Part shown: piece by piece, positions 1 to 64,000 of the stretch
How positions within the stretch are numbered: the first letter of the stretch is position 1
Layout of the letters: every line of letters starts with the position of its first letter
Assembly (NCBI GenBank): GCA_030604195.1
Contig: JAUVWI010000007.1
Coordinates: forward strand, 1-64,000
DNA length: 64,000 bases
Direction: 5' to 3'
DNA from: Spirochaetales bacterium
Lineage (GTDB): Bacteria; Spirochaetota; Spirochaetia; SZUA-6; DRHE01
Notes under the pieces: model-generated
The model's input: only the letters and a program-made list of their open reading frames with translations
Database searches by the model: none
Told to the model about the DNA's origin: nothing
Translations under genes and position numbers: made by a program

Positions 1-102
1 AATTTACACCAATTTTATCATATCAAACGGGCTGTGGTGCGTCTACTCATTTAAAAGACGAAAAAAAATCTATTTGTTTGTAAGTATCTATTGTGTGTGG
101 AT

Positions 103-990
103 TTATAATTTATGCGTCAGTACTGTACCATATTCCAGATCAGGTGAGGTTTTTTCCAAGAAAGGAATAGCCTGCGATTCTTTTTGGATCATGGCCGATT
201 TCTCCTTGGCAAAGGCTGTTATATCTCTCTCTACACTGAAGCTGTCTACCTTGTATTTATAGAAACCGTCAAGATAATATTGAATGGCCGCCTGGGCTTC
301 CGGAGTATCAAAATTGCTGGCCCACTTACCTTCACCGGTTTTTTCAATTGGCGCTAAACCCATTGCCCCCAGGGTCTTAAACTACCATTTTTCAGCCACC
401 CCATAACCGCCGCCGGAAATACGATATCCAAGACCGGCTTTAATTACATTTCCGGCATCATCGTATTTAACCAGTTTCCTGGCATATTCCATCTGCTCGG
501 TAATGGTCCTGGGAGCCCGGTCAAGCCCTGCTTCCTTGAACCACTGCTTGTTCCAGAAGAGGAACTTCAGACCTACAAAGGTCGGTATTCCGTAGATTTT
601 TCCTTCCCGCTGGAGAAATTTCATGGTTGTATCTTTGTAATAATCCAGCATATTATCCGGCAGGTCAGCCATCATGCCTGCTGAAATATAGGCCCACATG
701 GAGCCGTCCCAATCTTCCAGGATATCTCCGGCCGTTCCTGCAGGCAGAGCAGTATTGAGCTTATCCCCGAAGGCTCTGGCCGTGAAAAGAGAAAGCGTTA
801 TCTTTGCTTCCGGATGCTCAGCCATGTATTCCTTAGCATACTCCTGATAGCATTCGTGCACTGCAGGATATGCCTGCCAAAAGGTTATTTCTCCTGCCAA
901 AGATTGCACCTCGGCCTCCGGCTGCGCTCCTGCCTGGGCCATGAATGCCGCAAAACAGATAATGCAGATAGTAATGAAGATCTTTTTCAT
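103..990 (-). pseudogene. ABC transporter sugar-binding (family 1 extracellular solute-binding) protein, interrupted by in-frame TAG and C-terminally truncated
   Basis: ORFs 382..990 and 103..363 are in the same minus-strand frame, separated by a TAG at 382-384 (…GVAEKW*FKTLGAMGLAPIEK…). Signal-peptide-like N-terminus and ITFWQAYP…FWNKQWFKEAGLD typical of family 1 SBPs. The two pieces total about 290 aa, against about 400+ for the family. Confidence 0.75.
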
Positions 991-1013
991 CTTCTTCCTC
1001 CTAAAATATTTTT

Positions 1014-1045
1014 AAATCGCTGCGATTTAATCGCATCACGCGATT
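1014..1045. repeat. Tandem dyad symmetries AAATCGC-T-GCGATTT and AATCGC-ATCAC-GCGATT upstream of the SBP
   Basis: Direct reading: 7-bp arms at 1014-1028 and 6-bp arms at 1029-1045, lying 24-55 bp upstream of the SBP start codon (minus strand). Confidence 0.7.
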
Positions 1046-1053
1046 TTTAAAAC

Positions 1054-1716
1054 CTATAGAATATGATAACGCTCCCAAACCTCTCTGAAGCTGGAGCCAT
1101 TTTTTATATCTCTGCGTACCCTGTTTTCTTCATCAACGCGGGTGAGTGCCTTTAAGATAACTTCTTCCTCTATCTCCCTGGGTATCTTGATAATTCCATC
1201 CAGATCGGCAAAAATTATCTCTCCCGGTTCAATTTCTTTATCGCCGAAAGGAATAGGTACATCCACGGCAGTTACCCGGCTTCTGCCAGTGGTATCAATA
1301 GGAGTTCCGCCCTTGCAGAAAATGGGGAAATCCAGGCGCAGCAAATGGTTGATGTCCCTGGAAAAACCATTGACTATGGCCCCTCTGCCTCCCCTTTGTA
1401 AGATCCTATGGGCGCTGAGTTCACCCATTATCCCCAAATCAATAACCGGCCCCCCTGCTACCAGAATCTGTCCTTTCTCCATCTGGTCCAAACCGGCTAT
1501 AGCCAGCTCATAGGGATCTTCCGTTTTATCACTGGGTTCATTGAACAGGGTCTTTGCCCTGCCCACTAACACCCATTCGTTCTTAAGGGGCCTTATGCCT
1601 AAACCGGGAGAAATGACCTGGCTCCTGTAGCCTATTTCATCGAGAATATCTGACAAGGCAGCTGAATAGAGTTTTGCCGTCATCTGCTCAAAATATTTCT
1701 CTATATCCGCTGACAT
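1054..1716 (-). CDS. RraA/HMG aldolase-like family protein
   Basis: GLGIRPL…LVGRAKTL…GQILVAGG…GELSAHRILQRGGRGAIVNGFSRDI…P.F.KGGTP.D…PGEIIFADLDGIIKIPRE: RraA-like signature. Confidence 0.8.
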   Translation of the reverse strand: MSADIEKYFEQMTAKLYSAALSDILDEIGYRSQVISPGLGIRPLKNEWVLVGRAKTLFNEPSDKTEDPYELAIAGLDQMEKGQILVAGGPVIDLGIMGELSAHRILQRGGRGAIVNGFSRDINHLLRLDFPIFCKGGTPIDTTGRSRVTAVDVPIPFGDKEIEPGEIIFADLDGIIKIPREIEEEVILKALTRVDEENRVRRDIKNGSSFREVWERYHIL

Positions 1717-1853
1717 TATTATTCTCCGATAGTGTTATTAATTATTTTAATTTAACCCGTCTATCAAGTCAAGGCTGAGATCTATCCAAAGATCGATATT
1801 TATCTAAAACCCGAATACTATTGTAAATACTTCAAAACCCATTATAATCAGCC

Positions 1854-2214
1854 ATGATTGCTATTATCTTTGCTTTCTGCTCAGGAATATTTGGCGCCCT
1901 ATTCAGCTTATCTTATAAGCTCAGGGTGCGTCTGAATTATGATGCAAACAATGTTCTTTTAGGCTTCTCTTTTTTCGCCTTAGCCATCACCTTTTGCCTG
2001 CATGAGCCTGACCAATATGTCAGCCGCAGCAGTATTAATCCTGGCACTGCGGGAGATACCCGGCTCTTTAGTATTTCCTTTAAGGAATGCAGTCAGTATT
2101 ATCTCAGTTTTTATCTTCTCCTTTCTATTCTTCAAAGAAAAGGCCAATTTCCTGGAGATCACCGGTTCAGTTATTGCCGTATCAGGCATTGTGATTGTTT
2201 CCGGCTCCTTCTAA
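1854..2214 (+). pseudogene. EamA/DMT-type transporter remnant, frameshifted
   Basis: Frame starting at 1854 encodes a TM-rich N-terminus. Frame starting at 2002 encodes ALREIPGSLVFPLRNAVSIISVFIFSFLFFKEKANFLEITGSVIAVSGIVIVSG (typical EamA C-terminal half). The halves are in different frames. Confidence 0.55.
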
Positions 2215-3893
2215 GCTGTTAACTCCGCGCCGCTATGGAGAAGCAGAAAAAGGGTCAGCATTGCACAACTTTTAGCCAGCTCCAAAATACTTATCTGCTC
2301 CTCATCGGAATGAGCATAGCTTAATTTGCCAGGGCCGGTGGTAATGATTTGCATACCCGGATTCATCTTGGCAAAAAGCCGGGCATCGCAGGAAGCGGTC
2401 CAACCGCAAATCGGCTTCCGGACCCGGATGCCGGCCAGTTCAGCGCATTTCACAGCATCAATCACAGAGAGAGAGCCGGGATCCCCGTCAAAAGCATCGT
2501 TATGCAATTTTTCGCAAGACAGGACAGGCTGTCCGGTTCCCCCTGGTTGCCTGGCTCCCTGCCCCTCTTTTTGCCAATAATTTTCATGAGCCCTGAGCAT
2601 AGCCTTCTCGAGCCTGGCTTTAATTTGATCGATTGAATGAGTGGGAACGAAACCCTGTCCCCCTTCCAGGACAAGCACATCAGAGAGCCTGTAATTAGGA
2701 AAGGAAAGATCGAGATCATTTGCCTCTTTAAGAACTGCCTGGATAATGAAAGAGGCCTTGGTAACGGCATTGTCATTTTCCAAAATAGAAGCCATATGTC
2801 CGCTGGAACCCCAGATCTTTAAGAGAAAACCCTTTTCCTGTTGCTCAAGCTGATAGTGTTTCGGAACCCTGGCTTTGCCTGTAAACGGATCAATAACCCT
2901 GCTCTTGTCCCCGTATATCTCTATATATTCCTTCAGGCCCTTTTTTATGAGTCTGGTAAGCCCTGTATAGGTCAATCCACTCTTCAGGATAAGCTCTAAA
3001 TAGCCATTGATCCTGGAGGGGTATTCGCCGAAGGGTCCGAATATACCATGGCTGGTTTGCACCGGACGCTGGGGAAACAATGGATGATCACTTTCCAACT
3101 TAATCCTGACTCCTTCCCTTTCCAGCTCCCTTATAATATCCAGAGCCAAAACAATAGGCCTGGGCGTTCCTTTAACCGGTATTTCGATTTTATACCAGAG
3201 GGCTCCCCGGTTCGCCGGTGCAATTTGCTGGTCACAGCACTCCAGGACCACCATCCGATCATATCGTTTTCTTAATTCCTTATCCAAAGCCAGGGATAGG
3301 GAACCGTTGCCGCCGTTTTCCTCATCTATAACGAACATGCAAGTCAGGTCACCGCCGGGAACCACTCCATATTTCAGTTTAATCTCGCTTAAAAGCCTTA
3401 AGGCTGCTGCAATTACCAGGCAGCCGCTCTTATCGTCGCAGGAGCCCCGGCCATGGATAGTATCTCCCTTCCGCGAGACGTCAAGAAAGGGAGACACTGT
3501 GTCAATATGAGCATTGAGTGCTATATTTCTGCCCCCAGCAACTCTCTGCGGGCTGTCCCAAAAGAAAAGCAGATTATAACGCCCCTGGTAAACCCCCGCT
3601 CCATGTCCATAAGGGGGTAGTGTATAAGCCGGATTGAAAAGTATCCTGGAAGATATTGGTTTTTTTTCAAATCTGCCCTTAAGACCGTAACAGGATATTA
3701 TATCCCTTATTATCTCAAAAGTTGAATCCTCCTGCCTGGTAGTTTGCTGCAGGTCTTCTTGAGGAATGGTATTAATCAAACAGAGCTTTTCCAGGGTTTC
3801 CCCTAAGAAATTTCTGAATTCCTCCCCGTTTACCCTTGCTTGCAGCCACTGAGCTATAGCTTCTATTCCTGCCGTTGTCTTCTCTTTCCTCAC
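2211..3893 (-). CDS. M20-family peptidase / amidohydrolase
   Basis: ALNAHIDTVSPF…GRGSCDDKSGCLVIAAAL…VIDEENGGNGS…: M20 metal-binding motifs; overlaps nagA start. Confidence 0.85.
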   Translation of the reverse strand: MRKEKTTAGIEAIAQWLQARVNGEEFRNFLGETLEKLCLINTIPQEDLQQTTRQEDSTFEIIRDIISCYGLKGRFEKKPISSRILFNPAYTLPPYGHGAGVYQGRYNLLFFWDSPQRVAGGRNIALNAHIDTVSPFLDVSRKGDTIHGRGSCDDKSGCLVIAAALRLLSEIKLKYGVVPGGDLTCMFVIDEENGGNGSLSLALDKELRKRYDRMVVLECCDQQIAPANRGALWYKIEIPVKGTPRPIVLALDIIRELEREGVRIKLESDHPLFPQRPVQTSHGIFGPFGEYPSRINGYLELILKSGLTYTGLTRLIKKGLKEYIEIYGDKSRVIDPFTGKARVPKHYQLEQQEKGFLLKIWGSSGHMASILENDNAVTKASFIIQAVLKEANDLDLSFPNYRLSDVLVLEGGQGFVPTHSIDQIKARLEKAMLRAHENYWQKEGQGARQPGGTGQPVLSCEKLHNDAFDGDPGSLSVIDAVKCAELAGIRVRKPICGWTASCDARLFAKMNPGMQIITTGPGKLSYAHSDEEQISILELAKSCAMLTLFLLLHSGAELTA

Positions 3894-5044
3894 TTTTCTT
3901 TGAAAATCTCCTGTCCTGCAGAAAAGGCAGCCAGAACATGCAGTCGCTTATCTCCCGGTTTATACTTAAAAAGACAGAGATTCGCCGGAGAACCTGCTTC
4001 CAGCTTCCCATACTCCTCAGGCAGGCCGATAACCCTTGCCGGATTCACGGTACATAATTTAATTGTTTCAGCCAATCCGTTACCTGTAAACTCCATGAAG
4101 TGCGCCAGATCCCAGTCTAATAGATGGGCGGCGCCGGCCAGTATGCTGGTGCCGGGCAGGCCCAGGTGACCATCGGCAAATACTTCCACGTCAAGGTCGC
4201 CCCATTTATACAATCCCGGTTTATAACCGCCTATAAGGGCTACATCGCTTACTAAGACCATCCTATCGAGTCCCTTGGCCCTGGCAAAAGTCTTTACTAC
4301 CGACCCGGGCAAGTGGAAACTGTCTGATATTATTCCAGCCGTCAACTCATCTGCAGCCAGCTGCTCCCAGATATAATTCTTCAGCCTGGGAAGCTCTGTA
4401 TAGCTTCCGTTACCAAGGTGGGTGGATAATCTGGCTCCCGCCTCTACAGCCCGGCAGATCTCCTCAGGGTTAGCCCCTGTATGACCGATAGAAACGGTCA
4501 CTCCCGAGGCAGATACCTTCCTTATAAAATCCAGGGCACCTTCCCTCTCCGGTGCCACAGTTACAATGGAAATTCTTCCTTCTGACGCTTCCTGCCAGCT
4601 TTCAAACTCAGCAAAATCCGGGTCCCGAACGAATTTTTTATCGTGCGCCCCCCTTGGTCCATCTTCGGAAGAAATGAAAGGGCCTTCAATATGGATGCCG
4701 GAAATTGCCTTTCTGACAATTTTAGAATTCCTGATCGCTTCTGCCGTTATCTTTAAATTGCGGATCAACCTATCCTGGGGACCGGAAACAAAGGTTGGCA
4801 CATGCTGGCTCGTTCCCGAAACAGCCAGACTGCTGATTATATTATTCACATGCTCTACAGAAAAATCCTCCAGGCTGTAATCACTGCCGTTATAGCCATT
4901 GACCTGCATATCCAGGAATCCCGGAGAAAGGTAAGGCATATCATGCCCGGGATTTTTTATTTCAGTGACTTTGTTAATTATCTCGTCTTCCAGCTCAAGC
5001 CTTATTGCTTTGCCGCTGAAAACAGAGATACCTTCAATATTCAT
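3890..5044 (-). CDS. nagA: N-acetylglucosamine-6-phosphate deacetylase-like amidohydrolase
   Basis: SPGFLDMQVNGYNG, GIHIEGPFIS…GAHD, SIGHTGANPEEI…GARLSTHLGNG, LVSDVALIGG: NagA motifs. Confidence 0.8.
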   Translation of the reverse strand: MNIEGISVFSGKAIRLELEDEIINKVTEIKNPGHDMPYLSPGFLDMQVNGYNGSDYSLEDFSVEHVNNIISSLAVSGTSQHVPTFVSGPQDRLIRNLKITAEAIRNSKIVRKAISGIHIEGPFISSEDGPRGAHDKKFVRDPDFAEFESWQEASEGRISIVTVAPEREGALDFIRKVSASGVTVSIGHTGANPEEICRAVEAGARLSTHLGNGSYTELPRLKNYIWEQLAADELTAGIISDSFHLPGSVVKTFARAKGLDRMVLVSDVALIGGYKPGLYKWGDLDVEVFADGHLGLPGTSILAGAAHLLDWDLAHFMEFTGNGLAETIKLCTVNPARVIGLPEEYGKLEAGSPANLCLFKYKPGDKRLHVLAAFSAGQEIFKEK

Positions 5045-5081
5045 AATAGAGTCTCCTTAAAATATCTATATTTTGGTTATG

Positions 5082-5840
5082 CTATCTCAAGTGCTTAACC
5101 CTTGGATTATACTTTTCATGCCACTTCTGGTTCGCTTTGTCCCCTTCCGGCAGATTGGCACTCATCCAAAGAGGCGGCTCAATGTTCAGTTTTACCAATT
5201 TCTCCACCGTTCCGATGACCAGCAGATGAAGACAAAAACTGTTCAGGAAGGTGGAAATTGGGGCCACCTCCTGGGCACATCCCTCAATTTTTACGCAGGC
5301 ATCGCCCAATGGCATATAACAATTCACAAAAACATCGACTATCTCATGCAGATTTTTACTGGTTGAATGCCTCGAAGCAGCCCCACCGGGCACAGCATCG
5401 GCAAATGAAGTGGCGGTAATACCGATTGTATTTAGACCCCGCTTCTTGCACTCCAAAGCCGTATCTATAGTCACAGGATTAATTCCATATGCATTGACTA
5501 TGATGATCGTCTCTCCCTTCTTAACCTCATATGCGCTTAAAATGCTCGGGGCCAACCCCTCGGTCCTTTCCATCCAGTTGGAATGTTTGGCGCCCATGCC
5601 GGGCAATAGGGAAGGGTCAAGCAGTGGATTAACAGCAGCCAGGCAGCCTGCCCTCCAGAACATCTCAGTGGCGCCCATGGTAGAATGGCCGCCGGTGCCC
5701 ATAATATGGATAAGCTGGTCCTTTTTAATGGACTCAACCATCAGGTCTGTAGCCCGGTCAATCGCTGATTCTTCATTTTCCAGTACCTTTTTAAAGGCCT
5801 CATTCAGATTTTGATAGAGTTGATTAAAGTATTTGTTCAT
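5082..5840 (-). CDS. SIS domain sugar isomerase-like protein (paralog 1)
   Basis: LIHIMGTGGHSTMGATEMFWRAG…KGETIIIVNAYGINPVTIDTALECKKRGLNTIGITATSFA; paralogous to 8336..9091. Confidence 0.8.
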   Translation of the reverse strand: MNKYFNQLYQNLNEAFKKVLENEESAIDRATDLMVESIKKDQLIHIMGTGGHSTMGATEMFWRAGCLAAVNPLLDPSLLPGMGAKHSNWMERTEGLAPSILSAYEVKKGETIIIVNAYGINPVTIDTALECKKRGLNTIGITATSFADAVPGGAASRHSTSKNLHEIVDVFVNCYMPLGDACVKIEGCAQEVAPISTFLNSFCLHLLVIGTVEKLVKLNIEPPLWMSANLPEGDKANQKWHEKYNPRVKHLR

Positions 5841-5852
5841 TTTTTTCTCCTT

Positions 5853-6938
5853 TTACCATTTAGTTATATTATATATCTCGCCTGTCTTTGCAGATTTATG
5901 GATAGCAACACCTATCTTTGTTGTCTCAATTCCCTGCTCCGGTGAAGCATACCTTCCTTCCAATTCACTTAAAGCGCCTCCATTTTCCAGGAAACTCAGA
6001 TTCTCGATAAAATCATAGATCGATTCATTGAGATATCCCTGCTTTATGGTTTCCCCTGATTTGTTAAAATTGCGGTACATCATACCTAAATTGGGTGTTT
6101 CCATACCCTTTGCCGTAGAGCAGCCCCGGGCGCCCCTGTACTGGCTGTTTATCTCCATGAATCCTTCGGTGCCAACCAGTTTGATGCCCTGCCTGACTAT
6201 GGATTCATGGCTGTCCGGCAGAATGACCGATGTATCGTAGGTAATGACCGCTCCATTTGCATAGCTTACCTCTGACTTGACCGAATCATAGATATCGATA
6301 CCCATGGATTGCAACTTACCCTTAAACCCGTTTGCATGAACCGTTACCGGCTGGGGCAGGCCCATCAACCAGTAGGAAAGATCGATCATATGGATGCCTA
6401 AAAACCAGGCTGGTGACCCCTGGTCCTCCCAGGTCTTCTTACCTATCATAGTGGTACCCACCTTTAAGACATCTTCCATCCAGCAGTAGCCGTATTCTAT
6501 CCGGCCAAGCTCCCCCTCCTGGATTCTTAACTTAAGATCGATATGGTAGGGATCGAAACGTTTGTGAAAATCAACCTGGAGCAGAATGTTTTTCTCCCTG
6601 GCCTTGCGTGCCAGCTCTTTTGCCTGGTCAATATCGGTGGTAAAAGGTTTCTCCACTAAAACGGGCAGGTTTTTATCCAGGCAGTCCATGACAACCTTAA
6701 AATGGAGATGATCCGGGGTAACTACGGTCACCGCGTCAGGCCCAGCCTCTTCAAGCAGGGCTAAATGATCAGGATAGCCTTTCAGCCCGTACTCGGCTTC
6801 TATTTCCGCCCTCCTTTTCTCATTTATCTCGGCAAAGCCGACTACTTTTATATCCCCGGCGTATCTTTCCCGCTGGCACAAAGCATCGAGATGAACTCTT
6901 CCATAGATCCCGATGCCGATAATTCCTATTTTAATCAT
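5853..6938 (-). CDS. Gfo/Idh/MocA family oxidoreductase
   Basis: IGIIGIGIYGRVHLDAL…DAVTVVTPDHLHFKVVMDCLDKNLPVLVEKPFTTDIDQAKEL: Rossmann N-terminus and EKP motif. Confidence 0.9.
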   Translation of the reverse strand: MIKIGIIGIGIYGRVHLDALCQRERYAGDIKVVGFAEINEKRRAEIEAEYGLKGYPDHLALLEEAGPDAVTVVTPDHLHFKVVMDCLDKNLPVLVEKPFTTDIDQAKELARKAREKNILLQVDFHKRFDPYHIDLKLRIQEGELGRIEYGYCWMEDVLKVGTTMIGKKTWEDQGSPAWFLGIHMIDLSYWLMGLPQPVTVHANGFKGKLQSMGIDIYDSVKSEVSYANGAVITYDTSVILPDSHESIVRQGIKLVGTEGFMEINSQYRGARGCSTAKGMETPNLGMMYRNFNKSGETIKQGYLNESIYDFIENLSFLENGGALSELEGRYASPEQGIETTKIGVAIHKSAKTGEIYNITKW

Positions 6939-8322
6939 TTTCTTCTCCTATATCTAATAGTGCATTAATTTCCCTGTAGAGCATCTCCTCCGTGTCCTCA
7001 TGAAAACAGGCTGGAAATCCGTAAAGTTTATAAGCGTCGGAAACCTCGTACCCGCCTTCTGCAATCGCTTTCTTTGAGGGAATGTAACCCAGCGACCCGT
7101 TGGTATAACCGCAGACCAGGGTGTTGGGGATCGGGCTTCTCTTTTTCAGATTTTTGCCAATCTCTGAAAACAATTCACCAGGTGTTCCAACCAGAGCTAC
7201 CTCACTGCCGAACTTAAAAACCTGAATCTCTCCTAAAGCAAAAGGTGCAAGATTTCCTTCCTCTAAAGATTTCAGTGTTTCCCCGGCCCAGAGAACCATG
7301 TCCTCATGCATGGCCACCCTGTTTATATGCTTATCTTCCCAGTCCATACACTCCAAAGTTTCCGCATCCAATTTCTTCCAGCGCATAACTTCCTTCTTAT
7401 GAAAATCGATTAGCTTTAATAAATCCTCCCTTGACGGGAAAGCCCTGTATTTAAAGGGAACACTTTTAAGTGCTGTTCTAATTTCAGTGGTTTTCAAACG
7501 TACACAGTTTTCCATAGTTTTCAGAACTTCACCTGCCAGGATTTTTCCCAATCTTTCTATATCTTCTTCCTCTCCCTCTTTGAAATTACCGTCGGGCCCT
7601 ATAGCCGCTGCCTTGACATCTCCGCATGCACCCTGGGTAAAGCAAACAAGCATCGATTGCTCATAAGCGTTTTCAACTATTCTGCGCATGCGGCCCGGGT
7701 AATCGGCAGAAACCTCAGCCACCTGTATTCCCAGGGTTGTCGGATGGGTGCTGTAATTAACGATTGCAGCCACCGGATTGCCTTTAATATCGTCAAACCT
7801 GATCACCGCCACCTCAGGATCTATCGGGCCGTCCGGATTTGGAAGCTGGCGGATACCCTTAGCAGTAGGCAGTCGCCTGTTCATTCCTACCCGGTCCGTT
7901 TTTCCCCGGCCAAAGGAAACACTAACTTCCTGCATGGAGCTTTCAGCCGGTAGAAGCGCTCCTGCAATATGTTTTCTAAGCTGTAGAAGATAATCAGTCT
8001 CAGGCCTCAAGCTTCCCAGATTGATAACCGGCGGGCCGGTATGCGTATGGGAAGCACAGATCATTACATTCCGGCCCGGAAGGGAGTATTTTACCTCCAG
8101 GTCTTCCCGCAAAGATGCAATAAATTCGCGGCTGAGCTCGATCAGGTCACAACATATTAAAAGATACCTTTCCCTTCCCGACTCAAAGAGAAGCAGGTTG
8201 GCAAAAAGATCATCCATGACCCGCCAGGCCGGCTGGTCACGGCTGATCGATCCCTGTAGACGTATGCCTAAAGGTGGGGTTATGCGTACTGAAGCTTTCC
8301 CCAGTTTTATTTTCTGCGCCAT
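6931..8322 (-). CDS. Neutral/alkaline non-lysosomal ceramidase-like protein
   Basis: MAQKIKLGKASVRITPPLGIRLQG…ICASHTHTGPPV…AIVNYSTHPTTLG…FTQGACGDV. ATG at 8320-8322 preferred over the longer listed ORF start at 8415, which overlaps the upstream SIS gene. Confidence 0.75.
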   Translation of the reverse strand: MAQKIKLGKASVRITPPLGIRLQGSISRDQPAWRVMDDLFANLLLFESGRERYLLICCDLIELSREFIASLREDLEVKYSLPGRNVMICASHTHTGPPVINLGSLRPETDYLLQLRKHIAGALLPAESSMQEVSVSFGRGKTDRVGMNRRLPTAKGIRQLPNPDGPIDPEVAVIRFDDIKGNPVAAIVNYSTHPTTLGIQVAEVSADYPGRMRRIVENAYEQSMLVCFTQGACGDVKAAAIGPDGNFKEGEEEDIERLGKILAGEVLKTMENCVRLKTTEIRTALKSVPFKYRAFPSREDLLKLIDFHKKEVMRWKKLDAETLECMDWEDKHINRVAMHEDMVLWAGETLKSLEEGNLAPFALGEIQVFKFGSEVALVGTPGELFSEIGKNLKKRSPIPNTLVCGYTNGSLGYIPSKKAIAEGGYEVSDAYKLYGFPACFHEDTEEMLYREINALLDIGEEND

Positions 8323-8335
8323 AAATTTATCTTCT

Positions 8336-9091
8336 TTAAAACATTGGGTAGAGATGATGAATTTTCGGCAGGTATTTTTCCAAATACTTTTTGTTGGCTT
8401 CGTCCCCACCCTCAATATTGGCGCTGGTCCAAACCGGCGGTTTAATTCCCTTCTCGGTTAATATTTCAACTGCCTTAGCCAGGATTAGATTAGCGGCAAA
8501 ACAGACAGCATAGGTGCTGCTGGCTCCCACCTTCTGGGGCAAGCTTCCAAGGGAGAGCAGCGCATCTCCCGGAGGCACATGCACGTCCACCACGATGTCG
8601 GCCAGATCATGCAGGTTCTTATTACTCGGATGCCTGGCCGAAATATTAGGAGGCACATTTCGGGCAAAATCCGGAGAGGTAACACCAACAATGGTGGCGC
8701 CAAGTTCCTTTCCAAACAGGGCCGCATCTATGGTCATGGCATTGATCCCATTAACATTAATGATAATTAAGAGATCCCCTTTTTTTACCCCATAGAACTG
8801 TAAAACAGATTTGGCCAGTTTGGTGGTTCGTTCAATATTGGGATGGCTGTCAATCAGGGAAAGCCCGGCCGGAAAGAGAGGGTTGGTATTGGCCAATCCG
8901 CCTGCCCGCCAGAAAATTTCCATAGCGCCCATAATGGAATGGCCGCCTGTTCCAAAGACATGGATCAGCCGGTCTTCCTCTACCATTTTAGCAGCCAGAC
9001 CGGCAGCCCTGGTGATGTTTTCCTCTTCATTTTCTACAATAGCCTCCAGTATTCCGGAGACTTCCTTCAGATAATCCTTCATAATACTCAT
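8336..9091 (-). CDS. SIS domain sugar isomerase-like protein (paralog 2)
   Basis: LIHVFGTGGHSIMGAMEIFWRAGGLANTNPLF…KKGDLLIIINVNGINAMTIDAAL; same family as 5082..5840. Confidence 0.8.
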   Translation of the reverse strand: MSIMKDYLKEVSGILEAIVENEEENITRAAGLAAKMVEEDRLIHVFGTGGHSIMGAMEIFWRAGGLANTNPLFPAGLSLIDSHPNIERTTKLAKSVLQFYGVKKGDLLIIINVNGINAMTIDAALFGKELGATIVGVTSPDFARNVPPNISARHPSNKNLHDLADIVVDVHVPPGDALLSLGSLPQKVGASSTYAVCFAANLILAKAVEILTEKGIKPPVWTSANIEGGDEANKKYLEKYLPKIHHLYPMF

Positions 9092-9127
9092 AAGTTCCTC
9101 CTTGCTTTATTTTGGAAAATCAGGAAA

Positions 9128-9841
9128 TTATTCTCTTAGCCTTTCATAGCCGTCAAAAAGAGGATCAGAGAAATGCTCACTAATCCTCTGCTCAAGTAGT
9201 ACCGGATCCTTTTTTTTGATAGCTTCAAGAATATTGCTATGATATTCTATAAACCGCGTCTTCTTCGACTGAGCTAATTCATGGAGAACCGTGATGCTCA
9301 TATGAATTGAGGAGAAAATCTTGATAAGATTAATTAATAACCTATTCCCGCTGACTTGCAGGAGACTGCAGTGAAAAGACGAATGTGCGTCAACCAGTTT
9401 GATTTTATCCGCATTGTGCAGCAACATCCGTTCAAGGTTCTTCAAAGCTGCATCCATTTCCTCAACATCCGCTTTTGTATATTTTGTTATATTGTTCATT
9501 AGAAACCGGGTTTCCAGGCAGATTCTTACCTCCAGGATCTCTTGATAGTTTTTGCTATTTGTCTCCAGGCTAAAAGGCAGATTCTCCAATATCGGTTCAA
9601 AATCAAACTCTCTTATAAAGCGTCCCACTCCATGGCGAACTTCAATAATGCCTATTGCTTCCAGTCCTTTCAGGGCTTCCCTGATTGCTGTCCTGCTGAT
9701 GCCCAATTTTTCTGATATCTCTTTTTCAGTAGGAATAGAATCGCCTGCTTTGAGTCCGGAATTGATAATGTAGAATTTTATCTGACTCTGAATTCTTTTT
9801 CCCAATCCCTTTTCTTTTATTTTTTCCAATTCTATTCTCAT
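9128..9841 (-). CDS. FadR/GntR-family transcriptional regulator
   Basis: IKFYIINSGLKAGDSIPTEKEISEKLGISRTAIREALKGLEAIGIIEVRHGVGRFI (GntR wHTH) plus C-terminal FCD-like helices. Confidence 0.92.
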   Translation of the reverse strand: MRIELEKIKEKGLGKRIQSQIKFYIINSGLKAGDSIPTEKEISEKLGISRTAIREALKGLEAIGIIEVRHGVGRFIREFDFEPILENLPFSLETNSKNYQEILEVRICLETRFLMNNITKYTKADVEEMDAALKNLERMLLHNADKIKLVDAHSSFHCSLLQVSGNRLLINLIKIFSSIHMSITVLHELAQSKKTRFIEYHSNILEAIKKKDPVLLEQRISEHFSDPLFDGYERLRE

Positions 9842-9899
9842 AAAAATCTACTTATTAGTACTACTCCACCTCTTTCTACCCGGTTGATAGAATTTGTCT

Positions 9900-9918
9900 T
9901 ATGATGTCGGACATCATA
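9900..9918. promoter_or_regulatory. Perfect 19-nt palindrome TATGATGTC-G-GACATCATA, candidate FadR/GntR operator
   Basis: Two 9-bp arms, overlaps the -10 region of the regulator promoter. Confidence 0.75.
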
Positions 9919-9944
9919 GTATCACCTTACCATTTCTCTGTCAA
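9916..9944 (-). promoter_or_regulatory. Sigma70-type promoter TTGACA-N17-TACTAT for the FadR/GntR gene
   Basis: Minus strand: -35 at 9939-9944, -10 at 9916-9921, 17-nt spacer. Confidence 0.7.
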
Positions 9945-9969
9945 ATCATTTTTTGCCTATTATTTAAAT

Positions 9970-11007
9970 TTAGAAAAACTCAGGGATTTTATTTTTCTCA
10001 GATAGATCCCGTAAAAGGATTAAGAGCTTGTGATCAAGCTGAAGACCAGATTCCTCTGCAGCCTTAAGAAGCTGGAAACTTCTCTCACCTGGCAGCCTGA
10101 CAGATTCTTTCCCGGGACGGGGACGACTCTCTTTCAGAGACAGGATAAATGCCTTCATCTCTGCCAGATAACTATCCCTACCGGCAAAATTATCCGGGTC
10201 AATAACCAGTAAACTGAAAGACTGTTCTGGGACCTTTAAGTTTCTGTTTTGAACTCCGGCCAGGGCTGCTCCGGCTTCACACCAGAGAGCAAAGGTAAAA
10301 CCTTTATAGCCGAAATTTTCTCCGCCCAAAAAGAGAATGGATCCTCCTTCAGCCACTACGCTGGGATCATTAGTGCCGTTGCCGAATTTATCCAGGAAAA
10401 TTGCCTGCTCCGCCTTTCTACCCTGCTCTATCATTCTTTCCAACTTACCCCAGGAAACTGCTGAAGTGGCAAAATCGCCTAAAACAGGTTCCATCCCGGT
10501 TGGAAAAGCGATCGCCACCGGGTTAGTGGCTAATTTGGCCTCAATACCACCGAAAGGAGCGCATAAAGGATATCCGCGGGACTGGGCCCATATTTGGGCT
10601 AATAAATTCTCTTTGACCAAAGAGATAAGATGAACGCCTAAGGCACCAATCCAGCCGGCATTTCGCACTACAACCATAGCAACCCCATACATAGATGCCT
10701 TTTCCAGCGCTTTTTCTTTAGCAAGCTTCATGGCTAAATGGCCCATGCACCTGTTGCCGTTAATCAGTGCCGTGGCCCCTTTGTCTTTAACCAGCTCCGG
10801 TTCCGCTTGAGGATCAATAGACAAGCCCAGTTCTTTATCATATTCGCAGAGAGATGCGAGTCCGTGCGTGGTAAAACCCATAGCCTCTGTCAGCACCACC
10901 AGCTCAGAAATATAACGGGCATTATCTTCAGAAATACCCTTTTTTATAAAAAATTGAATAGAGAAATCAATCAACCTTTGTTTTGAGTAGCGCGGCATAT
11001 TAATCAA
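9970..11007 (-). CDS. Malate/L-lactate dehydrogenase-type (Ldh2/YlbC family) oxidoreductase
   Basis: AMGFTTHGLASL…GHLAMKLAKEKA…VVVRNAGWIGALG…APFGGIEAKLATNPVAIAFPTG…GYKGFTFALWCE. Confidence 0.85.
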   Translation of the reverse strand: MINMPRYSKQRLIDFSIQFFIKKGISEDNARYISELVVLTEAMGFTTHGLASLCEYDKELGLSIDPQAEPELVKDKGATALINGNRCMGHLAMKLAKEKALEKASMYGVAMVVVRNAGWIGALGVHLISLVKENLLAQIWAQSRGYPLCAPFGGIEAKLATNPVAIAFPTGMEPVLGDFATSAVSWGKLERMIEQGRKAEQAIFLDKFGNGTNDPSVVAEGGSILFLGGENFGYKGFTFALWCEAGAALAGVQNRNLKVPEQSFSLLVIDPDNFAGRDSYLAEMKAFILSLKESRPRPGKESVRLPGERSFQLLKAAEESGLQLDHKLLILLRDLSEKNKIPEFF

Positions 11008-12320
11008 TCTATGACCATTATAAAATCTTCCTGATTCTGTTGATTAAGAAATTCTGCTTTTATCCATGCAGCACTCCTGGCACAGTCCGAGATACGCAAT
11101 TCGGAAACAGTGCCACTTAAGCAACCAAGGCCGTCTTGAAACTTTCCCACTGCAATATCAGTGTCATTTTCCTGGATCTTTCCACTGCCCTCTTGCTCAG
11201 CAACCAGCTCCCCATCCAGATACAGACTCAGTTTACTACCATTATAAACTCCGGCCAGGTGGTGCCTTCCTTTGGAAAGCACCTTATTGGCCCGTACATT
11301 CAATACTCCTTCAGGAGTATTGATTAGAAAACTGGGCCCGGGCAGACCGGCACACAAGCCACCGTTATGCCCATAATCAGCGGCACGCAAGCTGAAGGAA
11401 GCTCCGCTGCCGGTCGTATCGTAGCGCAACACCCTTCCGTGCGCTCTGAATCCTTCGTCCGGTCCTGCCTTTAGTTCCTCGCGCCAGGGCGCGAAATAGA
11501 GATAACGGCCGTCAAAGGCCCCTGCATTAAAACCGATCGTCTTCAATCCTGAAGTTTGACCTGCATTATGTGCCTGCCAGCTCTCAGCCTTATTAAAAGA
11601 GCCGTGGCTATCGTAGCGCATTACACGGCCGTGTCTTAACTGACCGTCGTTTTGGGGAACGAAGTAAATATAGCGTCCATCAAAAACCGCACCGAAGAAA
11701 CCCCTCGTGTTTAAGCCGGAAGTGTTTTCCGCATTGTAAGCTTCAAAGGTATTTAATCCGCTCAAGTGGGACCATTTGGATGCAACTATCTGAAAGGTGT
11801 CCTTCTTGGGCTGCTCGATATCCAGCCAGGCCTCAACTGTTATAGCACCGGTAATATTCAGGCTTTCAGAATGAGGTATCTCGAGAAATATTTTTCGTTC
11901 CTTTTTTTCGATTACCCGGCCTGGATTTCCATTTTTAGTGGAATCAGGCTGGTTCTCCGCATCCGGGTTTGGATGGAGTACCAGCTTATGATAAGCATCC
12001 CAAACAGAACCTTCTGTTTTATCATGTAATAATTGGTCAGGCCCTTCCAAACCACAAACCAGGTAGATAACTGAATCCAGGCCGCTGGAGAGCTTCGGAA
12101 TTCTAACCCAGGCCTTCAGCTCTCCCTGAACAGTATTGAAGGCTGCCACTTCATGGTCAAGCTTTTTCTTGCCCCCGGAATCAGCAAAGTAAATATTCTT
12201 ACTGCTTTGATCAGTTTTTATTCTTAAATCCCTGTCCTTTAAGTCAATTAGTACTGGAAAATCCGACAGATCTGTGCCAGCGATTTGCGAGCATCTGATA
12301 ATAATCTTTTTTTTATACAT
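11004..12320 (-). CDS. DUF2341/LamG-like (concanavalin A-like) protein with internal propeller-like repeats
   Basis: YKKKIIIRCSQIAGTDLSDFPVLIDLKD…LDHEV (DUF2341-like); AITVEAWLDIE…HHLAGVYNGSKLSLYLDGELV (LamG-like). GGAGG lies upstream of ATGTATAAA, so the start is placed at 12320. Confidence 0.65.
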   Translation of the reverse strand: MYKKKIIIRCSQIAGTDLSDFPVLIDLKDRDLRIKTDQSSKNIYFADSGGKKKLDHEVAAFNTVQGELKAWVRIPKLSSGLDSVIYLVCGLEGPDQLLHDKTEGSVWDAYHKLVLHPNPDAENQPDSTKNGNPGRVIEKKERKIFLEIPHSESLNITGAITVEAWLDIEQPKKDTFQIVASKWSHLSGLNTFEAYNAENTSGLNTRGFFGAVFDGRYIYFVPQNDGQLRHGRVMRYDSHGSFNKAESWQAHNAGQTSGLKTIGFNAGAFDGRYLYFAPWREELKAGPDEGFRAHGRVLRYDTTGSGASFSLRAADYGHNGGLCAGLPGPSFLINTPEGVLNVRANKVLSKGRHHLAGVYNGSKLSLYLDGELVAEQEGSGKIQENDTDIAVGKFQDGLGCLSGTVSELRISDCARSAAWIKAEFLNQQNQEDFIMVID

Positions 12321-12383
12321 ATATTGCTCATCCTCCATGCAATAGGCTGTATTAATCAATTTAAGAATTAGGTTGTATGATGT

Positions 12384-12411
12384 ATTATAACCTCCTAGGC
12401 AAAGTTGTCAA
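12384..12411 (-). promoter_or_regulatory. Consensus promoter TTGACA-N16-TATAAT for the minus-strand cluster
   Basis: -35 at 12406-12411 (revcomp of TGTCAA), -10 at 12384-12389 (revcomp of ATTATA). Confidence 0.75.
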
Positions 12412-12477
12412 GCACCAAAAAGACTTACCAAGCCATCGCACTTGATCTTCCTTAATTAATCGGTAAGATAAAAGAGC

Positions 12478-13404
12478 ATGGAATTCTTAAGCTTTGTGCT
12501 GCGCCGTATCGGCCGCCTGCTGCTTACTGTTTTACTGATCTCAACCATCATCTTTTTTGTGATCAGAGTGATCCCAGGCGATCCTGCTTTAGTTATAGCC
12601 GGAATAGACGCCACGGAAGCGGATATTGCGGCCATCAGAGCCAAATTGGGCACTGACCAGTCATTAACAGCACAGTATTTTCAATGGCTCTCCCGCATTG
12701 TCCGCTTTGACTTCGGAGAATCTTTAACCTCCGGAGAGCCGGTTATTAAACTAATCCTGGAACGTTTTCCCCTTACACTGTCCCTGGCCGTAATGGGTAT
12801 AGCCATTTCTCTCCTGATCGCCCTGCCCCTGGGCGTGTTATCCGCAGTCAAACGCTGGTCTTTGTGGGATTATTTGGGCATGATGATCTCCCAGCTCGGC
12901 ATGGCTATACCAAGCTTCTGGCTGGGTATAATGCTGCTTTTACTCTTTGCCGTAATAATACCGATCTTTCCCCTGTTCGGCAGCGGCACCCTCCGCCATT
13001 TACTGCTGCCCTCATTCGCTCTTGGTTTTGCCAGAGCTGCCGTGCTTTTGCGCCTTACCAGGGCCTCCATGATCGAAGAGCTGAGCAAGGAATATGTGGT
13101 GACTGCCCGGGCCAAGGGTCTGACTGAAAACATGGTTAAATTCAAGCACACCCTCAGGAATGCCCTGCTGCCCGTGGTAACGATTGCCGGAATTCAATTG
13201 GGCTACATGCTCGGCGGCGCAATTATTATCGAACAGGTATTTTCTCTGCCCGGCCTGGGACGTCTCTTCCTTTACGGCGTGTATCAGCGTGACTTCACCC
13301 TGATCCAGGGAGGAGTGGTTTTTGTGGCCCTGATTTTCTCCCTGATCAATTTCATTGTGGATCTGCTTTACAGCGTACTCAATCCCAGGATAAGGATCAG
13401 CTAG
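12478..13404 (+). CDS. Peptide/nickel-type ABC transporter permease (OppB/DppB family)
   Basis: FVLRRIGRLLLTVLLISTIIFFVIRVIPGDPA…; YVVTARAKGLTENMVKFKHTLRNALLPVVTIAG. Confidence 0.93.
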   Translation: MEFLSFVLRRIGRLLLTVLLISTIIFFVIRVIPGDPALVIAGIDATEADIAAIRAKLGTDQSLTAQYFQWLSRIVRFDFGESLTSGEPVIKLILERFPLTLSLAVMGIAISLLIALPLGVLSAVKRWSLWDYLGMMISQLGMAIPSFWLGIMLLLLFAVIIPIFPLFGSGTLRHLLLPSFALGFARAAVLLRLTRASMIEELSKEYVVTARAKGLTENMVKFKHTLRNALLPVVTIAGIQLGYMLGGAIIIEQVFSLPGLGRLFLYGVYQRDFTLIQGGVVFVALIFSLINFIVDLLYSVLNPRIRIS

Positions 13405-14436
13405 ATGGCACCGGTAAATAGGTCCCAAAAAAAGGGAAATCTGCTGCAGATTAATGATCTGGATGTAACTTTCGAGCAATCGCGGGGCGATGTGCAAATA
13501 GAAACCGCCCATGCCCTGCGCGGTATTGACCTTAACCTTACCCGGGGAGAGGTACATTCCCTGGTAGGTGAATCAGGCTCGGGAAAAACCGTTACCTCCA
13601 CCTGTGTTATCGGGCTGCTGCCAATGCCGCCGGGCAAAATAAACCGCGGGCAACTGCTCTTCAAGGGTCAGGACCTGCTTAAGCTCTCTGAAGCTGAGAG
13701 AAGGAAAGTCAGGGGCAGGGAGATTGCCATGATTTTTCAGGAACCCGCAAAATATCTCAACCCGGCCCTTAAAATCGGTGAACAGATCACTGAAATGGTT
13801 ATTCTGCATTTGGGAATGGAAAAGAGTGCGGCTGAAGAGCGGGCTCTGGATCTTTTAGAGGTTGTGGGCCTGGAACGAAGCAAGCGAATATTGAAGAGCT
13901 ATGCCCATGAGCTCTCAGGCGGTATGAAGCAGCGGGTTATGATTGCCATGGCTATCTCCTGCAATCCCTCACTCCTGATAGCTGATGAGCCTACAACTGC
14001 CCTCGATGTAACCCTGCAGCTGCAAATTCTCAAACTTATACTTAAATTGAAAAATCAGCTCTCCATGAGTATTCTCTTTATCTCCCATGACCTTGGCGTA
14101 GTCTATAACATCTCCGACAGGATCTCCGTAATTTACGCCGGTAAGATAATGGAATCCGGCAGCAGGGAGGATTTATTCTCCAATCCGCTGCACCCTTACA
14201 CCAGGCTGCTCTTCCTATCAATACCGGAAGCGGGAAAAAGGGGAAGCCGCTTGCACGCCATTCCCGGTTCCGTGCCCGATGCTGAACATATCCCTTCAGG
14301 ATGCGCTTTTCATCCCCGCTGCCCGATAGCAGAGAATATCTGCCGTACTGAAGTTCCCCGCAGCCGGAGCAATGGGCAGGGAGGTGCTCATCATACAGCT
14401 GCCTGCCATCTGTTAGGAAAAAAATGGCCGGATTAA
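13405..14436 (+). CDS. Oligopeptide-type ABC transporter ATP-binding protein (OppD/DppD family)
   Basis: Walker [24 protein letters not shown], Walker [14 protein letters not shown]-terminal [10 protein letters not shown]. Confidence 0.94.
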
Positions 14437-15410
14437 TTGAAATAACAGATCTACAAAAACACTTCCCGGGCCGCGGTCTTTTCGCTAGAGAAATGCGTAA
14501 AGTGAGGGCTGTGGATGGTGTAAGTTTTACCATAGCGAAAAAGAGCGTCTTCGGATTGGTGGGCGAATCAGGCTGCGGTAAAACCACCCTTTCCCGGGCG
14601 CTTCTCTATCTGGACCCGCCTACAGCCGGAAGTATCAGTTTTGACTCCGTCCGGTTGGGTGAGCTCAGAGCCAGGGAGCTTAGAAACTTCCGCCGCAGAA
14701 TGCAGATCGTTTTCCAGGACCCCAACAGCGCCCTGGACCCGAAAATGAGAATAGACCGCAGCATAGCCGAAGGCTTGATCAACAACGAGGTTGCAGCAGA
14801 TAAAAGGGAAGAACGTATAATCGAACTTTTAAAGCTGGTGGGCATTTCACCTGCTCATCGCTCCAGGTATCCCCATGAGTTTTCAGGCGGCCAGAAACAG
14901 CGTATTGTAATTGCCAGGGCCCTTTCTATGGAACCGGAGTTCCTGGTACTGGATGAACCGGTATCCAACCTCGATGTATCAATCCAGGCCCAGATTATCA
15001 ATCTGCTCCTCGACCTCAAAGAAGAGCTTTCCCTGACCTATCTTTTTATCTCCCACGACCTGAACCTGGTAGCCTACTTGAGCGATACCATAGCCGTAAT
15101 GTACCAGGGCAGGATTGTGGAGCAGGCCGCGACTGAAGAACTTATAAACCGCCCGCTCCATCCCTACACCCTCAAGCTCTTCTCTTCGATTCCCGGTTTG
15201 AAGGGGGAGCGCCTGCTGCCTGATCAGGATATAGAAGATGTGAAAAGCGACGGCCACGACAATATCAGCCGGGCCCCGGCAGGGGGCTGTCCCTACTTCA
15301 GTCAATGCCCTAAGGGCGATTCACAGTGTACAGGGAGCGCCCCGGAGCTTTCCGATTCGGGTAAAGGTCACCTTACGGCCTGTTTTAATATCAATACAGG
15401 CGTCTCTTGA
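14424..15410 (+). CDS. Oligopeptide-type ABC transporter ATP-binding protein (OppF/DppF family)
   Basis: GESGCGKTTLSRALL, FSGGQKQRIVIARALS, LDEPVSNLDVSIQAQIINLLLDL. Confidence 0.94.
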   Translation: MAGLIEITDLQKHFPGRGLFAREMRKVRAVDGVSFTIAKKSVFGLVGESGCGKTTLSRALLYLDPPTAGSISFDSVRLGELRARELRNFRRRMQIVFQDPNSALDPKMRIDRSIAEGLINNEVAADKREERIIELLKLVGISPAHRSRYPHEFSGGQKQRIVIARALSMEPEFLVLDEPVSNLDVSIQAQIINLLLDLKEELSLTYLFISHDLNLVAYLSDTIAVMYQGRIVEQAATEELINRPLHPYTLKLFSSIPGLKGERLLPDQDIEDVKSDGHDNISRAPAGGCPYFSQCPKGDSQCTGSAPELSDSGKGHLTACFNINTGVS

Positions 15411-15441
15411 CCCTGTTTTTATAATTTTAAAGGAGGAAAGA

Positions 15442-16959
15442 ATGAAAAAAACATCAGTTTTTACCGTGGCCTCGGCCCTATTGCTCTCTACTTTATTAGT
15501 GGCGAGCCTGGGTGCAGCGGGCCAAAAGGAAGCAAAAGTGCTGAACTTTGCTTTATCCGGAAGCCCGGATACCCTGGATCCCCACAAGACATCAGGCACC
15601 CTGACCTTTCAGACCGTGAAGAGTGTCTACGATACCCTGGTGGAACCTGACCAGGAAGGAAAGATCGTTCCCGCTTTAGCAGAAAAATGGGAGATCTCAG
15701 CCGATACCCTGACCTGGACATTTTCCCTGCGCGAAGGGGTTGTCTTTCATAATGGCGACCAGCTCACATCGCAGGATGTAAAAGCTACATTCGAAAGGAT
15801 CCGGAATGAAGAGATAGCCTCTCCCAATGCCAATGAATTTGCCGTTATAACGAGCATTGAAACCCCGGATGATCTCACCGTGGTACTCAAGCTGTCTGAA
15901 CCGGCCGCGCCCCTGCTGGCAACTATAGCTTCAGGCTGGGGAGCCATTATGCCCAAAAGCCTTATCGATTCCGGCCATGATTTTACCGCGCAGCCGGTAG
16001 GCACCGGTCCCTATAAATTGAGTGAATGGGTCAGGGACTCCAAGGTCGTGCTGGACAAGAACCCCGACTACTGGATGAAGGGACTGCCCAAACTCGACCA
16101 GGTAGTGCTCCATATTATCCCTGAGCGCTCAGTACAGGTGCAGGGCCTCATATCGGGACAGATCGACATAAGTTATATCATCGATGAAGAAGATGTGCCC
16201 CTGCTTGGCGGCAGACCGGATGTTAAAATTGAAAAATCATTAACCGCACTGATCATGGTCATGCCCATGAACTGCGATAACCCGGTGCTTAGTGATCTAC
16301 GCGTGCGCCAGGCAATCAATATGGCCATTGATAAGCAGAAAATTCTGGATGTTGCCTACGGCGGCGGTAAAGTAATCGGCACCTTCCTTGATTACTCCAA
16401 TGCCTACTATAAAGATTTTACCGACCTCTACCCCTACAACCCGGAAAAAGCAAAGGAACTTTTAGCTGAAGCGGGCGTGGGTTCAGATACGGTACTGGAG
16501 ATGTTCCTTCCCCAGAACTACCCGCCCCATGTTAAGGCCGGTGAAATGTATCAGGAAATGCTCTCCAAGGTCGGCCTGAATGTGAAGATCAAACTCGTGG
16601 ACTGGTCAACCTGGATAAGCGATGTATACCGGGCAGCCAAGTATGACCTGACCGTAATCGGCCATACAGGCAAGCTCGATCCGCATGGAACCTTAGCCAA
16701 GTACGGCAGCAAGGAAGGACGCTACGTACGCTGGGACAATCCCGAAGCCTTAGCCCTGATCAATAAGGCAAAGATCACCGCCGGTTTTGAGAACAGGAAG
16801 GCACTCTACGACCAGGCCCTGGAGCTTATGGCTAAGGAAGTGCCTTTTGTTTTCCTTGGCTCTTCCTACCGCCGCGTGGGTTTGCGAAAAAATGTAAAAG
16901 ACTTCCGCATGACCCCCATGCTGGATACCTTTGACTTCCGCTGGACTGACCTTAAGTAA
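15442..16959 (+). CDS. Family 5 extracellular solute-binding protein (peptide/nickel type)
   Basis: FALSGSPDTLDPHKTSGTLTFQTVKSVYDTLVEPDQEGKIVPALAEKWEISADTLTWTFSLREGVVFHNGD. Confidence 0.93.
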   Translation: MKKTSVFTVASALLLSTLLVASLGAAGQKEAKVLNFALSGSPDTLDPHKTSGTLTFQTVKSVYDTLVEPDQEGKIVPALAEKWEISADTLTWTFSLREGVVFHNGDQLTSQDVKATFERIRNEEIASPNANEFAVITSIETPDDLTVVLKLSEPAAPLLATIASGWGAIMPKSLIDSGHDFTAQPVGTGPYKLSEWVRDSKVVLDKNPDYWMKGLPKLDQVVLHIIPERSVQVQGLISGQIDISYIIDEEDVPLLGGRPDVKIEKSLTALIMVMPMNCDNPVLSDLRVRQAINMAIDKQKILDVAYGGGKVIGTFLDYSNAYYKDFTDLYPYNPEKAKELLAEAGVGSDTVLEMFLPQNYPPHVKAGEMYQEMLSKVGLNVKIKLVDWSTWISDVYRAAKYDLTVIGHTGKLDPHGTLAKYGSKEGRYVRWDNPEALALINKAKITAGFENRKALYDQALELMAKEVPFVFLGSSYRRVGLRKNVKDFRMTPMLDTFDFRWTDLK

Positions 16960-17784
16960 ATGGTCCGGTACCGATCGACCACCAGGTTATATTACCTGGC
17001 GATCATTTTTCTGATTATTTTGGGAGCCGCCGCTCTGGCGGCTCCCATTATCGCCCCTTTTAGTCCCACCTCCCAGGACCTGGACAACCGTTTTCTAGGC
17101 GGCGGCCTCAGACATCTTCTGGGCACGGATAATTTCGGACGTGATATTTTAAGCCGTATTATTTACGGTTCGCGTTCGGCTCTACTGGTGGGCCTGATCT
17201 CGGTTTCCATTGCCGTAACTATAGGCAGCATAGTCGGTCTTACCGCCGCTCTTTCCGGCGGCCTGGCGGACAATGGGCTTATGCTCTTTATGGACAGCCT
17301 GCTATCCTTTCCCACTGTGCTGCTGGCTATAACCGTGGTATCCTTCCTGGGCTACGGCCTGGTACAGGTTATGCTGGCTATCGGTGTAATCTTTTCACCG
17401 GTTTTCGCCCGCCTGGTAAGGGCCGAGACTTTAGCAATTAAAACTGAAGGGTATATCGAAGCTTCCAGATCATTAGGCAGCTCTACACTGAAAATTGTCT
17501 TCCAGCACATCATGCCCAATCTGATGGGAAAGGTAATTGTCCAGTGTTCCATTACCTTCGCCCTGTCCGTGGTTATTGAGGCTTCCCTCTCCTACCTGGG
17601 TCTCGGCACCCAGCCGCCCACTGCAAGCTGGGGGCTGATGCTGAAAGATGCGCGCAACTACCTGGTACTGGCGCCCTGGATGGCAATCTATCCCGGACTG
17701 GCTATAGCTCTAACTGTTTTCAGCTTCAATATTATCGGGGACACCCTCTCTGAGCGCTTCAACCCGAAAATCTACCGCACGTAA
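16960..17784 (+). CDS. Peptide/nickel-type ABC transporter permease (OppC/DppC family)
   Basis: HLLGTDNFGRDILSRIIYGSRSALLVGLISV…GYIEASRSLGSSTLKIVFQHIMPN…SYLGLGTQPPTASWGLML. Confidence 0.93.
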   Translation: MVRYRSTTRLYYLAIIFLIILGAAALAAPIIAPFSPTSQDLDNRFLGGGLRHLLGTDNFGRDILSRIIYGSRSALLVGLISVSIAVTIGSIVGLTAALSGGLADNGLMLFMDSLLSFPTVLLAITVVSFLGYGLVQVMLAIGVIFSPVFARLVRAETLAIKTEGYIEASRSLGSSTLKIVFQHIMPNLMGKVIVQCSITFALSVVIEASLSYLGLGTQPPTASWGLMLKDARNYLVLAPWMAIYPGLAIALTVFSFNIIGDTLSERFNPKIYRT

Positions 17785-17855
17785 ATTTTAACTATTGATA
17801 GAATAGGCAAACCCTCTTGACAGATATTATTAAGCCGCAGTACGCAGCATAGTAA

Positions 17856-17884
17856 TTGACAATATTTCAACAAAGTTTTATTAT
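17856..17884 (+). promoter_or_regulatory. Promoter TTGACA-N17-TATTAT for the liv-type operon
   Basis: -35 at 17856-17861, -10 at 17879-17884, first gene start at 17953. Confidence 0.75.
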
Positions 17885-17952
17885 GCTGTAACTTTTATTT
17901 TATATAAAATTACCGGTTACAATAACCTGCAAATTTAACTCAGGAAAAAACA

Positions 17953-18708
17953 ATGCTATCAGTAAGAAATGTTAGCAAACATTTCGGGGGGCTTAAAGCT
18001 CTTCAAAGCGTCAATATTAATATTGAAGAGGGACAGATCCACGGTATTATCGGTCCGAATGGTTCGGGTAAAACAACCTTATTTAACTGTATCAGTGGTT
18101 TGCTGCCCCTTACCGACGGAAAAATATTTCTTGACTCTGAAGAAATTACCGGATTAAAAGCGCACGTAATAGCAAATAAAGGCATACGAAGAACCTTTCA
18201 GTCAGGAACATTAGTAGCTTCACTGACTGTTCTTGAAAATATTATGAGTGGTCTCTTTGATTTTGCCGCAAATGACATTGGCGACACTTTTTTCAAAGCC
18301 CCATTTTCAAAATCAAAAATAGAGAAAGAACTCGAAGCCAAGGCTTATGATATTTTAGATATTCTTGACATGAAAGATTCAGCTGACCGATGGGCTGGCG
18401 ATCTTGTCTGGGCGGAAAGGCAATTTATACAGATTGCCCGTGCCGTAGTATCTAAGCCTAAAATCCTCCTGCTGGACGAACCTGCATCGGGAATGGGATT
18501 AGCAGGTAAAAAAATTGTTGCTGAGCTTATTAAAAGAATCCGTGATATGGGAATAACCATAGTTGTAGTAAGTCATGATATGAAAATGTTGATGAAAGTT
18601 GCCGAATGGGTAACGGTTCTCAATTTTGGTGAAAAGATCAGCGAGGGCATTCCGGAAAGAATACAGAAAGACCCTGTAGTTCAGGAGGCGTATCTTGGCA
18701 CAAACTAA
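17953..18708 (+). CDS. livG: Branched-chain amino acid-type ABC transporter ATP-binding protein (LivG family)
   Basis: VSKHFGGLKALQSVNINIEEGQIHGIIGPNGSGKTTLFNCISGLLP; first of a five-gene liv-type operon. Substrate unproven. Confidence 0.85.
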   Translation: MLSVRNVSKHFGGLKALQSVNINIEEGQIHGIIGPNGSGKTTLFNCISGLLPLTDGKIFLDSEEITGLKAHVIANKGIRRTFQSGTLVASLTVLENIMSGLFDFAANDIGDTFFKAPFSKSKIEKELEAKAYDILDILDMKDSADRWAGDLVWAERQFIQIARAVVSKPKILLLDEPASGMGLAGKKIVAELIKRIRDMGITIVVVSHDMKMLMKVAEWVTVLNFGEKISEGIPERIQKDPVVQEAYLGTN

Positions 18709-19414
18709 CAACAATATTCTGAAGGTCAATAACCTTTGTGTCTCCTATGGACATATACAGGCCCTGAAGAATGTCAGCATAGAGGTAAATTCCGGGGAGA
18801 TAGTTGTTCTTGTGGGCGCAAACGGAGCGGGAAAAACAACGCTACTTGAAGCAATCCTTGGCAGTAACCCCGTGGAAAGGGGTGAAATACTTTTTTTTGG
18901 ACGCTCTATTGTAAATAACTCTATTGATAAAAATGTACGCACAGGGATATGTCTTGTTCCTGAGGGACGCGGTGTTTTTTCAATGATGACAGTTTCCGAT
19001 AATCTGCTTCTGGGCGCTCACCATAATCTCCATGGCGTGGACAAGCAGCTGGATAGAATATATGAGTGGTTCCCGATACTCTCTGAGCGCAGTGATCAAA
19101 TTGCCGGAACCCTAAGCGGTGGTGAAAGACAGATGCTTGCTATTGGCAGAGCTTTAATGTCTTCCCCTAAGCTGATCCTTGTTGATGAACCCTCCATCGG
19201 GCTGGCGCCAAAAATTGTAAATGATATCTTTGATATTTTAGTGGATCTCAATAAGAAGGGCTACTCAATACTCCTTTCAGAGCAAAATGCATATAAAGCT
19301 TTAAAGTGCGGCCATCGCGGCTATGTATTAGAAACGGGGAATATTGTCCTGGAAGGCACTGCAGAAGAGCTGCTTAATAACACCGGTGTTCGTGAAGCAT
19401 ATTTGGGAGCATAA
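18695..19414 (+). CDS. livF: Branched-chain amino acid-type ABC transporter ATP-binding protein (LivF family)
   Basis: LCVSYGHIQALKNVSIEVNSGEIVVLVGANGAGKTTLLEAI…LSGGERQMLAIGRALMSSPKLILVDEPSIGLAPKIV. Confidence 0.88.
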   Translation: MAQTNNNILKVNNLCVSYGHIQALKNVSIEVNSGEIVVLVGANGAGKTTLLEAILGSNPVERGEILFFGRSIVNNSIDKNVRTGICLVPEGRGVFSMMTVSDNLLLGAHHNLHGVDKQLDRIYEWFPILSERSDQIAGTLSGGERQMLAIGRALMSSPKLILVDEPSIGLAPKIVNDIFDILVDLNKKGYSILLSEQNAYKALKCGHRGYVLETGNIVLEGTAEELLNNTGVREAYLGA

Positions 19415-19417
19415 TAA

Positions 19418-20311
19418 ATGGATATTTTTGTGGCACAGATAATCAACGGTCTCTCTTTGGGAAGCATCTATGTTTTACTGGTAACCGGCTTTAATCTTCT
19501 GCTTTTGGTGGCCTTGATAATTCATTTTTCTTTTCCCGTAACTGTTGTATTTTCTATGTATGTAATCTGGTCAGTATTGCAAATTACCGGTAACAATCTT
19601 ATCCTGGGAATTTTGGCGGGCCTTATTTCAGCCATCCTGCTTAATATTATTTCCGCGCCCATGTTTCAGCAGGTAATGAAAAAAAGGGGCGAAGTGGATA
19701 TAAATGCCACAATGGTAATGTCCCTGGGTATGGGTATGATTATTACCGATCTTCTATCCCACGAATTTAACGAGGGATTCCCCATAGCTTTCCCGAATCA
19801 GCTTACAGGCAGAGGCCATGGAGCATTTATTCAGTTTGGCCTGGTCAGTATTTCCTATGGACAGGTAGTAACTCTGTTAATAGGAATTGTAGTGGTTTTA
19901 GGATTATTCTGGCTGCTCTATAAAACGCGGACAGGAAGGGCCTTCCGCGCAATTGCCGAGGATCCCAATGATGCAAAACTTGTCGGCATACCAATTCTAA
20001 AGACAGGCATCCAGAGTTATGCGCTTACCGGGATTCTGGGCGGTTTGACTGCCTTACTTTTATCAGTGTTGATTGGATCAGCTTCCCCGGGAATGGGAGA
20101 TCAGCTGGCACATAAAGTGCTTGCGGTTTCAATTATTGCCGGACTCGGCAATTTAAAAGGAGGCCTGGTAATTGGACTTCTGCTGGGAATTCTGGAAGCT
20201 ATTGTTCAAGGATATTTTTCCGGAACCTGGTCCAATTCTATTGCCTTTATTGTTATGCTTATTGTAATCCTGGCAAAACCCAAAGGGGTCTTTGGTACTA
20301 TATTCAGCTAA
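19418..20311 (+). CDS. livH: Branched-chain amino acid-type ABC transporter permease (LivH family)
   Basis: FVAQIINGLSLGSIYVLLVTGFNLL…TRTGRAFRAIAEDPNDAKLVGIPI. Confidence 0.85.
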   Translation: MDIFVAQIINGLSLGSIYVLLVTGFNLLLLVALIIHFSFPVTVVFSMYVIWSVLQITGNNLILGILAGLISAILLNIISAPMFQQVMKKRGEVDINATMVMSLGMGMIITDLLSHEFNEGFPIAFPNQLTGRGHGAFIQFGLVSISYGQVVTLLIGIVVVLGLFWLLYKTRTGRAFRAIAEDPNDAKLVGIPILKTGIQSYALTGILGGLTALLLSVLIGSASPGMGDQLAHKVLAVSIIAGLGNLKGGLVIGLLLGILEAIVQGYFSGTWSNSIAFIVMLIVILAKPKGVFGTIFS

Positions 20312-20329
20312 AACAAGGAGGATCGTGTT

Positions 20330-21193
20330 TTGTCCTTACCAATGTATTATTTTCTGGCAATTACAGCTATTTATATTCTAATGACCTGGTCTCTTTACCT
20401 TCCCTACCGTGTAGGACAGCTCCACTTTATGACAATTGCCAATATGGCTATTTCCGGATATTTTGGGGCCTACGCAATTTTATACTGGGGATGGCCTTTT
20501 ACTCTTGTTTTTATTTCCGGGATTCTTCTATCAGCTCTTATTGGTTTTCTTACCTCTCTGGCCATAGGCGATGCTCCCTGTTTTGCTGTAGTTATTGTCG
20601 GTTTTACCTTTATATACATTACAAAAACCGTCATTGAGAATACCGGGGCTCTTGGCAGCACCATGGGGCTCTTTGGACTTCCCACACTTGATAATACAGT
20701 GTTTTTGCTTACTGCCTATACCTTTATTGTTATTGTCGGCTTCTTCATTTACCGTTTCGACCACTCCCGGCTGGGACGGGCAGCTTCTACCATTTTTACT
20801 AATCAGGAACTTGCAGTCTCCTTTGGCGTTAACACTAAAAATATGGGAATTATGCTGCAAACAGCGGGAAGCGCCCTTGGCGGCGCCGGCGGGGTTCTTT
20901 ATATGTACATAATGGGAAATTTGTCGCCAAATCATTTTACCTTCCATCTTGTAGGGATATGCATGACAATGCTTTTCATCGGCGGTTATTCCACCATGTG
21001 GGGTACGGTATTGGCAGCTCCCCTTCTATGGGGCATTCCCCTTTTATTTCCTGCTGCTGTTGCTTCATGGAACATAATTATTTACGGAGTTCTGTTGATA
21101 TCAGTTCTGCTGCTTAAGCCGGAAGGTATAGTAACCAGAGCTTTTGTTCATCGAATTGAAAATAAATTATTACGCCTGTCAGGCGTAAAATAA
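20330..21193 (+). CDS. livM: Branched-chain amino acid-type ABC transporter permease (LivM family)
   Basis: Polytopic; DHSRLGRAASTIFTNQELAVSFGVNTKNMGIMLQTAGSALGGAGGVLY; TTG start after AAGGAGG. Confidence 0.83.
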   Translation: MSLPMYYFLAITAIYILMTWSLYLPYRVGQLHFMTIANMAISGYFGAYAILYWGWPFTLVFISGILLSALIGFLTSLAIGDAPCFAVVIVGFTFIYITKTVIENTGALGSTMGLFGLPTLDNTVFLLTAYTFIVIVGFFIYRFDHSRLGRAASTIFTNQELAVSFGVNTKNMGIMLQTAGSALGGAGGVLYMYIMGNLSPNHFTFHLVGICMTMLFIGGYSTMWGTVLAAPLLWGIPLLFPAAVASWNIIIYGVLLISVLLLKPEGIVTRAFVHRIENKLLRLSGVK

Positions 21194-21209
21194 ATACTAA
21201 GGAGTTAAT

Positions 21210-22391
21210 ATGAAGAAAATTATATTTCTTCTAATGATTTTGATGGTTATTCTTACATCATTTTCATTCGCAGCCGGCCAAAAGGAAGCTGCCGGACAAG
21301 AGTATGTTGAGGAATGGGAAATCCCCTTTCTTAACTGTTTAACAGGTCCAATTGCCAGTATCGGCGAGTATCTGCAGTGGGGTGCGGAAAGAGCCGCCTA
21401 TGAGATCAATGAAGCAGGCGGAATTGCCGGTAAACCGGTAAAGATTATCGGGGTTGATACCGGGATGAGTCCGGAAAAGGGCACTGTAGAGATGGCAAAA
21501 ATTTCTGAAAAAGCCCTGGTTGCCCTCGGACCCGTTCCGGAACCGGTAATAATGGCAGCCATGCCTATTGCTGTAAAGAAGGGTCTTTTTTCCTTTACAG
21601 CAACCACCTCCTATGAATATGCTGAGAAATTCTTTCCCTGGTCGATTTCCTGGTTTCCTCCGACCGAGCAAAGGCTGGGAGCAATAATTACCGCCTGGGC
21701 AAAAAAGCGTCCCGAGATGAAAAACGTGGTACAGTTTGTTGAGAACTACGGGCCATGGCCGGGAATGGCCGCAGCTCATGTTAAGGGTTTAAAAGATGCA
21801 GGAATTACTGCAGTGGACGACATAGATGTGCCAGGCGATGCCGTAACTTTTGGCCCTCTGGCGGTAAAGACTCTGGCAAAGAAACCCGATTCAATTATTT
21901 TTGTCTGTAATGCAGAAAAAGTTGCTAAATTGATCCTTGAGTTGAGAGACAGGGGCTGGACGGATAATTCAAAATTCCTCATTTTCTCCAGCGCTGACGA
22001 CGGCGCTCTCTATACCACGGGCGGAGATAACATAAACGGTTCTTTGATTTATAATTACGTTGATCCGAACCTGGATACTCCACGCTGGGCAGCATTCAGA
22101 CAGGCTTTTAAAGATGACCATGAGGGCATGGAACCTTTCAGCCTTTCTCCCAATTACTATGATGCAGTTTATATGATCAAGAGAGCTATTGAAGATCTCG
22201 GGATTACCGGCGCTCCGGCAAAGTTGGCCGAAGAGAGAAAAGCAATTGCCGATTACTGCAGAAATATACAGAAATTTGACGGTCTTTTCTTTGAATGGAC
22301 AAACAAAGACGGCGTTCCCACAGATAAGCCGGTATTTATCTTTGAGATCCAGAGCGGAAAGAAAATTCTTGTTGAAACAATAAAAGGGTAA
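21210..22391 (+). CDS. livK: Branched-chain amino acid-type ABC transporter substrate-binding protein
   Basis: LNCLTGPIASIGEYLQWGAERAAYEINEAGGIAGKPVKIIGVDTGMSPEKGTVEMAK: Peripla_BP_6-like. Confidence 0.87.
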   Translation: MKKIIFLLMILMVILTSFSFAAGQKEAAGQEYVEEWEIPFLNCLTGPIASIGEYLQWGAERAAYEINEAGGIAGKPVKIIGVDTGMSPEKGTVEMAKISEKALVALGPVPEPVIMAAMPIAVKKGLFSFTATTSYEYAEKFFPWSISWFPPTEQRLGAIITAWAKKRPEMKNVVQFVENYGPWPGMAAAHVKGLKDAGITAVDDIDVPGDAVTFGPLAVKTLAKKPDSIIFVCNAEKVAKLILELRDRGWTDNSKFLIFSSADDGALYTTGGDNINGSLIYNYVDPNLDTPRWAAFRQAFKDDHEGMEPFSLSPNYYDAVYMIKRAIEDLGITGAPAKLAEERKAIADYCRNIQKFDGLFFEWTNKDGVPTDKPVFIFEIQSGKKILVETIKG

Positions 22392-22399
22392 TTTTCCAT

Positions 22400-22438
22400 A
22401 ACAGCTGTCCTTTAACCGGGACAGCTGTTCTTTCTTTT
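22400..22438 (+). terminator. Rho-independent terminator after the liv-type operon
   Basis: AACAGCTGTCC-TTTAACCG-GGACAGCTGTT then CTTTCTTTT. Confidence 0.75.
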
Positions 22439-22486
22439 AATAACAGACTGTCAAATAGAATCTCGTTAGTTTTCCTGATAATTCCC

Positions 22487-23041
22487 TTAAATCATTTCCC
22501 ATTCGGCGCTATTCAATAAACTTTTAAGGAACTGAATATCAGCGTAATCGGCGCTGTTCTTATCCTTACGGCTCTCTTTAAGGACAAGCAGATCCTCAAT
22601 AGAGGCAACGAGGATAAAAAAATCATCCATGGGAATCTCTCTGGCACTTTCCTTCAATCTCATTACCGGGATACTCAACTCAAAGAGGTAATCAACCTGG
22701 GTGGTAATGTCTATGTTTTTTAAAGGAATACCCAGGGTGCCGGGTTTTTGCTCATAGCCGATAAAACTGGCAGATCCGCTTTTACTCTCCCTTATCCATT
22801 CCTTCGCTTCAAGCGCAGATAACTGCACAAATGCGTAATCATTCTCTACTGCCGTCACCAGGCAGTAACCATGCTCATACATCAAATCGGTAACTATATC
22901 GATATCCAGGGTTCTGATGGCAAGGTCAAGATCATGGGTCACTCTCGGGCTGTTATATAAACGCATCGCAATTCCGCCAATAAGAATTGCAGTTATACCG
23001 TTGTCATACAAAAGCCGCAAGAGCTGCTTCTTATCAGCCAT
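22487..23041 (-). CDS. Nucleotidyltransferase-fold protein (AbiEii-like/MNT-like)
   Basis: AILIGGIAMRLYNSPRVTHDLDLAIRTLDID: GG-x10-hDhDh NT signature. Start set at ATG 23039-23041, coupled to the upstream small ORF; the listed ORF runs to 23125. Confidence 0.7.
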   Translation of the reverse strand: MADKKQLLRLLYDNGITAILIGGIAMRLYNSPRVTHDLDLAIRTLDIDIVTDLMYEHGYCLVTAVENDYAFVQLSALEAKEWIRESKSGSASFIGYEQKPGTLGIPLKNIDITTQVDYLFELSIPVMRLKESAREIPMDDFFILVASIEDLLVLKESRKDKNSADYADIQFLKSLLNSAEWEMI

Positions 23042-23204
23042 TGCTTCTTTTAAGGTATTTTTTCCTGAGATAATAGAGCGCATATTGGGGATTGAGCTCC
23101 AATAGAAAACGTGATTCTTTTTCACATAAATCGATTTTTAAGGAAGGAGAGATGTTTTTTAAGGTTTCGATCTGAAGTCTACGGGATATATCCTCTGCTT
23201 GCAT
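23034..23204 (-). CDS. Small 56-aa protein translationally coupled to the nucleotidyltransferase
   Basis: Not in the ORF track: MQAEDISRRLQIETLKNISPSLKIDLCEKESRFLLELNPQYALYYLRKKYLKRSNG*. Its TGA (23034-23036) lies within ATGGCTGA of the NT start. Confidence 0.55.
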   Translation of the reverse strand: MQAEDISRRLQIETLKNISPSLKIDLCEKESRFLLELNPQYALYYLRKKYLKRSNG

Positions 23205-23592
23205 TGCCTGACACCGCCTTGGCTGACTTCTACTAATGAAATAAATTATGGATTACAGAATAGCGCCTGTCAAGCAGCGCTTTCTCTTTCACGACAAAGT
23301 ACCATACAGAAATCCCCTATTTCGGCTTCTTCATTTCAGGGGAAGGCCTGTAACCTATGATGATATCATTATAACAGGCAAGGATCAGTAAATCGGGATA
23401 GTGGCAGCTGATCAGAATGCTATTTTACCTGTTCAATTTTAATGCTATTACCTTCGAAATCTTGCGCTTCAGCGCAATAATAATCAAGTCCAACGACCGG
23501 AAATATTGTGTCGGACTTTTACTTATAATATTTTGGTTGCGCATGTAACCTTCGTTGGGCTATACTCCGCCAATCAGGAGGATTACACCAAG

Positions 23593-25380
23593 ATGAATGA
23601 AATAAAATATTCCGGAGCCGAAGAGGTTGCCTGGGACTTAAGCGATCTCTATGATTCTACAAGTGACCCGAATATCGACCGTGACCTTGATCGGGCTGAC
23701 CGTAAAGCAAAAAAGCTTGCTGCAGAATATAAGGGCAGAATTCCCGAACTAACCGCAGAAGAGATGTTAAAACTTCTGCAGCGCTACGAGGAGATCCTGG
23801 AACTATCCGGGAAAGCTGCGACTTACGCCTATCTCTCCTGGTCCACCAATACCGGAATAGCTGAGCGCGGCGCCCTGCTTCAGAAAAACACCGAGCGTTC
23901 ATCAAGGCTGTATCAGGAACTCCTCTTTATTGAACTTGAGTGGGCCAAGGCTCTGGAGGATGAAGCCCGGAAGCTGATGGATGATCCTAAATTAGCTCAT
24001 TACCGCCATAAACTTGAAGTTACCAGGCGTTTTCGCCCCTACCTTCTAAGTGAAGCCGAAGAAAAAATACTGGCTGAAAAAGCGGTTACCGGTAGAAATG
24101 CCTGGACACGTTATTTCGGCGAGGTTTTGAGCAGCGCCAAATACGAACTGGATGGTGAAGCCCTGCCACAGCAGGTAATTTTAAAGAAACTCTATGATCC
24201 CGACCGGGATTTGCGGTGCCGCGCTGCCAGCGCCTTTACTCAAGGGCTGAAGCAGCTTGGTCACACCACCACTTATGTCTTCAATAATATCCTGGCCGAT
24301 AAGGCCTCTAATGACCGGCTGCGCAGCTATCCAGGCTGGATATCGGCCCGTAACCTCGATAACGAAGTCGATGATGCTACAGTTACCGCATTGATCAATG
24401 CAGTAACCTCGCGCTACGATATTGTAGCACGTTACTACCGCCTGAAGGCGGGCCTGTTGGGGCTGACGGAGCTTTTTGATTATGACCGCTATGCGCCAAT
24501 AAGTGACACAACTTCCTCCTACACCTGGGATCAGGCTAAAGAGGTAGTGCTGAAGGCCTACCAGGCCTTTCATCCAAAAATGGCGGAAATTGCCTCGCTC
24601 TTCTTTTCCAGGAAGTGGATAGATGCAGCTGTCAGCCCCGGAAAGAAGGGTGGGGCCTACAGCCACGGTGCAGTACCTTCAGTGCATCCCTATATCTTTA
24701 TCAATTTTGAGGGAAGGGCGCGCGATGTCACTACCCTGGCCCATGAGCTGGGACACGGCGTGCATCAGCACCTTGCCCGCAAACAGGGCATATTGCTTGC
24801 GGGTACACCCCTGACCACGGCTGAAACCGCTTCGGTCTTTGGTGAAATGCTTGTCTTCCAGGATCTGGTAGCCGCTGAAAAGGACCCGAAAGTCAAACTT
24901 TCCATGTTAGTCAGAAAAATAGAAGACAGCCTGGCAACAGTTTTCCGCCAGGTAGCCATGAACCGCTTTGAGGATGGCGCTCACCGGAAACGGCGTTCCC
25001 AGGGAGAATTGACAACTGAAGGTTTAAGCGAAATATGGTCAAAGACCCAGGAAGATATGTTCAAAGGCAGTGTGACCCTGACCCGGGACTACAGCCTCTG
25101 GTGGAGCTATATCCCCCACTTTATTAATGTTCCCGGCTATGTTTACGCCTATGCCTTTGGGGAGTTGCTGGTACTGGCTCTATATGCCCGTTACCAGGAA
25201 GTGGGAGCTGATTTTGCAGAGGATTATCTAAAAATGCTGTCCGCAGGCGGCGGGGTTCAGCCTGAAGAGTTGGTCAAACCGCTGGGGGTTGACCTCAAGG
25301 ATCCCGCTTTCTGGAATCAGGGTCTGGCAAGAATAGAGAGAATGGTGGCGGAAGCGGAAGTATTTTATCCTGGAAAGTAG
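23593..25380 (+). CDS. pepF: Oligoendopeptidase F / M3 family metallopeptidase
   Basis: TTLAHELGHGVHQHLA (HExxH), ETASVFGEM, YAFGELLVLALYARYQE; RBS CAGGAGG before ATG 23593. Confidence 0.92.
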   Translation: MNEIKYSGAEEVAWDLSDLYDSTSDPNIDRDLDRADRKAKKLAAEYKGRIPELTAEEMLKLLQRYEEILELSGKAATYAYLSWSTNTGIAERGALLQKNTERSSRLYQELLFIELEWAKALEDEARKLMDDPKLAHYRHKLEVTRRFRPYLLSEAEEKILAEKAVTGRNAWTRYFGEVLSSAKYELDGEALPQQVILKKLYDPDRDLRCRAASAFTQGLKQLGHTTTYVFNNILADKASNDRLRSYPGWISARNLDNEVDDATVTALINAVTSRYDIVARYYRLKAGLLGLTELFDYDRYAPISDTTSSYTWDQAKEVVLKAYQAFHPKMAEIASLFFSRKWIDAAVSPGKKGGAYSHGAVPSVHPYIFINFEGRARDVTTLAHELGHGVHQHLARKQGILLAGTPLTTAETASVFGEMLVFQDLVAAEKDPKVKLSMLVRKIEDSLATVFRQVAMNRFEDGAHRKRRSQGELTTEGLSEIWSKTQEDMFKGSVTLTRDYSLWWSYIPHFINVPGYVYAYAFGELLVLALYARYQEVGADFAEDYLKMLSAGGGVQPEELVKPLGVDLKDPAFWNQGLARIERMVAEAEVFYPGK

Positions 25381-25724
25381 CGCTCTTCAGTGCTCTCCGG
25401 GCTGCGGAACTCTTCTCTGATGGGAGTAAAGAAATCCCTGATAACAGCTCCGGATTCCAGTGCTCTTAGAGAATGTTTCTCTCCCGGGCTCACAAAATAG
25501 ATGTGACCGGCCTCCAGAATTTTCGCTTCACCGGCGATTATTACCTGAACTGAACCAGAGATGATCTCGCCCACCTGTTCATGGGGATGACTGTGCTCAG
25601 GAATAGCTGTGGCCGGGGCCATCTCCAGCATACTTATCATTACATTTTTTCCCCAGGCTACCCGGTGCTCTATCCCCTCTTTCAACTCCTGTACAGGCAA
25701 TTGTTCCGGAATGACATATCTCAT
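25365..25724 (-). CDS. Cupin-domain protein
   Basis: MISMLEMAPATAIPEHSHPHEQVGEIISGSVQVIIAGEAKILEAGHIYFVSPGEKHSLRALE: cupin motifs. Convergent overlap with pepF 3' end. Confidence 0.85.
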   Translation of the reverse strand: MRYVIPEQLPVQELKEGIEHRVAWGKNVMISMLEMAPATAIPEHSHPHEQVGEIISGSVQVIIAGEAKILEAGHIYFVSPGEKHSLRALESGAVIRDFFTPIREEFRSPESTEERYFPG

Positions 25725-25750
25725 TTTATGCCTCCTATCGGCTAAATTGG

Positions 25751-26869
25751 TCAGCCCGCCATTGCCAGGAGTACGCCGGCAGCAACTGCCGAACCGATTA
25801 CTCCAGCCACGTTAGGCCCCATGGCATTCATGAGCAGGAAGTTGCTGGGATTCTCCTTCTGCCCCACTTTCTGTACAACCCTGGCAGCCATGGGCACCGC
25901 TGAAACACCTGCTGCACCGATCATGGGATTTACCTTGCCCCCCGTTAAAATGCACATCAATTTACCGAGCAGTACACCAGCTGTTGTGCCTATAGAAAAG
26001 GCGGCCAGCCCCAGAACTATAATCATTAAAGTCTTTATATTAAGAAATTCCTCAGCCGACATTTTTGAGCCAACAGCTACACCTAAGAATATGGTAACAA
26101 TATTTATAAGCTCATTCTGCGCCGTCTTTGAAAGACGCTCTACAACTCCCGCCTCACGGAAAAGGTTACCCAGCATCAACATACCGATCAAGGGTGTTGA
26201 AGCGGGAACCAGCAAAGCCGAGGCAATAGTGGTTAAGATAGGAAAGAGGATCTTGACTCTTTGAGATACCGGCTTTATCTCAGACATTACGATAACCCGC
26301 TCTTTTTTAGTAGTCAGCAAACGGATAATCGGCGGTTGAATAATCGGTACCAGGGCCATATAGGAATAAGCGGCAACTGCAATAGGCCCCAGAAGATGAT
26401 CAGCCAGACGCGCCGTTAAATAAATTGCCGTGGGGCCGTCGGCGCCGCCAATTATAGCGATGGATGCAGCTTCATTAAAGGGAAAACCAAGCGCCCTGGC
26501 TCCCAGCAGGGTACCGAAAATACCGAACTGGGCAGCAGCGCCCAGTAGAAAGGTCTGCGGCTTGGATAGTAGAGGACCGAAATCAGTCATGGCTCCCACA
26601 CCCAGAAAGATCAACGGCGGAAAGATGCCTGCTTTGATACCAAAATAGAAATAATGGAGCAACCCATCAGCCTCCATCAGTCCGGCCAGCGGCATATTTA
26701 CTAAAATTGCTCCAAAGCCAATGGGTACTAAAAGCAGGGGCTCATATTCTTTGGCAATCCCCAGATAGATCAAAAGACCCCCGATTCCAACCATCAGCAC
26801 ATTTGGCCAGGTCAGGGCGGAAATACCAGTACTCTCAAAAAAACTCAACAACAGCTGCACAACGCTCAT
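25751..26869 (-). CDS. mmdB: Na+-translocating decarboxylase beta subunit (MmdB/OadB family)
   Basis: [33 protein letters not shown]…[43 protein letters not shown]. Confidence 0.92.
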
Positions 26870-26881
26870 TAGTCTTTCCCC

Positions 26882-27367
26882 CTACTCTATCTTCATTAAC
26901 TGTTGATTGGCGCTTACGCTATCGCCCTGCCGCACATATACCTCTTGAACAGTACCGGATGCTTGAGCGTTAATATCAATGTCCATTTTCATGGCTTCCA
27001 TGACAATAACGATTTCCCCGGCCTCTACGTTCCGGCCCTCCGCAGCTTTGATTTCCTTTACTACTCCGGTCAATGGAGCAGTGAGGATATTTCCTGAAGC
27101 CGCAGCGGCCGGTTGGGACGGCGCAGGGGCAGCCACCGAACGGGACGGTGCAGGGGCCGGGCCACTCTTAGCCACAGCGGCTACCGGCGCCGGTTGGGAC
27201 TTCTTTAGAGCCTTAGCAGCAGAGGGCTTCTTAACACCTCCCTCATCGGGCAGCAGGGTTACCTGGTAGGTTTCCCCCGAACTTTCCAGTGTTAACTCAT
27301 TACCATCTCTTTCCACATCTACAGTATAGATGGTTCCCTTAAATTGAAATTTGATTTGCTTCTTCAT
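26882..27367 (-). CDS. mmdC: Biotin carrier subunit with Ala/Pro linker (MmdC-like)
   Basis: VVKEIKAAEGRNVEAGEIVIVMEAMKMDIDINAQASGTVQEVYVRQGDSV: biotinylation motif EAMKM. Confidence 0.92.
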   Translation of the reverse strand: MKKQIKFQFKGTIYTVDVERDGNELTLESSGETYQVTLLPDEGGVKKPSAAKALKKSQPAPVAAVAKSGPAPAPSRSVAAPAPSQPAAAASGNILTAPLTGVVKEIKAAEGRNVEAGEIVIVMEAMKMDIDINAQASGTVQEVYVRQGDSVSANQQLMKIE

Positions 27368-27368
27368 T

Positions 27369-27662
27369 TTATCCTCTTCTTCCCGTCAGCCAGGGGTCAT
27401 ATTCTTCCCGCGCCTGCGGCTGCCACAGGTTGGCGGAAAGTGTATTCAATTCTGCACTCTCATAAGCCAGGAACGCAGAAACCGCAGCCTTTAGCCAATC
27501 AATATCTTTACTTACAACAACAGGCTGGATTGCTTCCTCTTTTTCTCTGAAACATTTTTTCAAAGTAATCATCATAAAACTTAAAAAGGTAAGAAATGAA
27601 AATACAATTACCATACCCAACACGGTTACAAAAACACTATAGATGTAACTTTCAACAACCAT
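27369..27662 (-). CDS. mmdD: OadG/MmdD-like small membrane subunit
   Basis: Single N-terminal TM (YSVFVTVLGMVIVFSFLTFLSFMMITLKKCF), location between A and C subunits. Confidence 0.8.
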   Translation of the reverse strand: MVVESYIYSVFVTVLGMVIVFSFLTFLSFMMITLKKCFREKEEAIQPVVVSKDIDWLKAAVSAFLAYESAELNTLSANLWQPQAREEYDPWLTGRRG

Positions 27663-27671
27663 TATTTTCTC

Positions 27672-29222
27672 CTACAGGGGGATATTCCCGTGTTTTTTTG
27701 CCGGCCGTTCTTCCTGCTTGCGTACAATCATTTCCAGCGAACGGATCATTTCAATGCGGGTATGCCTGGGCTCAATAATGTCGTCAACATAACCAAGACC
27801 CGCGGCAATAAAGGGGTTCATTACCGTCTGTTTGAACTCTTCAATTTTCTCCAAACGTTTTTCTTCAGGATTCTCAGCCGCCTTAATCTCCCGGCGGAAA
27901 ATAATGTTGGCCGCTCCCTCAGCCCCCATTACCGCTATTTCAGCAGTAGGGTATGCCAGTACCCGGTCATAACCCAGGGCTTTTGATGACATGGCTATAA
28001 AGGAACCACCGTAGGATTTCCGGATTATCAAAGCAACCTTGGGCACCGTAGACTCAGCGATTGCATATAGTATTTTGGCGCCATGACGGATAATGCCCCC
28101 ATGCTCCTGGGCAATACCGGGCAGGAATCCGGGCACATCGACCAGTGATATTATGGGAATGTTGAAGGCATCACAGAAACGGATAAAGCGCGCAGCCTTA
28201 TCTGAAGAATTGATCTCTAAAGCAGCAGCCATAAACTTTGTCTGGTTGGCAAAGATGCCTACTGTACGGCCGTTCAGCTTGGCAAAACCAACCACTACAC
28301 TCATGCCATACTCAGCTTGTACCTCTAAAAAGGAATCGCGGTCAAATATCTGAGCAATAAAATCACGTACATCGTAGGGACGCCGGGGATCTTCGGGTAG
28401 TAGATCAAAAAGCTCCGGTGTTTCCCGGTCAACCGGATCATCGTTTTCAGCAACCGGCGGCATTTCCCGGTTATTTGCCGGCAGGTAACTGATCAGTTTC
28501 CTTAAGAAAATGAGGCACTCTTGCTCAGTGGCAAAACGGAAATGGGCATTACCGCTCTTCTGGCAATGGGTTGCAGCGCCTCCCAGCTCATCATGACCGA
28601 TAACCTCGCCGGTTACGGCTTTGATCACATCAGGTCCGGTGATATACATTTTGGAGACCCCATCTACCATTAAAATAAAATCAGTAATCGCCGGCGAGTA
28701 TACCGCGCCCCCGGCACAGGGGCCTAGAATAACCGAGAATTGGGGGACAACCCCGGAAGCCAGGGTATTCGCCTTGAATATCTTAGCATAGCCGTGGAGC
28801 GACAGGATTCCCTCCTGTATCCGTGCTCCCCCGGAATCATTTATCTGGATAAAGGGGGTGCCGGTTTTCAAGGAGAGCGTCTGGGCCTCTGCAATGCGCT
28901 CGGCGTGCATTTCTCCCAGAGAGCCTCCCAGAACGGAAAAATCCTGGGCAAATAGAAAAACCTGCCTGCCCTCAACCTTGCCGCTGCCGCTTACAACTCC
29001 GTCGCCCATGAATTTTTTTTTGTCCAGGTCGAAATCGGTAGCCCGCACCGCTATATAGGGCTGATGTTCAATAAAAGAATCACTGTCAAGCAGCAAATCA
29101 ATTCTTTCTCTGGCGGTGAGCTTGCCCTTTTCATGCTGGGCCTTTACTCTCTCTTCACCCCCGCCCTTAAGCATTTGATCCCGCTTTTTCCTGTAATTAT
29201 CAACTGCTTCCTGATTATTCAA
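27672..29222 (-). CDS. mmdA: Methylmalonyl-CoA decarboxylase/carboxyltransferase alpha subunit (PccB-type)
   Basis: QHEKGKLTARERIDLLLDSDSFIE…INDSGGARIQEGILSLHGYAKIF…GPCAGGAVYSPAITDFI…SLVDVPGFLPGIAQEHGGIIRHGAKILYA. Confidence 0.92.
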   Translation of the reverse strand: MNNQEAVDNYRKKRDQMLKGGGEERVKAQHEKGKLTARERIDLLLDSDSFIEHQPYIAVRATDFDLDKKKFMGDGVVSGSGKVEGRQVFLFAQDFSVLGGSLGEMHAERIAEAQTLSLKTGTPFIQINDSGGARIQEGILSLHGYAKIFKANTLASGVVPQFSVILGPCAGGAVYSPAITDFILMVDGVSKMYITGPDVIKAVTGEVIGHDELGGAATHCQKSGNAHFRFATEQECLIFLRKLISYLPANNREMPPVAENDDPVDRETPELFDLLPEDPRRPYDVRDFIAQIFDRDSFLEVQAEYGMSVVVGFAKLNGRTVGIFANQTKFMAAALEINSSDKAARFIRFCDAFNIPIISLVDVPGFLPGIAQEHGGIIRHGAKILYAIAESTVPKVALIIRKSYGGSFIAMSSKALGYDRVLAYPTAEIAVMGAEGAANIIFRREIKAAENPEEKRLEKIEEFKQTVMNPFIAAGLGYVDDIIEPRHTRIEMIRSLEMIVRKQEERPAKKHGNIPL

Positions 29223-29287
29223 CTTGATTTCCTCCGATATTCTATTATAGCTGAAAATTTTATCATTCTATCAAAATATTTCAAAGT

Positions 29288-29312
29288 CCATTGCAGTCGA
29301 AGACTGCTATGG
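29288..29312 (-). promoter_or_regulatory. 5'-UTR hairpin upstream of mmdADCB
   Basis: CCAT-T-GCAGTC-GAA-GACTGC-T-ATGG, 10 bp paired around one mismatch; between predicted promoter and mmdA start. Confidence 0.55.
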
Positions 29313-29335
29313 GTAAACCAGCTATTTATACACTG

Positions 29336-29364
29336 ATTTTAGTCTTATTTTTATTTTTTGTCAA
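29336..29364 (-). promoter_or_regulatory. Promoter TTGACA-N17-TAAAAT for mmdADCB
   Basis: -35 at 29359-29364, -10 at 29336-29341 on minus strand. Confidence 0.7.
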
Positions 29365-29422
29365 ATAATTTTTTGAATTATAATTGACAATTTACGAGCT
29401 GAACCGGCCTCCCCGGAGAGAG

Positions 29423-29875
29423 TCAGCTTTCCGTTATTCCCGCCTTTATAGCATTAATCCACTGGGCCGGATAAGGGATGCGAAAAGCGGCCTTATCGTC
29501 CTTTCCCTGTTCATTCAAAAAACTTATTGTTACAGCGTGCTGGTAGAGGGATTTTTTCTTAAATACATCGGAAACCCCGATATAGGTTATTGCGGAACCC
29601 AGGATAAATAGCTCTATCTGCCGCCAACGCGCCCGGTAGTAGAGACCATTTTTAACCAGCACCAGCACACCCGAACTTCTTAAGGGTTTGCCTGGTTCAG
29701 ATTCCCTGCCGAAATAATTAACGGCAAAAGATGAGATAATTATTTCATCCTTTCCGAATTTTCGCGCTACCCGCCTGCTTTCCACACTGCGCATATAGAC
29801 CAGATAAAAGAGCACCCCTGAGAAGATTGCGGCAATAACCAACCAGCTTGAATTGTTCAGGTCAAAATAATTCAT
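29423..29875 (-). CDS. Hypothetical single-TM protein
   Basis: Open frame with N-terminal TM SWLVIAAIFSGVLFYLVYMRS; overlaps the upstream gene by 4 bp. Confidence 0.7.
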   Translation of the reverse strand: MNYFDLNNSSWLVIAAIFSGVLFYLVYMRSVESRRVARKFGKDEIIISSFAVNYFGRESEPGKPLRSSGVLVLVKNGLYYRARWRQIELFILGSAITYIGVSDVFKKKSLYQHAVTISFLNEQGKDDKAAFRIPYPAQWINAIKAGITES

Positions 29876-30252
29876 ATTATTCTGGCAAGGTATCGCAAAA
29901 TCTTTCTTCTGGCAAGGCTGTATAACAAGCCTTTTTTATAACCCAGTTCTTTCAGTAGTGACTCGGCAATCTGCCATTCACTCTTCCCCTTTTCCCTTAA
30001 TTTTATTATGTGGCCGCGGTTAATCTCTATTAACCTTTCCAGGGGATCATCCTCTCTGCCGGCAAATAGAGTGAGGGAAAGCAGAGCAACACCAACAGAC
30101 AGAAACAGAGTTATGGTTATATCATAGGCCGGATCCGGCACAATCAGCCGGAAAAAAGAGCGGGGATTGCCCGCATTAAAGATTGAATAAAGGGTCAGAA
30201 AGGTCAATATGGCTAAAGCCAGGTAGATTATCTGTCGCGCCCGTTTTTTCAA
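29872..30252 (-). CDS. Hypothetical two-TM protein
   Basis: MKKRARQIIYLALAILTFLTLYS…ITLFLSVGVALLSLTLFAG, then a basic helix-rich tail (HIIKLREKGKSEWQIAESLLKELGYKKGLLYSLARRKILR). Confidence 0.7.
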   Translation of the reverse strand: MKKRARQIIYLALAILTFLTLYSIFNAGNPRSFFRLIVPDPAYDITITLFLSVGVALLSLTLFAGREDDPLERLIEINRGHIIKLREKGKSEWQIAESLLKELGYKKGLLYSLARRKILRYLARII

Positions 30253-30278
30253 AACTTCAGTCTCCCCGGTGTATAAAA

Positions 30279-30307
30279 GATATGGGACAGCAGAGCTGTC
30301 CCATATC
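30279..30307 (-). terminator. Rho-independent terminator after the NCS2 permease
   Basis: Perfect 13-bp stem GATATGGGACAGC-AGA-GCTGTCCCATATC, followed on minus strand by TTTTATAC. Confidence 0.75.
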
Positions 30308-30333
30308 CAGATAACATTAAAAATGAAGAACGA

Positions 30334-31860
30334 TTACTCTATAACAATCTTGCGCTCTTCGCCGACAGCCATCTTGGCCCATTCGGCTTCAGCCTTTTCC
30401 CAGGCCTCGTCAGTAGCTTCGGTTTCCCATACGGTTAAACCGCGCTCTTCCCTGGTGGCTCCGGGCAGCAGGTTGTCAAGGACAATACCCACAATAGCAG
30501 TTACCGCCATACCGGTATTCAAGATAGTCTGCAGGATGTTGCCGATTATTTCGGCAAACATCCCCGCTTCGGCCCAGTTAATTGGATTACCGCCGAAATG
30601 CGCAGGGAAACTTAAGCCGGCAAAAAAGGCCAGACCGATAATGAAGAGGTTGCGGGCATTATTCAGGTTTACGAACTGCAGGTTGGAAAGACCGACTGCA
30701 GCAATCAAACCGAAGAGTCCCACAAACATAGCCCCGACAACCGGTTGCGGCATGGTGGCCATGGTGGCGCCGAACTTGCCGAAAATAGGCAGAATTAGCA
30801 TAACCACGGCGCCGGCGCGGATAACGCGGCGGCTGGCAACACGGGTCAGCCCGATAGCTCCGATATTCTCGGAATAAGATGTGGTGCCGTTACAGGTCTG
30901 GAAAAGGCTGGCAATTAAGCAGCCAAGACCCTCTGCACCCAGACCGCGTGAGATCATCTTCTCGGTGGGCACCGGGGCCTCGGAAATCCTGGCGGCTGAG
31001 TAGTAATCACCAATTGATTCAACCATGGAACCGAGGTAACCGGCTAGCATACCAAAGGAGCCGGCTACGGTAATTGCGCTCAATGTGGGGAAGCCCCATT
31101 TGAAGGGCAGCATGGGTCGCAGCGAGAACCAGGGTGCTGCCGCGATCAAGTCCATCTTTCCCAGTACATTGGCCGGATTTCCTTCTGGGATCAGCCCGGT
31201 AAAGGTGCCGATTATTGAGGCGAGCCAGCCGGTAATAATAGCCAGGAGTACCGGAAAGAGCAGGAAGACCTTTGACTTTCTGGAGAATACCTGGGAGTAG
31301 AGAACCAACGCTGTTAAGGTAATTAGTGAAATAATCCAGTTGCCCGCCATCCAGGGTGCGCCAATGCCGTACAGAGCCAGTCCGATCATGGCAATGGTCG
31401 GCGCTATGGTAATGGGGCTGATTGCTCTCTTCACATAACCCATCAAGCCGCTGTAGCCCAGTACAATCTCAAATACCGAGGCAAACATGACCGCCGCACA
31501 TACCTGCTGGATCATTACACGGTATCCCAACCCTTGAGCCGCTACCATTCCAACTATGGCGAACATGGGCCCCAAGAAGGAGAAAGTTCCGCCCTGGATA
31601 ATAGGCAGCCTGTTGCCTATCGGTGACTGCTGGATCAGGGTAGTGATGCCTGATACGAAGAACATTGTGGAAATAAGAAGAGCCAGCTCCTCCTGGGGAA
31701 GCTGCATGGCTCCACCCACAATAAAGGGAATCAGCACGGTTGCACCGAACATGGTGAGGTAATGCTGAATTCCGAGCAAAACAGCCAGAGCCATTTTGGG
31801 CCGGCTGCCGAGCGGATAGATTACCCACCCCATTGCTTCAACTTTTGCCTGGTCACTCAT
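30334..31860 (-). CDS. NCS2 family uracil/xanthine-type permease
   Basis: LLGIQHYLTMFGATVLIPFIVGGAM…GGTFSFLGPMFAIVGM…AEGLGCLIASLFQTCNGTTSYSENIGAIGLTRVASR. Confidence 0.92.
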   Translation of the reverse strand: MSDQAKVEAMGWVIYPLGSRPKMALAVLLGIQHYLTMFGATVLIPFIVGGAMQLPQEELALLISTMFFVSGITTLIQQSPIGNRLPIIQGGTFSFLGPMFAIVGMVAAQGLGYRVMIQQVCAAVMFASVFEIVLGYSGLMGYVKRAISPITIAPTIAMIGLALYGIGAPWMAGNWIISLITLTALVLYSQVFSRKSKVFLLFPVLLAIITGWLASIIGTFTGLIPEGNPANVLGKMDLIAAAPWFSLRPMLPFKWGFPTLSAITVAGSFGMLAGYLGSMVESIGDYYSAARISEAPVPTEKMISRGLGAEGLGCLIASLFQTCNGTTSYSENIGAIGLTRVASRRVIRAGAVVMLILPIFGKFGATMATMPQPVVGAMFVGLFGLIAAVGLSNLQFVNLNNARNLFIIGLAFFAGLSFPAHFGGNPINWAEAGMFAEIIGNILQTILNTGMAVTAIVGIVLDNLLPGATREERGLTVWETEATDEAWEKAEAEWAKMAVGEERKIVIE

Positions 31861-31890
31861 AAAATGACCTCCTTTATGGTTTTTAACCCC

Positions 31891-31946
31891 TCCCTGAAGA
31901 AGGGATTTCTAAAAGAGGCATTCCTCTGCCAACGGCAGGGGAATGC
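31891..31946 (-). promoter_or_regulatory. Two hairpins in the leader between the amidase and the NCS2 permease
   Basis: GCATTCCTCTGCC-AAC-GGCAGGGGAATGC (31918-31946, 13 bp with one G·T) and TCCCT-GAAGA-AGGGA (31891-31905). Confidence 0.6.
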
Positions 31947-32017
31947 TTCCTGTTTTCCAAAAATTTACACACCGGCCTTTGCCGCCCTGGCCTTAGGCGC
32001 TTCGCCTGAGTTCGGCC

Positions 32018-32887
32018 TTAAGGAAGCTGTTCGCAAATCTCACCATACATCTCCGGCCGCCTGTCGCGGAAAAACTGCCAGCCGTCCCTGACCTCGCGGA
32101 TCACCTCCAGGTCAAGGTCGGCAATAACCAGTTCATCCTGATCATCGCTGCCCTTAACCATGATCTTTCCCCGCGGGTCTACAAAATAGCTGGACCCGTA
32201 AAATCTGCCGAACTCCCACGGTTTTTCCAGCCCGACCCGGTTGTTGGCGCCGATAAACACGCCATTGGCAACAGCCGAAGCAGGCTGTTCAAGCTCCCAG
32301 AGGTACTGAGATTTGCCTGCCGTGGTGGCCGAGGGATTGAAGAGAATCTCAGCCCCTTTAAGGGCCAGTACTCTGGCTGACTCAGGAAAATGGCGGTCAT
32401 AACAGATAAAGATACCGATTTTGGCATACGCGGTCTGGAAAACCGGAAAGCCCAGGTTACCCGGTTTGAAATAGAATTTTTCCCAGAAACCCGGCCAGGT
32501 GTGGGGTATCTGTACCTTTCTCATTTTACCGAGGTACTTGCCGTCCGCATCGATTACTGCAGTACAGTTATAGTAAACCCCCTCGAATTCCATCTCGTAG
32601 ATCGGTAGAAGCATAACCATTCTATATTTTTTAGCATATTCAGCCATCTGCTCGGTAATCGGACCGGGCACCTTTTCCGCGGTCTGATACCACTTGATAT
32701 CCTGTTCAGCGCAGAAGTAGGGCCCGTGGAATATCTCCTGCAGGCAGAGTATCTGAACTCCCTTTTTTCCCGCTTCCTCGATCATGGGAATATGTTTTCT
32801 TATCATCGCCTCTTTGATCTCAGCAGGCGAACCATCGTGTTTGGGATTGCTCATCTGTATATGGGCGCATTTCACTATTCTGGACAT
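32018..32887 (-). CDS. Carbon-nitrogen hydrolase (nitrilase superfamily), beta-ureidopropionase / N-carbamoyl amino acid amidase-like
   Basis: E-K-C triad contexts LCLQEIFHGPYF, GKMRKVQIPH, IFICYDRHFPESAR. Confidence 0.88.
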   Translation of the reverse strand: MSRIVKCAHIQMSNPKHDGSPAEIKEAMIRKHIPMIEEAGKKGVQILCLQEIFHGPYFCAEQDIKWYQTAEKVPGPITEQMAEYAKKYRMVMLLPIYEMEFEGVYYNCTAVIDADGKYLGKMRKVQIPHTWPGFWEKFYFKPGNLGFPVFQTAYAKIGIFICYDRHFPESARVLALKGAEILFNPSATTAGKSQYLWELEQPASAVANGVFIGANNRVGLEKPWEFGRFYGSSYFVDPRGKIMVKGSDDQDELVIADLDLEVIREVRDGWQFFRDRRPEMYGEICEQLP

Positions 32888-33013
32888 TTAAAGCTCCTTA
32901 CTCTTAACACTAGATATTATCTTATAATAGCAAGTCAGGTCAAGAAAATAAACAGCGGCCAAAGGAAAAGAACAAAAACGATCCTCCGGCGGCTTTTTCA
33001 AATGGTTAAGTTG

Positions 33014-34408
33014 TTACTCGTACATTATGGTTCCGAATAATTCCTCATCCGAGGGCTGGGTAGAGGGAATCGGATAGGATACCCAGGTATAATTCAAAAG
33101 GTGCTCCCAGGTGACATTTGCAGTTGTGCTGTTTCCGCCCCAGGAACCGCAGCCCAGGGTCATGGACATAGGCATACCATTAGTCCAGGCGCCGCTGTTG
33201 GCCAGGCACTGAGGCTGCCTGATCATAATGCGGGATATCTTAACTTTGTGACTGAGTTCCATGATACGTGATTCCAGGACTGTGTGAATGCCGCAGGAGT
33301 GGCCGGGGCCTGAGAAGGTGGTAATCCGGTTGACCAGGTCGATTGCTTCGCTGAACTCCTTCCACTTGTAGAGGGTGGTTACCACAGAAATTTTTTCCGC
33401 AGAGAAGGGATAGCCTTTTCCCACACCTGTCTCTTCAACCATGAAGAAGGTTTTGCCGGCAGGCAGCTTTATGCCGGCCAGCCCGGCTATATGCTCCGCT
33501 GAACGGGCTACAATATCACGACTCAATACGCCCTTTTCATCCCACATTGCAGCCTGCAGTTTGGGTTTTTCATCTGCAGCTACTAAATAGCCGCCTGAAG
33601 CCTGCAGTTCCTTTACCATTTCCCGGTAGACCTCCTCCTGTATAAGCACTGAGTTTTCCGTGGAACAGCTGGTAGCATAGTCGAAGACTTTGGAGCGCAT
33701 TATCTTGTCCGCCGCATCCTTCAAATCTGCGGTTTCATCCACAATACACACCGCATTCCCTGCGCCAACACCCTGGCTCGGGGTGCCGCTGCTATAAGCC
33801 GCCCTGACCATGGGACCGCCACCCGTGGCCAACACCAGGTCACACTGCTTCATTAGCTCTTTGCTGGCTTCCAGGGAGAGCTCCTCCACATTGATCACCA
33901 GGTCCTCGGGCCAGCCGGCCTTTTTCAAGGTCGCTCTTATCTGATCAACCGCCATCTTATTGGAACCCTTGGCCCGTGGATGGGGCGCCATAATAATTGC
34001 ATTCCTGGTTTTCAAGGAACTGATAGCTTTAACAAAGGGAGTTGCCTCGCCATTAGTAACCGGAATAAGGGCTCCGATTACTCCTACCGGCTTGGCAATC
34101 TTAACGATACCATTTTCCTTATCCCTTTCAACTATACCTACGGATTTTTTGCCCTTCATATCGCGCAGGGTTCCCTTTATTTTAACCATGAGCTTGCCGT
34201 ATTTGCTCGGCTCATTACCCATGCCGGTCTCTTCCACACAGAATTTAGCCAGTTTTTTAGCAAAGTCAGGCTGCACTCCGGACCAGGCCACCCGTATGCA
34301 TAATTCGTCAACCTGCTCCTGAGTGGCAAACTCAATTGCCGCCTGGGCCTTGCGGGCACGTTCCATAAGGCCCGCTATGTATTTTGCAGCTTCATTTTGA
34401 TCTGCCAT
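33014..34408 (-). CDS. CoA-acylating-type aldehyde dehydrogenase (SauS/EutE-like)
   Basis: GVIGALIPVTNGEATPFVKAISSLKTRNAIIMAPHPRA…LATGGGPMVRAAYSSGTPSQGVGAGN…FDYATSCSTENSVLI (catalytic Cys). Confidence 0.85.
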   Translation of the reverse strand: MADQNEAAKYIAGLMERARKAQAAIEFATQEQVDELCIRVAWSGVQPDFAKKLAKFCVEETGMGNEPSKYGKLMVKIKGTLRDMKGKKSVGIVERDKENGIVKIAKPVGVIGALIPVTNGEATPFVKAISSLKTRNAIIMAPHPRAKGSNKMAVDQIRATLKKAGWPEDLVINVEELSLEASKELMKQCDLVLATGGGPMVRAAYSSGTPSQGVGAGNAVCIVDETADLKDAADKIMRSKVFDYATSCSTENSVLIQEEVYREMVKELQASGGYLVAADEKPKLQAAMWDEKGVLSRDIVARSAEHIAGLAGIKLPAGKTFFMVEETGVGKGYPFSAEKISVVTTLYKWKEFSEAIDLVNRITTFSGPGHSCGIHTVLESRIMELSHKVKISRIMIRQPQCLANSGAWTNGMPMSMTLGCGSWGGNSTTANVTWEHLLNYTWVSYPIPSTQPSDEELFGTIMYE

Positions 34409-34445
34409 CTTTTCTATCCTCCATTCTATATATTTTTATCTATAG

Positions 34446-35777
34446 CTACTCGACCACCAGGGTATCGACATAGTCCAGAACTTCATCCAGAATAGCCAGC
34501 CCCTCTTTGATCTGCTCCTCGTTGATAATCAAGGGCGGTGATACGGAAACCATATTCTCATGGGAATAGGTGTTAAAACCCTTAGCGATTAGCATACCAA
34601 CAATTTTGGCCATTTGTCTTTCCGGGTCTATGCCGTAAGGCACCAGAGCCTCTTTTGTCTTAGTATTCTTTATCAGCTCTACCATGCCGAAGAGTCCGAT
34701 CACCCTTACCTCTCCGAGGGAGGGATGCTTTTTCTGCAGTTTTTCCAGTTCATCCTTTAAGACCACACCCATCTTTTTGGCATTTTCCAGCAGGCCCAGC
34801 TCTTTATAGACATCAATGGCGGCTATGCCGGCGGCACACCCCACCAGGTGGCCATTGTAAGTAAGGCCGCAGGAGAGCAGGTGATCGTCGAAGTATCCGG
34901 CAATCTTATGGCTGACAATAACCCCGCCGATTGGTACATAACCGCAGGTAATGCCCTTGGCAAAGGTAATAATATCCGGTTTTACATCCCAGTTCATAAA
35001 GGCAAACCACTCGCCGGTTCTGCCCCAGCCGGACATTACCTCGTCGCAGACCATCATAATGCCGAACTCATCACAGATATCCCTTACTCCCTTCAGGTAT
35101 CCGGCCGGCGGAATAAGCACACCATTGCTTCCCGTAACTGTCTCCAGGAAAATCGCGGCTACCTGCTCACGCCCCTCATATGTAATCTGCTCCCGCAGTT
35201 GATTCACATAATAGCTGCTGAACTCCTCTTCACTCTCAAAATCAATACCCGCACGGTAGCGGTAGGGATCGAAAAACTTTATAAAACCCGGTATACCCGG
35301 TTCACAGGCAAACCTTCTGGGCTCACCGGTCAGGTTAGCCGCGCCGTAAGTGGCGCCATGATAGGAGCGGTAACGGGAAAAAATCTTATGCCTCCCTGTA
35401 ACCATCTTAGCTATCTTTATGGCATTCTCATTTGCTTCGGCGCCGGCATTGGTAAAAAACACCTTGCCCATATTATCAGGGGCTACTTCTTCGATAATCT
35501 TACGCGCCAGCTCAGAGCGCACATCAGCGGCAAAAGGCGGCGCAATATAGGGCATCCTGTCCGCCTGCTTCTTTATGGCCTCAATAACCTTAAGATTGTG
35601 ATGGCCGATATTCATATTTACCAGCTGTGAGGACATATCAATGTATCTTTTGCCGTCGGCATCCCAGAAGTAGATACCCTCGGCCCGTTCCACAACAACC
35701 GGATTCAAAGCTCCCTGCGCACTCCAGGAATGTAGATTGTACTTCTTATCCATTGCCCGGATTTGCTCTCCTGTCAT
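34446..35777 (-). CDS. Class III (omega) aminotransferase, beta-alanine/taurine:pyruvate type
   Basis: GIYFWDADGKRYIDMSSQLVNMNIGH…FFTNAGAEANENAIKIAKM…CDEVMSGWGRTGEWFAFMNWDVKPDIITFAKGITCGYVPIGG (PLP Lys). Confidence 0.9.
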   Translation of the reverse strand: MTGEQIRAMDKKYNLHSWSAQGALNPVVVERAEGIYFWDADGKRYIDMSSQLVNMNIGHHNLKVIEAIKKQADRMPYIAPPFAADVRSELARKIIEEVAPDNMGKVFFTNAGAEANENAIKIAKMVTGRHKIFSRYRSYHGATYGAANLTGEPRRFACEPGIPGFIKFFDPYRYRAGIDFESEEEFSSYYVNQLREQITYEGREQVAAIFLETVTGSNGVLIPPAGYLKGVRDICDEFGIMMVCDEVMSGWGRTGEWFAFMNWDVKPDIITFAKGITCGYVPIGGVIVSHKIAGYFDDHLLSCGLTYNGHLVGCAAGIAAIDVYKELGLLENAKKMGVVLKDELEKLQKKHPSLGEVRVIGLFGMVELIKNTKTKEALVPYGIDPERQMAKIVGMLIAKGFNTYSHENMVSVSPPLIINEEQIKEGLAILDEVLDYVDTLVVE

Positions 35778-35814
35778 CTCTATTACCTCCTAAGCTTCAA
35801 TTTTTTCATCAGTC

Positions 35815-35843
35815 ATTATATGCCCAATTAATACTTTTGTCAA
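35815..35843 (-). promoter_or_regulatory. Perfect consensus promoter TTGACA-N17-TATAAT for the aminotransferase/aldehyde dehydrogenase genes
   Basis: -35 at 35838-35843, -10 at 35815-35820 on minus strand. Confidence 0.8.
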
Positions 35844-35872
35844 ATACTTATTAAAATTATAGTTGAAAAATA

Positions 35873-36655
35873 TTAAATATGGCTTTCCACCAGTCTTATT
35901 CGTTCCTCAAAATACTCCCTGCGACGGCGGTTAAACTCACCCGCGTCGCCCCTGATGCCCTTTACCGCTGGTTTCAATTCTTCGAACTGCTCCTCAATCA
36001 GGGCCAGGTAATCCTTCCAGCTCATATCTGCATGCACCCCCTTTTTGGGGATCAGGGCCATGGTCTTATCCCAGGACAGGTCCAGGGATTTCTGGATTAA
36101 GGCAAAGAGTATCAGCTCCTGGGGTGATTGAAGTTTCAGCAGCTCTTCTTCATCCCTGACATCTGTGAATATTTTACGGTAAAAGGCCAGGTACTCTTTC
36201 CTGGCCCGCTGATATTCGCCCTGCTCATAGTAAAACTGAGATAAGAGCGGTATTCTTTTTTCAAGCAGATACTCCCTGCACCCGGGCGCTTCCAGGTATT
36301 CTGAAGCCTCTGAAAACATACCCTCTTCCAGGTATCCGGAACCGATAAAGAAGGCAATTGCCCTATTCTTGGTCTGCTCGAATCCCTTCTGCAGTATGGC
36401 AAATCTTCCTTTCAGGTCTTTTGAGTTAGAATGGTTAAGAAAATACTCTAAATATACCTCAGGCTGCCGCGGATATTTTTCTACAGCATTTTGAAGAAGC
36501 TGGTCTCCCTTTTCATCCTCACCTTTGTGGCGCAGGTACCTGGCCCGCTCCAGCAAACGCTGCCAGCCGGGTGTTTTCAATAGGGGAACAATCACCCGAA
36601 AAAGAATAACCAGCAGGAATAGTAGACCGGGAAGGAATAGTATTGACATATTCAC
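35873..36655 (-). CDS. TPR-like repeat protein with N-terminal TM
   Basis: FLPGLLFLLVILFRVIVPLL, then helical repeats (KGEDEKGDQLLQNAVEKYPRQPEVYLEYFLNHS…). Confidence 0.65.
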   Translation of the reverse strand: MNMSILFLPGLLFLLVILFRVIVPLLKTPGWQRLLERARYLRHKGEDEKGDQLLQNAVEKYPRQPEVYLEYFLNHSNSKDLKGRFAILQKGFEQTKNRAIAFFIGSGYLEEGMFSEASEYLEAPGCREYLLEKRIPLLSQFYYEQGEYQRARKEYLAFYRKIFTDVRDEEELLKLQSPQELILFALIQKSLDLSWDKTMALIPKKGVHADMSWKDYLALIEEQFEELKPAVKGIRGDAGEFNRRRREYFEERIRLVESHI

Positions 36656-37164
36656 GACTTCTCCTCTTTCACGCTTAAGATCTGGAACTTTCCGGTAACG
36701 CCGTCCAGCAAAACCCGGAAAGAGCTCCTCTTGCGATTCTCACATTTGATCAGCCAGAAAGGCTTGTAGACCCGGGCCTGCTCCAGCAGTTCCATCTGCG
36801 GTATAAGCAGGCTCTTCATCTTGTGCCTGGCTGTATGAATAATATAACTCTGCGCTATTTTTTCAGCCTCTTCCCCATCTACTGCACAGGGGATAACATT
36901 CTCACTGTCCGCCGATACATCCTCTCTATCGAAGATGTCCGCTGTGGCCGCCTCGCTGTCTCGCAAGTTAACCAGGCAGGAGGCCTTGAAGGAACGCTCA
37001 CGGAAAAGCATCTTCACAGTACAGTTATAGAAAAACCAATGGTAGGGATAATATATTCTTTTCAGCACCCGGGTAGAGTAATCAGCCGATACCCCGTCAA
37101 TAATCAGGCGCGCTTGTTCACTGGATATGTTTTGCCGAATAGTAGTTATGGTTTCCATTATCAA
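36652..37164 (-). CDS. Hypothetical protein
   Basis: Open frame overlapping the TPR gene by 4 bp; no family recognised. Confidence 0.6.
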   Translation of the reverse strand: MIMETITTIRQNISSEQARLIIDGVSADYSTRVLKRIYYPYHWFFYNCTVKMLFRERSFKASCLVNLRDSEAATADIFDREDVSADSENVIPCAVDGEEAEKIAQSYIIHTARHKMKSLLIPQMELLEQARVYKPFWLIKCENRKRSSFRVLLDGVTGKFQILSVKEEKS

Positions 37165-37180
37165 CCTGATAAAATAGTAT

Positions 37181-37209
37181 AAAAAACCCCCCGGAAATAC
37201 CAGGGGGTT
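37181..37209 (-). terminator. Rho-independent terminator after the SSS symporter
   Basis: Minus strand AACCCCCTGG-TATTT-CCGGGGGGTTTTTT. Confidence 0.85.
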
Positions 37210-37230
37210 GTAAGATTTTCAGCAAATAAT

Positions 37231-38787
37231 CTAGGTGTCAAACTTCTTAATCTCTTCATCTTCCGGGTTAATGGCAAATTCCGCCATGGCCAGCATTTCC
37301 TTGGGAATGGGTCCGACCTTGGCCGTTTCATCAATAGCATTAAGAATATGCTTTGGCACGGGAAATGATTTCTGAGTGGCAAGGCTTACCACTATCATCA
37401 GCACAATTGAGGTGATCAACCCGGCAAACATGGGGTGTATAGCCGTCGCTGCGCCCCAACCTGCAACCTTCCAGAGAAAGGCAATCGCCGCACCACCTAT
37501 CATTGAGGCAACAGCTCCCGGGGTGTTGGCCTTTTTCCACCAGACCGCACACACATATACCGGCAGGAAGGCACTTCCCAGGACCGAGGTGGTAAAGACC
37601 ACGATTGCGAAAACACCCGGCGGCTGCACCAGGGCAACTATGTAACCGATAACGGCCATGACCAGGATCAGTATTCGCGATACCATGACCATCTGCTTGT
37701 CATCCGCCTTTTTATTGAAAAAGCGCTGATAGATATCACGGGAAGCAATAGTACCGGTCTGCAGTAGAATAGAATCCGCCGTTGACATGATCGCCGCCAT
37801 AATTCCGGCCATTACGATTCCGGTTATGAATGGAGGCAGCAGTTTGCCCGCTACACTGAAAATAGCCAGCTCAGGATCTTTCAGGTTGGGCAGTATAATA
37901 ATGGCCATTATCCCGATTATATAGGGGGCGGTTACAAAAAACAGGTTCCAGATAGTGGCATAGAGACCGGCCATACGCGCTGTTTTGGGGTCCTCCATGG
38001 CCATATGGCGGGTAACTACATGGGGCCAGCCCATATAACCCACCGAAAAGATGAGCACCGCTCCTGCCACTTCACCCCATTGGCCTTTATAGGCCAGATC
38101 CTTTCCCCAGATAGAGAGGTAGGTGGGATCCACCTTGGCTACGGCCAGGTTGGCAGCGGTGAAACCGCCCAGGTAAGATAGACAGGCGCTGAAAATCCAC
38201 ACTATACCGACGAGCATAACGATACTCTGAAAGAAATCAGTGTAGGCCACAGCATAGTAGCCGCCCATGTAGGTATAGACCATAATAATGCCCACGGCTA
38301 TGGCAAGAGCCAGCCAGTAGGGAAGCCCGGTAACCAGGGCCATGCCCTTTCCACCGGCAATAAACTGGGCCAGCACATAGAAGAAGAGGAAGAATACGGT
38401 TAAAACTGCGCCTATCAGCCTGGTGGCCGCCGCGGGATAACGATTCTCCAGGTACTCTATTGAAGTCAGCGAGCCCATGATCTTGGAGAGCTTTCTCATA
38501 CGGCGACCTATAATAGAAAGGTTAACAATACCGCCGCCGATATCGCCCACTGCATACCACAATGACCAGTATCCAGTGGTATAGCCCGCCGAACCACCGC
38601 CTAAGAACATATAGCCGCTCATTGAAGTGGCCTGCAGGGTCATTGCAGTAACCAGAGGACCAATTTTTCTGCCTCCCAGCAGGAAGCCCTCCAAATCCTT
38701 GGCCGCTCCCTTTTTTACAGCCCAGAAACCAATTCCAATTACTACAACGTAGTAAAGGACCAGAAAGATTAATACAGCCGGGTTCAT
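37231..38787 (-). CDS. Sodium:solute symporter (SSS family, PanF/PutP-like)
   Basis: GFLLGGRKIGPLVTAMTLQATSMSGYMFLGGGSAGYTTGYWSLWYAVGD…IMAAIMSTADSILLQTGTIASRDIYQRF. Confidence 0.92.
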   Translation of the reverse strand: MNPAVLIFLVLYYVVVIGIGFWAVKKGAAKDLEGFLLGGRKIGPLVTAMTLQATSMSGYMFLGGGSAGYTTGYWSLWYAVGDIGGGIVNLSIIGRRMRKLSKIMGSLTSIEYLENRYPAAATRLIGAVLTVFFLFFYVLAQFIAGGKGMALVTGLPYWLALAIAVGIIMVYTYMGGYYAVAYTDFFQSIVMLVGIVWIFSACLSYLGGFTAANLAVAKVDPTYLSIWGKDLAYKGQWGEVAGAVLIFSVGYMGWPHVVTRHMAMEDPKTARMAGLYATIWNLFFVTAPYIIGIMAIIILPNLKDPELAIFSVAGKLLPPFITGIVMAGIMAAIMSTADSILLQTGTIASRDIYQRFFNKKADDKQMVMVSRILILVMAVIGYIVALVQPPGVFAIVVFTTSVLGSAFLPVYVCAVWWKKANTPGAVASMIGGAAIAFLWKVAGWGAATAIHPMFAGLITSIVLMIVVSLATQKSFPVPKHILNAIDETAKVGPIPKEMLAMAEFAINPEDEEIKKFDT

Positions 38788-38903
38788 TTGTCACCTCCCT
38801 TTCCCCAATTCCTGGACACATAGAGGAAAACAAGGGTCCAGATAATCCAGAACAGGGGGAAGCCAAACATTACCAAAGCCGTAACTCCGGGTAATCCAAA
38901 CAT
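38784..38903 (-). CDS. Small 39-aa single-TM protein, probable symporter accessory peptide
   Basis: Not in the ORF track: MFGLPGVTALVMFGFPLFWIIWTLVFLYVSRNWGKGGDK*, RBS GGAGGTCACT, stop overlaps symporter ATG (ATGA). Confidence 0.8.
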   Translation of the reverse strand: MFGLPGVTALVMFGFPLFWIIWTLVFLYVSRNWGKGGDK

Positions 38904-38934
38904 AGTGACCTCCTTAAAAGATTTTATTGCTACT

Positions 38935-38962
38935 ATTTTAGCAGTTATGTTTCAGTTGTCAA
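38935..38962 (-). promoter_or_regulatory. Promoter TTGACA-N16-TAAAAT for the symporter operon
   Basis: -35 at 38957-38962, -10 at 38935-38940 on minus strand. Confidence 0.7.
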
Positions 38963-39159
38963 GTAATATTTAAAATTTTATTTGATTCTGCCCGGGGAGA
39001 CCGGACTCTATATTCCCGCGACACCTTTCCGCTTCATCAAAAACCCTGCTCTTATGCTCCTGCAGTTCTTTCCTCCTCTTTATCTCTTTTTCCGCCCTCT
39101 TTACTAATTCCACAGGAATTGTTATATTCCCATCACTATAGTTAATGAGGTGGAAAATA

Positions 39160-39348
39160 ATGTCACGCAAGTGTGAAATATGTGGAAAATCAACTGTAAC
39201 CGGTAATAATGTGAGTCACGCCAAGAACAGGACCCGCAGAACCTGGAAGCCCAACCTGCTCAAAATACGCACCATGATCGGCTCCACCAAAAAAACCATC
39301 AAAATCTGTACCCGTTGTCTGCGCAGCGGCAAAGTCGTTAAGCTTTAA
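39160..39348 (+). CDS. rpmB: 50S ribosomal protein L28
   Basis: [37 protein letters not shown]…[19 protein letters not shown]; internal ATG with RBS GAGGTGG. Confidence 0.95.
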
Positions 39349-42300
39349 ATAAGCCTGCCAAACTCCTGATATCCACGATCCCGCTTCTGAAGGGACTTCT
39401 CCCCGAAGGCTCGGTGTAACCCTGCAGCCATAGAGGCTGAGGCAGGGGAATAAAGAGTCCGCTGCCTGTGGCCTTCCTGCCCAGCTCGATCACCCTACCC
39501 TTGAAGGTGGGCATGGATGTGTCGCTATCTGCGCCTACAGCGATCAGTAGATCATATTCCCCTTTCCCCCCAGGCAGCTTTTTTGCCGCCAGTGAACGTA
39601 GCAGGTAGCCTGCATTTCTTGAATTCCAGAAGAGGGTTGTGCAGAGCTGCTCCCCGCTCTGGAGCAGAGCTCCGAGCAGCCGCTTCTCTTTACTCCCGCC
39701 GCTCGCTGTGCTCGCTGTGCTCGCTGTGCTCGCTTCGCTCGCTTCGTTCGCCTTCAAAAACTCTTCAGGGTTTATCAGCAAATCGAGACGCCGCTTTTTA
39801 CCTGCCTCACTCTTCAATATCTCCGCCAGTTCATCAGGATCAGGAATTAGGCGGCTGAAAAAACGATCGTAAAGTTTATCCTGTCGTGCCACACCCCAGA
39901 GCTGCCAGCCATATTTTTTGTGCATGGACAGGGCCTCGGTGAAAGCCACGTTATTGCTCTGCTCAAGGTTGCCAACCAGTATTATGACCCTCTCTTCAGG
40001 ACCATAGTTCAGCTCTTCAAAGAGATAACCCCGATTACCGCCGGTTACAGGCAGCCCGGCCCAGGACTTATCAAGCTCCTGCAGACCATCCGCCTCAACG
40101 GCCATACCATTCTTTTGCGCCAGCCCCAGGAAAAGATCGATGGTTTCACCGGAGAGATAGGGGGAAATGCGCATAAGCGCTTTTTTTGCTTCACCCAGGT
40201 ATTTTCCAACCAGCTCACCGGCCTCTGAAATGCTTATCTCTTTTCCATCCGGCAACAGCGGGGCGGCTGTAATTGGTTCATTCAAAAAGGTGTGCTCGAA
40301 TTTACCCTTGCGGCAGAGGCGTCCGCCACCGGTAAAGCTGCCACCGGCCACTCCGCCGCCTTTTATTGCGTTACCTGCTAAGCCACCTGCCAATCCACCC
40401 GCAGGCGTGGACCGCTCCTTGAAGGTTGCCCTGGATGTTTCCTTGAAGGTTGCCCTGGATGTTTCCTTGAAGGTTGCCCTGGATGTTTCCTTTATCCTGG
40501 TCAGGAGGGTGCCGTGATAGCGGTATTCCAGGGCACAGGCTACCGAACAGAGAGTGCAGAAACCCTCTTCCACTCTCTCCTCAAGGGGTACGGTTTTACC
40601 TTCAGGATACTTCTCAGTAAGGGCGCCTACCGGACAGGTTGAAATGCACTGTCCGCAAGAAATACAGAGTTCGTCCTCGCCAAAGGGCACATTGAATGAG
40701 GGCGCAACCTCGGATTTAAAGCCGCGGTATATATAACCCAGAGCCCCGATACCCTGAACTTCCAGGCAAATGCGTATACAGCGGCCGCAGAGAATACATT
40801 TTGCCGGATCACGAATAATATAGGGATGGCTCTCATCTATGGGATGTTTCTGGATCTCTCCCAGAAATCGAGTGGCTATAGCGCCGTAATCCTGGGCCTG
40901 CTCTTTTAGCTTGCACTCATGCACATCATTACAGCCGCATTCCAGACAGCGGTCCGCCTCTTTCAACGCCTGCTCCCGGCTGTAGCCCTGCTCCAGCTCA
41001 TTGAAGGAACTCTGCCGCTCCTTAAGGTCAATCAGGGGCATCTTCTGTCGCGGTATGCGCGGTTCATCCTTTAATTCCTCCTCGGTTACCTCGCCGAAAT
41101 CATCCTTACGGCTCAGGAACTCCTTTGCGGAGCGGCCATTCCTGCCTTCCAGGTAAGCCATAATTGAAGAGGCGGCGTGTTTTCCCCCGGCGATTGCCTG
41201 AATGGCAATGCCCGGACCGGTAACCAGGTCGCCGGCGGCAAAGAGCCCTGGAATCGCTGTTTCGCCGCTTTCCGCATTACAAACTAAATAACCGCGCCCA
41301 TCGAGTAAGCCCTCAAGATTTTCCAGATAACCGGTCTCTGAATACTGGCCTATGGCAGCGATTACGTTATCTATGGGCTGGTCGAACTCCGAGCCTTCAA
41401 CCGGTATGGGCCGTCTTCTGCCTGAGCTGTCGGGTTCACCCAATTCCATCTTTATCAGGCGAATAGCGGTTAGTCCCTGCTCTGAACCCTGAATGCCCAC
41501 CGGCGATACCAGGTAAGAAATCTTTACTCCCTCCTCGATAGCCTCATCAATCTCTATGCTCGCAGCCGGCATTTCCTTTCTGGTTCTTCGGTAGAAAAGA
41601 TATACCTCCCCGGCGCCGAGGCGCAGCGAGGTGCGGGCTGCATCAATAGCGGTATTGCCGCCGCCGATTACCGCAACTCGTTTTCCCAGAACAACCTCTT
41701 TACCCTCGGCAATCTCCTTCAGGAAATCGATGCCGGAGAGCACTCCCGGCAGCTTCTCTCCTTCAACACGCAGGTTGCTGCTCTTCCAGGCGCCCATAGC
41801 CAGAAGTACGGCGTGATAATCACGGCGAAGGTCGGCAAGCTCTAAATTATCTCCCAGGCGCAGGCCGCTCTTAAGCGCTATACCCAGTCTTAATATGGTA
41901 TTGATTTCCAGATCCAGGGTTGCCTGGGGCAGCCGGTAGTCAGGTATGCCGTAACGCAGCATACCGCCCGCCTTTTGCTCCGCCTCAAAAATGGTAACCG
42001 CAACCCCCTGCTGCACCAGGTAGTAAGCCGCCGAAAGTCCGGCGGGTCCCGCTCCCACAACAGCAACCCGTTGACCATTCTGTGGGTTTAGAACAGGATC
42101 AAAACCACTGTCAGAGAAAAGATCGAGATCCGCCACGTAACGCTTAAGCCAGTCAATTCCCACCGCTTCGTCAACCAGGCGCCGCCTGCACTCATCCTCG
42201 CAGGGCCGGGGACACACCCGGCCGCAGACTGACGGCAGGGGATTATCCTTTTTAATCAGCTCCAGGGCCTCCCGGAATTTTTTATTGGCTATGAGACCGA

Positions 42301-42673
42301 TATATCCCTGTACATCGATATTGGAGGGACAGGCCAGGGTACAGGGGGGTTTGCAATCCCCATAATGGTTGGAGAGCAGCAGCTCCAGCGCCATTTTGCG
42401 GGCGCTGCGGATATCAGCGCTGTCAGTGGTAATGCGCATTCCCGGAAGCACTTTAGTGGCACAGGCCGGCACAAAACCCCTTGCGCCCTCCACTTTTACC
42501 ATACAGACCCAGCAGGAGCCGTAAGGTTCAAGGCGCGGATCGTGGCAGAGGGTGGGAATATCTATGGAGTGCTGCTCAGCAACCTCAAGAATTGTTGCCT
42601 CCGGTGTTACTAAAAGCTTCCTTCCATTGAGCTCAATATTTATCAAGGTGGGGACTAACGAATTATTCAACAT
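39338..42673 (-). CDS. Fused NuoG-type 2Fe-2S / GltD-like FAD-NAD(P) oxidoreductase / ferredoxin / Mop-like Fe-S protein
   Basis: [36 protein letters not shown]…[77 protein letters not shown]…GRLCRKGKF. Confidence 0.85.
39701..39745. repeat. In-frame 9-bp tandem repeat (3x GCTCGCTGT + 2x GCTCGCTTC), encoding [15 protein letters not shown]
   Basis: Direct reading within 39338..42673. Confidence 0.95.
40416..40487. repeat. Three perfect 24-bp tandem repeats TCCTTGAAGGTTGCCCTGGATGTT, encoding (KETSRATF)x3
   Basis: Direct reading within 39338..42673; copies at 40416-40439, 40440-40463, 40464-40487. Confidence 0.97.
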
Positions 42674-44436
42674 TACTCTCCTGTAGTTATATCAATTGCC
42701 TGAAATCTGCAGGCCTCGAAACAGAGACCGCACTTGACGCATAACTCCTGATCTATGGTGTGGACCTCTTTTCTCTCACCCTCTATTGCTTTGACAGGAC
42801 AGACCCGGGCACACAAAGTGCAACCTGTGCATTTATCAGCCACAACCTGGTATTTAATCAGCGCTTTACATTGCAGCGCGGGGCAGCGTTTATTCTTGAT
42901 ATGCTCCTCATACTCGCTGCGGAAATACTTCAGGGTAGTCAGCACCGGGTTGGGCGCGGTTTGCCCCAGGGCGCAGAGCGAGGATACTTTGATCTTGGCG
43001 GACAGCTCCTCAAGCCGTTCAAGATCCGCCATCTCTCCCAGGCCGCCTGTTATACGCTCCAATATTTCCAGCATCCTCCTGGTGCCCACCCGGCAGAAGG
43101 TGCATTTGCCGCAGGATTCGTTCTGGGTGAATCTTAAGAAATAAGCCGCCACATCAACCATGCAGGTGGACTCATCCATAACCACCATGCCTCCCGAGCC
43201 CATAATGGCTCCGGTAGCAGTAAGGGAATCATAATCCACCTGAACATCCAGGAGGCTTTCCGGGATACAGCCGCCCGAGGGCCCGCCGAGCTGAACCGCC
43301 TTGAACTTTTTATCAGCTAAAATACCGCCGCCGATATCAAATATTACCTTGCGCAAGGTTACACCCATGGGCACTTCAACCATACCGCCCCGTTTTATCT
43401 TGCCGGCCAGAGCAAAGACCTTGGTTCCCTTGCTTTTTTCAGTTCCCACCATGGCGTATTGTTCGCCTCCCATACGCAGAATGGGCGGTATATTGGCCAG
43501 GGTTTCCACATTATTAATATTAGTGGGCGCATCCCAGAGACCGCGCTGCGCCGGAAATGGCGGCCTGATCCGGGGCATTCCCCTTTTGCCTTCTACAGAG
43601 GCCATTAACGCCGTCTCTTCACCACAGACAAAGGCTCCGGCCCCCTCTTTAAGATGCACCTGAAAGGAAAAATCGCTTTCCAGGATGTTGTTGCCAAGCA
43701 AACCCTTCTGTTCAGCCTGGCTGATGGCAATGCCCAGTCTCCTGATTGCAAGAGGATATTCGGCCCGTACATAGATGTAGCCCTCATCCGCACCAATAGC
43801 ATAGGCGCCGATTGCCATGCCCTCCAGCACCGCATGGGGATCCCCTTCAAGCACGGAACGGTCCATAAAAGCGCCAGGGTCGCCCTCATCGGCATTGCAT
43901 ATCAAGTACTTTTTTTTACCCGGAGAAGCGGCTGCAAAGCTCCACTTCAAACCGGTCGGAAAACCGGCGCCGCCGCGGCCCCGCATCCCGGACTTTTGGA
44001 TTTCCCCTATAACCTCCTGCCGGCTCATTTTCTGCACAGCGCTGCGCAGGGCTGAATAGCCCTCTGCTGCCAGATAATCTTCTATAGACTCCGGATCAAT
44101 TACCCCGCAATTGGCCAGTGCTATTTTTTTCTGGTTAGCCAGGTAAGGGTACTCTTCAGGAATAAGGTGTTCTTCTACCGGAGCCTCACCGGCAAGATAA
44201 GTTGCCAGCACCTGCTTTGCCCCCTGCTCATCGAGATCGCCGTAAAGAAAATGATCGCCGTTATCCAGGCGCACCTCAATTAAGGGCTCACGGTGACAGG
44301 CGCCTATACAACCGGTTGAGATTACCGGTATATTCAAGCCCTTCGCTTTTATCTCAGCAATCAAAGCATCATGTACCACCCTTGCCCCGGCAGCTATGCC
44401 GCAGGAGCCCATACCTACCAAAACTTCCCGAACCAT
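42673..44436 (-). CDS. NuoF/HydB-type NADH-binding flavoprotein with N-terminal thioredoxin-like and C-terminal 2x[4Fe-4S] domains
   Basis: GRGGAGFPTGLKW…CNADEGDPGAFMDRSVLEGDPH…ESCGKCTFCRVGTRRM…CTGCTLCARVCPVKAI…CVKCGLCFEACRF. Confidence 0.93.
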   Translation of the reverse strand: MVREVLVGMGSCGIAAGARVVHDALIAEIKAKGLNIPVISTGCIGACHREPLIEVRLDNGDHFLYGDLDEQGAKQVLATYLAGEAPVEEHLIPEEYPYLANQKKIALANCGVIDPESIEDYLAAEGYSALRSAVQKMSRQEVIGEIQKSGMRGRGGAGFPTGLKWSFAAASPGKKKYLICNADEGDPGAFMDRSVLEGDPHAVLEGMAIGAYAIGADEGYIYVRAEYPLAIRRLGIAISQAEQKGLLGNNILESDFSFQVHLKEGAGAFVCGEETALMASVEGKRGMPRIRPPFPAQRGLWDAPTNINNVETLANIPPILRMGGEQYAMVGTEKSKGTKVFALAGKIKRGGMVEVPMGVTLRKVIFDIGGGILADKKFKAVQLGGPSGGCIPESLLDVQVDYDSLTATGAIMGSGGMVVMDESTCMVDVAAYFLRFTQNESCGKCTFCRVGTRRMLEILERITGGLGEMADLERLEELSAKIKVSSLCALGQTAPNPVLTTLKYFRSEYEEHIKNKRCPALQCKALIKYQVVADKCTGCTLCARVCPVKAIEGERKEVHTIDQELCVKCGLCFEACRFQAIDITTGE

Positions 44437-44885
44437 TATTTATACTTCCTTAATGCTTTTTTTAATTTATCTCCGGTCAGGCGGCCGTATACTTCATCAT
44501 CTATCATCATTACCGGCGCCAGTGAACAGCAACCCAGGCAGGCTACCTGCTCTAACGTAAACAAACCGTCCGCCGTGGTCTGGCCGGGGCCAATGCCCAG
44601 TTCATTCTGCAGGGTGGTATCGAGAAGCTCCACTCCTACCACATGGCAGGCCGTGCCGTGGCAGATCTTGATGGTATGCTTGCCGGTCGGCTCAAAACGG
44701 AACTGGGCATAAAAGGTGGCTACACCATACACCTGGGCCGGTGACTGCCCTGCGGCAGCTGCTATTTGCTGCATTGCCTCCTGCGGCAGATAGCCGAAAA
44801 GTTCCTGGGTTTGCTGGAGCAGGGGGATCAAACTCCCTTTTTGCCCCCGCCATTCATCAAGCAGCAGCTTGAACTTCTCTTTCAT
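44436..44885 (-). CDS. NuoE/HydC-type 2Fe-2S subunit
   Basis: GYLPQEAMQQIAAAAGQSPAQVYGVATFYAQFRFEPTGKHTIKICHGTACHVVG…ACLGCCSLAPVMMIDDEVYGRL. Confidence 0.93.
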   Translation of the reverse strand: MKEKFKLLLDEWRGQKGSLIPLLQQTQELFGYLPQEAMQQIAAAAGQSPAQVYGVATFYAQFRFEPTGKHTIKICHGTACHVVGVELLDTTLQNELGIGPGQTTADGLFTLEQVACLGCCSLAPVMMIDDEVYGRLTGDKLKKALRKYK

Positions 44886-45104
44886 AGATTTTTACCTTTC
44901 ATTAAATTATTAAGGGAAAAAATATTCCGCCTGACTCTAACATATTTGAAAAGACTTTTGCAAGATTACGGTTAGAAAAAGCCAAAAGCTTATAATTGAA
45001 CTAATGAATAACGTCAAATACACTTTACTATTTCTCCGGCATTTATACAAATAGAGTTTGCTTTAATATAGACACATTTATACTGCACCTACTTGTAATA
45101 GCCT

Positions 45105-45287
45105 TTGCCTGTGGGCTTATTCCGTTCGAATGACAGTGGGGATACCTGGAATGAGGGCATGGTCAATCCTGTACCTGCAACAAATGGCAACAATGTCACG
45201 CGCTGTTTAGCCCTGTCCGCCGATGGTTCTACACTCTATTTCGGTTCATTCAAATCCGGTGTCTTTCGAAGAAGAATATCATTTTGA
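45105..45287 (+). pseudogene. Fragment resembling a BNR/Asp-box repeat protein
   Basis: LFRSNDSGDTWNEGM…TRCLALSADGSTLYFGSFKSGVFRR: Asp-box-like S-x-D-x-G-x-T-W; too short for a complete protein. Confidence 0.4.
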
Positions 45288-45312
45288 ATAACTCTAAATA
45301 TATTATTTTTCA

Positions 45313-45340
45313 TTGTACTTTGTATCTATAGTATTATAAT
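45313..45340 (+). promoter_or_regulatory. Promoter TTGTAC-N16-TATAAT for the signalling operon
   Basis: -35 at 45313-45318, -10 at 45335-45340. Confidence 0.6.
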
Positions 45341-45402
45341 GTCAGTAGGAAATGTTCCTAAGGACATGGCCTTCAGTTTTGCATTGTTCGAGGGTATTGA
45401 AG

Positions 45403-46689
45403 ATGGGAGAAAAGGACCGCAGGGGAAGTGTGCTCTTTGTTGATGACGAGAAGAGCATTCTTGCTTCGATAAAGCGCCTGTTCTTTAGAGAGCGGGAGAT
45501 TGAGGTCATAACCGCGGAGAGCGGTAAAGAGGGCCTTAAGCTCTTGGACGGTCAGGATATTGATCTAGTCGTGGCGGACCACCGGATGCCGCAAATGACC
45601 GGTGCTGAATTCTTGCGTCTGGTCAAGGAGCGAAACCCGGAGGTTTTGCGGATCATGCTCACCGGGTATGCAGATATTAAGACAATTACTAAGTCGGTGA
45701 ACGAGGGAGAGGTCTATCGATTCCTGACTAAACCCTGGAATGACGAGGACCTGAAGATTACGATTAAAAAAGCTCTTGAATACTGCAGGCTGGAGAAAGC
45801 TAATCGAGCCATGAGCGACCGAATAAGTGAGCAGAATAAGGAGCTCAAAGACCTCAACGCCGGCCTGGAGAAAAAGGTACGGCAGAGAACGGGGCAGTTG
45901 GAGAAGGCCGTTGGGCAATTGAAGCAGATGAGCGAGACTCAGAAAAGGAACTTTCAGAGTACGCTTATTCTGCTCACCCAGATCATGGGCTATACCAGCC
46001 GCTTCCTGGCGGGTCACTCAAAACGGGTTGCCGAGCTAGCCAAAACGGTAGCTACTAAAATGAAATGTGACCAGGATAAAAAGGAAATGATCTACTTTGC
46101 CGCTTTGCTTCATGATATCGGCCTGATCGGCGCTCCGGACACCCTGTTCAGTGAAGATATCGATCAATTTTCTAAGCAGGAGAGAAAGATCTTTTTCAGG
46201 CACACTCTTATTGGCGAAGAGATAATAGGAAATTTGCATAATTTAAAGAGACTTTCGGTGATAATCCGCTCTCACCATGAAGCATATCTTGGTGATGGGT
46301 TCCCGGACGGCCTGCAGAAAGATAAAATCCCTTTTGGCGCTCGCCTGATCAGGATAGTTAGCGACTATGACCGACTTCGCTTCCGCAAGGGTGTGAAGGA
46401 GGAACAGGCCCGCGCCCTTCTTAAAGAAGGCTCCGGTTATCTCTATGATCCACAGATCGTTAGGGTTTTATGTGATTTAACCGAATCGATCTCTGAGAAG
46501 CAAACCTTTACAAAAAGGGTTCTGATAAATGATCTACAGCCCGGAATGGTATTGAACGGGGACATAGAGCTTCAGAACGGGCTGCTCCTCTTACCGAGAG
46601 GAAGCGTTCTTGATGCATCGACAGTCAGGAGGATCTCCGCTTTTTCCTCGGCACTCGATGCGGGTACATCAATAGAGGTTTTCGTCTGA
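45403..46689 (+). CDS. Response regulator with HD-GYP-like output domain
   Basis: VLFVDDEKSILASIKRLFF…VVADHRMPQMTGAEFL…MLTGYAD…KPW; HSKRVAELAK…AALLHDIGLIG…RSHHEAYLGDGFPDGL. ATG 45403 preferred. Confidence 0.85.
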   Translation: MGEKDRRGSVLFVDDEKSILASIKRLFFREREIEVITAESGKEGLKLLDGQDIDLVVADHRMPQMTGAEFLRLVKERNPEVLRIMLTGYADIKTITKSVNEGEVYRFLTKPWNDEDLKITIKKALEYCRLEKANRAMSDRISEQNKELKDLNAGLEKKVRQRTGQLEKAVGQLKQMSETQKRNFQSTLILLTQIMGYTSRFLAGHSKRVAELAKTVATKMKCDQDKKEMIYFAALLHDIGLIGAPDTLFSEDIDQFSKQERKIFFRHTLIGEEIIGNLHNLKRLSVIIRSHHEAYLGDGFPDGLQKDKIPFGARLIRIVSDYDRLRFRKGVKEEQARALLKEGSGYLYDPQIVRVLCDLTESISEKQTFTKRVLINDLQPGMVLNGDIELQNGLLLLPRGSVLDASTVRRISAFSSALDAGTSIEVFV

Positions 46690-46738
46690 TCGAAGCGGAT
46701 CGTGACAACCGTCGAACAGGTTTGATTAGGAGGATATT

Positions 46739-47932
46739 ATGAAAATCGCCAGTGCTTGTTCTAAAAGCACCGATTCTATTGGCGCTGTAAACGGGGCGTT
46801 CGAGGCTCTGAAAAGTAAGCTGGAGCACGAACCTGATCTCCTTATCCTTTACTCCTCAGTGTTACACGATAATGAAAGGATAGTTAGTGAGCTGAGCCGG
46901 CTCGCACCACACAGCAAACTTCACGGCGCCACCTCATGCCTTGGTGTCATGACAGAAGAGGGATTCGTCAGCTCCGATGGCTACGGATTGGGAATACTTG
47001 GTATCACCGACCATGAAGGGGATTACGGAGTAGGCTCAGGCACGATCGGCTCTGATGCCGGACAGGCGGCAAAAGAAGCATTAAGCCGGGCCCTGGAAAA
47101 CGCAGGACTGTCCGGAGCTCTACCGGAATTGATCTGGATTAACAGCGCACCGGGGAAGGAAGAAGAAATCATTCTCGGTCTGGAGGAGGTCGTCGGTACC
47201 AATGTGCCGATTATCGGGGGCAGCTCGGCCGATAATACGATTGAGGGGAACTGGCTTCAGTTTGTCAACGGGAAGGTGGTCAGTGATAATATCGTCTTGA
47301 CGGTAATGTTCCCCTCGGTAAGAACAGCCCATGCTTTCCACAGCGGCTATAACCCGACAACGACCACGGGAACCGTTACCCGGGCGAAGGACCGGGTCGT
47401 CTTTTCCATTGATGGAAAACCAGCTGCAGAGGTTTATAACGATTGGACCAATGGGGTCATCTCCGGCGATCTGAAAGCCGCGGGCACCATCCTCGGTAAG
47501 ACCACCCTATTCCCCATTGGCCGTGTGGTCGGCGAGGTACAGGGGGTTCCCTATTTCAGACTCTCCCACCCAGAGACGGTCACCCCGGAGAGAGGCTTAA
47601 GTTTTTTCACGGAAATCGCCGAGGGTGACAAGATAGTGCTCATGGAAGGGAGTAAAGAAAGCCTCATCAACAGAGCGGGCCGGGTTGTCAAAACCGCCAT
47701 GGATTCGAGCTATTTCAAGATCGATGAGGTTAGTGGAGCTCTCATCATCTACTGCGCCGGCTGCATGCTCACGGTCCAGTCAGAAATGGATAAGGTTGTG
47801 GAAGGAATAAACGGAACCTTTCCGGGCAAACCCTTTTTAGGCGCATTCACCTTTGGTGAGCAGGGTTGTCTGATCGGCGGAGAAAATCATCACGGTAATC
47901 TCATGATTTCAACCCTGATCTTTGGCAGCTAA
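46739..47932 (+). CDS. FIST N/C-domain sensory protein
   Basis: DLLILYSSVLHDNERIVSELSRLAPHSKLHGATSCLGVMTEEG…PIIGGSSADNTIEGNWLQFVNGKVVSDNIVLTVMFP…GCMLTVQSEMDKVVEGINGTFPGKPFLGAFTFGEQG. Confidence 0.85.
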   Translation: MKIASACSKSTDSIGAVNGAFEALKSKLEHEPDLLILYSSVLHDNERIVSELSRLAPHSKLHGATSCLGVMTEEGFVSSDGYGLGILGITDHEGDYGVGSGTIGSDAGQAAKEALSRALENAGLSGALPELIWINSAPGKEEEIILGLEEVVGTNVPIIGGSSADNTIEGNWLQFVNGKVVSDNIVLTVMFPSVRTAHAFHSGYNPTTTTGTVTRAKDRVVFSIDGKPAAEVYNDWTNGVISGDLKAAGTILGKTTLFPIGRVVGEVQGVPYFRLSHPETVTPERGLSFFTEIAEGDKIVLMEGSKESLINRAGRVVKTAMDSSYFKIDEVSGALIIYCAGCMLTVQSEMDKVVEGINGTFPGKPFLGAFTFGEQGCLIGGENHHGNLMISTLIFGS

Positions 47933-47934
47933 TA

Positions 47935-49656
47935 ATGAAGAGCGAGGTTCAGATTGAGGAAGAGTTGCGCGAGGCTTTGCTCAATCTGGAGCGTTCCTGG
48001 GAAACCGAGAAGTTGCTCAAAGAGGAATACAGCGGGTTGGTGGAATGTCTTCATACTATGGCCGGCCAAAGCTCGGTCAACGCACTACTCAGGACAGTTG
48101 TCCGGCAGATTAAAGGAATCATCGGCTTTTCCGAGGCAGTGATCCTCCGCTGTGAGCAGCCGAAGCACTACCGGGGTTTTATTGCCACCAAAGAGGAACT
48201 GAAAAAGGTAATTATTCCCTGCACGGGTATCTTAAAGAAAGCCATAAAGGGCAGGCCTATCAGTCTGTACGACATCTCGCAGGCGGAAGAGTGGAGGGGG
48301 GTGGAAACGGTATCGATGCGTTTCTCTTCCGCTCTGTATATGCTAATTTTCGGCGGGCAATCCAAGCTCATCCTCGTCTGCCTGCACCGCGATCCCAATT
48401 TCTTTACCCAGGCGCACGGCAATTTCCTTAAGAATCTAGCCCCCAGCATCTCTCAAGCATTAACAAACCTGATCACCAAGCAACGGCTGGTCGAGTCGGA
48501 GAGAGAATATCGAATCCTTATCGATGGGGCCAAGGAGGGAATCGCTATTATCGCCGGAACAAAATTTCTCTATATCAACTCCAGTATTACCAGGATAACC
48601 GGCTTTTCCCAGCAGGATTTAAAGGGAAAGGATGTTTTTCAGCTTTTCGGACCGGAAGAAGGGAAGCGACTTCAAGAGATATTTACAAAAGAGACCCGGA
48701 GTAAAGAGAACGAGGTGTTCGAAACCAGGGTCAAAAATACACAGGGGCAACAGAAGTTTATTGAGTTTACTTTGGCCAGTATCAAGTATAAAGGAGCACC
48801 GGCCAATCTGCTGTTCCTCCGGGACATTACGGAAAAAAAGGAACTGCAGCTGCAGCTTATACAATCGCAAAAATTGGAATCTATCGGCCAGCTGGCGGCC
48901 GGAATAGCTCATGAGATCAACAATCCGGTAGGCTTTGTGGCCAGCAATTGTTACACTCTTAGAAGTTATTTGAAAAACATCAAGGAGATAATCAACCTCT
49001 ATAGATCGAGCAAGGATGACCGACTCATTAAGGAGAAGGAGAAGGAGTATGATCTGGATTATATCCTTGAAGATATTGAGTCGCTTTCGGAAGAAAATGC
49101 TAAGGGTTTGGAACGAATAACCACCATCGTTCAGAGCTTGAAAGACTTTGCCCATATCGAGGCGGAAGACTCCTTTAACTTCACCGATATTAATAAAGCT
49201 ATTGAGGGCACGCTGCTCATTGCCAGGAATGAGTTCAAATACAGCGCCGAAATCAGTATGGAGCTGGGTGATATTCCGGAGATTTACTGTAACATCAGTC
49301 AGATGAATCAGGTCTTCCTGAACCTGATCGTAAATGCCGCTCAGGCGATTAAGAGCCAAAACCGCCGGGATATGGGCAGGATTTTTATTCGTACATACGG
49401 TGATGACAGCAACGTGTACTGTGATATTTCCGACGACGGTCCCGGCATCCAGCCTGAGAATTTGTCAAAAATTTTTGATCCCTTCTTTACCACCAAAGAC
49501 GTAGGCGTGGGGACCGGCCTGGGCTTGAATATCTCTTACGATATTGTAGTAAACAAGCATGGGGGGGATATCCAGGTCAGGAGCGAGCCTGATAAGGGAG
49601 CGTCATTTATCTTGAAGTTACCCATACGAAAGGAAATGTTTTCTCAGGATGCCTAA
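47935..49656 (+). CDS. PAS-domain sensor histidine kinase
   Basis: PAS region [42 protein letters not shown]-box [25 protein letters not shown]1 and G2 boxes ([40 protein letters not shown]). Confidence 0.93.
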
Positions 49657-50827
49657 AGCAATACTATTTGTTGACGATGATCGAGAAATACTTAACGCAC
49701 TGAAGCGCAACTTTTTCCGATCTGGATTTAAGATCCACCTGGCCGAGGGCGCGGAAGCCGGGCTCGAAATCCTTTCCAGGGAACCAGTCGACCTGGTCGT
49801 TTCAGATATGCGGATGCCCGGTATGAACGGCTACGATTTCCTGAAGGCTGTCTGTAAAGGATATCCGGATGTGCTGAGGGTGATCCTCAGCGGGTACACC
49901 GACAAAGATACGATCCTGAAATCGGTTATGGACGGAACCGCCTGCGCCTATATCACCAAGCCGTGGGATAACGAAGCTTTAGAGGCCTACCTGCGGCATC
50001 TCATCGAGATGCACGACGCAGCCCACAGCAAGCGGGTGTTAGAGAAGATAAGCAAGATCAGGGATGTTCCGGTCCTTCCAACAGTCTACTATAAGCTGAC
50101 CAGACTTATCCAGGAGGACAGGGAGCTCGATGAAATCAGGGAGACGATCGAAGAAGATCCCGGTTATACAGCCAAGATCCTGAATATAGCCAACGCCGCC
50201 TTCTTTGGCGGTAAAATAGGTTCCCTGAAACAGGCACTGATGATGATGGGCAGGGTGAATTTGATGAACCTCATCCTGTCTAGCTCAGTCTTCTCTATTT
50301 TCAAGGACGCCGGCTGTAAGACCCTGAACGTGGAGACGATCTGGAAACATTCCAATTTGACAAACAAGCTGCTCCAGCGTTTCTACTTTTTAACAAAACG
50401 TAAGAAAATACCGGATGAGCAGGCCACCGTGGGTTTGCTCCATGATATCGGTTATCTGTTTCTGATGAAGTACTATCCGGCTGAGATGCACAGGCTTGCA
50501 AAACTTAAGCAGGAGCCCGGAAATATACCGGTGACGGAGCGGGAGAAGGAGCTGATCGGGGTCTCTCATAGCGAGATCGGGGCTTACCTCCTGGATTACT
50601 GGAATTTGCCTGGCTATTTCAGCGAGGTTTGTCTGTATCACCACGAACCTTTTAATAAAAACGTACTGCATAAAGATATGGTCTACCTGGCCTATATCGC
50701 GGACGTTTATTCCTGGAAAGCTCTGGGAAAGATGAGAAACGAAACGTTGGACGGGCGGATCCCGGCAGCACTAAACCTCGACCCGGAGAGTTTAGAGAAG
50801 GTTGTTTCGCGGATAGAAAGTAAATAA
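49649..50827 (+). CDS. Response regulator with HDOD output domain
   Basis: ILFVDDDREILNALKRNFF…VVSDMRMPGMNGYDFL…KPW; VPVLPTVYYKLTRLIQED…DPGYTAKILNIANAAFFG…GLLHDIGYLFLMKYYP. Confidence 0.9.
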   Translation: MPKAILFVDDDREILNALKRNFFRSGFKIHLAEGAEAGLEILSREPVDLVVSDMRMPGMNGYDFLKAVCKGYPDVLRVILSGYTDKDTILKSVMDGTACAYITKPWDNEALEAYLRHLIEMHDAAHSKRVLEKISKIRDVPVLPTVYYKLTRLIQEDRELDEIRETIEEDPGYTAKILNIANAAFFGGKIGSLKQALMMMGRVNLMNLILSSSVFSIFKDAGCKTLNVETIWKHSNLTNKLLQRFYFLTKRKKIPDEQATVGLLHDIGYLFLMKYYPAEMHRLAKLKQEPGNIPVTEREKELIGVSHSEIGAYLLDYWNLPGYFSEVCLYHHEPFNKNVLHKDMVYLAYIADVYSWKALGKMRNETLDGRIPAALNLDPESLEKVVSRIESK

Positions 50828-50834
50828 CCGTACC

Positions 50835-51740
50835 ATGAACCACCCCAAATCACCAGCTAACTCCGCCGTCTGTTTCTTTGTTTCCGATCTTCACGGCCAT
50901 CGATCTAAATACGAAAAACTCTTTTCTGCTGTGGCCAATGAAAAGCCTACCGCTATATTCCTTGGCGGGGACCTGCTCCCTGCGGGTGGTGGCAGGGGAG
51001 GTGGCAGTGGTGGCCGGACAGTCGCAGATCACAGCAATTTCATAACTACCTTCCTGTTCCCTGAATTTTCAAGATTAAAGGAATATCTAGGGAAGTTTTA
51101 CCCGGAGGTTTTCCTGATCCTGGGCAATGATGATGTGCGAACACAGGAAGCACCAATCCTGGATGCAGCAACAAAAGGGGTGTGGCATTACCTGCACAAC
51201 CGCAAAGCAACCTGGCGGGATTTCCTGATCTTCGGCTACGCCTATGTTCCCCCTACGCCTTTCCGCTTAAAAGATTGGGAGCGCTACGATGTTTCACGCT
51301 ACGTGGATCCGGGGTGCATAGCCCCTGAACACGGCATTATCTCCCTGCCTGTTGCGGAAGATCAACTGAAATACGCCACAATCGCCCAGGATCTGGAAAA
51401 ATTATGCGGAAGCAGCGAGATGACCAATGCAATCCTTCTTTTCCATACTCCTCCCTATAAAACCAATCTCGACCACGTGGCTCTTGATGGCAAGATGATA
51501 GATCACGTTCCCCTGGATTTCCATATAGGAAGTATAGCGGTGAGAAGGTTTATTGAAGAACGCGGACCCTTAATTACTCTTCACGGCCATGCCCATGAAT
51601 CTGCCCGCCTTACCGGCAACTGGCAGGATAAAATCGGGCGCACCCGGGCTTTTTCAGCAGCCCATGACGGGCCGGAACTGGCCCTTGTTCGTTTTGACCC
51701 CTGCAATCCGGAAAACGCAGAGAGGGAGTTGATCAGATAG
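50835..51740 (+). CDS. Metallophosphoesterase
   Basis: FVSDLHGHRSKYEKLF…AIFLGGDLLP…LILGNDD…LHGHAHES. Confidence 0.88.
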   Translation: MNHPKSPANSAVCFFVSDLHGHRSKYEKLFSAVANEKPTAIFLGGDLLPAGGGRGGGSGGRTVADHSNFITTFLFPEFSRLKEYLGKFYPEVFLILGNDDVRTQEAPILDAATKGVWHYLHNRKATWRDFLIFGYAYVPPTPFRLKDWERYDVSRYVDPGCIAPEHGIISLPVAEDQLKYATIAQDLEKLCGSSEMTNAILLFHTPPYKTNLDHVALDGKMIDHVPLDFHIGSIAVRRFIEERGPLITLHGHAHESARLTGNWQDKIGRTRAFSAAHDGPELALVRFDPCNPENAERELIR

Positions 51741-54700
51741 CGCTCTTTAAGGGCAGAGGCCTGGCAGCGTCAGTTACCGCCCCGATCTTAACTGCATAGC
51801 TTGTTTTATTAGCTACATCTTCATCGGTAATAATATGTACATCCAACAGACCACTGGTTCTGTATCCTGTACGCAGATAATTCATTTCAGCTAAAGAAAG
51901 GCTCCAGCCCTCCAGCCAGAGGCAGAGATCTTTTTTCTGCTCTTCCGTGCCATGAAAGTGAACCAGAACATCTATATCACTGGCTGCACCGGCTGTGGCA
52001 TTCTTGGTGCTGCCCAGCAGATAAAAACCTCTTACTCCAAAACGGCGGCTATCCAGCTGGGAAGCGATAAGCTCCGCCATATGCAACCGCCAGCGCCAGT
52101 AGCTATTCCCGTGAGCTGTCGTGATTTCCTCTATTTCACCAGGCTCAATTGATATTTCCATATCCAGGCTGGAATCTGAAAGAAAACCCACTCCTTCTTC
52201 GAGATCACCATTCATCAGGATCTGCAGGGTAAATCCTTTAGAGGATTTATTCACATCAATTACCCTGATGGTATCGCTCAATTCTGAATATTCAGGCAGT
52301 AGATCGACCAGGATGTTATCCGCGCCCAGCAGAAACCTTGAATTGAATATTATACCATCTTCATCCGGATAAAGGGGCAGATAACGAATTGAGGCTTCCA
52401 CCAGGTCCTGAAAGAAGTGAGTGCCGAAAGAGAGCTCAGGGGTATAATTCCCCTTCTTACAGGCAATCTCTATTAGCATAGCTGTATTATTGATATCTGC
52501 ATAGGTTACATTAACTCCCATCTTGATATCACCCCGGCTGCCCCAGCGTCCCGGACCCATTAGAATAAACTGGCGCTTGGGCAGGATCTTATTGAGCATG
52601 CCCACGGCCCTGCCAACGTTCTTAAGATCCTCCAGGCTCCGCAGCCTGCTGTAAGCATTACAATCAATAAAAACAATATGAGTGATATTGGGCACAATCC
52701 CATTGGTCACAAACTTCCTTGCAGAAAAGACTATTTTTTCTTCAGGCAGATCTTTGGGCATGGGCGGAGCAGAGACATCCTTTGAATAGCTCTGCGGCCG
52801 GCACTGTAAAAGGTAAAGACTCTCACCGTTATGGGCAAATTCAATATCCACGGCTGTTCCCATTTTATCCTCGAGCAGCTTAAGTAGGGCACCGATCTGC
52901 TCGACAAAGGGAGTGCGGTTGATAATGCCGTGAAAAGTGACTACCAGATCATCACTGCTGAAATTAATGTTGAATTTGGAAGTGGGATTCTCGATATGGC
53001 CTTCAATATAGGTGGATAACATATGCTGGATCCCCGGTATTTCAGTTCCGAACTCTTTTAATAATTCGGTAATCTCAATGGTCTCAAATGAATTATTCTC
53101 CAGGTTAATCACATCGATCCTCTTGGCCGAATAACGCATCACTTCACCGGGAGAAACGTTTACCCTTAAGTTCGGCATACCAGGAGCAATTAACACCGGA
53201 TAATCATCGGTTACACGGTCAACCGCCCGTGTTCCCAGACCGGGCACCATGCGGATCAGACCATCCTCTTTCTTTATCCGGGGTGACCAGAAAAAATCAT
53301 TCCTGCTGAAGGCGACTCCGGCAAAAGCAGGGAAGAAATATCTGCCGACTTTAGTTCCCACTACCTCCTGGATCATAATCCCCATTTCTTCATTGAAATC
53401 AATCAACCCCCGGGCTGTCCGGTATTCAATAGGGTCAGGCGCAAAGGTTGAGGCATATACCTCGGCAACAGCATCGAGCAGGGCATTCAGCCGCTCCTCC
53501 TTGCTGCCCTGGTTGGCTAAAAAGAGGCTCTTGTATTTGCCGGAGAAAACAGCGCCGAATCTATCTTCTAAGAGACTCGAGCTGCGCACAATAATGGGAT
53601 GATCGCCGAAGTCCTCAATTGCCGTGGAAAGCCCTTTGATAACTTCAGGGAGAAAATTGGAATTCTTAAAGATCTGCACAATATTCAAATAGCTTAGATA
53701 TATCTCGTCAAGGCTCTTATATTTCTGCTCATTGATCTCTTCCAAGTTATTATAGTGCAGGAAATTGATCAGCCCGTCAGATGTCAGATACCAGGTCTTG
53801 GGAACCTTGAGATTCTTAAAGAGCTCTCTATATTCAGGAGATTTTGCCGCAATATGGGCGGCAAGAAATAAACCGGCGCTTTTTCCCCCCAGTTGGCCCT
53901 GGCTCTCGGCAGTAAAGACCATTTTCTGGCTCAAATCATAAAAATCACCCACCTCAATGAATTTTTTTGCGATATTTATGAACTCCAATTGATCGGCAAA
54001 AAATCTGCGGATAAGGGAGACGCGCATACCCTTTTCTATAGGATCAGAGAGCATTGCACCCTCCGCCTCGATATAATGGTAGCGGGTAAGAGCATCAATT
54101 ATATCGTTAAGCGTTGAGTTGGAGTTATCAATGACTTTAACTAAGAATCGCGACTTATCCTCCTGGACCCACTTCTGGATATTGGCGAGTATCTGCTCTT
54201 CATTCAATGATTTGGCAGCAACCCGGAATACTTCATGGCTGAGAGAGATGATCCTGTCGATTGTTTGTTTCTGGACCGGCCGGTTGACATCATCATCATC
54301 ACCGCGGCCGGTTGTTTTCCGGCTGAAACCGAATTTTTCAAGCAGCTTTTTTGCCTCCTTAATGCCATTCCAGCAGAGGTGGTAAAGCATTTTCTGTGAG
54401 ACATAGAGGAAAAGCTTCCTGTCCGACCGATCCAGCATATCGATGACCGCCCTTAATTCACTGCCTTTTTTTTCCGAAAGCTCCTCTTTTATTTCCTTCC
54501 ACTCTTTGAATACCTCTCTTAAGCTCTTCTGCAGTATGGTATGGCCTATTCGATCAGCGATGGTATCGATTAACTTTCGCTCCTCTTTAAGAAAGAAACC
54601 ACTATCGGTTGCGGGCGCCTCTTCAGAGTAGGAAACCGTTATCCTGCCCATAACCTTTTCCTGGGCAGCAATGTCCGCACTCAGAATCCAGGATGTCTCC

Positions 54701-54939
54701 CGGAAACCTGTGGAGCTGTATATCTGATCTTGATACTCTATCTTCACCTGGCAGATCTCCGGAAACTGCCAGCCCGCGGGAATGATCTCGATTACACCGG
54801 CAAACAATTCAGACAACTCGGCATCAGCATTGTTTAAGAGTTCTTCGATCTTATACAAACAGTTAAGCTCTTTTGCCCTTTCCTGCAAATCAGTAATCAG
54901 ATTATCAGCCCTTCTACCCGGCTTACCAGGATCTTTCAT
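51733..54939 (-). CDS. GAF-like sensor / PEP synthase-PPDK N-terminal (ATP-grasp) / nucleotidyltransferase fusion protein
   Basis: N-term LQERAKELNCLYKIEELL…AGWQFPEIC…FLKEERKLIDTIADRIG (GAF-like); GQLGGKSAGLFLA, HPIIVRSSSLLEDRFGAVFSGKYKSLFL, GVAFSRN (PPDK_N-like); C-term GFYLLGSTKNATAGAASDIDVLVHFHG (NT). Confidence 0.8.
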   Translation of the reverse strand: MKDPGKPGRRADNLITDLQERAKELNCLYKIEELLNNADAELSELFAGVIEIIPAGWQFPEICQVKIEYQDQIYSSTGFRETSWILSADIAAQEKVMGRITVSYSEEAPATDSGFFLKEERKLIDTIADRIGHTILQKSLREVFKEWKEIKEELSEKKGSELRAVIDMLDRSDRKLFLYVSQKMLYHLCWNGIKEAKKLLEKFGFSRKTTGRGDDDDVNRPVQKQTIDRIISLSHEVFRVAAKSLNEEQILANIQKWVQEDKSRFLVKVIDNSNSTLNDIIDALTRYHYIEAEGAMLSDPIEKGMRVSLIRRFFADQLEFINIAKKFIEVGDFYDLSQKMVFTAESQGQLGGKSAGLFLAAHIAAKSPEYRELFKNLKVPKTWYLTSDGLINFLHYNNLEEINEQKYKSLDEIYLSYLNIVQIFKNSNFLPEVIKGLSTAIEDFGDHPIIVRSSSLLEDRFGAVFSGKYKSLFLANQGSKEERLNALLDAVAEVYASTFAPDPIEYRTARGLIDFNEEMGIMIQEVVGTKVGRYFFPAFAGVAFSRNDFFWSPRIKKEDGLIRMVPGLGTRAVDRVTDDYPVLIAPGMPNLRVNVSPGEVMRYSAKRIDVINLENNSFETIEITELLKEFGTEIPGIQHMLSTYIEGHIENPTSKFNINFSSDDLVVTFHGIINRTPFVEQIGALLKLLEDKMGTAVDIEFAHNGESLYLLQCRPQSYSKDVSAPPMPKDLPEEKIVFSARKFVTNGIVPNITHIVFIDCNAYSRLRSLEDLKNVGRAVGMLNKILPKRQFILMGPGRWGSRGDIKMGVNVTYADINNTAMLIEIACKKGNYTPELSFGTHFFQDLVEASIRYLPLYPDEDGIIFNSRFLLGADNILVDLLPEYSELSDTIRVIDVNKSSKGFTLQILMNGDLEEGVGFLSDSSLDMEISIEPGEIEEITTAHGNSYWRWRLHMAELIASQLDSRRFGVRGFYLLGSTKNATAGAASDIDVLVHFHGTEEQKKDLCLWLEGWSLSLAEMNYLRTGYRTSGLLDVHIITDEDVANKTSYAVKIGAVTDAARPLPLKSAI

Positions 54940-56687
54940 TTGAAAATCACCCCCATTCCTCTTTTCCCATCGACCTTCACCTTGAGCGGCAATTTAAGGT
55001 GTACATGTTTCAGGAACTCACCTTCAGCTGCGACCTGCCGGCTGTCCAGCCACTCCCAATCGATCTGGTATTCATCAGAGTATTCCAGGGAAAAGTAATA
55101 TATACCCAGGTTGGATATATTATGGAAAAAATGAGCTCCCTGGCTGAGATCAATGGCCATTTCCGGCAGGGTACATTCCACAATTGCTTTGGCGCCGCAA
55201 ATCTGGGACCAATCAACCGGTATTCCCAACCAGTCATCTGAGCTCCCCCATCTGCCGAAACCGATAAGCAGGTAGGGCCGCCCCTCTTCTATTAGCTGCC
55301 GGTTTAAAGCCTCTACCTCTGCGGCCATTGCCCGGGAATATTTTATGTCAAAACTATCCGGTTTCAAATAAACAACATCCTCTATTGTAGCCAATGTCCC
55401 ATTGCCCAGCACTCTCTCTGAGGCAACCAGCACTGTGTTGTTTTTCAGCTCTTCCTTCTCAATATTAACAGACTCTTCAGATATTTTCAGGGGCCTTACC
55501 TGTAAAAAACCAAAACGGGCCGGTCTGCCGGAGCGCGGATCAAAGGTCATGGCAAACTCAATTTCCACTTTATGGCCGTAGCTCTTTTCACTCAGATCAA
55601 GCAGTATTAACAGCAGCTCATTCAAAGGCAGTATCTCTGCCTGCAGTATGGGTGCAAAGGTAATAATCCGCGGTCCTTTGCCGGCTGTTCCAATGTTTAC
55701 CCGGTCCGATTGTATATCATAGGTTGAGGCTATATACGGTAAGACCTCATCATATTCAGCATCCGTAAGATCCAGGTTCAGCAGGTATTCAGCTTCATTA
55801 ATCGGATCATAGGGCGGCGGTTTGCCCGTATTCACCGCCCAGAAATTTTTCTGGGTGGATTTTAAAAGATCACCTGTTGATTTATAAGGCGGATTCAGAC
55901 GGGGAAAGCGGGGAGAATAAAACCAGACCAAACCCCCATCCACAATTTTCTTACCCAATCCTAATGCCAGATTAACTACCCCGTCTTCCGGTTTGGCATA
56001 GCTTAAAGGATAAAAGTTATAGGAACGGGCCACACCGGATATATTGGGATAAAAGCGCCGGCCATGAGCCAGGCCCACGATTTCCTGGATGATAACCGCC
56101 ATTTTTTCCTGCTCAATACTATGGCCGGCAGCTTTCATATAATCCCGGGCACTCTTGAAAAAGGTGGAGGCATAAACAAATTTGACTGCCTCCACAAATC
56201 TGCGAAACCTGGTATCAGTATCGCACTGGTTATTGGGGATCATCTTGGTCCCATATACCCCGGCAAAGGGGGAGCTGGCCGCATCTTCCAGCAGGCTGGA
56301 AGATCTGATTGCCAATGGTACCCGCACCCGGGCAATCAACGCCCTTAAGTCACCGATCATCTCCGCCGGAAGATCCGCCTTTTGAAAATGGCAGGCAATA
56401 TGATCATCGCTTAAGTCTGAGGCAACAATTTCATATAGATCATTCTGCTCCATGAAGCGATCAAAGAAATGAGTGGTGATTACCGTCATGGTAGGGATAT
56501 TGATTATGATATCATGAAAGCGGTTTTCCTGGAACTGAGCTGCAAGGGTATCCCTGATCAAGGCCAATCCTTGAGCTTTACCTCCCAGACTGCCGGCACC
56601 TATGCGGGTAAAGCCCTCCCAGCCGTTAATAAAATTACGGTTAAAAGGCGGTATTTCCTTTGCTAATCCGTAGTCCGCCATGGACAC
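54936..56687 (-). CDS. PEP synthase/PPDK N-terminal domain protein (stand-alone)
   Basis: RIGAGSLGGKAQGLALIRDTLA, VPLAIRSSSLLEDAASSPFAGVYGTKMI, GFGRWGSSDDWLGIPV…SQGAHFFHNISNLGIYYFSL; ATGA overlap with 51733..54939. Confidence 0.82.
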   Translation of the reverse strand: MSMADYGLAKEIPPFNRNFINGWEGFTRIGAGSLGGKAQGLALIRDTLAAQFQENRFHDIIINIPTMTVITTHFFDRFMEQNDLYEIVASDLSDDHIACHFQKADLPAEMIGDLRALIARVRVPLAIRSSSLLEDAASSPFAGVYGTKMIPNNQCDTDTRFRRFVEAVKFVYASTFFKSARDYMKAAGHSIEQEKMAVIIQEIVGLAHGRRFYPNISGVARSYNFYPLSYAKPEDGVVNLALGLGKKIVDGGLVWFYSPRFPRLNPPYKSTGDLLKSTQKNFWAVNTGKPPPYDPINEAEYLLNLDLTDAEYDEVLPYIASTYDIQSDRVNIGTAGKGPRIITFAPILQAEILPLNELLLILLDLSEKSYGHKVEIEFAMTFDPRSGRPARFGFLQVRPLKISEESVNIEKEELKNNTVLVASERVLGNGTLATIEDVVYLKPDSFDIKYSRAMAAEVEALNRQLIEEGRPYLLIGFGRWGSSDDWLGIPVDWSQICGAKAIVECTLPEMAIDLSQGAHFFHNISNLGIYYFSLEYSDEYQIDWEWLDSRQVAAEGEFLKHVHLKLPLKVKVDGKRGMGVIFK

Positions 56688-56696
56688 TTACTAAAG

Positions 56697-57983
56697 TTAC
56701 ACCCAGCCGCGATTTTTACTGGCCCTGGCCACCCGGTCAATTGCAATTACATACGCGGCATCACGCATATATAGTTTATTTTTTTTAGCCATCTCACTGG
56801 TAGCCATGAAAGCAGCTGTCATCTTGGTGTCCAGCTTGCCTAAAACCTCATCCTTTTCCCAATAGTAGTTCATGTTGCTCTGAACCTGTTCAAAATAACT
56901 GCAGGTAACACCCCCGGCATTAGCCAGGAAGTCGGGAATAAGGAAAATACCCTTCTCCTTGATAACTTCATCAGCCTCAATGGTAGTGGGCCCGTTAGCC
57001 CCTTCAGCAATAAGCTTGACCCTTTTGTTGATCGTATTCACACTCTCTGCGTTAATCTCGTTTTCTAAAGCCGCCGGGATCAGGATATCCACCTCCTGCT
57101 CAAGCCAGGCCCCCCCGGGGAGCGCTTCATAGCCCAGTTCTTTTGCCTTCTCCTGGTTAATACTACCGAAGCTGTCCGTAATGGGCAAGAGCTCCCCCAG
57201 ATCGATCCCGTCCGCTTTTTTATAGGTAAATGACTTTTGCTTTTCCTGGTCCCAGCAGGATACACACAATACTTTACCCCCTATCCGGATAAATAACTCT
57301 ACGGCATGTTGCGCCACATTACCGAAACCCTGAACCGCGGCCACGGTTCCCTCCGGCTTTATACCCATTTCTTTCAAAGCTTCCCTGACGGTGAATATCA
57401 ATCCATAACCCGTAGCTTCCGTCCTGCCCAACGAACCTCCCATGTCCACCGGTTTGCCGGTGATAAAGCCGGGATACCTGGCGCCATGTATAGTTTCATA
57501 CTCATCGAGCATCCAGAGCATATGTTGAGCATTGGTCATTACATCGGGAGCCGGTACATCGGAAAGTGGTCCCACATTCCTGGCCAGTTGTCTTACCCAG
57601 CCGCGGCAGAGGAGTTCCTGCTCCCGCAAGCTTAAATTATGGGGATCACAGATTACACCGCCCTTTCCTCCGCCCAGAGGAATATCAACTACCGCGCATT
57701 TCCAGGTCATCCACATGGCCAGGGCACGCACCGTATCGATTGTCTCCTGGGGATGAAAACGAATACCTCCCTTTCCCGGTCCCCTGGCATCATTATGCAG
57801 AACCCGAAAACCCCGGAATATCTTCTTCCCGCCGTCATCCATATGTACCGGAATACTGAAGTGGTACTCCCGCAGACTGTTCCTCAACAAATCACTGGTT
57901 GCCTGATCCAGCTCAAGCATCTCGGCCACCTTGTCAAACTGATCCTGGGCTGTTTTGTAGGGATTGTAATCTTTAGCTGCCAT
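56697..57983 (-). CDS. gdhA: Glu/Leu/Phe/Val dehydrogenase (glutamate dehydrogenase)
   Basis: GFRVLHNDARGPGKGGIRFHPQETIDTVRALAMWMTWKCAVVDIPLGGGKGGV…PAPDVMTNAQHMLWMLDEY…AVQGFGNVAQHAVEL. Confidence 0.95.
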   Translation of the reverse strand: MAAKDYNPYKTAQDQFDKVAEMLELDQATSDLLRNSLREYHFSIPVHMDDGGKKIFRGFRVLHNDARGPGKGGIRFHPQETIDTVRALAMWMTWKCAVVDIPLGGGKGGVICDPHNLSLREQELLCRGWVRQLARNVGPLSDVPAPDVMTNAQHMLWMLDEYETIHGARYPGFITGKPVDMGGSLGRTEATGYGLIFTVREALKEMGIKPEGTVAAVQGFGNVAQHAVELFIRIGGKVLCVSCWDQEKQKSFTYKKADGIDLGELLPITDSFGSINQEKAKELGYEALPGGAWLEQEVDILIPAALENEINAESVNTINKRVKLIAEGANGPTTIEADEVIKEKGIFLIPDFLANAGGVTCSYFEQVQSNMNYYWEKDEVLGKLDTKMTAAFMATSEMAKKNKLYMRDAAYVIAIDRVARASKNRGWV

Positions 57984-58012
57984 TTCTTCCGCTCCTTCTA
58001 AATTAATTAGTA

Positions 58013-59530
58013 TTAAGAGGTTGACCGGGCCTTATTTCCCGAAAGATTTCCCAAACCCCTCCCCGGGGTTACCCGGTACCGACGAAACCCTTTTTCAACC
58101 ACGGTCAAACTGCCCGATTTTACCATTGCTGATATCGCCATTTCAATAGCGATATCGTCCCACTCCTTTAATATACCAAAACAGTCGAGTCTGTCAAAAC
58201 CACGGCGCAGCAAATCGCTGCGCCTCCTGCCGGCCAGGATCATGGCAAGCTCCCGCAGAGTAAATAATCGTTTATACCTCTTTACCAGGGACAAAATTTC
58301 TTTAAATCCTTCCGGTACTGTTACAGCCTCACCGCTGCACACATCACACCCCGAGCAGGCAACCTCTTCCTTACCTAAAATTGAAAGCAATTTTGTGCGC
58401 CGGCACTGCTCCGCGCTCGGCCATTTCCCTTCCCCAGGGTTGAACCCGCCGGCATATTCTACTACCTGCCGGCAGCGCTCTCGCTCCAGAATGCTATGCT
58501 CTTTATTCCCTTCTATACCGGCCAACAGATCCCGCGCATCCGGAATAGAGTAGAAAAGAATAGAGCGGGCCGGCTTACCATCTCTGCCGCCCCGGCCTGA
58601 TTGCTGCAGGTAGGATTCAATTGAACGCGGCAGATCAATATGTATGATGGTCCGAATATCCGCTTTATCGATTCCCATGCCATAGGCTGACGTAGCGGTG
58701 AGAATAGCGCTATCTGAACCCATAAACCACGCCTCTACATTGTTTCTTTCATTCAGATCCAATCCGGCATGATAAAAAAGAATCTTCTCTTCGGGCATTT
58801 TTTCAATTAGATAACGGGCACATGCCTCTGCACCCTTCCTGGTACGGGAAAAGAGCAGTATTGGCCTTTTCTCCTCTTTAGCAAGGCGGCCCAAGGCCCT
58901 GGCAGTGGATATTACGGGCAGAATCGAATAGCTGATATTGGGTCTGTCAGGGGTATCTATTACCCTGCTTACCATTCTGCCGCTAAAAAGAGCTTTACGG
59001 ATATCCGCGAGTACCCTCTCTGAAGCCGTAGCGGTAAAAGCGCTTAAAAGGGGAATTTTCAACTCTTCAGCCACCTGGCCGATTTTCAGGTAATCCGGAC
59101 GAAAGCTCGGCCCCCACTCCGAAATACAATGGGCTTCATCCACCACCAGATGTGCAATCTTGAGATCCTTTAGAGGTTTTTTTAAGGAGGGTGAAAGAAG
59201 CGCTTCCGGAGTTGCATAAAGCAAACCCATTCCGCCCTTCCTCAAATGCGCAAATATCCGCTCACGTTCCTCGGGACTCTGCCCTCCCCGGATAACCCCT
59301 GCCCTTACATTGATATTTTCAAGGCGCTTTATTTGATCCTGTAAAAGGGATAGCAGCGGCACAACGACCAGTGTCACTCCCTTTAAAACTAAAGAGGGAA
59401 GCAGAAAACAGAGTGATTTGCCGCTGCCTGTGGGCAACACTACTATCTGGTTAATACCTTCTAGAATATTGGAAATAACAAAACGCTGTATCGGGTAAAG
59501 ATAGGTAACCGCAAATCTTTCCCGGGCCAA
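58013..59530 (-). CDS. recQ: RecQ-family ATP-dependent DNA helicase
   Basis: VVLPTGSGKSLCFLLP, VVDEAHCISEWGPSFRPDYLKI, SAFTATAS, QQSGRGGRDGKPA, CSGCDVCSG. Confidence 0.9.
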   Translation of the reverse strand: MARERFAVTYLYPIQRFVISNILEGINQIVVLPTGSGKSLCFLLPSLVLKGVTLVVVPLLSLLQDQIKRLENINVRAGVIRGGQSPEERERIFAHLRKGGMGLLYATPEALLSPSLKKPLKDLKIAHLVVDEAHCISEWGPSFRPDYLKIGQVAEELKIPLLSAFTATASERVLADIRKALFSGRMVSRVIDTPDRPNISYSILPVISTARALGRLAKEEKRPILLFSRTRKGAEACARYLIEKMPEEKILFYHAGLDLNERNNVEAWFMGSDSAILTATSAYGMGIDKADIRTIIHIDLPRSIESYLQQSGRGGRDGKPARSILFYSIPDARDLLAGIEGNKEHSILERERCRQVVEYAGGFNPGEGKWPSAEQCRRTKLLSILGKEEVACSGCDVCSGEAVTVPEGFKEILSLVKRYKRLFTLRELAMILAGRRRSDLLRRGFDRLDCFGILKEWDDIAIEMAISAMVKSGSLTVVEKGFRRYRVTPGRGLGNLSGNKARSTS

Positions 59531-59571
59531 TCTGTTTATCGGATCCGAAAAGTTCAGTTCCGTAACAACGG

Positions 59572-60363
59572 CTACCTTTTAAAACTCAAACGGAAAAAAT
59601 AATCATCAAGAATTTCCACCAGTTCCGGGGTAAACCCTATATCATAATAAGCCCTGGTAAAACCCGCCTCAGGAGCTTCTTCTTTTTTAGCCACCCTGCC
59701 GGTAACCATAAACTGATACATTTGAAAATAGAGCTTGATTATGAATTTGGAACCCTCTTCAGTTGGGCCCGCAGCCGCAGGAATATCTACAATAAGCCTA
59801 TTTACTGAAACAGAAATTAGATTGATCTGCTGTTTCTTACCGGCAATTTTCGCTTCAGCATATTCATTGTAGCGCATAATCTTGGTATTCTCTTCATTTA
59901 GTTCAACCGGCCTGTTCTTTAAATACTCATACTGGCTTTTCAATGAAGCATGGTTGCCAAGATAGTCGGCCACAATCTCCATAAGGTCATTGGGGCAGCT
60001 GCTGTAAGAGAGGTCAACCAGGCAGACATTGTTCCTACCCTTAACCGGGCCCATACGGACCAGGGTACTTCTTACGAAAAGATTGATAGGGGTATTGTTG
60101 CCCGGCCGCTGAAAGGTAAAACTCAAGGATACTATTTTATTCTGAAACTGTTGGAAAAAGCTTATCTCATCTTTGCTTAAAATTACCAGGAGAATTGCCC
60201 TATTCATAGACAACTGGAAGGGAGCACAGATTAACATGTAATCATCTAACTTCAGCAGGGTCTGTGTAGGGAGCAGTCCCATTTTCTTTATTGCATAGGG
60301 ATTAAAGCGAATAAGCTGATCGCCATACTGCTCCCTATATTCTTGAATACTTTTTTTTCCCAT
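59572..60363 (-). CDS. PilZ-like (c-di-GMP effector / YcgR-like) protein
   Basis: RYNEYAEAKIAGKKQQINLISVSVNRLIVDIPAAAGPTEEGSKFIIKLYF…TGRVAKKEE; overall layout resembles a PilZN + PilZ protein. Confidence 0.45.
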   Translation of the reverse strand: MGKKSIQEYREQYGDQLIRFNPYAIKKMGLLPTQTLLKLDDYMLICAPFQLSMNRAILLVILSKDEISFFQQFQNKIVSLSFTFQRPGNNTPINLFVRSTLVRMGPVKGRNNVCLVDLSYSSCPNDLMEIVADYLGNHASLKSQYEYLKNRPVELNEENTKIMRYNEYAEAKIAGKKQQINLISVSVNRLIVDIPAAAGPTEEGSKFIIKLYFQMYQFMVTGRVAKKEEAPEAGFTRAYYDIGFTPELVEILDDYFFRLSFKR

Positions 60364-60545
60364 AACTGATATTCTATTTAGCTTTTCAGGTTAGTCAAGA
60401 GCATTAATGCTCCTGAAAGAATAATTTGCCTGGCGCCTGGTAGCGGCCATGTTAACCGCTTGAATAGGCTGCCTGCGCCCTGCTGATTCCGCCTTTATTG
60501 TGCGATCTCTTGACAGATAGCCTGATAAAGGTATGCTCATAGCTT

Positions 60546-61529
60546 ATGAGAGAGGGGAAAATAGCTCCGGAAGAGCTCTCGCGGCTGCTCAAAGAGACCT
60601 CCCGCGCTCCCGAGATTATTGTGGGCGCTGAAGCGGGAGAAGACGCGGCAGTTGTGCGCAGCGATAAAACAATTATAATTACCGCCGACCCGATTACCTT
60701 TACCCAAGAGAATATAGGCACCTATACGGTAGCGGTTAACTGCAACGATATTGTGGCCATGGGCGGTATACCAAAGTACCTGACCACTACAATTCTCCTG
60801 CCTCCGGACTCCAATCATGAAAAGCTGCCGGCCATTTTTAAAGAAATCAGCAATGCCTGCAGGCAGGCCGACGTACTCTGGGTTGGCGGCCATACAGAAG
60901 TAACCTCAGCCGTAACCAGGATAGTTATTTCCGCCCAGATGGTGGGCAGTCTATTCAAAGAGCCCACAGTCACCTCCGGTGCTCAGGCAGGCGAATTGCT
61001 GGTTATGTCCAAATGGGCGGGGCTGGAAGCCACCACTATTCTGGCCAGGGAGAAAAAAAAGATGTGCCGTAAATTGCTCGGCCGGGAGGGCTATAAGCAG
61101 GTATTGGACTGGCTCCACGATCCCGGCATATCGATAATCGGGGAAGGTAGGATACTAAAAGAGACCGGGATTACCGCCGGTCATGACCCGACAGAGGGCG
61201 GCATAGCCACTGGAATTCATGAAATCGCTTCCCGCTCGGGGGTAGGCGTCTGTATTGACAGCGCAAAAATAAACATCAGGCAAGAGACCCTTAAACTATG
61301 CAAATATTTTGACCTGGATCCTTTGGGTATTTTAAGCTCAGGGGTCTTTCTCTTTACCGCTCCGCCGGAACTTGCCGTAGATGCATGCGCAAAGCTTAAC
61401 ACCGGGGGAATCCCGGCTGCGGTAATCGGCGAGATCACCCCTGATCCCGGTGAAATTATCCTGATGCAAGGGGAAAAGGCCGGGTCTCTTCCCATTTACA
61501 GCAAAGATGAGCTGTTAAAAGTTCTTTAG
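60546..61529 (+). CDS. AIR synthase-related protein (HypE/ThiL-like)
   Basis: GAEAGEDAAVVRSDKTIIITADPITFTQENIGTYTVAVNCNDIVAMGGIPKYL…GGHTEVTSAVTR…AGHDPTEGGIATGIHEIA. Confidence 0.85.
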   Translation: MREGKIAPEELSRLLKETSRAPEIIVGAEAGEDAAVVRSDKTIIITADPITFTQENIGTYTVAVNCNDIVAMGGIPKYLTTTILLPPDSNHEKLPAIFKEISNACRQADVLWVGGHTEVTSAVTRIVISAQMVGSLFKEPTVTSGAQAGELLVMSKWAGLEATTILAREKKKMCRKLLGREGYKQVLDWLHDPGISIIGEGRILKETGITAGHDPTEGGIATGIHEIASRSGVGVCIDSAKINIRQETLKLCKYFDLDPLGILSSGVFLFTAPPELAVDACAKLNTGGIPAAVIGEITPDPGEIILMQGEKAGSLPIYSKDELLKVL

Positions 61530-61563
61530 ATTAGCTGGCTTAAACCTTTAAACTGCTTTTTAA

Positions 61564-63528
61564 TTAGCTGTCACAGGCCTTTTCGAAGACCCTGGCTTCA
61601 ATAAATATTCTCAAGAGTTCAGGGTCAATGTGGTTATCTTCCACTTCATATCTAAGAATATCCAGAGCCCGGTCTTTGGTGACTGCCCTTTTATAGGGCC
61701 GGTCCATGGCGGTCAGCGCATCATATATATCGGCTATAGTCATCATCCTGGTCTGGATGGGTATCTCTTCCTCCACCAGGCTGCGGGGGTAGCCTACACC
61801 GTTAAGCTTTTCGTGGTGTCCATAGGCAATAACCGGGATCTTCTTCATCTCTTTTGTCCAGGGTATGGTTCTTAAAAATTGATAGCTGTGGGTTACGTGG
61901 GACTCAATTTCCAGTCTCTCTTCTTCATCCAGGCTGCCCTTTTTCATTCTCAGCTTTAAATATTCATCATCGGTGAGCAAAGGAGATTCTGTGCCTTGCT
62001 GGTCCACCCAGCTTTCAAGTTTGATCTTCTCAATAAGCTTTGAAGGCGCCTCCGCTATAGCAGAGGGCTCATTCACCGCAATAATAGTATTCAGATAGTT
62101 ATCGATTTCAGCCAATCTCTTCTTGACCCGGGTTTCAAAATAACCGATTTTAGCCGAGTAGGCTTCTTTTCCTTCGGATAATAGAAAATTGAAGCGTTCC
62201 TGCATAACAGAAAGCTCAATCCCTTTCTGGATATAGGCAAAGCGCATTTTGATCTGTTCCAGTTGGTAGGGATATAGTTTTTTTGCCTTGACCAGCACAT
62301 GCTCCCGCACCCCGACTTTGCCGAAATCATGGAGCAGACTGGCATAGCGGATCTCTTTGATCTCTTCCGCAGAAAAATGCACCTTCCGGTAGATGCCGCT
62401 GCTGCAGCGGTTCACCGCTTCAGCCAGTCCCACCGTGTAAAGCGCCACCCTGTCGGAATGGCCGGAAGTGGTCGGATCTCGAGATTCAATTGCCGTAACC
62501 GAAGCCCTGACAAAGCCCTCAAAAAGATTTTCTATCTCCTGGTAGAGCATATTATTCTCTAAAGAAACTGCCGCCTGCGAGGCTAAAGATAGAACTAAAG
62601 ATTCATTCTCTTTATTAAAGGGCAGAATCATTTTCCTGGCTGCTTCTTTTGAAGAAATACGGACTGCAGCATCCTTTTTACGGTTGATCAGTTGAATAGC
62701 CCCGATAATTGTGTCTTTATGGTCCTTCATGGGAACGGTAAGCAAGCTTTTGGTTCGATAACCGGTCTTTTCATCGTAGCTCTTATTAAAGGAGTATTCC
62801 CGGTTCCCGGGTATAAGGTAGGCATCTTTTATATTGAGCACTTCGCCGGTAAGGGCTACATAGCCGCCGATAGATTTCTTATTCAGCGGCATGGAGAACT
62901 CGGAAAAGTCCGCAGGATTGGAGTCATTCTGGGCAATTTTAAAGAGCAGGCTCTTCTGCCCGGTTTTAGCGTCCGTCTTAATAAGATATAGACTGCCGGC
63001 ATCGGAAAGGGTAATGCCCCTGATACGCCTCACTATAAGATTAAGAAGTTTGTCATTGTCTCTCTCCGCCGAAAGAGCAATGCCCACCTCGAGCAGCTCC
63101 CTGTTCTGTTTGTTCGTTATCTTGAGCATTTCTTCTTTTCGGGAGAGCTCATTCTCCAAAAAAAGACTGCGGTAAAGATTTCTTATTATTCTCAAGAATT
63201 GTTTTTCATCGGCAAAGGAATGGATAACCTGATATATCAGGTTATCCGGAATTTTACTTACTACGCTTTCAGCACTGCTCTGACCGCCATTGGGATTCCA
63301 GAGGAGAATTGAACCAGGCGTCAGTTTGCGGCTGTTAATATGTTCACTATTCTTAACAATAAAATCCGGGTCAATCAAATAGGCGGTCAAGGCTTGATTC
63401 TTATTGGCTGCAGGCGCAGGAAGGATTTCTTTGATTGGAGTAATAACGATATTCTTTTCCCTCTTCAACACCAGGGGAAGGTCGGGTATGCCTTCTGATA
63501 TCTGCAAATTGAGTTTTTGCAATTCCAA
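61564..63528 (-). CDS. GAF / HD-GYP domain protein (putative c-di-GMP phosphodiesterase)
   Basis: GAF-like 140-320; TSGHSDRVALYTVGLAEAV…YASLLHDFGKVGV…AYGHHEKLNGVGYPRSL…MTIADIYDALTAMDRPYK. Confidence 0.88.
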   Translation of the reverse strand: MELQKLNLQISEGIPDLPLVLKREKNIVITPIKEILPAPAANKNQALTAYLIDPDFIVKNSEHINSRKLTPGSILLWNPNGGQSSAESVVSKIPDNLIYQVIHSFADEKQFLRIIRNLYRSLFLENELSRKEEMLKITNKQNRELLEVGIALSAERDNDKLLNLIVRRIRGITLSDAGSLYLIKTDAKTGQKSLLFKIAQNDSNPADFSEFSMPLNKKSIGGYVALTGEVLNIKDAYLIPGNREYSFNKSYDEKTGYRTKSLLTVPMKDHKDTIIGAIQLINRKKDAAVRISSKEAARKMILPFNKENESLVLSLASQAAVSLENNMLYQEIENLFEGFVRASVTAIESRDPTTSGHSDRVALYTVGLAEAVNRCSSGIYRKVHFSAEEIKEIRYASLLHDFGKVGVREHVLVKAKKLYPYQLEQIKMRFAYIQKGIELSVMQERFNFLLSEGKEAYSAKIGYFETRVKKRLAEIDNYLNTIIAVNEPSAIAEAPSKLIEKIKLESWVDQQGTESPLLTDDEYLKLRMKKGSLDEEERLEIESHVTHSYQFLRTIPWTKEMKKIPVIAYGHHEKLNGVGYPRSLVEEEIPIQTRMMTIADIYDALTAMDRPYKRAVTKDRALDILRYEVEDNHIDPELLRIFIEARVFEKACDS

Positions 63529-63544
63529 CTCCTAAAATAACAAT

Positions 63545-63973
63545 TTAATGTAATTCATATATTTGTTCAATAATTCCCTGGACCAATTCAGCGGCCCTCT
63601 TGCCGGCACTGCCGCCCGCGGAGGCAGCTGAACCCTGAACCACGATTTGCGAGCGGGAAATATCGGTGAGCCTGAAACGGGCATTATTTTCATCTTCCAG
63701 TTGGATCCAGAGTTCATATATGTATTTATTATCGGCAGGCAAGTTTTGATTTCGACCGGCAGGATAAATTAAAGAACCCGCTCTCTTTAATAAAGAGCTG
63801 AAGTGGGGTATACGGCTGTCCCTTTCTTGCCCCTCCGGAGGAGAAACCCTCAAAAGCAGGGGCAGGCCGAAACCATGCTGCAGCAGGGCCCCCGGGTTAA
63901 TCTCATACAATTGATTAATGGCAAGCAGCCGCTCCTCGCTGTTGCCCGGCAGTAGTGGGATCAACAACCTCAA
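63545..63973 (-). CDS. Hypothetical protein, possibly extends beyond the window
   Basis: Open frame close to the window edge; NKYIYELWIQLEDENNARFRLTDISRSQIVVQGSA suggests an outer-membrane/lipoprotein-type domain, unassigned. Confidence 0.4.
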   Translation of the reverse strand: MRLLIPLLPGNSEERLLAINQLYEINPGALLQHGFGLPLLLRVSPPEGQERDSRIPHFSSLLKRAGSLIYPAGRNQNLPADNKYIYELWIQLEDENNARFRLTDISRSQIVVQGSAASAGGSAGKRAAELVQGIIEQIYELH

Positions 63974-64000
63974 GCTCCTGGCAATTGCCTCTTTCTCCCA

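What the first reader, a model, noticed from the sequence alone, without database searches (positions are those of the whole stretch)
51733..54939. GAF-like sensor / PPDK-N ATP-grasp / nucleotidyltransferase fusion with no PEP-utilising His domain
Seen: the protein has a GAF-like N-terminus, PPDK_N-type motifs (GGKSAGL, VRSSSLLED…FSGKY) and a C-terminal NT signature GS-x11-SDIDVLV. I find no TSHAAI-type phosphohistidine domain or PEP-binding barrel. Established: PEP synthase and PPDK need the His swivel domain to make PEP. Inference: this is not a metabolic PEP synthase but possibly a sensor-controlled phospho- or nucleotidyl-transfer enzyme modifying a target (perhaps its neighbour).
Basis: partly seen in the sequence, partly recalled or inferred. 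Interest (0 to 1): 0.68.

Follow-up and report, generated by a model that had tools for sequence, protein, structure and literature searches.

The report
Likely regulator of glutamate dehydrogenase
A large, uncharacterised bacterial protein that joins a sensor, an ATP-using kinase-like domain and a nucleotide-transferring domain sits, together with a smaller relative, beside the gene for glutamate dehydrogenase in at least a dozen bacterial phyla, which suggests a widespread, undescribed switch that controls how cells make or burn glutamate.

Summary
The 1068-aa ORF (P1) has a GAF fold, a PPDK_N ATP-grasp domain with intact active-site motifs, and a C-terminal MNT-type nucleotidyltransferase (NT) whose catalytic residues are invariant in 63 relatives. 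No PEP-utilisers His domain is detectable in P1 or encoded nearby. The NT motif is GS-x9-SDID, not x11.

(1) Between PPDK_N and NT lies an undescribed domain (GPGRWG...SxGTHFF, invariant His841), shared with the co-transcribed paralogue P2 (54936-56687) and absent from Pfam. (2) P1 is not a one-off: full-length orthologues occur in at least a dozen phyla. (3) The gene before P2 is glutamate dehydrogenase (GDH), and GDH-P2-P1, often followed by a convergent metallophosphoesterase, is conserved across those phyla. Other subtypes of this PPDK_N family also tend to sit beside GDH: 56 of 83 members within 4 kb, against 0 of 12 canonical PPDKs.

Best explanation: a sensor-controlled P1/P2 pair that regulates GDH, probably by covalent nucleotidyl or phosphoryl transfer. 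The GDH link is well supported; the chemistry and target are inferred. I found no publication on it.

The parts
51733..54939 (-). P1: GAF - helical - PPDK_N - RWG/HFF domain - nucleotidyltransferase, 1068 aa
   Evidence: ORF and translation; full-length orthologues; AF2 model pLDDT 81.8
54469..54888 (-). P1 residues 18-157: GAF-fold sensor domain
   Evidence: Foldseek matches to GAF structures (6oei/3K2N, 4g3k, 8jrc NifA GAF, 3cit), probability 0.99-1.00; same domain in histidine kinases beside GDH
53929..54459 (-). P1 residues 161-337: all-helical linker region, no known family
   Evidence: AF2 secondary structure; no Pfam hit above cut-off
52741..53895 (-). P1 residues 349-733: PPDK_N ATP-grasp domain; G351-G352-K353, R452, E700 and Q712 invariant in 24 diverse family members
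   Evidence: PF01326 E=1e-57; Foldseek to rifampin phosphotransferase E=4.6e-14; conservation
52165..52737 (-). P1 residues 735-925: undescribed domain; G797 R798 G800 G808 E824 S837 G839 H841 F842 invariant in 76 family members
   Evidence: no Pfam match; homologous to the P2 C-terminal domain (hhalign probability 99.3, E=2.7e-20)
51769..52101 (-). P1 residues 947-1057: MNT-type nucleotidyltransferase; G976 S977 S987 D988 D990 D1033 invariant in 63 orthologues
   Evidence: PF01909, Foldseek 2rff/MNT, conservation
54936..56687 (-). P2: PPDK_N + RWG/HFF domain, 583 aa, GTG start, overlaps P1 by 4 bp
   Evidence: AF2 model pLDDT 87.5; P2 directly upstream of P1 in 42 of 61 cross-phylum loci with enough flank
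55452..56591 (-). P2 residues 33-412: PPDK_N domain
   Evidence: PF01326 E=1.9e-37; Foldseek RPH E=6.2e-13
54939..55433 (-). P2 residues 419-583: RWG/HFF domain with invariant H519
56697..57983 (-). Glutamate (Glu/Leu/Phe/Val-family) dehydrogenase, 428 aa, directly upstream of P2 in the GDH-P2-P1 run
   Evidence: PF00208 E=5.8e-70; GDH upstream on the same strand in 30 of 39 cross-phylum loci with at least 4.5 kb upstream sequence, 34 of 39 on either strand
50835..51740 (+). Convergent calcineurin-like metallophosphoesterase (3' ends overlap P1 by 8 bp); candidate partner, possibly the reverse activity
   Evidence: PF00149 E=1.6e-9; found within 1.5 kb downstream of P1 in 41 of 66 loci, 37 of them convergent

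Best explanation
P1 and P2 form a sensor-controlled regulatory pair for glutamate dehydrogenase. The GAF domain of P1 senses a metabolite (2-oxoglutarate or glutamate would be the first candidates); this gates ATP use by the PPDK_N + RWG/HFF catalytic cores of P1 and P2 and/or the NT domain of P1. The output is a covalent mark (nucleotidyl or phosphoryl) on GDH, or on P2 which then acts on GDH, tuning GDH activity to nitrogen/energy status; the neighbouring metallophosphoesterase may remove the mark. Shown: domain make-up, intact ATP-grasp and NT active-site motifs, co-directional overlapping genes, cross-phylum linkage of the PPDK_N-RWG/HFF family with GDH. Inferred: the regulatory role, the sensed ligand, the chemistry, the target, the role of the phosphoesterase.
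For: Gene order GDH-P2-P1 in at least a dozen phyla, P2/P1 overlapping by a few bases in most pairs. In genomes of the window's phylum, 56 of 83 family members of all subtypes lie within 4 kb of GDH (roughly 0.5% expected for 1-2 GDH genes in ~4 Mb); control: 0 of 12 canonical PPDKs. All 8 genomes with a GDH at least 70% identical to the window's carry P1, and 8 of 9 P1s lie beside it (the ninth is on a contig that ends there). The own genome has a second GDH next to a REC-REC-PPDK_N relative (L166). Parabacteroides: gdhA beside the REC-type relative and 3 of 3 same-contig Bacteroidia cases adjacent. Swappable sensory N-termini (GAF, two REC). The same GAF occurs in histidine kinases beside GDH in related genomes and fused to a P2-like protein beside GDH. 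NT catalytic residues invariant.
Against: No biochemical data. Gene adjacency shows functional association, not direction or chemistry. 16 of 44 members of the 870-aa type and several others are not near GDH (many on short contigs). GDH occurs without the family in many genomes (e.g. about 40 sampled Bacteroidia), so it is an accessory. No acceptor site on GDH could be identified (only lists clade-specific residues). The metallophosphoesterase link is weaker (41 of 66).
Confidence: 0.5

Rival explanations
1. P1/P2 are metabolic enzymes of glutamate/2-oxoglutarate metabolism: the PPDK_N and RWG/HFF domains together phosphorylate or ligate a small molecule linked to the GDH reaction (as rifampin phosphotransferase or phenylphosphate-synthase-type enzymes do), and GAF/REC/NT parts only regulate them.
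For: PPDK_N relatives with small-molecule substrates are the closest structures (RPH E=4.6e-14, HpeI 5e-10); the RWG/HFF domain has enzyme-like invariant residues incl. His841, E824, R798; all subtypes tend to sit with GDH.
Against: No substrate-binding barrel or other large domain; P2 is only PPDK_N + RWG/HFF; several subtypes carry signalling domains; GDH works without them in many genomes.
Confidence: 0.22
2. The RWG/HFF domain is a highly diverged His swivel domain: His841/His519 accepts the beta-phosphate of ATP from PPDK_N and passes it to the target, so the 'missing' phosphohistidine domain is present in cryptic form. (This is compatible with either of the first two readings.)
For: AF2 secondary structure of P2 472-534 is strand-helix-strand-helix-strand with the invariant His at the first turn of the second helix, the order seen in swivel domains (own knowledge; RPH swivel is a beta/beta/alpha sandwich with catalytic His825, PMC4844700); the His is invariant in 76 of 76 members; the domain directly follows PPDK_N.
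Against: Profile-profile comparison with 23 PEP-utilisers domains gives probability below 1%; no PF00391 match at E<=1; Foldseek reported no match attributable to this domain; conserved GRWG and E824 have no counterpart known to me.
Confidence: 0.25
3. The NT domain acts on P2 or P1 itself, or on a nucleic acid/antitoxin-like partner (MNT-like), and the link with GDH is only shared expression under nitrogen or energy control.
For: Closest NT structures are MNT antitoxins and relatives; weak PADLOC matches of the NT to small candidate-defence NTs.
Against: No HEPN partner gene was recognised nearby; linkage is with GDH across phyla, also for family members without an NT; no other gene family recurs around P1 in 80 loci.
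Confidence: 0.15

Closest known systems
Rifampin phosphotransferase (RPH) / PEP synthase / PPDK
   Same: PPDK_N ATP-grasp domain, intact motifs (GGK, R452-SSS, D/E-x-E-F, LQxR)
   Different: no detectable His swivel domain, no PEP barrel, no rifampin-binding domain; adds RWG/HFF, GAF and NT domains; different gene context
[quoted passage not shown] REC-REC 990-aa relatives here)
   Same: PPDK_N + RWG/HFF core (in the relatives examined here), sensory N-terminus, beside GDH
   Different: REC-REC instead of GAF + helical region; no NT domain; function unpublished as far as I found
MNT/MntA-type minimal nucleotidyltransferases
   Same: GS-x9-SDxD plus third Asp, NT fold (2rff, HEPN-MNT)
   Different: fused to GAF-PPDK_N; no HEPN toxin partner recognised
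GlnE/GlnD regulation of nitrogen assimilation (own knowledge)
   Same: signal-gated nucleotidyltransferase acting on a central nitrogen enzyme or its regulator (proposed analogy only)
   Different: no homology tested or claimed beyond the NT superfamily; different domains; GDH rather than glutamine synthetase/PII
HpeI of Rhodococcus rhodochrous GD02 (PDB 9goj)
   Same: PPDK_N-type ATP-grasp in a short polypeptide (Foldseek E=5.3e-10)
   Different: 330-residue chain; no RWG/HFF, GAF or NT domains

Membership tests
PEP synthase / PPDK | PPDK_N ATP-grasp domain | tested here: met
   PF01326 E=1e-57 (P1), 1.9e-37 (P2); Foldseek
PEP synthase / PPDK | PEP-utilisers phosphohistidine swivel domain (PF00391) | tested here: not met
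   no match at E<=1 in the whole-genome search; hhalign probability below 1%. A cryptic structural version is not excluded
PEP synthase / PPDK | C-terminal PEP/pyruvate-binding barrel | tested here: not met
   no Pfam match; C-terminus is an NT domain
Rifampin phosphotransferase | rifampin-binding domain and C-terminal His swivel | tested here: not met
   NCBIfam RPH models 26 bits or less against cut-offs of 999 or more; no swivel
Nucleotidyltransferase superfamily (NTP_transf_2 / MNT) | GS...DxD and third Asp in an NT fold | tested here: met
Type VII HEPN-MNT toxin-antitoxin | adjacent HEPN toxin | tested here: not met
   neighbours are GDH, P2 and metallophosphoesterase; MntA model 16.6 bits against cut-off 60
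GAF sensor proteins | GAF fold | tested here: met
   Foldseek probability up to 1.00 to several GAF structures; no Pfam GAF hit
GDH-linked PPDK_N-RWG/HFF family (defined here) | PPDK_N followed by G-R-W-G ... E ... S-x-G-x-H-F-F, near GDH | tested here: met
Protein-modifying nucleotidyltransferase/kinase of GDH | transfer of a nucleotidyl or phosphoryl group to GDH or P2 | not testable with these tools
   needs biochemistry

The most novel reading that the evidence does not exclude
A previously undescribed, widespread class of post-translational control of glutamate dehydrogenase: sensor-gated PPDK_N proteins with a new His-containing catalytic domain, of which one branch carries a nucleotidyltransferase, reversibly modify GDH (or a P2 relay) in response to a metabolite, acting as a GDH counterpart of the GlnD/GlnE control of glutamine synthetase.
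Probability: 0.3. Interest if true: 0.85.

Novelty: new variant of a known kind. Interest (0 to 1): 0.63.

Why it matters
GDH stands where carbon and nitrogen metabolism meet, and in most bacteria no dedicated regulator of its activity is described (own knowledge). A conserved GDH-P2-P1 module in at least a dozen phyla, and a wider family that also reaches gut Bacteroidia, makes a specific, testable candidate. It also defines a conserved enzyme-like domain (RWG/HFF) with no Pfam match, standing where the His swivel of PPDK-type enzymes would be expected, in proteins that are currently annotated only as 'PEP/pyruvate-binding domain-containing protein'.

Tried and rejected
Metabolic PEP synthase/PPDK: rejected (no swivel or barrel; separate PPDK on C64). 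HEPN-MNT toxin-antitoxin or defence system: weak NT-only PADLOC matches, no HEPN gene recognised. A His-swivel protein supplied by a neighbouring gene: own-genome PF00391 hits lie on contigs C64, C31, C50 (and a weak one on C115), none on C8. Cryptic swivel by sequence profile: negative; by fold: not separable, as Foldseek runs on whole models only and coordinates are not exposed. Plasmid/phage carriage: no plasmid or phage record covers 80% of P1. Acceptor site on GDH by clade-specific residues: only 58 against 7 sequences, giving H63, H115, H154, E163, W244, C361; not interpretable as modification sites. Alignment of P1/P2 PPDK_N with canonical PPDK by MAFFT was poor outside the main motifs and was not used for fine residue mapping. 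Literature searches found no description; one query was rejected for its wording; a B. fragilis fitness paper had no relevant passage. The library misses most subscription papers.
Full report
OBSERVATION. The ORF at 51733-54939 (-) is a genuine 1068-aa gene (P1). Pfam finds PPDK_N at residues 349-733 (E=1e-57) and NTP_transf_2 at 965-1005, exactly at its cut-off. Of 15 full-length orthologues scanned, 15 match NTP_transf_2, best E=3.6e-8. In 63 aligned orthologues the NT residues G976, S977, S987, D988, D990 and D1033 are invariant. The motif is GS-x9-SDID, not GS-x11 as written. An AlphaFold2 model made with those 63 sequences (pLDDT 81.8), compared with the PDB, gives rifampin phosphotransferase ATP-grasp (E=4.6e-14), several GAF domains (probability up to 1.00) and MNT-type nucleotidyltransferases (2rff probability 1.00; HEPN-MNT 0.99). 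So the three named domains are there.

NO KNOWN HIS DOMAIN, BUT AN OVERLOOKED DOMAIN. PF00391 does not match P1 or P2 even at E<=1; own-genome matches lie on other contigs. Profile-profile comparison against 23 PEP-utilisers domains is negative (probability below 1%). However, residues 735-925 form a conserved domain that no Pfam model matches, shared with the C-terminal part of P2 (hhalign probability 99.3, E=2.7e-20). Across 76 members of all subtypes G797, R798, G800, G808, E824, S837, G839, H841 and F842 are invariant. The predicted secondary structure around the invariant His (strand-helix-strand-helix beginning at the His-strand; P2 residues 472-534) resembles the order in a swivel domain, but I could not test the fold of this domain alone, so a cryptic phosphohistidine domain is possible and unproven.

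PARTNER AND OPERON. P2 (54936-56687, 583 aa) is PPDK_N plus the same RWG/HFF domain and overlaps P1 by 4 bp. Nine bases before the start of P2 ends the 428-aa glutamate dehydrogenase gene (56697-57983). Downstream of P1, convergent and overlapping by 8 bp, is a calcineurin-like metallophosphoesterase.

CONSERVATION OF THE GENE ORDER. The best 80 match P1 over nearly its whole length at 52-61% identity and come from genomes labelled Acidobacteriota, Aminicenantes, Zixibacteria, Spirochaetes, Ignavibacteria/Melioribacter, Bacteroidota, Krumholzibacteria, Calditrichota, Neomarinimicrobiota, Phycisphaerae, Kiritimatiellae/Verrucomicrobia, Gemmatimonadetes, Cloacimonadota, Fermentibacteria, Muiribacteriota and others (nearly all metagenome-assembled, so single labels may be wrong). 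With enough flank, P2 is directly upstream in 42 of 61, GDH on the same strand within 4.5 kb in 30 of 39 (34 of 39 on either strand), and the metallophosphoesterase within 1.5 kb downstream in 41 of 66. No other gene family recurs comparably. P1-linked GDHs are about 70-80% identical to the window's GDH.

THE WHOLE FAMILY TRACKS GDH. Related proteins with other N-termini (about 990 aa with two REC domains; about 870 aa with a RecA/KaiC-like N-terminus judged by eye only; about 777 aa) share PPDK_N-RWG/HFF but lack the NT. In about 100 searched genomes of the window's phylum, 56 of 83 family members lie within 4 kb of a GDH gene (P1 8/9, 777-type 3/3, 870-type 28/44, 990-type 17/27). With one or two GDH genes per ~4 Mb the chance expectation is around half a percent. 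Canonical PPDKs in the same genomes: 0 of 12. Members not near GDH are often on short contigs, so 67% is probably a lower bound. The own genome has a second pair, GDH + REC-REC-PPDK_N, on contig C137 (L166 8448-12861). In Parabacteroides distasonis gdhA is divergent from the REC-type relative, and in a sample of 119 Bacteroidia genomes the three cases resolvable on one contig are adjacent, while about 40 GDH-bearing genomes have no family member: the system is an accessory of GDH, not a requirement.

A SHARED SENSOR. P1-type GAF domains also occur in histidine kinases next to response regulators and GDH in related genomes (L199, L200, L201, L202) and, in L206, fused to a P2-like protein beside GDH. 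That the same sensor recurs near GDH with different outputs supports a signal related to GDH metabolism; the ligand is unknown. Foldseek includes the NifA GAF domain among the matches, which makes 2-oxoglutarate worth testing, no more.

MECHANISM. Shown: architecture, intact active-site motifs in both PPDK_N domains and the NT, gene order, cross-phylum linkage. Established background: in RPH, PEPS and PPDK the ATP-grasp domain phosphorylates a His on a swivel domain, which carries phosphate to the acceptor (PMC4844700); MNT, GlnE and GlnD type enzymes put nucleotides on proteins (own knowledge). Inferred: P1/P2 sense a metabolite and modify GDH (or P2 relays it), with the phosphoesterase as a possible reverse activity. 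I give the GDH-regulator reading 0.5, and NT- or PPDK_N-driven covalent modification of GDH itself about 0.3.

LITERATURE. Searches for the architecture, for PF01326 with GDH, and for GDH with PEP/pyruvate-binding proteins gave nothing relevant. [quoted passage not shown] The library lacks most subscription papers, so absence is not proof.

VERDICT. Real, conserved and uncharacterised as far as I can find. New variant of a known kind; interest 0.63, higher if covalent control of GDH were shown.

Noticed in passing
L166 8448-12861 (own genome, contig C137): A second GDH (451 aa) directly followed by a 990-aa REC-REC-PPDK_N-RWG/HFF protein: the same genome holds two GDH-linked systems of different type.
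   Followed up: yes
L199, L200, L201, L203: Another GDH type (about 40% identical) sits downstream of a histidine kinase with P1-type GAF and a response regulator; between them a small Cys-rich protein (e.g. GLCATCRFASTCIYP...) recurs.
   Followed up: partly
window 45352-50827 (+): Dense signalling cluster: receiver-type protein, FIST-domain protein, GAF-PAS histidine kinase, REC-HDOD protein, next to the metallophosphoesterase.
   Followed up: no
L207 (NZ_OY725790.1): A 278-kb Parabacteroides distasonis 'plasmid' carries two gdhA genes, ruvC and rapZ; it looks like chromosomal DNA recorded as a plasmid.
   Followed up: no
MT835811.1 and MT835667.1 (phage collection): Two unannotated 'Bacteriophage sp.' records from faecal samples encode PPDK_N relatives of P1 (27-28% identity over half of it); probably bacterial DNA in virome contigs.
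   Followed up: no
L206 4881-9449: 1522-aa fusion of several P1-type GAF domains with a P2-like protein, beside a short response-regulator-like gene and GDH.
   Followed up: partly
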